Made by a program: the position numbers and the translations under genes | Shown: in pieces, positions 1 through 28,376 of the stretch | Layout of the letters: each line of letters starts with the position of its first letter | Position numbering within the stretch: the stretch's first letter is position 1 | Notes under the pieces: model-generated | The model's database searches: none | What the model was told of the DNA's origin: nothing | The model's input: the letters and a program-made list of their open reading frames with translations, nothing else | Origin: a virus | Direction: 5' to 3' (one strand) | Virus record (IMG/VR): IMGVR_UViG_3300037189_005825 | Location: 1-28,376 of that record | Length of the DNA stretch: 28,376 nucleotides

Positions 1-4
1 AAAG

Positions 5-94
5 ATGGCAAAGGAATGGGAATCTAAAACCCCTAAAGGTAAACAACTTCCAGAAAAGGTAAAGAAAAATGGCAGAAAAAAAGAAGGACGTTAA
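5..94 (+). CDS. possible tiny basic protein (29 aa), or the 3' end of a longer gene
   Basis: An ATG at base 5 opens a 29-codon frame ending in TAA at 92-94, giving a Lys/Arg-rich peptide that starts MAKEWESKTPKGK. The frame is still open at the window edge, so it may be the tail of a longer gene. Its end overlaps the start of the next gene by 26 bases, which is longer than the other overlaps here. The composition matches the following basic small proteins, which is the main reason to list it. No function is recognised. Confidence 0.4.
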   Translation: MAKEWESKTPKGKQLPEKVKKNGRKKEGR

Positions 95-329
95 GCCAGA
101 AAAGCCAGTAACTCTTGCAATTGGAGTACCTGGGAAAAAGGCTCATGTAACCCATAAGGTTTCAAAGAACAAGAAGGGCGACGTTGTAGTCGAGCACACC
201 AACGTCAAACTAAAGAAATACGACAAGATTAATCTCACTGAAAAGGCTGGGGTTAAGAACGTCAAACAAGGCGTGAAAGCAGTACAGTCATACCATAAGC
301 AAAACCCGCATAGGAAGCAAGGTCGATAA
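69..329 (+). CDS. small lysine-rich basic protein (86 aa), unknown function
   Basis: An 86-residue protein in which about a quarter of residues are Lys (21 by hand count), with several His and no Cys. It has no signal peptide and no membrane segment. The ATG at 69 follows an AAGGTAAAG purine-rich stretch. The stop shares a base with the next start (TAATG at 327-331), so the two are probably translationally coupled. It lies upstream of the tail operon, in a place where many phages keep small virion or head-associated genes. A nucleic-acid-binding or virion-packing role would fit the charge but is only inference; I do not recognise the family. Confidence 0.75.
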   Translation: MAEKKKDVKPEKPVTLAIGVPGKKAHVTHKVSKNKKGDVVVEHTNVKLKKYDKINLTEKAGVKNVKQGVKAVQSYHKQNPHRKQGR

Positions 330-487
330 TGAACGCAGAACAAAAGGCAGCAGCAATCGCTGTTCTAAAAGAAGAAATTGAAAACGCAACCACTCGCAAT
401 CTTGATGAGCGTATGCAGGAGCGTATCCAGCAAGCCATCGAAGAGATTGAGCGCATGGAGACAACCGAAGAAACTCCAGCGGAGTAG
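329..487 (+). CDS. small acidic helical protein (52 aa), unknown function
   Basis: The ATG at 329 overlaps the stop of the preceding gene by one base (TAATG). The 52-residue product starts MNAEQKAAAIAVLKEEIENA, is rich in Glu, Ala and Gln, and ends in an acidic tail (TTEETPAE). It looks like one continuous amphipathic or coiled-coil helix. In charge it is the opposite of its strongly basic neighbours, so a partner role with one of them is conceivable, but nothing in the sequence proves it. The family is not recognised. Coding status rests on coupling, spacing and an uninterrupted frame. Confidence 0.7.
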   Translation: MNAEQKAAAIAVLKEEIENATTRNLDERMQERIQQAIEEIERMETTEETPAE

Positions 488-489
488 CC

Positions 490-633
490 ATGGCAAAAGA
501 CACTAACCCATGCTGGGACGGATACGTCCAAGTGGGATTTAAGAACAAGAACGGTAAGAAAGTACCAAACTGTGTTCCCGAAGGTTCAGGCAAAAAGAAA
601 GTATCCAAACCAAAGAAAGTAGGTAAAAAGTAA
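490..633 (+). CDS. small PCWDGY-type protein (47 aa), unknown function
   Basis: A 47-residue protein starting at ATG 490, three bases after the preceding stop. It carries the segment PCWDGYVQVGFKNKNGKKVP followed by NCVP, then a Lys-rich tail. As I recall, this Cys-Trp-x-Gly-Tyr ... Val-Pro-Asn-Cys-Val-Pro signature recurs in small phage proteins or at the ends of larger virion proteins, but I know of no established function. The two Cys (about residues 8 and 28) could form a disulfide or bind metal. The stop is fused to the next start as TAATG, which suggests coupled translation. Confidence 0.75.
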   Translation: MAKDTNPCWDGYVQVGFKNKNGKKVPNCVPEGSGKKKVSKPKKVGKK

Positions 634-803
634 TGTGTGCAGCATGTGGATGTGGAAAGAAAAAGGGCGAGCCAGGTTTTGGCAAGGGTCCTAAGAAGAA
701 GGCACTTTCTCCAAAGCAGTCAAAGATTGCAGGTGCAGCAGCACCTACAGACAAGATTGACGGCAAAGATTTCAAGGCTCTAAAGGCAAAGAAGAAGAAG
801 TAA
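633..803 (+). CDS. small Cys/Lys-rich protein (56 aa) with MCAACGCG N-terminus
   Basis: The ATG at 633 overlaps the preceding TAA (TAATG). The product is 56 residues, begins MCAACGCGKKKGEPGFGKG and ends in a run of Lys. The CxxCxC at residues 2-7 is a metal-binding-like cluster, but no second Cys pair is present, so any metal site would need a partner or a dimer. The next gene starts with almost the same residues (MCASCGC), suggesting the two arose by duplication of a short N-terminal module. Function unknown. Confidence 0.72.
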   Translation: MCAACGCGKKKGEPGFGKGPKKKALSPKQSKIAGAAAPTDKIDGKDFKALKAKKKK

Positions 804-907
804 TGTGTGCTTCATGTGGGTGCAAGTGCACCAAGACTAAGGCAATGAAAGGCTGCAAGTGCCAGTGCAATACTTGCAAAGTAGCCCGTTCAGGAAAGGG
901 TAAGTAA
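803..907 (+). CDS. metallothionein-like Cys-rich mini-protein (34 aa)
   Basis: The ATG at 803 overlaps the preceding stop (TAATG) and the frame ends at 905-907, again as TAATG. The 34-residue product has eight Cys, at 2, 5, 7, 9, 18, 20, 22 and 25. They form two mirror-image clusters, CxxCxCxC and CxCxCxxC, separated by a short Lys-rich linker (TKTKAMKG), and there are no aromatic residues. Dense CxC/CxxC clusters, Lys and absence of aromatics are typical of metallothioneins, so binding of Zn or another thiophilic metal is a reasonable inference. It has no clear similarity to a metallothionein family that I can name. Its place in a chain of coupled small genes supports real translation. Confidence 0.68.
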   Translation: MCASCGCKCTKTKAMKGCKCQCNTCKVARSGKGK

Positions 908-1170
908 TGGCAAAGCCACTTCCTTACAATAAGAAGAACGACACAAAGCAAGACCGTCAGACAACTAAAGGCTTGGACAAAGAAGAAAAAGCCAAGTTTG
1001 AGAAGATGGACAAGAAGCACCGTAAGCCAAAGAACCAGGCAGATGACCGTCGTATGGACGAAGCCAATGTTCGTAAAATCAAGGCTATGGATAAGCGTCA
1101 TGAAGCCCGTGAGGGTAAGAAGGGCGAAAAGGCTGAGGACAAGAGAGAACTCAAAGCCAAAAAGAAGTAA
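907..1170 (+). CDS. small highly charged Lys-rich protein (87 aa), unknown function
   Basis: The ATG at 907 overlaps the preceding TAA. The product has 87 residues with about 24 Lys plus many Asp, Glu and Arg, and almost no hydrophobic residues, so it is probably disordered or a long charged helix. It contains two related stretches, FEKMDKKHRKPK and IKAMDKRHEAREGK, which hints at an internal repeat. It is the last gene before a strong terminator, so it closes this transcription unit. Histone-like or DNA-packing roles would suit the charge but are not shown. A second frame over the same bases (998-1213) is a shadow. Confidence 0.75.
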   Translation: MAKPLPYNKKNDTKQDRQTTKGLDKEEKAKFEKMDKKHRKPKNQADDRRMDEANVRKIKAMDKRHEAREGKKGEKAEDKRELKAKKK

Positions 1171-1176
1171 TGAGTT

Positions 1177-1211
1177 AAGCCCCCGTAGTTATTACGGGGG
1201 CTTTATTCTTT
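1177..1211 (+). terminator. rho-independent terminator after the small-protein operon
   Basis: An 11-bp perfect stem pairs 1177-1187 with 1193-1203 around a 5-base loop (GTTAT). It is GC-rich in the middle (CCCCCG/CGGGGG) and is followed by a T-rich tract (TTATTCTTT). It begins six bases after the stop of the last small gene and ends before the promoter candidate of the tail operon. Confidence 0.9.
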
Positions 1212-1244
1212 AAGCAGTAATTGACATGCGGTCTTTTACTGCTT
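1212..1244. repeat. 9-bp perfect inverted repeat flanking a -35 box
   Basis: AAGCAGTAA at 1212-1220 is the exact reverse complement of TTACTGCTT at 1236-1244, with 15 bases between. The spacer begins with TTGACA. The arms could be two half-sites of an operator or could form a stem-loop in RNA. No T-run follows, so it does not look like a second terminator. Confidence 0.6.
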
Positions 1245-1248
1245 TATT
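1221..1248 (+). promoter_or_regulatory. candidate sigma70-type promoter for the tail operon
   Basis: A perfect TTGACA lies at 1221-1226. The best -10 candidate is TTTATT at 1243-1248, with a 16-base spacer and 4 of 6 matches to TATAAT. It sits between a terminator and the first gene of the tail module (ATG 1286), the position expected for a new promoter. AGGGGG at 1272-1277 is a good ribosome binding site for that gene. The weak -10 suggests an activator or phage factor may be needed. The inverted repeat around the -35 suggests control by a protein. Confidence 0.5.
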
Positions 1249-1285
1249 TGCTGATTGTTTTGCCTAGCCCTAGGGGGTCTTACCC

Positions 1286-1477
1286 ATGTCTACACCATGG
1301 TACGAGCAGATTAGTGATATTCACTCTGCTAATGAGCGTGATGAATTCGTCAAGGGAATGTACGGTATTCGACCAAATAGTCAGCACACTTTCTTAGTTG
1401 GATTGCTTGCTGGATATTTCGGAACCAAGTACGCAACCAAAGCGATATTTAAGAAGTCACGCTATGACAGCCGTTGA
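1286..1477 (+). CDS. small protein with one hydrophobic segment (63 aa)
   Basis: The ATG at 1286 is preceded by AGGGGG at 1272-1277. The 63-residue product has a hydrophilic first half and a hydrophobic, glycine-spaced segment near residues 36-50 (FLVGLLAGYFG), followed by a basic tail. This could be a single membrane helix with the tail inside (positive-inside rule). It overlaps the next gene by 14 bases. It is the first gene of the tail operon, so it could be a small neck or virion protein, or a membrane protein made late in infection. The family is not recognised. Confidence 0.65.
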   Translation: MSTPWYEQISDIHSANERDEFVKGMYGIRPNSQHTFLVGLLAGYFGTKYATKAIFKKSRYDSR

Positions 1478-1781
1478 TTTCCGCCAGGTATTACATCAAG
1501 CAGCAACTGACACAGCGAAGGTAATGACTTCGCAACTCCGTAGTGAGTGCATCGCAAGTGGATGGCCTCCACAGGTTGCAAACAAGATGAAGGTCAAGTA
1601 TTCAGGCAACAAATTAGTTGTGGACATTCCTGCATCAATAAAGACAGAAGCCGACAATCTTGAGTACGGCAGCCCATCTATTCAACTAACTGCTGCAATT
1701 CGACGTTTTGGAAACCGCCCAGAAATGGGTGAAAGTTTCCTATTGAAACGAGCAGCACAACTTATGAAGGGCAAACTATGA
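1464..1781 (+). CDS. HK97 gp10-like tail completion/neck protein (105 aa)
   Basis: A 105-residue protein read from ATG 1464. The frame is open back to 1398, but the upstream start would overlap the preceding gene by 80 bases and adds an unlikely N-terminus. The middle has a short beta-rich stretch (VKYSGNKLVVDIP) followed by NLEYGSPSIQLTAAIRRFG. This 'LEYGs...p.p.lr.A' pattern is typical of HK97-gp10-like head-tail joining or tail completion proteins. It sits immediately before the tail terminator candidate and the sheath, as expected for a neck component. It overlaps the next gene by four bases (ATGA). The role is inferred from pattern and position. Confidence 0.65.
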   Translation: MTAVDFRQVLHQAATDTAKVMTSQLRSECIASGWPPQVANKMKVKYSGNKLVVDIPASIKTEADNLEYGSPSIQLTAAIRRFGNRPEMGESFLLKRAAQLMKGKL

Positions 1782-2437
1782 CACTAGGCCCGCTATTTTT
1801 ATCTGAAGACGCTGCTCTAAAAGAACTTCTCAAAGGCATCGTGGTTACTGACCAACGAGCAAATGCTGAAGGCGAAAACCGTCCTGTGAAGGTGTGGTTT
1901 GGTATGCCTGACCAAGAACTCAGAGACCAGACTTACCCATACATCACTATTGACATGATTGATGTTGCTGAAGACCGTGCTCGTGCAACCCGTGGATTTT
2001 TAGATGGAACTTACGATAGTGCATACCTTCGCCCATCTAACGCAACTGCTGGATTGAAGATAGACACACCCATTCCAATCTACATTGATTATCAAATTAC
2101 AACGTATGCTCGTAACCCACGGCATGACCGACAGATTTTGAGTGACCTCTTGTTTACAAGACTGCCACTCAGATTTGGTGCATTACTTCCAGCCGACGAC
2201 ACAGTTCGTCGTTTGGATGTGTTAGATGTAGCCAAACGCGACACAGTTGAACAGGCAAAGCGTCTGTTCATCAATGCAATAACAGTGCGTGTTTCAAGTG
2301 AAATGCCACTTACCCAATATAAAGAACTCTACAAGGTGCAAACAGTAATAACTTCGGGACCCCCTCTTCTTCGTCGTGGTGGCGAATTTGTGGGTGTCGA
2401 TAGGTTCACAATTACGCAACAAACAGGTCAAAACTAA
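1778..2437 (+). CDS. tail terminator-like/neck protein (219 aa)
   Basis: A 219-residue protein starting at ATG 1778, with a 4-base overlap with the previous gene. It contains YPYITIDMIDVAEDRARATR near residues 53-72 and a beta-strand/helix alternation (IPIYIDYQITTYARNPRHDR). This is the arrangement seen in tail terminator proteins that cap the tube and sheath at the neck. Tail terminators normally lie between the gp10-like protein and the sheath gene, as here. No catalytic motif is visible. A general neck protein is the alternative. The assignment rests mostly on gene order. Confidence 0.6.
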   Translation: MTLGPLFLSEDAALKELLKGIVVTDQRANAEGENRPVKVWFGMPDQELRDQTYPYITIDMIDVAEDRARATRGFLDGTYDSAYLRPSNATAGLKIDTPIPIYIDYQITTYARNPRHDRQILSDLLFTRLPLRFGALLPADDTVRRLDVLDVAKRDTVEQAKRLFINAITVRVSSEMPLTQYKELYKVQTVITSGPPLLRRGGEFVGVDRFTITQQTGQN

Positions 2438-2441
2438 AAAC

Positions 2442-2456
2442 TAGGTTAGGAGAAAA
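2442..2456 (+). promoter_or_regulatory. ribosome-binding leader of the sheath gene
   Basis: TAGGTTAGGAGAAAA lies just before the sheath ATG at 2460 and contains AGGAG at 2448-2452 with a 7-base spacer. Almost the same 15 bases (14 of 15 identical) precede the fibre gene at 13594. This suggests a shared strong translation leader for abundant virion proteins. Confidence 0.55.
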
Positions 2457-2459
2457 AAC

Positions 2460-3983
2460 ATGGCAGTTTATAACCGCCCAGGTATTTACGTAAGTGAACG
2501 CCTATTAACTGCACCTATTGCTGCAGTTGGTACTTCTACCGCAGCAGGAGCAGTCGCTGCTCCTTTTGCGAGTGGACCAACTACAACAACATTGGTGTCA
2601 TCTTGGTACGAGTTTTCCAAGATTTTTGGAGGCTACAACGCCTCTTTTCCAGCAACTTTTGAAGTTGCAGCGTTCTTCCAAAACGGTGGACGTGAGTTAT
2701 ATGTAAAGCGCATTATCGCAGCAGATGCAATTGCAGCAGTTGTTGCAATTGGTCGTGCTTCTGGAGTAGGAAGCACTATCGAAGTAACAGCAAAGAACAA
2801 GGGCGCAGATGGTAACAACCTACGTGTCCGTTTGACAGCAGGTAATGCTGGAGCAGGTTACTACGACTTTGCTGTATACCGAGAAGGTGTAGCAGGAACA
2901 GCCGCTGATAACACTAACGACGTTCTTCTTGAGTCATACGAAAACATTGTTACAAACAGTGCTTCTTCTACTGACTACATCATGACCGTTGTTAACATGG
3001 TGTCACAGTATGTAACAGTTAACGTTACAGACCTTGTGAATGCACCAAATGTGACATCAGTTTACCCACTTACAGGTGGTTCAAACGGTTCAGCAGTTGC
3101 AATAACAGATTATCAATCAGCAACCCAAGGCGTTGTTGCAGCGTTTAGCACTATCGACCGACCATTGGTTATTTTTATGCCAGCACTGGACGTTATCATC
3201 GGAGCAAACAACGCTAACACCTTCTATCTTGATGTAATTGGTTTTGCTGCAGCAGATGCAAAGCACTTCGTTGTAGCACAACCACAAGCAGACCGCACTG
3301 TTGCCCAGGCTCTTACAATGGCAACTGCAATTGCTGGCTCAAGCCATGCTGCTGTCTACTACCCTCACTACTTCATCACTGACCCAGTTGGTCGTTCCGC
3401 AAGTGCAATCCGTAAGATTGGACCTTCAGGAGCAGTTGCTGGTCTTTACATGAACACCGATGCTACAACTGGTCCTTTCAAGGCTCCAGCAGGTATTGGA
3501 ACAACTGTTCAAGGTGCTATTGCAGTAGAGAAGGTATTTACTTCAACAGAATTAGATAGCCTTAACGGTGCTTCTGCTCCAGTAAATGCTATTCGTCAGA
3601 TTCCAGGTGCAGGTATCTCCGTAATGGGTGCTCGTACTTTGAAGCAAGATGGAACAGCAAACAAGTATGTAAACATGCGTCGCTCACTTATTTACTTACG
3701 TAAGAAGATAAGCGACCTCACTCAATTTGCACTATTCGAGAATAACGATGAGAAGTTGTGGGAACGTATTGACGCAGTTCTCGTCTCATTCTTGAATGAA
3801 TACCGCAATCAAGGCGGTCTTCGTGGTGCAACTCCAGCAGACGCTTTCTTTGTAAAGTGCGATGCTGAAAATAACCCAGACAACCTGATTGCTCAAGGAC
3901 AAGTTAACATCGAAGTTGGAGTTGCTCTGCAATATCCAGCCGAGTTTGTAATCATCACCTTAAGCCAGAAGACAGTAAACTAA
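2460..3983 (+). CDS. contractile tail sheath protein
   Basis: A 507-residue protein that forms the sheath around the tail tube and contracts to drive the tube through the cell envelope. The N-terminus (YNRPGIYVSERLLTAPIAAV) is the usual start of the tail sheath family (PF04984). The C-terminus (NMRRSLIYLRKKISDLTQFA, then the FFVKCDAENNP segment and the final beta-strand region) is the conserved sheath core that links subunits. Its length is in the range of compact sheaths and shorter than T4 gp18 (659 residues). The start is supported by AGGAG at 2448-2452. The tube gene follows after 14 bases, the standard sheath-tube order. The family assignment is secure. Confidence 0.96.
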   Translation: MAVYNRPGIYVSERLLTAPIAAVGTSTAAGAVAAPFASGPTTTTLVSSWYEFSKIFGGYNASFPATFEVAAFFQNGGRELYVKRIIAADAIAAVVAIGRASGVGSTIEVTAKNKGADGNNLRVRLTAGNAGAGYYDFAVYREGVAGTAADNTNDVLLESYENIVTNSASSTDYIMTVVNMVSQYVTVNVTDLVNAPNVTSVYPLTGGSNGSAVAITDYQSATQGVVAAFSTIDRPLVIFMPALDVIIGANNANTFYLDVIGFAAADAKHFVVAQPQADRTVAQALTMATAIAGSSHAAVYYPHYFITDPVGRSASAIRKIGPSGAVAGLYMNTDATTGPFKAPAGIGTTVQGAIAVEKVFTSTELDSLNGASAPVNAIRQIPGAGISVMGARTLKQDGTANKYVNMRRSLIYLRKKISDLTQFALFENNDEKLWERIDAVLVSFLNEYRNQGGLRGATPADAFFVKCDAENNPDNLIAQGQVNIEVGVALQYPAEFVIITLSQKTVN

Positions 3984-3997
3984 GAAAGAAGGCATAA

Positions 3998-4657
3998 ATG
4001 GCTGACATCGTTTATCAGAATCGGTCGACTCTTGTAACCGACCCGATTCGCAATTTTAGGTTCCTTGTTTCGTTTGCTGCAACCGATACAACCAGTTCAT
4101 CTATAGGTGTTGCAACAGCAACCCTAGGATTTACTTCTGTATCAGGCTTGGCAGTGACAACAGACTCGATTCCTTACCGTGAAGGTGGATTCAACACCAC
4201 TGTTCACCAAATTCCAGGACAGACCTCATTCCAACCAATCACACTACAAAATGGCGTGGTTATTGGAAAGAGCCAGAAGTGGGACTGGATGCGTAATATG
4301 TTTGCAACCGTACAAGGCGGAGCACAACGAACACTTACAGCAGGATTCCGTTGCGATGTAACTATCAAAGTTCTCGCACACCCTGTCCCATTGCTAAGTG
4401 CAGCAGAAAAAGCAGGAACAGCAGATGTTGCAATGCAGTTCAAGGTGTATAACGCCTGGCCTACTGCTGTGGCATACTCTGACCTAAACGCTGGTGACAA
4501 CTCTCTATTCGTAGAGCAGATGACTCTAGTACACGAAGGTTTTGACGCTTCATGGGCTAAGTGGTCCGCTGATGGCAAGACATTCACACCTGCTGGCACA
4601 ATTGGTGCTGCAGGAGCAGCACCTGCTGCTGCTACTGGTGGAGCAACACCAGTCTAA
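3998..4657 (+). CDS. tail tube protein (T4 gp19-like)
   Basis: A 219-residue protein that polymerises into the inner tail tube. Family features are DPIRNFRFLVSF at residues 15-26, VSGLAVTTDSIPYREGG, then IPGQTSFQPITLQNGVV and SQKWDWMRNM. This is the pattern of the T4 gp19 tube family (PF06841): NFxF, GL/PYREGG, and Trp-rich helix after the long loop. The C-terminus ends in an Ala/Gly/Pro-rich tail (about the last 20 residues) that may be flexible. AGAAGG at 3985-3990 is the ribosome binding site. It lies between the sheath and the tail assembly chaperone, as expected. Confidence 0.93.
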   Translation: MADIVYQNRSTLVTDPIRNFRFLVSFAATDTTSSSIGVATATLGFTSVSGLAVTTDSIPYREGGFNTTVHQIPGQTSFQPITLQNGVVIGKSQKWDWMRNMFATVQGGAQRTLTAGFRCDVTIKVLAHPVPLLSAAEKAGTADVAMQFKVYNAWPTAVAYSDLNAGDNSLFVEQMTLVHEGFDASWAKWSADGKTFTPAGTIGAAGAAPAAATGGATPV

Positions 4658-4681
4658 ACACTTACAGAATAGGAACATAAA

Positions 4682-5503
4682 TTGAGTACACAAACAGATA
4701 TAACTGTTAAAGGGTCTGAAAATCCAGAACTAATTAATAGCATGGTTGCACAGGCTTTGGCTAACGATAAAACGGAAGTCAAGCCAGTCACCATCATGCC
4801 TCCTTCTGACACAGTAGTGACCCTCCCTGGCGGATATTTAACATTCGCTGGGGAGGTTGTCAAAGAGGTAGAAGTACGTGAACTAAACGGTAAGGATGAA
4901 GAAGCAATTGCTCGTTCTACTAGCGTAGGAAAGGCACTGCTTCTAATCCTAAACCGTGGAGTAGTTCGTATTGGTGAAGAAAAAGCCACAGACTCCATGA
5001 TTGATTCGCTTCTTGCGGGTGACCGTGACTACCTAATGATTGCTATTTATAAGGCAACCTTTGGTAACGAGGCTATTCTTCAAGGAATTTGCGGGGAATG
5101 TAACGAGATTAAAGATGTCAAGATAAACCTTGACACAGACATCAAGGTTCGTCCTATGGCAAATGCTTTAGAGCGTAAATTTACTGTGGATTGCAAGGTA
5201 GGTCCTGTAGAGATTGCTCTTCCAACAGGGCATACTCAAAAGGATTTGGTCAACAACTCTGACAAGACTGTTGCTGAATTGACCACTATTTTGCTAGAAA
5301 ATTGTGTCAACACAATTGATGGCAATGATGTGCTTGGAAAAGCACAGGTTCAAAATCTCGGGCTCAGTGACCGTAAGGCTATTGCAGAAGAGATTAACAG
5401 ACGAAATTTTGGTCCACTATTCGATAATGTCGCAGTCACATGTCCCGACTGTGAGAGCGAGGTAATCGTTCCCATTAATCTGGGCACGTTATTTCGTATC
5501 TAG
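4682..5503 (+). CDS. tail assembly chaperone / T4 gp26-like protein, zero-frame product
   Basis: A 273-residue protein starting at TTG 4682, with TAGGAA upstream. It lies between tube and tape measure, the slot of tail assembly chaperones (lambda gpG/gpGT type), and resembles the gp26-like baseplate-hub/chaperone proteins of T4-type phages. It has two CxxC pairs, CGEC at 137-140 and CPDC at 254-257, able to make a four-Cys zinc site. The second pair ends only 14 residues before the frameshift region. An overlapping frame continues to 5642 (see next entry), so this is probably the short product of a frameshifted pair. Chaperone function is inferred from position and this arrangement; a structural hub role is the alternative. 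Confidence 0.78.
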   Translation: MSTQTDITVKGSENPELINSMVAQALANDKTEVKPVTIMPPSDTVVTLPGGYLTFAGEVVKEVEVRELNGKDEEAIARSTSVGKALLLILNRGVVRIGEEKATDSMIDSLLAGDRDYLMIAIYKATFGNEAILQGICGECNEIKDVKINLDTDIKVRPMANALERKFTVDCKVGPVEIALPTGHTQKDLVNNSDKTVAELTTILLENCVNTIDGNDVLGKAQVQNLGLSDRKAIAEEINRRNFGPLFDNVAVTCPDCESEVIVPINLGTLFRI

Positions 5504-5642
5504 TACAACCGACTATTCGTCTTTGTTGGCGGAGTATCTGGCACTGTCAGACCGTCATCAAGGATGGACACTTACTGAGATAAAGACGTTATCAGTAAGA
5601 GAACGTCGAAATTGGATTGAACTCGTTCGAGAAGGCTATTAG
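5496..5642 (+). CDS. frameshifted C-terminal extension of the tail assembly chaperone
   Basis: In the +1 frame relative to the preceding gene, codons run open from 5466 to TAG at 5640-5642 and encode SSTTDYSSLLAEYLALSDRH, then WTLTEIKTLSVRERRNWIEL. This is a protein-like sequence of 48 residues from base 5496. There is no ATG or good ribosome binding site; the only possible independent start is TTG 5523 or 5526. The frame fits a +1 (or -2) shift near the end of the zero frame. Candidate slip points are TTT-C at 5492-5495 (tRNA-Phe can re-pair from TTT to TTC) and CCC-A at 5471-5474. A fusion by TTT-C would be 319 residues. Frameshifting in this gene pair is widespread in tailed phages; the exact site here is inferred. 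Confidence 0.72.
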   Translation, partial: VSSTTDYSSLLAEYLALSDRHQGWTLTEIKTLSVRERRNWIELVREGY

Positions 5643-5652
5643 GAGATGACAA

Positions 5653-8301
5653 GTGGCAGGTGAAGTTAACGACTCGTTGGCGCAAACCAACAAAGAGTTA
5701 GACGACATTGTAAAAAAACTTGCTGGCATTGAAAAGTCACTTAAATCAATAGGTGGCGGTGCTAGTAAGGTTCCTGGTGCTGTCCGTGGGGCTACAAAAG
5801 GTGGTGGCGATAGAGGTATAACTGCTGGTTCAACTAGCATGATGCCTCAAATGGAGAAGGTTTCTTTCTCCGAAAATGTTGACACAGACATTGTTGGTCG
5901 CAGCAAAGAGACCTATAGCCGTCTCGGATTAGGAAAGTTCACCCCCAGCGACAGGATGCTTGGAGTTGCTCAAGGAGCAACGCAGATAGGCATGGGCCTT
6001 ATTGGTGGTGCGATGATGGGTTCCCCTAGCGCAAACTCAGTACTGTCAAGTTCTGCAAATTACTTTGGAGCATCTTTACGTTCAAGTGGTTTGGGCTATC
6101 AGCAAATTACTGCTATGACCATGAAAGGTCTTGGTAATTTAGGAATTACTGGCGAACAATCTCCAGGAGCAACTGCAGCAATGCTTGCTGCTCGTGGTGT
6201 TATGCCAGGGTCTTCTCAATACAACACCTTGCTTCGTGAAATTGGCGGTGCTGCTCGTGGCTATAACATGGCTAACGAGAATGCAGCCCTTGCTCTTTCG
6301 GGATTAACACAAGGCCCTATGAGTGCTCGTTTGTATGGCGCAGGTATTAGTACATATAACGCACAAACACAACAGTTCCGTGGTGGAACTGAGGTATTCC
6401 AACAAATTTATGACCGCATGACTATGGGTCGACCAAAAGCAACTTTGCAACAAACTATGAACAGTATTCAAGGAGGGTTTTTACAGCAAACCGCTTCAGA
6501 TTTAGGTATGTCAGAAGACCAAAAACAGTTGTTCTACCAGTTTGCAGTTCAAAAGGCTGGCGGAAAAGAATCAGACTTAGCAAAACTAGGTGTAGGAGAT
6601 AACCCCACAACTTCTGCAAAGCGAATTGTTCAATCTGACGTAGAAACGTTGAATTCTTTTGTAAAACCTGTTCTTAAGGGGATGGAAAATGCTGCTGATA
6701 TTGTAGAGGGAGCAAATAGGCAACTTCAAAGGTTTGCAGACCAACTTGGTTACGTAAGTGGCTTAATGGGAGGTCTTGGACAAAGCCGTGTAGGTGGCGG
6801 TTTAGGGGCTATGGTTGGAAGTTTTATAGGCGGTGCTGGGACCATTCTTTCAGGATTAGGTTTAAAAAGTTTGTTCTCAAAAGGCAAAGGTGCACCAGCA
6901 GCGACTGGTCCCGCTGCATCAAATGTTGCTAAAGCAAGTAAATTAACAGGGTTTTTAAAGTTCTTAAAGTTTTCTCCTTTAATTGGCGTAGGTGCTGGTG
7001 GTTCTTTCACAGTTGACCCAGAAACTGGGGAAAAAACACCAAGCAAATCTGGATTGCAAGAACTTATGGAGTGGCTAGAAAGTCGCGGTGGTTCAGGTGG
7101 AAGCACCAATACTCCTATGGGTGGTTCATTCGGCGGTGGAACACCAGGTGGCTCTAATGCAATTGCTCCGATTATGGGTGGAATTGTAGGAACTCCTTAT
7201 GGCGCAAAAGGAAAGATGTGGAAGGGCTCTCACACAGGTGATGACTACCCAACTCCAATTGGTACACCTGTAGTTGCAGCCATGGATGGAATTGTTTATA
7301 ACGATAACCCTGGTCAGGCATACGGAAAAACCGTACAGATTGACCACGGCAATGGGTATCAAACTTTGTACGGTCACTTATCAGAGGTCATGGCATCTGT
7401 TGGTCAGTCAGTTAAAAAGGGACAGACAATTGGTAAATCAGGTGACACAGGAAACGTAGATGGTCCTCACTTACACTTTGAAGTACGTCGCGGTAAGAAC
7501 AACCCTGTAAATCCAAAAGAACTTGTAGGCAGTTCTTCTTTAGGAAACGGCCTTGTAGGTGGAGCGTCTTTAAGCGTAGAAACAGAAGGGCTCAAGAGTT
7601 CTGAAGTACAACTATCTAAGTTATTTGGCTCAGGTTCAACTAACGCTCTTTTAAAAGCAGGTGTAACAACTGGCGGTTCTTCCTCAGTTGGCTCTGCAAG
7701 TGCTGGAGGAACATCAAGGGTTATTCTCGGCACAGGTAGCGAAAAAGAGTGGGCTACAGGTCTACTACAAAAAATGGGTGCACCTGTTAATGAAAGTTCT
7801 ATTGCTGCTCTTACAACGTGGATGCGTCATGAAGGCGGTCACTGGAAAAATAGCGCAAGTTACAACCCGCTAAATACAACTCTTGACATGAGTAACAATG
7901 AGTCAATGAACAGCGTGGGCGTTAAACGCTACAAGTCTTGGGAAGAAGGTTACGCTGCAACTATCGGTACTCTTACTGGAAATAAAGCAGATGAGCGTGG
8001 ATACACAGCAATTGTAAATGCTTTGAAGAGTGGTGCATCTACTGAATCTATTCTTGGAGCAATTAACAACTCTGCTTGGATGACGGGAAAAACAGGAAAA
8101 AACCCTTACAAATTCCAAGGTGGACCCGCAAGTCTTAGTGTTGCAACTCCGTCAGTAAACAGCGGTGGTGGCAGTGGTGCAACTGTCATTATTAATGCCA
8201 CATTTGGAAAAGCGACAGAGGCAGAGGCATACCAACTTGTTCGACTTGTTAAGTCAGAACTCGAAAAAGACTCTTCTCTTAGAACGATGGGTAGGTCATA
8301 A
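5653..8301 (+). CDS. tape measure protein with M23 peptidase and lysozyme-like domains
   Basis: An 882-residue protein starting at GTG 5653, with AGGAG at 5641-5645 overlapping the chaperone-extension stop. Residues 1-400 are helical and Gly/Ala/Gln-rich with hydrophobic stretches near 103-122 and 369-405, as in tape measures. Residues 505-625 are an M23/LytM domain: H527 and D531 (HTGDD), H575 (YGHLS) and the H606-L-H608 motif (GPHLHFEVR), a complete zinc endopeptidase set. Residues 692-820 look lysozyme-like, with E727 in MRHEGGHW as a candidate catalytic acid. Gly/Ser-rich linkers separate the domains. It would set tail length and cut the cell wall during entry. The position after the chaperone supports tape measure; the C-terminal domain family is less certain. 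Confidence 0.9.
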
Positions 8302-9560
8302 TGCCTGGCAAAATCCAAGTTAAATATGACCTTGCACTTAAAGACTACAAATACGCTGAAGAGCAACGCCGTTTCTTTAAGAAAAGGGTAGAAACAACTA
8401 AAGATAGCGTTCAAGATATTGAAGCAAAGGTTGCTAAAAACGCAAAAGACTTAAAGTCTGCTAATACCGCCTACAAAAAAGCAGGAGATGCCCTAATTGC
8501 AGACCCTAGTAATGCAACTAAAAAAGCAGCATATAAGACCGCTCAACTTAAAGTACAAGATTTAGAACAACAAAAGGGAGCACTAAGTTCAAGACTTAAT
8601 GTTGCTAAAAGTTCTTTGTCTTCATACAACAGTGTTCTATCAAAACTTACTGACATCACAAATAAAACCAGCAACGGTCTTCTTGACACTGGTGGTAATA
8701 ACAACACAAATGGGGAAAACGCTTCTGGTGGACCTACTACAATTGCAAAGTATTACTACAATGCCCCAGCAGCAAAGAGTATTTACTTCTCTAGTTCAAC
8801 AGGCAACTCTCTTCAAACAAGCCTGACAAAAGCACAAAAAACTTTACCAACAACCATGTTAAACGCTTTAAGTGATGCTTTTAAAAGCCCTAATGGAAAT
8901 CGTGGAGCAATTCAGATGTACTCTGAAACTGCAAAGCACCTTAAAACAAGGTTTAAAGACGTTAAGCAGGTAACGTATCAAGACCTTAACCCTTATGGAT
9001 TTAGGTTTCACTACAACCCAACAAGCGTGAGCCTTACCTACGGCTCTATGGATAAAATGTCTCCTGAACTTATGCGAGATGAAATGCAGGTGTTTAACCC
9101 TGTTACTCCTATTAACGTGGGTGGTGTTAGTTTTGAACTGTATTTAAATCGTATTGATGACCTTTCATTTATTCAGTCTAACGGAACTTTGTCTTTAGGT
9201 GGAACAACATTTGGGTCTACAGACTTATACCCAGAAGAAGTAGATGCAACACAACTAAAAGAGATTTATCGCAAAGGAACGATGTATGACCTTGAGTATT
9301 TGTTCCGTGCACTTCACGGTGGTCAAAATGATTACAACAGCATTATGCGAGGCAAAACTTCTGACATAGGTTGGATTGCTCGTGTTCCAGTTGAAGTTCA
9401 CTTAGGAGATGGGCTTCGTTATTTATTATCGCTTAATAGCATCGGAGTTAACCATATTTTGTTTAACGATAGAATGGTTCCAATGTTGACTGTAATAACT
9501 ATTTCAGGTTCAAGGTTTTTTGACATGCCACTGCCTAAGAAGAAGGAGAATAGGGATTGA
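8301..9560 (+). CDS. tube-initiator/baseplate protein (CIS tube-like C-terminus) with coiled-coil N-terminus
   Basis: A 419-residue protein whose ATG overlaps the tape-measure stop by one base. Residues 1-115 are Lys/Glu/Ala-rich heptad-like coiled coil. A low-complexity Asn/Gly linker (about 132-146) follows. Residues 230-419 contain FRFHYNPTSVSLTYGSMD, VSFELYLNRIDD, YLFRALHGG and MLTVITISGSRFFDMP, the pattern of contractile-injection-system 'tube'/LysM-associated proteins, in which 'F.YNP.s....y' starts a beta-rich domain. It is followed by a gp53/LysM-like gene, as in such systems. It probably connects the tube to the hub. The long coiled coil is unusual for this family and may contact the tape measure. 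Confidence 0.68.
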   Translation: MPGKIQVKYDLALKDYKYAEEQRRFFKKRVETTKDSVQDIEAKVAKNAKDLKSANTAYKKAGDALIADPSNATKKAAYKTAQLKVQDLEQQKGALSSRLNVAKSSLSSYNSVLSKLTDITNKTSNGLLDTGGNNNTNGENASGGPTTIAKYYYNAPAAKSIYFSSSTGNSLQTSLTKAQKTLPTTMLNALSDAFKSPNGNRGAIQMYSETAKHLKTRFKDVKQVTYQDLNPYGFRFHYNPTSVSLTYGSMDKMSPELMRDEMQVFNPVTPINVGGVSFELYLNRIDDLSFIQSNGTLSLGGTTFGSTDLYPEEVDATQLKEIYRKGTMYDLEYLFRALHGGQNDYNSIMRGKTSDIGWIARVPVEVHLGDGLRYLLSLNSIGVNHILFNDRMVPMLTVITISGSRFFDMPLPKKKENRD

Positions 9561-9835
9561 TTTTTTTAGATAGCAGATATGCAGATGGAACAATTTTTAA
9601 AGCGTATAACACTACTAAACTGCAATACGACCTTACTGTTCTTCGTAAGTTTCCAGACGTGTTAACCCCCGTTGTTTACTATCAATGGGTAGAGGGAGAC
9701 CGTATCGATAGGGTTTCTGCTAAATACTTTGCTGACCCAGAGTATTGGTGGCAAATTATGGATGCTAACCCTGAAATCTCTAACCCATTTGAAATTGCCC
9801 CTGGAACAGTTCTGAGGATACCAAATGTCTCTTAA
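9557..9835 (+). CDS. baseplate wedge gp53-like / LysM-type protein
   Basis: A 92-residue protein from TTG 9557, with AAGGAG at 9543-9548 and a 4-base overlap with the previous gene. Its second half carries YQWVEGDRIDRVSAKYFADP, then YWWQIMDANPEISNPFEIAP and GTVLRIP. This is the T4 gp53 / phage LysM-like pattern (gDriD.iA..yf.dp.yWW.I...N....pf.i..G..l.IP). LysM-like proteins of this kind sit in the baseplate inner ring. The position between the tube-initiator and the gp27-like hub agrees. The family assignment is strong even though the start is TTG. Confidence 0.85.
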   Translation: MIFLDSRYADGTIFKAYNTTKLQYDLTVLRKFPDVLTPVVYYQWVEGDRIDRVSAKYFADPEYWWQIMDANPEISNPFEIAPGTVLRIPNVS

Positions 9836-11087
9836 TAATCTTCCAGAAGGAGAACAGTCGCGGTTTAATACCACGTACTCTGTTTCATTTCCTGAGTTTC
9901 CTACATTTAAGTATCAGCCATACAAAATCACTATCATTCAAGAAGAACGTAGTCATGATATTGCTGTGCTTCGATTCCAGAGACAAACTAACTGGTATCA
10001 CAAAGCACTAAAGACGGGAACTTTGGTCAAAATTACTTGGCAAAATAATAGAAAAGCCAAAGGTTCGTTTTATGGACACGTAATTTCTTACAAAAGAACT
10101 CGTGCTGCTCAAGTAGACCATGAAATTGAGATTCGCTGTGTTGCTGCCTCTTTTCCTCTTAAAGACAGTGTGGCTAATACTTGGGTAAATAAAACAGTTC
10201 CAGAAATTGTTCAAAGCATTGCAAAAAAAGTAAAAATGAAAGCAATAGTAACTCCGCATCAGGGAAGATTTGCTCAAATATCTCAATACGGCATGTCCTA
10301 TTGGGAATTCTTACATGAATTAGCCTACAAAGTTGGTTATGTGGTTTGGGTGGAAAACACTACTATTTACTTTAAGTCTTTTGATGAGATTATTCAAAAG
10401 AATGTTGGAGCAATTCCTCTTTTAAAGTTTTCAGACGACTTTATTCCACCCTTTCACTCACTTGTTGAAAGAACGCTAGACAAATTTGAACCAATGATTA
10501 GTGACTTTGTAGAAGACTCAGACCAACCAATTCGTTCTGGTAAAACCTTGACGGGTGTAGACCCCATCACAGGAAAGTCATACTCTTCAGTTAACAAAGC
10601 AACAAAAAGCATCAAGAAAACTGCTGCCCAAGTAATTTTTACAGACAACTCTAGCCTTGATGTTGCAAATAGTAAGTCTTTTGCGGATTCCCTTACTAAA
10701 GCAAAAGCAGAAAAAACGCGGTTTCAAATGCCAGCCAGTTTTTACGCTCAAGGTGACCCACGTATTCGCCCCTTTAATCTTGTGGAGATTCTAGGCGTAG
10801 ACTCAACCACAGATGGCTATTGGTTAGTCAGGTCTGTCGTTCATACCATGACTAAAGATGGGCATTACTTTGCAGATGGAGTCGTAGTAAGCGATGGGCG
10901 TGGTGAAACGGTTTCTTTGCAAAAACGTGCCAAAGGAAACGCCATGATGCCCGCACTCAACCTTACAAACTTTGGAAACGGCGATAACCTGTCACTTCCC
11001 GCAAAACCTACTCCGTCAAAAAATGTATTTATGTACAACGAGACCCAAAGTGGGTACACGATAACTAACCAGACTTGGAAGGTTTAA
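9825..11087 (+). CDS. baseplate hub protein (gp27/gpD-like)
   Basis: A 420-residue protein starting at ATG 9825, overlapping the previous gene by 11 bases. It has the layout of gp27/late-control-D hub proteins: an N-terminal beta domain (ITIIQEERSHDIAVLRF, then VKITWQNNRKAKGSFYGHVI) and a middle section with VPEIVQSIAKKVKMKAIV, followed by YGMSYWEFLHELAYKVGYVV. A second beta domain ends with NLVEILGVDSTTDGYWLVRS. The 'qyg.s.w.fl..la...gy..w' segment is highly typical of hub proteins. The trimeric hub joins the tube to the spike encoded at 13031. The last ~60 residues are low-complexity and may be flexible. Confidence 0.85.
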   Translation: MSLNNLPEGEQSRFNTTYSVSFPEFPTFKYQPYKITIIQEERSHDIAVLRFQRQTNWYHKALKTGTLVKITWQNNRKAKGSFYGHVISYKRTRAAQVDHEIEIRCVAASFPLKDSVANTWVNKTVPEIVQSIAKKVKMKAIVTPHQGRFAQISQYGMSYWEFLHELAYKVGYVVWVENTTIYFKSFDEIIQKNVGAIPLLKFSDDFIPPFHSLVERTLDKFEPMISDFVEDSDQPIRSGKTLTGVDPITGKSYSSVNKATKSIKKTAAQVIFTDNSSLDVANSKSFADSLTKAKAEKTRFQMPASFYAQGDPRIRPFNLVEILGVDSTTDGYWLVRSVVHTMTKDGHYFADGVVVSDGRGETVSLQKRAKGNAMMPALNLTNFGNGDNLSLPAKPTPSKNVFMYNETQSGYTITNQTWKV

Positions 11088-11088
11088 C

Positions 11089-11490
11089 ATGGCTGAAGTC
11101 GCTATCTCTCTTCCGTTTGCATTAAACGCTTACGGCTCAATCAACTTCACTACATCCCAGTCTAAACTTTGGTCTGACCGTGTTCTTTCTGTTATTGGTA
11201 CGTTGGTAGGAGAAAGAGTGATGGACCCTACTTTTGGGACAGAGATTCCAGAAAGCCTGTTTAACTCTACAGAACGAATGCAAGAAGTCATTCCAGTAGA
11301 GGTTCAAAAGGCATTTTCAACATACCTACCAGCATTAACTTTGGTAGACACTATAATTAACACTGACCCAACCAATGGAAGCGTTTATCTTGACATTGTG
11401 TACGGGTTACCAAATGACGAACAAACTAACACTGTAGTAGCACTGGTGGCTATTGCAGGTAAAAACCCACCAGTTGAGGAGTACCTATAA
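11089..11490 (+). CDS. baseplate wedge protein gp25-like
   Basis: A 133-residue protein, one base after the hub stop. It shows the gp25/gpW family (PF04965) pattern: an N-terminal segment, then VGERVMDPTFGTEIPESLF (the conserved ER...P.FG motif), a helix (VQKAFSTYLPAL), and a final beta-hairpin. gp25-like proteins start sheath assembly at the baseplate. It is followed directly by baseplate J, the conserved pair in contractile tails (stop and start share a base at 11490). The family assignment is secure. Confidence 0.92.
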   Translation: MAEVAISLPFALNAYGSINFTTSQSKLWSDRVLSVIGTLVGERVMDPTFGTEIPESLFNSTERMQEVIPVEVQKAFSTYLPALTLVDTIINTDPTNGSVYLDIVYGLPNDEQTNTVVALVAIAGKNPPVEEYL

Positions 11491-13031
11491 TGGCTGACGA
11501 AACACCCGTAACGGTTGACTATACAAATCGAGATTACTACGCAATTCGTTCTGAATTGATTGCTCGTATTCAAGACAGAATCCCCGATTGGGCTGGAAAC
11601 GACAACGCTGACTTTGGCCTTGCTTTAGTAGAAGCGTTTGCCTACATGGGGGACATCGCTAACTATTACATTGACCGAGTTGCAAATGAGCAGTTTATTG
11701 CCACAGCAACCCAACGCGACACAATTTTAGCAATTGCAGAAACTTATGGATATGCTCCATCAGGTTACAAGAACGCTACTACTTTTGTTACCTTTTACAA
11801 CAACTCAGGAAGTATTGTAACAATTCCTGCAGGAACTCGTATACAAGGCGAAGTTATTACTGATACCTCAGTTAAAGTAATTACCTACTCAACCTTAGAA
11901 ACTATTCAAGTTCCAGCATTTGCTAGTGGTGCACGAGGTGAAGAGTTCACCCTTTGCGAAGAGGGAGAGTACAACACTGTTGAAGCAGGGAATGTTTATG
12001 GTGCTTTGCTGGGTAGTTCTGATGGAACATCAGACCAAACATTTGATATTGATGACGACCCTGTAGTAGCCGACAGTATTGAGGTGTATGTTGAAAGTGG
12101 AAACACCTTTAAAAAGTGGACTAAAGTCCAACATTTAATTGACTTTGGACCAAATGACAGCGTGTTTACAACTCGTTACGATAAAAATAATCGACTTTTT
12201 GTTTTGTTTGGAGACGGTATCTCTGGAGCAATCCCTACTGTTCACGCAGCAGTTCGTGTTAAATACACTGTCGGAGGTGGAAGTGTAGGAAATGTTGCAG
12301 CAGGAACACTCGATAACCTTGTATATGTTCCAGGACTTTCTGAGGCTCAAATTGCTGCACTTTCAGGTGTAATAGATGTAGCCAATCTTGACTCTGCAAC
12401 AGGCGGTTCAGACCCTGAATCAAATGATTCTATTCGCCGTAATGCTCCAAAGTTTCTTCGTACAACAGGTCGTGCAATCACTTTAGAAGACTACGAGAAC
12501 CTTGCTCTTTCTGTAGATAACTGCGGTAAAGCAAAGGCTGTATCTAGCGGTTGGACATCAGTAACTTTGTACATTGCACCAGAACGTGATGACAATGATG
12601 GTGACGCAACCCCAGGTGTAGATAACGTGGGTGCTGCAACTATTGAATGGACAAACCTTCGCGACACCGTTGTCTCTTTCTTATCGGATAGAACTTTGGC
12701 TGGAGTATCTTTAACTATTACACGTCCAACTTATGTTCCAGTAACTATGAACATTCAATACGCACGTGACCCTCAATACACAACAGCAGTAGCAGAGGGC
12801 AACCTTCGTTCTGCTTTAGTTGATAACTTTAGTTATAACTACGTTAATTTTGGCGAACTTGTTACTGCTCAAGACATTGAATTTGTTGTGCAAAACATTC
12901 CTGGAATTACACGAGCCAAATGTCAGTTCCTCTTTAAGAGTGGTGGCACACCAAGCCTTTCTCAGATTCAAGCACTTGATAATGAGGTTCTTGTATTTAG
13001 CGAAGCAGATATTCTTCTTGAGGTCTTGTAA
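11490..13031 (+). CDS. baseplate J-like wedge protein (gp6-like)
   Basis: A 513-residue protein whose ATG overlaps the gp25 stop. It begins VDYTNRDYYAIRSELIARI, then LVEAFAYMGDIANYYIDRVA and TFYNNSGSIVTIPAGTRI, and later GGSDPESNDSIRRNAPKFLR with TTGRAITLEDYENLAL. These are hallmark segments of the baseplate J family (PF04865), equivalent to T4 gp6 and P2 gpJ. It forms the wedge ring that clamps the hub and opens on contraction. The C-terminal ~130 residues form the usual alpha/beta dimerisation region. Length is in family range. Confidence 0.93.
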   Translation: MADETPVTVDYTNRDYYAIRSELIARIQDRIPDWAGNDNADFGLALVEAFAYMGDIANYYIDRVANEQFIATATQRDTILAIAETYGYAPSGYKNATTFVTFYNNSGSIVTIPAGTRIQGEVITDTSVKVITYSTLETIQVPAFASGARGEEFTLCEEGEYNTVEAGNVYGALLGSSDGTSDQTFDIDDDPVVADSIEVYVESGNTFKKWTKVQHLIDFGPNDSVFTTRYDKNNRLFVLFGDGISGAIPTVHAAVRVKYTVGGGSVGNVAAGTLDNLVYVPGLSEAQIAALSGVIDVANLDSATGGSDPESNDSIRRNAPKFLRTTGRAITLEDYENLALSVDNCGKAKAVSSGWTSVTLYIAPERDDNDGDATPGVDNVGAATIEWTNLRDTVVSFLSDRTLAGVSLTITRPTYVPVTMNIQYARDPQYTTAVAEGNLRSALVDNFSYNYVNFGELVTAQDIEFVVQNIPGITRAKCQFLFKSGGTPSLSQIQALDNEVLVFSEADILLEVL

Positions 13032-13531
13032 TGAATGGAGACTCCCTTAAGTTTTACGGGATATACCGTGGGGTTGTCATGAAGAATAAAGACCCAGAAG
13101 GTCACCGCCGTATACAGGTAAAGATTCCACAACTTGGTGGAGGCGAAACCATTACACAAGACTGGCCTTGGGCTTGGCCTCTTTTTGTTGCTGGGCAACG
13201 CCCATACATTCCTGAAGTTGGAGAGGGTGTTTGGATTCAGTTTGAGGCAGGTGACCCTGCTTACCCAATTTGGATAGGTTCATTTGGTAAAAACTTACAA
13301 CAGAATAGGCACATCAATATTGAGCCTGTTCCCAATACTGTTGACCTAGCCCCACTAACTGGGTATGTAACGGTGGCTCGTCAAAATGACGGGACTAATG
13401 AAGTTGACCTTATGGCAACCATTTTGGCTATGGCTAATAAAATCAAGGTTTTAGAGACAAGCCTGGCTCAAGTTAAAACTACATTGGCTACTAGAACTAC
13501 ACAAAACCATACCCACACCAGCAATGGTTAG
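13031..13531 (+). CDS. baseplate spike protein with gp5-like OB fold
   Basis: A 166-residue protein starting at ATG 13031 (TAATG with the baseplate J stop). Residues 1-90 form an OB-fold-like barrel: FYGIYRGVVMKNKDPEGHRR, IQVKIPQLGG, then VGEGVWIQFEAGDPAYPIW and IGSF. This is the gp5 OB/phage base V pattern (G.V..n.Dp...gRv.V..P, P..Ge.V.v.fe.gd...P.w.G). The C-terminal part is a helix (LMATILAMANKIKVLETSLA) ending in NHTHTSNG, a His motif common at needle tips and fibre ends. No lysozyme domain is attached; that function appears to sit in the tape measure. It would cap the hub trimer. Confidence 0.85.
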   Translation: MNGDSLKFYGIYRGVVMKNKDPEGHRRIQVKIPQLGGGETITQDWPWAWPLFVAGQRPYIPEVGEGVWIQFEAGDPAYPIWIGSFGKNLQQNRHINIEPVPNTVDLAPLTGYVTVARQNDGTNEVDLMATILAMANKIKVLETSLAQVKTTLATRTTQNHTHTSNG

Positions 13532-13576
13532 TGGTTAAGGCAGTCAAACCTCTTTAAACCCGAGAAAATAGCAAGG

Positions 13577-13591
13577 TAGATTAGGAGAAAA
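13577..13591 (+). promoter_or_regulatory. ribosome-binding leader of the fibre gene
   Basis: TAGATTAGGAGAAAA precedes the ATG at 13594 and holds AGGAG at 13583-13587. It matches the sheath leader (2442-2456) in 14 of 15 bases. The 62-base gap before this gene (13532-13593) is long for this genome. I see no clear terminator or promoter in it, so the leader is its main visible content. Confidence 0.5.
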
Positions 13592-13593
13592 CA

Positions 13594-14259
13594 ATGCCCG
13601 CTGTATACCCATCAGGGGTCAAGTCCTTTCAAAGTAAAACGGACTTTACCGACATCATTTTGGCAGAGCACGTTAATGCTATCCAAGAAGAAATTACTGC
13701 AATTGAAGCATCGGTTGGTGTATCACCAAACGTATCGGGCGGATATGTAGGTGCATTTGATGACACCACAGTTACCTTTGCAACCCTTTCTGCTCGCATT
13801 GCTAACATCGAAAAAGGTATCAAAGGCGATGTACATAATCAATACCTAAAATTTACTGGTGGCACAATTCAGCCAGCCAACTCTGGCACAGTTCCCCTTA
13901 CCCTCCAAGGATTTACTAGCCAAGCAGCAGACTTGCTTAGATTTACAACATCTGCTGGTTCGGTTTTAACCAAAATTGATAAAGATGGAAAAGTAATTGT
14001 CAATAACCAAGAACTAAAGCCAATTCTTATGGGGTCTACCCAACCAGATGCTGTTGCTCTTGGATTACCTACAGGAACAATTTGGGTTGATTCAGACTCA
14101 ACTCCTGCCGTACTTGCTGCCGATACAACACTACAAATCACAGGAGGAACCCTTACAGGAGACCAAGCACTTACATCCCGTCTTCGTAACATCACGGTCT
14201 CAACTTCAGACCCAACTGGTGGTAATAACGGAGACATCTGGATTAAGTACATCGCGTAA
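13594..14259 (+). CDS. tail fibre-like protein (221 aa)
   Basis: A 221-residue protein with a strong leader. The N-terminus has ILAEHVNAIQEEITAIEASVG, a segment frequent at the start of phage fibre proteins and likely helical for trimerisation or baseplate binding. Then come short beta repeats (FTGGTIQPANSGTVPLTLQG, FTTSAGSVLTKIDKDGKVIV), typical of fibre shafts. The C-terminus ends TSDPTGGNNGDIWIKYIA, a common fibre-end motif. It is first in the receptor-binding block. The protein is short for a full fibre, so it may be a baseplate-proximal segment that pairs with the larger adhesins downstream. Confidence 0.75.
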   Translation: MPAVYPSGVKSFQSKTDFTDIILAEHVNAIQEEITAIEASVGVSPNVSGGYVGAFDDTTVTFATLSARIANIEKGIKGDVHNQYLKFTGGTIQPANSGTVPLTLQGFTSQAADLLRFTTSAGSVLTKIDKDGKVIVNNQELKPILMGSTQPDAVALGLPTGTIWVDSDSTPAVLAADTTLQITGGTLTGDQALTSRLRNITVSTSDPTGGNNGDIWIKYIA

Positions 14260-14268
14260 GGGATACAC

Positions 14269-15492
14269 ATGGCTATCGGCTCTAGAGTATCGGGTAACCT
14301 TAAGTCTGCTTCTGGGCTATTTGCAAAAGTAAATGGCGGTTGGAAGAAGGCTCAATTCGGCTATGTAAAAGTTGAAGGTGAGTGGAAGCAATTTTGGGCA
14401 GACAAATTAGAGGATGACTTTGGTCGAGCAAATACGCAAAGTGGTTTAGGTGTTGCAATTTCTGGTCAGGCTTGGTCTGTCTTAAGAAGTTTGTGGCAAA
14501 TTAAAGATAACGCTGCTAATACTACAGGAACTAAAACAGACTACCCATTAGCGAATGTTGAATTAGGATTTATAGATTTTGAACTTGAAGCAAACGAATT
14601 AACGCCAGGAACAGGTGTTGCAGTACGTGTTGAAGACGCAAACAACTGGTGGGGAGTTCTTCCGTTTTACAACCAAACTGCTGAGTCTTACTCATACTGT
14701 GTTCAATCTGAAACTGTTTCGTACTGTATTCAAGCATGTACTGAACCCTACGATTACACTTTGCGGTGTGACCCGCCCAATACTTTAACTTCAGGGGACA
14801 TTTACGACTTTTATTGTCCTGCTGGTTATGTAATTGGTGAACGAATTGAGTTAGTTGACACGGGTGAGGTCGGATGTACTGGAGGCGGGTACGTCTTAGA
14901 GTGCGAAGACGTAGAGACTTGCGTAAACAAATGTGTTAAATATGGCTCACGTGGACAATGTATTGACAGAGATATTGTCTGTACCACTAAACGCGTCTGT
15001 GGTTATGTCAAGCAAGAACCAGTCTGTGAGCCCATCTTTGAGGAACGAATCGTAGAGTTTGAGTACTGCCCAGGTGGTGAGGCATACGGTGTAGTGGGAA
15101 GTTACCAGGAGTGTGGTCCCGATGGATTTACTAATGTTCCTTTGTACGCTTGTTGCTTTGCTGGCACTTATGAAAGATGCGTTCAATCAGCCACAGGAAT
15201 TAACTACACAAATTTCTACTATTTACAGGTAGTTAAAATGGTTGACGGTGTTTTTTCTGTTGTAAGTTCTGTTGAAGTCCCTTCTCGATGGAGTGCCGTA
15301 AAGGTTGTAGGAAACCTCAACACTTTGACTGCAACGGCGTATACTGACAGCCTATACACAAATGCTATAGGCACATTTACTACAAACACCTTTACTTCAG
15401 CGGGTACGGGATATGGGGTAATGTCACGTGCAAGTAATTTTGAAGATGCTCGTACAATAGGTTCGATAAAAGTAAAAGCGTTAGGACAATAA
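14269..15492 (+). CDS. tail adhesin: lectin/jelly-roll-like domain with an 18-Cys insertion
   Basis: A 407-residue protein. Residues 1-45 (VNGGWKKAQFGYVKVEGEWK) are short WKK-type repeats seen at fibre N-termini. Residues 46-140 and 310-407 read as two halves of one LamG/concanavalin-like beta sandwich (DDFGRANTQSGLG, VRVEDANNWWGV, then FYYLQVVKMVDGVFSVV and VKVVGNLNTLTATAYTDSL). Between them, residues 144-304 contain all 18 Cys of the protein, at 144, 153, 157, 167, 183, 203, 212, 218, 222, 231, 238, 244, 253, 267, 282, 295, 296 and 304. The even number suggests disulfides in the released virion. It probably binds a surface sugar or protein; the target is unknown. The fold is inferred from patterns. 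Confidence 0.72.
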   Translation: MAIGSRVSGNLKSASGLFAKVNGGWKKAQFGYVKVEGEWKQFWADKLEDDFGRANTQSGLGVAISGQAWSVLRSLWQIKDNAANTTGTKTDYPLANVELGFIDFELEANELTPGTGVAVRVEDANNWWGVLPFYNQTAESYSYCVQSETVSYCIQACTEPYDYTLRCDPPNTLTSGDIYDFYCPAGYVIGERIELVDTGEVGCTGGGYVLECEDVETCVNKCVKYGSRGQCIDRDIVCTTKRVCGYVKQEPVCEPIFEERIVEFEYCPGGEAYGVVGSYQECGPDGFTNVPLYACCFAGTYERCVQSATGINYTNFYYLQVVKMVDGVFSVVSSVEVPSRWSAVKVVGNLNTLTATAYTDSLYTNAIGTFTTNTFTSAGTGYGVMSRASNFEDARTIGSIKVKALGQ

Positions 15493-15493
15493 T

Positions 15494-15775
15494 ATGGAAA
15501 AAAGACCTTGGGATATTTGGAAAGAAAAACAGGCTGGTGACTCTGTTCGTCCTTGGGATTTAGTTAACCCAAAAATTGGAAGGGTAGATGCCGAGACTTA
15601 CGAGTATAGATACACCAACCACTGTTTAAATTGCCCATTCCTTATTCAAGCCACTAAGACTTGCAAGAAATGCGGTTGCTTTATGACTAAAAAGGCTGAA
15701 TTGCCTCATGCTTCATGCCCCATAGGTAAATGGGGTTCTGTTACAGTATCTACCGAAGGAGAATCAAATGACTGA
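15494..15775 (+). CDS. Cys-rich DUF6171-like tail-module protein (93 aa)
   Basis: A 93-residue protein with six Cys at 44, 47, 57, 60, 62 and 75. The segment HCLNCPFLIQATKTCKKCGC then FM, and ASCPIGKW at 73-80, match the pattern I associate with DUF6171 phage proteins (C..C...C..CGCf...K..l....CP..kW). Zinc binding is likely. The N-terminus holds two RPWD motifs (residues 4-7 and 19-22). Such genes tend to sit among tail fibre genes, as here, but I know of no proven function. It overlaps the next gene by eight bases. Confidence 0.7.
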   Translation: MEKRPWDIWKEKQAGDSVRPWDLVNPKIGRVDAETYEYRYTNHCLNCPFLIQATKTCKKCGCFMTKKAELPHASCPIGKWGSVTVSTEGESND

Positions 15776-15998
15776 ACAAATCACCAGAAAAATCACACCT
15801 AGCAATCCAGACGTAACAAAGAACCTCGCCTTCATCCTAGATGACGAAGTTGTAATAGTTATGGGCACAGATGAGCGTCACGCTGCTGTATTTCTCAGCA
15901 ACCCAACAGTTGTAGAGTTTACCCGTGGTGCTGAAAACAACCCGCAACTTGGTTGGAAATGGGACGGCACAAACTTCACACCACCAGTTAGTGAGTAA
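15768..15998 (+). CDS. small fibre-module protein with GWKWDG C-terminus (76 aa)
   Basis: A 76-residue protein from ATG 15768, with GGAG at 15759-15762. The N-terminal half is polar, the middle has a hydrophobic strand (LAFILDDEVVIVMG), and it ends GWKWDGTNFTPP. That Trp-rich ending is common in small phage proteins encoded next to tail fibres, where it seems to mark a baseplate- or fibre-associated module. No catalytic residues are visible. It may be a virion accessory protein or a fibre assembly factor; I cannot choose between these. Confidence 0.65.
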   Translation: MTEQITRKITPSNPDVTKNLAFILDDEVVIVMGTDERHAAVFLSNPTVVEFTRGAENNPQLGWKWDGTNFTPPVSE

Positions 15999-16000
15999 CT

Positions 16001-16447
16001 ATGCCTAATTACAGAGAAGTCCGAGTATGGAGTGGCACTGAGTGGGAAGCACTAGCAATTGCTTACCCTGACTTAACTGCCTTTGCGAACAAAGGAGCCA
16101 GCAATACATTTACAGGAACTAACACCTTTAACGCTCCGATTGTTCGTCCTGCTCAAGTACCTACAGCCTTTGAAGTAGGAACTGTTAATTTAGTTACCTC
16201 TGCTAATGGTGACTCACTTATTATCGGAACTAAGAACTTTGATTTAGGACGTTTTACCCAAATTCCTTTTGTTATTGCTACGGTTAACTTTCCAACTACA
16301 GGTGTAAATGGGTTTGTAACAGTCAAGAGTCGCAGTACAACTTCTTTTGGTTATGAAGTAGATATGAACGTCCCCGTTCAAAACAGTAACTCAGGCACAG
16401 GTTTTCCTCTCAAGATTACTTATTACGCTATTCAATTAACTGTGTAG
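16001..16447 (+). CDS. fibre-tip protein, possible H-type lectin-like domain (148 aa)
   Basis: A 148-residue protein two bases after the preceding stop. The N-terminus REVRVWSGTEWEALA is a fibre-type 'vW.Gt.W..l' motif, followed by a Thr/Asn/Gly-rich shaft (NTFTGTNTFNAPIV). Residues 60-148 form a beta-rich unit: FDLGRFTQIPFVIATVNFPT, VTVKSRSTTSFGYEVDM and a final YYAIQLTV. This resembles H-type lectins (F..pP.V.v.......v....tgF...........Ai). A receptor-binding tip is the best guess. There are no Cys, unlike the protein at 14269. The lectin call is inference from pattern only. Confidence 0.6.
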   Translation: MPNYREVRVWSGTEWEALAIAYPDLTAFANKGASNTFTGTNTFNAPIVRPAQVPTAFEVGTVNLVTSANGDSLIIGTKNFDLGRFTQIPFVIATVNFPTTGVNGFVTVKSRSTTSFGYEVDMNVPVQNSNSGTGFPLKITYYAIQLTV

Positions 16448-16455
16448 GTGTCTAG

Positions 16456-18666
16456 ATGGCAAAGTATTTAAGTGCTGTCTATCGTGGTGCGGTTTATGGA
16501 AACCCTCCTCGCCTTATTTACAATGCAGAGCCGATGGAGGCTTCTGCCATTGACTACGGGAAACTATCTGTTTATTGGAACTCGCCTTCGGGAAATTTTA
16601 CAAAAATTCGTCTTGTTAGAAACAACGATAATTTTCCTGAAACAGAAGAAGATGGCGTAATTCTGTGGGAACAAGCCTCTACAACTTCTTTAAGCGGTTT
16701 AGTAAGTCGCAATAGTTTTGTAGACGGAGAAGATAACTTTACTGATGGTATAACCTCAAACGACCTTCCTGTAACTCCAGGTCAGTTTATTTATTACACC
16801 ATTTGGCTTTTTACAAACAACAGCGTTTGGATTCCTGCTGGTTACGCATCTGCTTTAATGCCAGAAAATCGCGGAAGTCAAAAAACTTTATTTGAAATTT
16901 TGCCAAAGGTATACACAAGTCTAGAACAAAGCCCAACAGGGATTCCAAACCCTAATAGTTTTATATATAACTTTCTTCAAGGATTCTCGTTTACATTTGA
17001 CCAAACATTAACGTATGCGGAATTAGTAAAGCCTTCCTACGGTCGTCGTAAAACTCCCCCTACACTTTTGCCCGCATTAGAAAATAGTTTGGGGCTAACC
17101 CCAGAGCGTGGTATTCCATATCGTAATCAAAAGAAGTTAATACGTGAAGCAATTTACCTGTACCAAACTAAAGGAACTCTAACTGGTATCCAAAATTACA
17201 TCGAAGCATTGAGTGGCTATAACCCAACAGTCACCATATCTCCAAACCTTATGCTAGATACCCAAGACTCTTCATTCACTAAATCAATTGGTCGTTGGAC
17301 ACGTACTTACGGAACTTTAACTGCCGTTAGCAATAAGCCTGGACCAACGGGTACAAATGCAATTGATACTGTGTGGTCAGGTCGCATGGTTACTGCTGTA
17401 TCAGTTGTTACTTTTAAATCGCGCTTAAACAACGTTGCTACATTAACTACAGGTGCTGCTCACGGATTAATTGCAGGTGATTCTGTTGCTGTAACAGGTG
17501 TGGATTCTTCATTTAACGGCAATGTCAGCGTTGTCTCTGTCCCTACCCCAACAACATTTACTTATGCAAATACTGATGTAAATGTCACACAAGTGGCTGC
17601 TACAGGTTCCGTGTCTAATACCTCATCAATGTCTCTTGGACGCGATAACCCTGTAAAAAACGGTATACCTGTTAATGCAAGCACCTCATATAAGTTTACC
17701 TATCACGCTGCTTCAGACTCAAATGGAAGTCTTGTTGCTCAAATTTTTTGGTTTGATTACTTAGGAGCACAGATTGGCGGTGCTGTTGAAGGCACTGTGT
17801 ACGGAACTACGGGCGTGTATCAAAGAATTGAGCAGACCGCTACCTCTCCTGCAACAGCGGTATACGCAGGTCTTCGAATAATTTTCCGCAATCAAAATTC
17901 TTATAACATTGACATGGTTCAATTTGGCGAAGCAGCAAAGGTCTCTACATTTGATGAGGCTAGAGCATTTGACGTATTTCTTGAACCAAGAAAAGTAAAC
18001 ATTATTGCTAATCCTTCTTTTGAAACAAACACCGATAACTGGACAACAAACTCATCAAAAACACGAGTAGCGGATGTACCAGCAGGTTTGCCAGGAGCCT
18101 ATTCAATGAGGTTATCTGGGCAGAATAGTTTGGCTGTTTCCGCAAACGCAAACAAAGTCCCAACCACATACAAACTTACAGAGGGACAGTCATACACATT
18201 TTCTTGCTACTTAAAAGCATCTGCAGCAGCATCGGTCAATGTAAACATCACAGCAGTAGATGACAATGGTCCAGGTTCAGTTACAGCAACAACAGTTGCT
18301 GCATTAACAACAGTGTGGAAAAGGTACTATGTGTCACTCTTTGTACCTGAAGGTCTCTCTGTCAGTGGCAACATCACATTGAGCGTAGGGTTAACAGGCA
18401 CTCTTACTGGACAAAACGTCTTTATAGATGCAGTACAGGTTGAACAATCCTTTACTCCAACTGATTACTTTGATGGCTCACTACCTCAAGACGTAGGTGT
18501 TTTCTGGTCAGGAACAGCCCATGCCTCCTACTCGTATTATTACGTAAACCGTTTGTCTAAGATGCCTCGCATTATTCTGACACTTAAAGACTGGGTTCCT
18601 TACAACGCCCCGTACAGAATCCGCTCATTTAAGGGTTTAGAAGGCACAAGCGACACAGTGATTTAG
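16456..18666 (+). CDS. P2 gpI-like tail protein fused to carbohydrate-binding-like domains (736 aa)
   Basis: A 736-residue protein. Residues 1-140 form a beta-rich, fibronectin-like region. Residues 143-255 match the P2 gpI tail-protein pattern: LFEILPKVYTSLEQ, FLQGFSFTFDQTLTYAE, LLPALENSLGLTPERG, then LIREAIYLYQTKGTLTGIQN. From about 262 a CBM-like beta sandwich begins and is split by a small domain (328-388; AHGLIAGDSVAVTGVDSSF, TPTTFTY) of a type common in phage tails. A second CBM4/9-like domain (about 515-675) starts NIIANPSFETNTDNWTTNSS and ends FIDAVQVEQSFTPTDYFDGS. gpI normally attaches fibres to the baseplate, so this may be a combined baseplate-adhesin protein. It is the last structural gene. 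Confidence 0.78.
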   Translation: MAKYLSAVYRGAVYGNPPRLIYNAEPMEASAIDYGKLSVYWNSPSGNFTKIRLVRNNDNFPETEEDGVILWEQASTTSLSGLVSRNSFVDGEDNFTDGITSNDLPVTPGQFIYYTIWLFTNNSVWIPAGYASALMPENRGSQKTLFEILPKVYTSLEQSPTGIPNPNSFIYNFLQGFSFTFDQTLTYAELVKPSYGRRKTPPTLLPALENSLGLTPERGIPYRNQKKLIREAIYLYQTKGTLTGIQNYIEALSGYNPTVTISPNLMLDTQDSSFTKSIGRWTRTYGTLTAVSNKPGPTGTNAIDTVWSGRMVTAVSVVTFKSRLNNVATLTTGAAHGLIAGDSVAVTGVDSSFNGNVSVVSVPTPTTFTYANTDVNVTQVAATGSVSNTSSMSLGRDNPVKNGIPVNASTSYKFTYHAASDSNGSLVAQIFWFDYLGAQIGGAVEGTVYGTTGVYQRIEQTATSPATAVYAGLRIIFRNQNSYNIDMVQFGEAAKVSTFDEARAFDVFLEPRKVNIIANPSFETNTDNWTTNSSKTRVADVPAGLPGAYSMRLSGQNSLAVSANANKVPTTYKLTEGQSYTFSCYLKASAAASVNVNITAVDDNGPGSVTATTVAALTTVWKRYYVSLFVPEGLSVSGNITLSVGLTGTLTGQNVFIDAVQVEQSFTPTDYFDGSLPQDVGVFWSGTAHASYSYYYVNRLSKMPRIILTLKDWVPYNAPYRIRSFKGLEGTSDTVI

Positions 18667-18696
18667 TTTTGGCGGGGAAAGTAGTACTCTCCTCCC

Positions 18697-18948
18697 ATGA
18701 CCACACTAATCGACATCCTCATCACAGCCCTAGGAGTTTCATACTTCGTAGGACTTATCGACACCTTCATCGACCTTAGAAAACTCAAGGGAATTATTGG
18801 GTTGCCCTTTTCTGTAGGCATCCTGTACATCATGGGTTACTTGCCACTTGATTTCTTGGTGCTTGCCCCCGCATCTACATTTGTAGCACTAGGCATTACA
18901 ATGCTCCTTGACCGCCCAGCAATAATCCAAGCCCCAAGGAGATTTTAA
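18697..18948 (+). CDS. small membrane protein with two or three hydrophobic segments; holin possible
   Basis: An 83-residue protein rich in Ile, Leu, Val and Phe. Hydrophobic stretches run roughly 3-23, 33-50 and 52-70, separated by short charged stretches (DLRKLKG near 27-33), and it ends in a basic tail (RPAIIQAPRRF). A holin would fit the size and the place just after the tail module, but no endolysin is adjacent and such proteins have no diagnostic motif. No good ribosome binding site lies within 12 bases of the ATG; the upstream bases are pyrimidine-rich (TCTCCTCCC). Stop and next start share one base (18948). Codons here are more C-rich at third positions than in the tail genes. Confidence 0.65.
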   Translation: MTTLIDILITALGVSYFVGLIDTFIDLRKLKGIIGLPFSVGILYIMGYLPLDFLVLAPASTFVALGITMLLDRPAIIQAPRRF

Positions 18949-19412
18949 TGCGACTACTAATTATCGGCTCAGCAGATGACATTGATGTAACTATGGGTTT
19001 GCGAACGCTCTTAGACAAAAAGCCTTTCACAGAAATTCTTTTGCCAGATGCAGAGCCAAATGAAACCTACGACCAGATTATGATGACCGCTTCAGAACGC
19101 GGTATTCCCGTCCGCCAGGGAGGTCAAACTGATTCCTTAATGAACGACCTTCAAGACGATGACGTAGTAGCAATTGCGTGGGATGACTCAGAGGAAGCCT
19201 TTGAAGCCGTCTTACATCTTGGCGGAGGTAGAACAGAACTCTGGGATATTGCAGATGGGCTATCCATCATCGACGTTGAGACAGAAGCCCTTGAAGAACA
19301 TTTGAGCCACGTCATTGAAGATTTCGTTGACTCCCTGACTGCAGTTGTCTACAAAATGGTTATGGACAACATCAACGGGGAGGGTCGGTTTAAATACCGC
19401 AAGCCTGAATGA
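18948..19412 (+). CDS. Rossmann-like protein, possibly SLOG-related (154 aa)
   Basis: A 154-residue acidic protein. The N-terminus MRLLIIGSADD is a beta strand plus turn as in Rossmann-type folds. Further strands and helices follow: FTEILLPDAEPNETYDQIMM, GIPVRQGG, and DDVVAIAWDDSEEAFEAVL. The order resembles YspA/DUF2493 SLOG proteins (strand, then a helix, then 'D.v.af.d....t...v'), which bind nucleotide-derived ligands, but the usual G-G-A-x-G-A-D motif is absent. I call it SLOG-like only weakly. It overlaps the next gene by four bases (ATGA), so it is probably co-translated with the winged-helix protein. Confidence 0.6.
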   Translation: MRLLIIGSADDIDVTMGLRTLLDKKPFTEILLPDAEPNETYDQIMMTASERGIPVRQGGQTDSLMNDLQDDDVVAIAWDDSEEAFEAVLHLGGGRTELWDIADGLSIIDVETEALEEHLSHVIEDFVDSLTAVVYKMVMDNINGEGRFKYRKPE

Positions 19413-20368
19413 GTCAAGAACTAACCCACCACCAATTCCGACTACTTGTAATCATCAACTCCTTAGCCGACTCCAAAGGGGTCGTGGAGACCTCGGTCGC
19501 CCACCTTGGGGAACTTACCTCAACCAAGAGCGATTCTCATGTCAGAGCCTCTCTCAAGGCTTTAGAGGGGCACGGTTATCTCGTAGCGCAACGGCGAAAA
19601 AGAAACCTTGGCAAGTACACAACAAGTCGCTACACCCTTTCACCATCGCCTCTACAGAGTCTATGGCAAGGTACACCACCGCCTCCACAGAGGCGAACAA
19701 CAACTGGTACAGATGGCTATGTGCTTAAGTCAATAAGTCATAAGCCATTAGTACCTAATACTAATAAGTTAATAAGTTATGAAAATATAAAAATACTCAA
19801 AATCGATGAGGAAACAATGAATCGTAAATGGCGAGATGAACAAGAGTCCGACGAGTCAATCGGTGGAATCGGCAAGTTGGACACCGAGGAAACCGCCGAG
19901 TCCGTGCCCCGCAACAATCCAAAGACACGAGGCAAAAGACCACAAGAGCATTGGACAGTCCGCGATGTGGCTGCAGAGTTTTCCTTTCTGGTCGGGCGAC
20001 GCTTCCCATGGTTGCCAGGAACGGTCAACGTCTACAACTTGTCGGGTGCATTAGCCAAGATGCGAAAGACGCACCAAACGACAGCCCTGGTCGAACTAGA
20101 GTTGTTAAAGATGTTTATGGCAGATGAGAGCAACTTTAAGAACGTTGGCAATGAAGCACCACACTTGTATAAAGTTTATTTGGCAATGTTTAGAACTCAC
20201 ATGAATAAGGCTCGGGAGAACCTAGGTCTTAATCGTCTTGGCGACATGAGCCAAGAACCAGTCGTTGAAAGTGAGGACATGCTTTATGCTTCCGACGGTA
20301 CGGCATTCCACAACACCCTGCTAGGGCGCAATGCGTTGGAGCGATATGAAAGGAAACTCAATGCCTAA
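19409..20368 (+). CDS. winged-helix replication initiator-like protein (319 aa)
   Basis: A 319-residue protein. Residues 1-80 form a winged helix: FRLLVIINSLADSKGVVETS, HVRASLKALEGHGYLVAQRR, then KYTTSRYTL as the wing. A low-complexity basic linker (about 81-180) follows, and the C-terminal ~130 residues are helical (WTVRDVAAEFSFLVGRRFPW, MRKTHQTTALVELELLKMFM). wHTH plus linker plus helical tail is the layout of phage replisome organisers such as lambda O, and the helicase loader and helicase genes follow within 2 kb. An AT-rich iteron-like cluster lies inside the linker-coding part. A transcriptional regulator is the alternative. Confidence 0.65.
   Translation: MSQELTHHQFRLLVIINSLADSKGVVETSVAHLGELTSTKSDSHVRASLKALEGHGYLVAQRRKRNLGKYTTSRYTLSPSPLQSLWQGTPPPPQRRTTTGTDGYVLKSISHKPLVPNTNKLISYENIKILKIDEETMNRKWRDEQESDESIGGIGKLDTEETAESVPRNNPKTRGKRPQEHWTVRDVAAEFSFLVGRRFPWLPGTVNVYNLSGALAKMRKTHQTTALVELELLKMFMADESNFKNVGNEAPHLYKVYLAMFRTHMNKARENLGLNRLGDMSQEPVVESEDMLYASDGTAFHNTLLGRNALERYERKLNA
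19724..19803. other. candidate replication origin: AT-rich segment with TAAGT iterons
   Basis: Inside the winged-helix gene, TAAGTCAA at 19726-19733 and TAAGTCAT at 19734-19741 are adjacent 8-base repeats, and AATAAGTT occurs twice in tandem at 19763-19770 and 19771-19778. The bases after these (19779-19803) are almost pure A/T, suitable for unwinding. Origins inside the initiator gene are known in lambdoid phages (O gene). No protein-binding data can be read from the sequence, so this is a hypothesis. Confidence 0.35.
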
Positions 20369-20531
20369 GTATGACTTCAAATGCGACACCTGCGAAGGAA
20401 GCGTTGTAGAGATGCACTTGTCTTTTGATTCAACAGAGCGTCCTTCTTGCGACCGTTGTGGCAATCCTATGAGCAAAGTATTTACACCACCTGCAGTTCA
20501 ATTCAAGGGAGGAGGTTGGGGCGGACAATGA
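20361..20531 (+). CDS. FmdB-type zinc ribbon protein (56 aa)
   Basis: A 56-residue protein. I chose ATG 20361 because AAGGA lies just upstream and the conserved N-terminus begins MPKYDFKCDTC; an in-frame ATG at 20331 would overlap the previous gene by 38 bases. Cys at 8, 11, 30 and 33 form a CxxC...CxxC zinc ribbon (Zn_ribbon_8, PF09723). The tail (FKGGGWGGQ) is also typical of FmdB-like proteins. These are common in actinobacterial phages and bacteria; a DNA-binding or regulatory role is usually assumed. It overlaps the next gene by four bases. Confidence 0.85.
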   Translation: MPKYDFKCDTCEGSVVEMHLSFDSTERPSCDRCGNPMSKVFTPPAVQFKGGGWGGQ

Positions 20532-20611
20532 ACCTCACACTTATTCTTGGAATTTTAATTGGCATCCCAATCGGTTGGCTTATCTACGAATTATTTATGG
20601 GTGACAACTAG
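20528..20611 (+). CDS. 27-residue single-pass membrane peptide
   Basis: ATG 20528 overlaps the previous stop (ATGA), and the frame ends at TAG 20609-20611, directly before the next ATG at 20612. The product is 27 residues, MNLTLILGILIGIPIGWLIY then ELFMGDN: one membrane helix with a short acidic tail. The perfect packing between two genes supports real translation. Function unknown; membrane mini-proteins of phages are often involved in lysis or host modulation, but nothing here shows that. Confidence 0.6.
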   Translation: MNLTLILGILIGIPIGWLIYELFMGDN

Positions 20612-20809
20612 ATGCCTAAGAAAAAGCCAACACTTCCAGTACTTGCTATTGTTGAGATGCCAGCATGGAAAGCAAAGATTATTGACATTGTTACAAGTAT
20701 TTTGTTTCCAGGAGAAAAGTACTTTGTACTAACATTTCAGGAAACAGGTATTACATCAAACGGCAAAGGCAAGTACACAGACGACAAGGGAGTAACAGTT
20801 GACGTATAA
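20612..20809 (+). CDS. small basic protein (65 aa), unknown function
   Basis: A 65-residue protein starting MPKKKPTLPVLAIVEM directly after the preceding stop. It has a central hydrophobic stretch (AKIIDIVTSILFPGEKYFVL) and a polar C-terminus with GKGKYTDDKG. It looks like a small mixed alpha/beta domain. It overlaps the next gene by 11 bases. The family is not recognised. It sits directly before the helicase loader, so it may be co-expressed with the replication genes. Confidence 0.65.
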   Translation: MPKKKPTLPVLAIVEMPAWKAKIIDIVTSILFPGEKYFVLTFQETGITSNGKGKYTDDKGVTVDV

Positions 20810-21521
20810 GGTTGAGCAACTTCCGTCTTTACACCGCCATTGGTTAATGCGTAATTCCAATATCCCCATGCGATTTTTAGGTATTGAACCAACAGACTTA
20901 AACGCGGAGGTCCCGTCTGCCATTGGGGAATGGCTAGATGAGATGCTCGCTGGAACCGTCATCAAGCAGGTGGGTGGTCTCGGACTGACAGGTGTCGGTC
21001 TCCTGCTTGATGGCGGGCCAGGTCTTGGCAAGACAACTATGGCGGTTACGTCTGCTATGGAGTTCGTCCGTCGCTTGCCAACAGATGATATTGAAGCCAG
21101 AAAAATACTTAAGTACAGCAAGACAGATGACTACGGAATGCTCTCGCGTCCTATCTATTACTTAACATACCCAGAGTTTATGTCGTTGAAGAAATCAACC
21201 TTTGATGCAGACCCTGATGAAAAGCGTGAATTAAACCGCATTATCGAGGGATTACACGGAAGGGCTAAAGAAGATTGGTTAAATGTCCGTCTTTTAATCC
21301 TTGACGACCTGGGCAAAGAGTACGGAAGCAAATACGACGATACATCTTTTGATGAGATTTTACGCAGTCGATATGACCGTGCACTTCCTACAATAGTTAC
21401 CACCAACGTTCTGCTGGAAAACTGGGGAACCCAGTACAGCAAAGCAATGGAAAGTTTTGGTAACGAAGCATTCATCCGAGTGAAATTAGTTAACCAAGAC
21501 TTACGGAGGATTAGAGCATGA
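20799..21521 (+). CDS. DnaC-like AAA+ ATPase, probable helicase loader
   Basis: A 240-residue protein from TTG 20799, with AAGGGAG at 20786-20792. Walker A is GGPGLGKT at 72-79, Walker B LLILDD at 165-170, and a sensor-like TTN at 201-203 (PTIVTTN). The C-terminus ends with QDLRRIRA, a DnaC/DnaA-like lid helix. DnaC-type loaders open or hold the replicative helicase ring onto ssDNA. The DnaB-like helicase gene lies 0.7 kb downstream, which supports this role. Length matches DnaC/DnaI (about 240-300). The protein overlaps the next gene by four bases. If TTG is not used, ATG at residue 17 is the next start. Confidence 0.83.
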   Translation: MTYKVEQLPSLHRHWLMRNSNIPMRFLGIEPTDLNAEVPSAIGEWLDEMLAGTVIKQVGGLGLTGVGLLLDGGPGLGKTTMAVTSAMEFVRRLPTDDIEARKILKYSKTDDYGMLSRPIYYLTYPEFMSLKKSTFDADPDEKRELNRIIEGLHGRAKEDWLNVRLLILDDLGKEYGSKYDDTSFDEILRSRYDRALPTIVTTNVLLENWGTQYSKAMESFGNEAFIRVKLVNQDLRRIRA

Positions 21522-21820
21522 AGAAAGGCTCAAAATTGGATTCGTGGCGTACAGTGCAACTGTTCATCTCACCCACAGGTGTGTATGAAGTGCAACTAAG
21601 TCCTGACGACCCAAAGCCACGCTGTTCTTGCTCTACATACAAAGTACGCAACTCTTGCAAACATACAGACTTTATTAAAGTCCGTATGGAAGAGAACGAC
21701 GGACACTACGCGATTCTGGTTCCAGATAACATCCCAGAAGAACTTGCTGAACAAGCAAGTGAAACCGCAGAAGCATTCCGAGCATTTGTTCTTAAATATG
21801 CACGAGTTGAGGTGCTGTGA
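21518..21820 (+). CDS. SWIM zinc-finger-like protein (100 aa)
   Basis: A 100-residue protein. Residues 36-49 contain C36-x-C38-x8-C47-x-H49 (CSCSTYKVRNSCKH), the SWIM signature CxC...CxH. An N-terminal beta stretch (WRTVQLFISPTGVYEVQL) precedes it and an acidic helical tail (PEELAEQASETAEAF) follows. SWIM domains mediate DNA or protein binding and also occur in phage genomes. It is encoded between the helicase loader and helicase and probably belongs to the replication complex or regulates it. It is short for a SWIM protein, with little beyond the finger. Confidence 0.75.
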   Translation: MKKGSKLDSWRTVQLFISPTGVYEVQLSPDDPKPRCSCSTYKVRNSCKHTDFIKVRMEENDGHYAILVPDNIPEELAEQASETAEAFRAFVLKYARVEVL

Positions 21821-22233
21821 GAAACGGCGACATCTCTAACGAAACCCCTGCCCGCATTATTGTTCTTGCGGATGTAGTTGCAAATCGTAAAGAAGAAACA
21901 ACACGTAAATTATTACGTACAACAACTTCTTTTAGTATTGGCGACTTAAAGAAGTTAGAGATTGCAAAATTGTGGACCTTAACAAATCGTTATGGATTAT
22001 CTGTCGAACTTGCTGGAATTGAATCAGACGGGTGGGACCAGCAATTGCTTGATAAGGTTATGGACATTCTTGACAGGCGTGGCGGAAATCCATTTAATTT
22101 TGCTCAGGTATACACTTCCACCCAAGAACTTGTAGATGACTTGCCGTACCGAGTCAATCTGCGTGGAGTAATTGATGTACAGAGTCGTGTTGCAATGTAT
22201 GGCTCGAAAGGCGTAGAACTAGATAACTTGTAA
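21817..22233 (+). CDS. protein of unknown function in replication block (138 aa), HAD-like at best
   Basis: A 138-residue protein from GTG 21817, overlapping the previous gene by four bases. Strand-helix alternation is visible: ARIIVLADVVANRKEETTRK, LWTLTNRYGLSVELAGI, then YTSTQELVDDLPYRVNLRGV and IDVQSRVAMYGSKGVEL. The placement of strand-ending Asp residues reminds me of HAD-type folds, but no DxDxT motif is present, so catalysis is doubtful. Its place between SWIM and helicase genes suggests a replication-linked role. I am unsure of the family. Confidence 0.55.
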   Translation: MRNGDISNETPARIIVLADVVANRKEETTRKLLRTTTSFSIGDLKKLEIAKLWTLTNRYGLSVELAGIESDGWDQQLLDKVMDILDRRGGNPFNFAQVYTSTQELVDDLPYRVNLRGVIDVQSRVAMYGSKGVELDNL

Positions 22234-22245
22234 GAGGGGCATAAC

Positions 22246-23499
22246 GTGGCAGCAGATAACGAGCACAGATTAGTTTCAAAAGTAATTCGCGACAGAGACA
22301 TACTTCCAGTAATACAACGTGGCGTAAAAGCCGATTGGTTTCTTGATGAAGACAACGTTGATGTGTGGAAGTTTGTCATACGCCATTACACCGAATACTC
22401 AGAAGTGCCTACTGCAGTAACTGTTAAAGACCATTACCCCACCTACAAAATTTTAGATGTACAAGACTCATTAGAGTTTCTTGTTGACCAAGCAGTTGCA
22501 TTCCGCAGACGACTTATAGTTCGTCAAGGTTTAGAGCAATCTGTAGACAAACTAACCAGCAACGACCACGAAGGTGCTTTAGTTGCTATGGAAGCAACAC
22601 TCACTCGTGTTAATGCTTCTGGTGTTCAAGGAACTAACGAACTTGATTTAACGAAGGATGCAGAAGGTCGTTTTGCTGAGTATCAAGATTTAGCAAATCA
22701 CACCATGCTAGGAATTCCCACAGGCTTTGATGTTATCGATGAAGCAACTGCGGGATTACAGGGAGGACAGTTAGTAACGGTAATTGCTCCTCCTAAAACA
22801 GGTAAGTCACAAATAGCCCTCGCCATGGCAATCCATGTTCACACCAATGGTGGGGTTCCAATGTTCCAGTCTTTTGAAATGACAAACCGTGAGCAACAAC
22901 AACGTCACGATGGAATTCGTGCACAAGTTTCACATGGTCGTTTACGTCGAGGAAAACTCTTTGCAGATGAAGAGCAGCGATACATCGACATGCTTAAAGC
23001 AATGGACGGCATGGCAAACTCATTTCATTTAGTTGATGCAGTTAACGGACTTACAGTTGCCTCACTGTCAGCCACCATCACTAAATTAAAGCCAAGCATT
23101 GTATTTGTTGATGGTGTTTATCTCATGATGGATGAAACGACTGGCGAGATGAACACACCTCAATCTATTACTAACATTACTCGTGCTTTAAAACGCCTTG
23201 CTCAACGCCACGACATACCTGTAGTTGTAACTACACAGACTCTGTTATGGAAGATGAAGGGTGGAAAAGTTTCCGCAGACTCTATCGGTTACTCATCTTC
23301 CTTCTTCCAAGATTCAGATGTAATCCTTGGTCTTGAACCAGTACCTGACTACGACGACCTGCGTAATCTAAAGATTGTAGCCAGCCGTAACTGTCCTACA
23401 CGAGAAGTCGTATTGACTTGGAATTGGGAAACAGGTTGCTTCCACGAAGAAACCAAGATGGCTAGTTGTGCTATTTGTAAACGTGGAATTATGCCGTGA
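22246..23499 (+). CDS. replicative DnaB-like helicase
   Basis: A 417-residue protein from GTG 22246, with GAGGGG at 22234-22239. The N-terminal ~130 residues are helical (DnaB N-like). The RecA-fold core holds Walker A APPKTGKS at 181-188, SFEMTNREQQQR at 209-220 (DnaB 'sLEM' motif region), Walker B IVFVD at 285-289 and VVVTTQ at 326-331. The motor unwinds duplex DNA at the fork. It ends with SCAICKRGIMP, a lone CxxC (C408, C411) not usual for DnaB. It overlaps the primase gene by four bases. The presence of a loader and primase on either side makes the call secure. Confidence 0.9.
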   Translation: MAADNEHRLVSKVIRDRDILPVIQRGVKADWFLDEDNVDVWKFVIRHYTEYSEVPTAVTVKDHYPTYKILDVQDSLEFLVDQAVAFRRRLIVRQGLEQSVDKLTSNDHEGALVAMEATLTRVNASGVQGTNELDLTKDAEGRFAEYQDLANHTMLGIPTGFDVIDEATAGLQGGQLVTVIAPPKTGKSQIALAMAIHVHTNGGVPMFQSFEMTNREQQQRHDGIRAQVSHGRLRRGKLFADEEQRYIDMLKAMDGMANSFHLVDAVNGLTVASLSATITKLKPSIVFVDGVYLMMDETTGEMNTPQSITNITRALKRLAQRHDIPVVVTTQTLLWKMKGGKVSADSIGYSSSFFQDSDVILGLEPVPDYDDLRNLKIVASRNCPTREVVLTWNWETGCFHEETKMASCAICKRGIMP

Positions 23500-24458
23500 G
23501 TATTAACATCAAAGAGGTTCTAGATAATCTCAGCATTGAGACTATCCGTGAACGTGGAGATGAAATTCTTTGCCATTGTCCTTTACACGTGCAGAACCTT
23601 GGTAAAGAAGACCGCAACCCATCCTTTTGGATAAACCAAGAAACAGGAGCAAACCTTTGTTTCTCTTGTGGTTGGAAGGGAAGCGTATTTACCTTAGTTG
23701 GACACGTTCAGGGATTCTTTGAAGAGGACGGCGTAGTCGACTATGAGCAGGTCAAACAATGGCTTGCTAACATGCAGGAAGTGTCCGTCGAAGAATTGGG
23801 CAATCGTTTAAAGAACATGCCAGCGTATGTTTCTTTACCGAAACCGATTCCAATGTCTGAAGCACGTCTTGCCCTCTTTACAGAGCCACCAGCATGGGCA
23901 TTAGAAAAACGAAAATTAACTGCAGAAGCATGTAAGAAGTACGAAGTGCTTTGGGATAAAGATAAATGGATTATCGTCATTCGTGACCCCTACACTGATG
24001 AACTAATGGGTTGGCAAGAAAAAGCAGAAGGTAAGCGGGACTTTAAAAACCGTCCTACAGGCATAAAGAAGTCTCACACGCTCTTTGGCTACAAGCACAT
24101 GAGCAGCGAGCAAATAGTTGTTGTTGAATCTCCCCTAGATGTGGTGAGGTTAGAAAGTATTGGCGTACACGGTGCTGTTGCTACTTTTGGAGCATTAGTC
24201 AGTGACACCCAACGAAAACTGTTGGGTAGAAGTGTCCGAATAGTTGCAGCCTTTGATAACCCTCGCATTGACGATGCTGGTCGTAAAGCATGTGAAAACT
24301 TTTTAGTTTCTGCAAAGAAGTATGGTATGGAGGTTAACTTCTTTAACTACAACGGAATTGATGCAAAAGACCCAGGCGATATGCTGGAAGAGGACATTAG
24401 ATTTGGGATTGCAAATGCACGTGACATGATTTTTGGTGAGAGGGCGTACCTTGTTTAA
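23496..24458 (+). CDS. DnaG-like DNA primase
   Basis: A 320-residue protein from GTG 23496. The N-terminus has a CHC2-type zinc motif: C28-x2-H31 (CHCPLH) with C55-x2-C58 (LCFSCGW). A TOPRIM domain starts near 206 with IVVVESPLDV (E211) and continues with IVAAFDNPRIDDAGRKA (D254 and D259/D260 as the acidic residues). It has no DnaG C-terminal helicase-binding domain, so it is shorter than bacterial DnaG (about 600), as in many phages. It synthesises primers for lagging-strand DNA. It overlaps the next gene by eight bases if TTG 24451 is the start there. Confidence 0.9.
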   Translation: MSINIKEVLDNLSIETIRERGDEILCHCPLHVQNLGKEDRNPSFWINQETGANLCFSCGWKGSVFTLVGHVQGFFEEDGVVDYEQVKQWLANMQEVSVEELGNRLKNMPAYVSLPKPIPMSEARLALFTEPPAWALEKRKLTAEACKKYEVLWDKDKWIIVIRDPYTDELMGWQEKAEGKRDFKNRPTGIKKSHTLFGYKHMSSEQIVVVESPLDVVRLESIGVHGAVATFGALVSDTQRKLLGRSVRIVAAFDNPRIDDAGRKACENFLVSAKKYGMEVNFFNYNGIDAKDPGDMLEEDIRFGIANARDMIFGERAYLV

Positions 24459-26019
24459 GGGGACTCTTAAGCCTTATCAAGTTGAAGCCGTAGAACGTAT
24501 GGCTAATCGCAAGAAGATGCTTGTTGCTTATGAGATGGGGCTTGGTAAGACTTGTATGACTATTGCTGCAATGGAGCAAATACGAGGTCAGAAGCCTGTG
24601 TTGGTAATTGCTTTAGCAAGTCTTAAATATCAATGGGCAAGTGAGATAGCGAAGTTTTCTGACGCAACTTCGATTGTTATTGATGGCTCTAAAGCAGCAC
24701 GAACACTTCAATACGCAGATGCTGAATACCAGAACTACGTTATTACAAACTATGAGTCCATCGTCAATGATTGGGAACTTCTAAAGCATATAGACTTTGG
24801 AGCAATAGTGTGCGATGAAGCCACAGCCATCAAAGGATTTCGTTCTAAAAGAACAAAGAAGGTAAAAGAACTTGCTGGTGCAATACCTGTACGTTTTGCT
24901 TTGACAGGCACACCTATTCAAAACGGTAAGCCTGAAGAGTTGTACAGCATTATGCAGTTTGTAGAACCTGGTCTCCTTGGTCGTTTTGACTTATTCGACA
25001 AAACCTTTATTGTAAGAAACAATTTTGGCGGAGTTCAGCGTTATCGCAACCTACCTCTTCTGCATGAGAAGATGAAGGAAGCCTCGGTTCGAAAAGCACA
25101 GTCTGACCCAGATGTTGCCCCGTATCTGCCAGAAACGATTCACTTAGACCCTGTACGAGTCAAGATGGATAGCAAATCGCGGGATATTTACGAGAAGATT
25201 GCAATGGACTTGTCTAATGAGTTACAGGAAGCCCAAGAATTATTTGGCGGTGGATTTTCAATAGAAGCACACTACGGACAGGGCTATCAGCCAGGAAGCC
25301 CAGCAGATGCACTGCGTGGTTCCATCATGTCCAAGATAACTTCTTTACGAATGCTTTGCGACCACCCAAACCTTTTAGTTGAAAGTTCAACTAGATTCAA
25401 AGACTCCGAAGGACAGCACGGAAGTGCCTATGTCTACGGGTTATCCACAGGGGGTCATTTAGACAGCATTTCTAAAAACCACGCCAAATTGGATGCTGTA
25501 GTCAATTATGTGTCAGAACACATAGAGACAGACGAGAACTCTAAAGTTGTTATCTTTGCTTCATACCTGGGGATGCTGCCTTTGTTGCAGGAGAGGTTAG
25601 CCTTAAAGAAGATTGAGTCTCGCATTTATTCAGGGGAAATGAACTCTAAGGAAAAAGAAGTTGCCAAACTAGAATTCCAAACTTCTTTAGAAGTTCGTGT
25701 TTTAATTTCCTCTGATGCTGGCGGGTATGGCGTGGACCTACCCCAAGCCAACCTACTGGTAAACTACGATTTACCGTGGTCTTCAGGCACAGCAGTTCAA
25801 CGTAACTCTAGAATTCGACGAGCATCAAGTACATGGAAGTCCGTGGTTATCCAAGACTTCATTGTTTTGAACTCAATCGAAGAACGACAGTTTGAAATGT
25901 TAAACCAAAAGAACGCAGTTGCTGATGCTGTCATTGACGGCGCAGGAATCAATGAACGTGGGGGCGTTGACTTAACAGTCGGTAGCCTCCTAAACTTCTT
26001 AATTAAGAACCAAATCTAG
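24451..26019 (+). CDS. SNF2-family (superfamily 2) helicase
   Basis: About 522 residues from TTG 24451, chosen because GAGAGGG at 24438-24444 gives a 6-base spacer; TTG 24433 and GTG 24436 are alternatives in frame. The start LFKGTLKPYQVEAVERMA carries the SNF2 'L.pYQ' motif. Walker A is MGLGKT at about 29-34, DEAT at 122-125, LTGTP at 151-155 and a C-terminal helicase lobe with VVIFASY, GVDLPQANLLVNYDLPWS and QRNSRIRR (motif VI). Phage SNF2 proteins are presumed to remodel DNA or displace proteins in replication or recombination. The stop TAG lies in the AGGAGG binding site of the next gene. Confidence 0.9.
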   Translation: MFKGTLKPYQVEAVERMANRKKMLVAYEMGLGKTCMTIAAMEQIRGQKPVLVIALASLKYQWASEIAKFSDATSIVIDGSKAARTLQYADAEYQNYVITNYESIVNDWELLKHIDFGAIVCDEATAIKGFRSKRTKKVKELAGAIPVRFALTGTPIQNGKPEELYSIMQFVEPGLLGRFDLFDKTFIVRNNFGGVQRYRNLPLLHEKMKEASVRKAQSDPDVAPYLPETIHLDPVRVKMDSKSRDIYEKIAMDLSNELQEAQELFGGGFSIEAHYGQGYQPGSPADALRGSIMSKITSLRMLCDHPNLLVESSTRFKDSEGQHGSAYVYGLSTGGHLDSISKNHAKLDAVVNYVSEHIETDENSKVVIFASYLGMLPLLQERLALKKIESRIYSGEMNSKEKEVAKLEFQTSLEVRVLISSDAGGYGVDLPQANLLVNYDLPWSSGTAVQRNSRIRRASSTWKSVVIQDFIVLNSIEERQFEMLNQKNAVADAVIDGAGINERGGVDLTVGSLLNFLIKNQI

Positions 26020-26027
26020 GAGGCAAT

Positions 26028-26465
26028 ATGGCACGAGCAGCCGATGCACCACGTGACTTCACTGGTGACGACTTAATATCACAAGCAAAGGAATACATTG
26101 CTGTAAAGAAAAACATTGACCAGTATGAAGAAAGGCAGAAAGAACTAAAGGCTGCACTCTTCCTACAAATTGATGAAGGTGGTTTTGAAGACGACAAGGG
26201 AAACATCTGGTTAGAACTTCCAGAAGCAATTGATGATTACCTTAGCCTTCAAAAGCAAAAGCGTGTATCACGCAAAATTGATGAGGGCGTTGCAATGACT
26301 CTCATTGAAGAAAAAGGTTTAAGAGACCGTCTTATCAAAACTGTTGAAGTTGTTGATGAAGACGAACTAATGGCTGCTCTTTATGACGGCACATTAACTG
26401 AAGAAGAAGTCGATGAGATGTTCCCAGCAAAAATTGTTTGGGCACTAACATTGAGTAAGAAGTAA
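26028..26465 (+). CDS. unknown acidic protein (145 aa)
   Basis: A 145-residue acidic, helical protein with a strong AGGAGG at 26018-26023. It has two charged helices (YIAVKKNIDQYEERQKELKA; VAMTLIEEKGLRDRLIKTVE) around a short beta part (GNIWLELPEAIDDYLSLQ). This resembles small phage proteins encoded beside helicases, but I cannot name the family. The very strong ribosome binding site suggests high expression, unlike the upstream genes with GTG/TTG starts. Confidence 0.7.
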   Translation: MARAADAPRDFTGDDLISQAKEYIAVKKNIDQYEERQKELKAALFLQIDEGGFEDDKGNIWLELPEAIDDYLSLQKQKRVSRKIDEGVAMTLIEEKGLRDRLIKTVEVVDEDELMAALYDGTLTEEEVDEMFPAKIVWALTLSKK

Positions 26466-26467
26466 TC

Positions 26468-26728
26468 ATGGCATCTTTAGAACACAACAAGCAGTGGGCT
26501 CAAAACCCAAAGCCAAAAGTCGTCGCTTCTACTGAAGAACCAAAGGTTGCTTCATTTCCAACAGGCTCAAACGTTCGTAACAAAATTGTTGCTGACTTAA
26601 AAGATGAGTATGTTGCTCACCTTGAACTCATTATCAATGCTTTGAAAAAAGGCGATACAAATAAAGCAGTTGAGTATGAGATTTGGGCTAAAGCACTAAA
26701 GCAAGCGATTGCAATTGCGACTGAATAA
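26468..26728 (+). CDS. unknown small helical protein (86 aa)
   Basis: An 86-residue protein two bases after the previous stop. The first 35 residues are polar and Lys/Pro-rich (NPKPKVVASTEEPKVASF). The rest is two helices (KIVADLKDEYVAHLELIINA, NKAVEYEIWAKALKQAIAIA). It has no Cys and no membrane segment. It ends right before the next ATG. No function is recognised; the gene position suggests it belongs to the replication or regulatory block. Confidence 0.68.
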   Translation: MASLEHNKQWAQNPKPKVVASTEEPKVASFPTGSNVRNKIVADLKDEYVAHLELIINALKKGDTNKAVEYEIWAKALKQAIAIATE

Positions 26729-27205
26729 ATGCCAGGATTACGCGGAGAAGATGAGGTTCTAAAATCATTTGCTGACCTTGAGTACAAACCAGGGTCAAAG
26801 CAAAAGAGAAGAACAGACTCTCCTACCGCAAAAAAACGGCGTGCAATTGCAGATGACGATTGGGACATTAACCCAATTGTTAAAACCCTTGGAGGAAAAG
26901 AAACAGAAGTTTTCACGATTGGTGCAATGGCGAAGGCTCTTGAAAAGAGCATCATCAGTATCCGTTCGTGGGAAAAGAAGGGGTATCTACCAAGAGCCCC
27001 CTACCGTTTACGTTCCAAGACCTTAAATGGTCAGAAGGTAAGTGGAAACCGCGTCTACACAAGAGTACTAATAGAAATTGCTATTGAAGAGTTCTCAAAA
27101 AGAGGTCTTTTGGGAACTGCTCGTGTAGAATGGTCTCAGCACACAGACTTAACCGACGCGATTGTTTCGCGTTGGAAAGAGTCCGTTGCTAACGAGAGTC
27201 AATAG
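26729..27205 (+). CDS. MerR-like helix-turn-helix protein (158 aa)
   Basis: A 158-residue protein. Residues 1-45 are basic and probably disordered (KRRTDSPTAKKRR). Residues 62-96 form a MerR-like HTH: FTIGAMAKALEKSIISIRSW then EKKGYLPRAPYRLRS, with the aromatic in EKKGYLPRAP as the usual wing start. GNRVYTRVLIEIAIEEF follows and matches the 'R.Y....l..l' part of MerR/excisionase domains. DNA binding is likely. It could regulate early genes or act in replication control. No effector domain is attached. Confidence 0.75.
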   Translation: MPGLRGEDEVLKSFADLEYKPGSKQKRRTDSPTAKKRRAIADDDWDINPIVKTLGGKETEVFTIGAMAKALEKSIISIRSWEKKGYLPRAPYRLRSKTLNGQKVSGNRVYTRVLIEIAIEEFSKRGLLGTARVEWSQHTDLTDAIVSRWKESVANESQ

Positions 27206-27206
27206 A

Positions 27207-27241
27207 CCTCACTACCAACCGAGTGCGAAAGCCTCACTACC
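27207..27241. repeat. 10-bp direct repeat before the SSB gene
   Basis: CCTCACTACC occurs at 27207-27216 and 27232-27241, a 25-base period, in the 48-base gap between the MerR-like gene and the SSB gene. Two repeats spaced about 2.4 helical turns apart could bind a regulator such as the adjacent MerR-like protein. No promoter boxes are visible nearby. Confidence 0.5.
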
Positions 27242-27253
27242 GAAAGAAGAAAC

Positions 27254-27919
27254 ATGTCAATCTCAGCACCTAACGTCAATGCAGATTCATATTTGGATGC
27301 AGACGACGAAAATGCAACACCTAAAGTAGGCACAACCGTTCAATCTGGATGGGATGCAGCCTCAAAAATCCTAAAGTCAACTGCTAAAGATGGCGAATAC
27401 CCAAACGACTTTAAGTTCTCTGAAGAGTCTCAACTAATTAAGTTCATTGGTGACGGACCATTCCGTGCCTATGAGCAACATTGGATTGACCGCTCATCAG
27501 GAAAGCGTTCATTCGTTTGCATCGCAGATTCTGATGAGGATGGTTGCCCACTATGCGACATCCTTGGAGATAAGCCACGAGGTAAGTTTGCGTTTACAGT
27601 TCTTGTCTTGAGTGGAGAAGAAACCAAAACGATGATTCTTACTGCACCACCTACTTTGTTCCGTCAAATCAAGGCAGCACATGAGGACACTAAGCGTGGA
27701 CCATTGAATAAGTTTTATTATTCAATTGCACGCATGGGTACAGGACCTCAGACAACATACTCACTAGAGCGTGTTCGTCCGACTGACTTGGCAGAAGATT
27801 GGGACCTTGACCCTGCTCAGGTCGAGGGACTCGTAGCAACGGCAACCCCCTTCACGCCCGATGTAATTTGGGATACACCTCGTCCCGAATTGCTGGAGAT
27901 TGCTCGTTCGATTGCTTAG
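27254..27919 (+). CDS. ssDNA-binding protein, T4 gp32-like
   Basis: A 221-residue protein. H76, C89, C98 and C101 (QHW; FVCI; GCPLC) give spacings 13, 9 and 3. T4 gp32 binds zinc with His64, Cys77, Cys87 and Cys90 (13, 10 and 3), so the pattern is very close. Around it are beta strands as in an OB fold (SQLIKFIGDGPFRAYEQHWI, KFAFTVLVLSGEETKTMILT). The C-terminus is mildly acidic, but there is no gp32-type Asp/Glu-rich tail. It would coat ssDNA at the fork. The gene lies between the primase/helicase block and the DNA polymerase candidate. The fold is inferred from motif spacing and position. Confidence 0.78.
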   Translation: MSISAPNVNADSYLDADDENATPKVGTTVQSGWDAASKILKSTAKDGEYPNDFKFSEESQLIKFIGDGPFRAYEQHWIDRSSGKRSFVCIADSDEDGCPLCDILGDKPRGKFAFTVLVLSGEETKTMILTAPPTLFRQIKAAHEDTKRGPLNKFYYSIARMGTGPQTTYSLERVRPTDLAEDWDLDPAQVEGLVATATPFTPDVIWDTPRPELLEIARSIA

Positions 27920-27946
27920 TCCGTCAAAGTAATCGTCCCAGTACAA

Positions 27947-27996
27947 GTGGGGGGCTTGGTTTTTCGTAGTTGGTTTCCAAGCCCCCCACACTTTTA
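27947..27996 (+). terminator. rho-independent terminator after the SSB gene
   Basis: A 13-bp perfect stem pairs 27947-27959 (GTGGGGGGCTTGG) with 27977-27989 (CCAAGCCCCCCAC). The loop is 17 bases, 27960-27976, and is T-rich. CTTTT follows, a short T-run. It lies about 28 bases after the SSB stop and just before the AAAAGGAG binding site of the next gene, so it could separate or attenuate transcription between them. Confidence 0.85.
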
Positions 27997-28007
27997 AAAG
28001 GAGCATC

Positions 28008-28376
28008 ATGAATATCATTACTACTTCTCTTGGTTTATCAGAGATGGTTGAGTACTACCTGAAGCAACCAGCATTTGCCTTTGACGTTGAAACTGTAGGC
28101 GATGACGATTTTGCACGAGTACACCCCATCTTGAACAAAGTTACGTGGATTGCGTTTGCAACAGAAGGACGTGTCGACGTAATTCCTATGGGTCACCCAA
28201 ACGGAGAGTTTCTTAGTTGGGAAAAACCCTTACTTGCATCAGGTCAAAAAAGATTAGAGGAAGGCAAGGAAATCCGTGAACAGGATTACTCAAAACGCGA
28301 AGATAGTTGGACACCAGTTTTCGATACTGCTCCCGACCAACTCCTCCCAGGGGATGTGTTTAAAGCACTCAAGCCT
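28008..28376 (+). CDS. DNA polymerase I-like / 3'-5' exonuclease, N-terminal part (cut by window edge)
   Basis: ATG 28008 with AAAAGGAG upstream opens a frame that runs to the window end (123 codons). The visible protein begins MNIITTSLGLSEMVEYYLKQ, then FAFDVETVGDD and VTWIAFATEGRVDVIPMGHP. FDVET near residues 28-32 is exonuclease motif I (DxE) of DnaQ-like and family A polymerase 3'-5' exonucleases, with the next strand in the expected place. A DNA polymerase of family A is the best guess because the replication block lacks a polymerase. A free exonuclease cannot be excluded, since the rest is not in the window. Confidence 0.75.
   Translation, partial: MNIITTSLGLSEMVEYYLKQPAFAFDVETVGDDDFARVHPILNKVTWIAFATEGRVDVIPMGHPNGEFLSWEKPLLASGQKRLEEGKEIREQDYSKREDSWTPVFDTAPDQLLPGDVFKALKP

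Follow-up and report, generated by a model that had tools for sequence, protein, structure and literature searches.

According to a review, the G-T frameshift of the tail assembly chaperones is widely conserved "except T4" (PMC5009743). T4 gp26 and gp51 are both tabulated as hub assembly chaperones, gp51 being absent from the final particle (PMC3004832), and a cyanophage survey describes the gp51 of cyanophages and a marine vibriophage as being without its first ~200 residues (PMC3037559). Also known already are a +1 shift in a tail chaperone gene (HSTV-2), +1 sites of the UUU_C type (YopN-TyeA, PA-X, amalgaviruses), and the stimulation of +1 shifts by hairpins upstream: a hairpin placed comparably to the one described below stimulates +1 shifting in yeast (PMC3639245), and one lying against the E site does so in a bacterial 70S system (PMC6321510). 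Here, we describe a locus for which sequence comparison strongly supports a programmed +1 shift at TTT-C in a gene of the tail-assembly-chaperone type.

The window (the whole 28,376-nucleotide stretch of viral DNA that was analysed) is part of a contractile-tailed phage and includes these tail genes:

2460-3983, + strand: tail sheath protein (PHROG 23, E = 6.4e-43)
3998-4657, + strand: tail tube protein, T4 gp19 type (Pfam PF06841, E = 2.1e-26)
4682-5503, + strand: zero-frame gene, T4 gp26/gp51-type chaperone of 273 aa (PF12322)
5653-8301, + strand: tape measure protein with an M23 peptidase domain (Pfam PF01551, E = 4.6e-32; PHROG tape measure matches)

The gene at 4682-5503, which starts with TTG and stops with TAG at 5501-5503, sits between the tail tube and tape measure genes, as in the lambda G/GT type. 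Its 273-residue product matches PF12322 (T4_baseplate) at E = 3.3e-12 and 47 bits, above the Pfam gathering score of 24.5, as well as PHROG 150, named baseplate hub. PF12322 is the family of T4 gp26 and gp51 (the T4 proteins themselves were checked), and by sequence the gene is of the tail-assembly-chaperone type, more precisely of the T4 gp26/gp51 type. The protein contains two CxxC pairs, CGEC and CPDC; the initial annotation had it ending right after the second, which is indeed present, although 16 residues still separate CPDC from the C-terminus. A fold predicted for the zero-frame product alone (mean pLDDT 85, good confidence) finds the gp26-type family when compared with viral models. 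In a Foldseek comparison with the PDB, the HK97 tail assembly chaperone 2ob9 was returned with a probability of 0.69 at a weak E of 1.4 (TM 0.55 of the target over 82 columns), the other PDB matches shown having probabilities of ≤0.13; no PDB match to the predicted fold was significant by E-value, and PDB sequence searches gave no convincing relative. The resemblance to the HK97 chaperone is no more than suggestive. Database names that say baseplate hub, together with the placing of gp26 in the hub by T4 genetics (PMC3004832), would fit a product that is a structural hub subunit rather than a chaperone, with the frameshift giving two virion proteins. We regard this as unlikely, given the tabulation of gp26 and gp51 as hub assembly chaperones cited above and the fact that a frameshifted pair ahead of the tape measure gene is the pattern of tail assembly chaperones (PMC5009743).

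The gap before the tape measure gene is filled by an open +1 frame, which the initial annotation had noticed and described as having neither ATG nor ribosome binding site. Both observations hold: the frame is open from 5466 to a stop at 5640-5642 (58 codons), encodes the two peptides quoted there, and contains no ATG or GTG, and no Shine-Dalgarno sequence was found ahead of the TTG codons at 5523 and 5526, its only possible starts. The elements of the putative shift region are as follows:

5467-5488, + strand: hairpin 5' of the shift site (arms 5467-5474 and 5481-5488; covariation)
5489-5491, + strand: E-site codon TTA, directly 3' of the hairpin arm ([TC]TN in 60 of 63 non-redundant relatives, TTT not counted)
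5492-5495, + strand: candidate +1 shift site TTT_C (zero-frame TTT 5492-5494, C 5495)
5496-5642, + strand: +1-frame extension, 48 codons and a stop (translation with TTTC read as F; predicted fusion of 319 aa)

An open +1 frame is by itself weak evidence, because the +2 frame is likewise open, for 34 codons. What places the +1 frame far beyond chance is its conservation. Of the closest 80 relatives in viral contigs, 77 were examined, and all 76 that were long enough to read have the tail in the +1 frame, with TTT at the site and then C. Further scans brought the collection to 129 close records, or 63 once near-duplicates were removed, and in these the shift codon is TTT in 63/63 and the next base C in 63/63. 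The tail is under purifying selection (dN/dS ~0.13, an approximate value, as synonymous sites are near saturation), which extends to the eight codons ahead of the position where some relatives have ATG. The predicted fusion joint reads ..INLGTLF-VSSTTDY.., and the tail is helical, with a W/RER-W pattern; to DUF6760 (PF20546) it shows a resemblance only, scoring 15.7 bits (E = 0.016), below the gathering cut-off of 27. A frame break in any single record could be a sequencing or assembly error, or mark a decayed gene, yet the 129 close records share the arrangement, as do sequenced phage isolates and bacterial prophages, and the tail is under selection; on the strength of these relatives, we consider this reading refuted, with a negligible residual probability.

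The other Phe codons of the same genes are TTT in 237 cases and TTC in 116, and C follows TTT in only 6 of the 237; part of this scarcity is a general codon-pair effect, because TTT_C is under-used in the window's other genes too (C after TTT in 17/185, vs 21/62 after TTC). Actinobacterial prophages of 64-68% GC retain TTT at the site though the surrounding genes use TTC, the Actinomadura prophage region having 152 TTC and 10 TTT among its Phe codons and nevertheless TTT at the shift site. The conserved C does not merely reflect the coding of Arg or Gln either, because two prophages have TTT CTC here. The same myovirus tail type is found in Actinomadura, Nonomuraea, Streptomyces and Saccharothrix genomes (L096-L099, L267, L268). 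The Actinomadura locus is a prophage, because terminase and portal genes adjoin it (confirmed for Actinomadura only); bacterial, non-phage use was looked for via one Pfam terminase family, with nothing from that family found. Where the window's tape measure protein carries an M23 peptidase, the counterparts in actinobacterial prophages have NlpC/P60, one of them also SLT.

The position of the shift is tightly bounded. In the close relatives, the zero-frame stop lies 2 or 3 codons past TTT, and upstream of TTT a stop in the +1 frame is met at 3 codons in 29/63 and within 9 codons in 51/63; because of these nearby upstream stops, the shift has to occur at or adjoining TTT, and between them and the zero-frame stop the only conserved element is TTT_C. 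Of the two slip points proposed in the initial annotation, the alignment with related phages thus bears out TTT-C at 5492-5495. The other, CCC-A at 5471-5474, is excluded in the close relatives, many of which have +1 stops between CCC-A and TTT; this sequence is instead part of the 5' arm of the hairpin. The annotation had left the direction as +1 or -2, and it is the +1 alternative that the comparison supports. A -2 shift at the same place, as in phage Mu, would end in the identical frame, and tail chaperones with -2 shifts have been described (PMC5009743); in most relatives, however, it would put tRNA-Phe on TGT or TAT (TTG or TTA precede TTT), a variable pairing with a second-position mismatch, whereas the +1 codon TTC is perfect in 63/63. 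Because of this difference in pairing, we regard a -2 shift as extremely improbable. As to other causes or stimulators, a slow A site is not evident because the window uses CGT often (18 per 1000), transcriptional slippage was rejected as the T run is just three bases long in most relatives, and downstream RNA structure as a stimulator gave no strong signal in the +1 class (mean z -0.8 to -1.0).

Directly upstream of the site, the sequence can form a hairpin of up to 8 pairs, the core of which is the pairing of 5471-5474 (CCCA) with 5481-5484 (TGGG). Among relatives of the window type, a Pro codon and the Leu codon three codons downstream of it covary at their third bases, in the combinations CCT+TTA, CCG+CTC, CCC+CTG or TTG, and CCA+CTT. 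This closing pair has the highest mutual information among all column pairs (1.42 bits, the next being 0.75) and is Watson-Crick in 50/54, against a maximum of 32 in 20,000 shuffles. On a tree built without these codons, both partners change on 7 branches, out of 9 and 10 changes, respectively (p = 1.7e-7), and for the stem as a whole neither the number of paired cells nor the covariation score was reached in any of 500 shuffles. The 3' arm ends at 5488, with the E-site codon alone separating the stem from TTT, and the stem, which directly adjoins that codon, is kept by compensatory changes at synonymous positions. Some relatives have only part of the hairpin (its outer pairs are formed in 62%-84%), and folding of the 37-nt stretch gives a modest z-score (mean -0.79). 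By analogy with the hairpins mentioned at the outset, it probably favours the forward shift, and it appears to be a natural example of a mechanism known from reporter constructs.

Taken together, it is very likely, on the comparative evidence, that the gene yields two proteins by a hairpin-assisted +1 shift at TTT (5492-5494). Most ribosomes would terminate at the TAG at 5501 and release the 273-aa chaperone, while a minority would shift +1 with TTT in the P site, tRNA-Phe (anticodon GAA) re-pairing from TTT to the overlapping TTC at 5493-5495 and translation resuming at GTA to give the 319-aa fusion with the helical tail. The hairpin at 5467-5488 would refold behind the ribosome, where it abuts the E-site codon. 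If lambda gpG/gpGT is a guide, the tape measure protein would be bound by both products but linked to the tail tube or hub by the long form alone, and T4 gp26 and gp51 would be duplicated counterparts that do without the frameshift. The comparison itself provides the frame, the site, the hairpin and the homologies; the occurrence and efficiency of the shift, the action of the hairpin and the roles of the two forms are what we infer from it. The tail might alternatively be a separate small protein, made by re-initiation after the TAG at 5501 at a weak start (TTG 5523 or 5526, where some relatives have ATG). An ATG does occur 11 codons past the shift codon in 20/63 relatives, and the tails of KVP40 and cyanophage Bellamy are annotated as separate genes, but in 12/63 non-redundant relatives the frame contains none of ATG, GTG and TTG ahead of the W motif, the codons ahead of the start position are under purifying selection, the frame relation is constant throughout the close family, and re-initiation leaves unexplained both the invariant TTT_C and the U_UUU_UUN heptamer of the -1 class described below. 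No consistent ATG with a ribosome binding site was found for the second frame in the relatives, and we consider re-initiation very unlikely.

The +1 arrangement extends to more distant phages. The Streptomyces phages pSt2308, GiJojo, BRock and LuckySocke have CTG TTT C(G/A)N GAA CTC TRA followed by a +1 tail, and a +1 tail is also present in Streptococcus phage GXN1 (site TTC TTT CGT) and in Bacillus phage SP-15 (TTT TTT CAC). Among SP-15-like phages, which likewise retain the tail in the +1 frame, TTT_C is found in 21 of 27 non-redundant loci; the six exceptions have TTT_T (L089, L175) or belong to a subclade (L163, L166, L168, L172) in which the Phe codon (TTC, or TTT before A) is not then followed by C and a conserved CCC_AGT comes after it. 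In this subclade, to judge from the sequences, the +1 slip site may have moved from TTT_C to CCC_A. The SP-15-like class gave no sign of an upstream hairpin. Alishewanella phage Slicko01 (L266, 2387-3208) has a gp26-type gene whose +1 frame holds a tail-like sequence, but TTT_C is absent there.

In another set of relatives, from KVP40, cyanophages and pelagiphages, the gp26-type gene ends with a tail in the -1 frame, and U_UUU_UUN is present in 39/39 non-redundant loci. This is the classical -1 heptamer. Downstream folding is stronger in this class (mean z -1.83), and Pseudomonas phage Paride and Agrobacterium phage Atu_ph07 show the same -1 arrangement at U_UUU_UUN (L092, L093, L176-L258, L264 and L265 for all these relatives together). 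In the database records examined, the -1 tail is annotated as a separate gene (KVP40, Bellamy) or is left out of the gene. The metagenomic huge-phage record LR756511 (L090, ~3220-3500) has a tail-like -1 frame after an FFF stretch and, in addition, a long zero-frame extension. The -1 and +1 tails are homologous (profile comparison, E = 6e-7), and the -1 tails match the C-terminus of T4 gp51 (E = 2e-10), a resemblance that the KVP40 record itself mentions. T4 gp26 (L087, 6803-8229, which covers T4 genes 26 and 51) ends where the zero-frame product ends (..KEFFELL), and no tail was found in any frame after gene 26. T4 gp51, a second PF12322 protein encoded by a divergently placed gene, carries the tail in frame, and the fusion profile aligns with it along its length, through the joint and including the tail (E = 1e-5). 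Because the -1 tails are homologous and the whole fusion can be aligned in frame with gp51, T4 gp26 and gp51 look like a duplicated G/GT pair. The simplest reading of these sequence comparisons is that each short gp51 of cyanophages and vibriophages is the frameshift tail of a gp26, and that gene duplication took the place of the frameshift in T4-type phages.

More broadly, we think it probable that PF12322 is an ancient family of frameshifted tail chaperones whose shift, centred on one or two shared Phe codons, has switched direction (UUU_C, preceded by a hairpin, for +1; U_UUU_UUN, followed by structure, for -1; in one clade possibly CCC_A), that T4 lost the shift through duplication into gp26 (G) and gp51 (GT), and that the upstream hairpin acts as a natural +1 stimulator. 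If true, this could explain why T4 appeared to be without the frameshift common to most long-tailed phages, and would give a role to gp51, so far unexplained, and to the short "gp51" of cyanophages. Homologous genes in which +1 and -1 shifts evolved at the same codons would constitute a test system, and a fusion protein missing from the annotation of Streptomyces, cyanobacterial and SP-15-like phages could be named. In the literature searched, which covers few subscription journals such that earlier recognition is possible, we found no report of the frameshift or the hairpin, and within the same limited scope none of a direction switch in one family or of gp26/gp51 as a G/GT pair.

Compared with known systems, the locus is like lambda gpG/gpGT (and also Mu, with a -2 shift, and HSTV-2, with a probable +1 shift) in that the gene precedes the tape measure gene; as in lambda, the shift lies near the 3' end and is here proposed to add a C-terminal domain to a minority of the molecules. 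It differs from the lambda G/GT type in its family (PF12322, ~270 aa with two CxxC pairs), in shifting +1 at UUU_C, and in having the hairpin upstream. It shares PF12322, and the alignment of the fusion along gp51, with T4 gp26 and gp51, but T4, unlike the window phage, has two divergently placed genes with the gp51 tail in frame. Both the zero-frame protein and the tail are homologous to gp26 and "short gp51" of KVP40, cyanophages and pelagiphages, where, in contrast, the tail follows U_UUU_UUN in the -1 frame. Influenza PA-X and the plant amalgaviruses (UUU_CGN) use the same tetranucleotide, with tRNA-Phe moving from UUU to UUC (PMC5052127); the present family differs in that bacterial ribosomes are involved, in that the A-site codon may also be CAR or CTN, and in its covarying hairpin directly upstream, whereas for PA-X no stimulator is evident (PMC5009743). 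Finally, Yersinia YopN-TyeA (UUU_Y) and Listeria phage PSA (CCC_U) are, like the present case, +1 shifts on bacterial ribosomes at re-pairing P-site codons (PMC5009743), although they concern other genes and functions, the PSA shifts being in the capsid and major tail genes.
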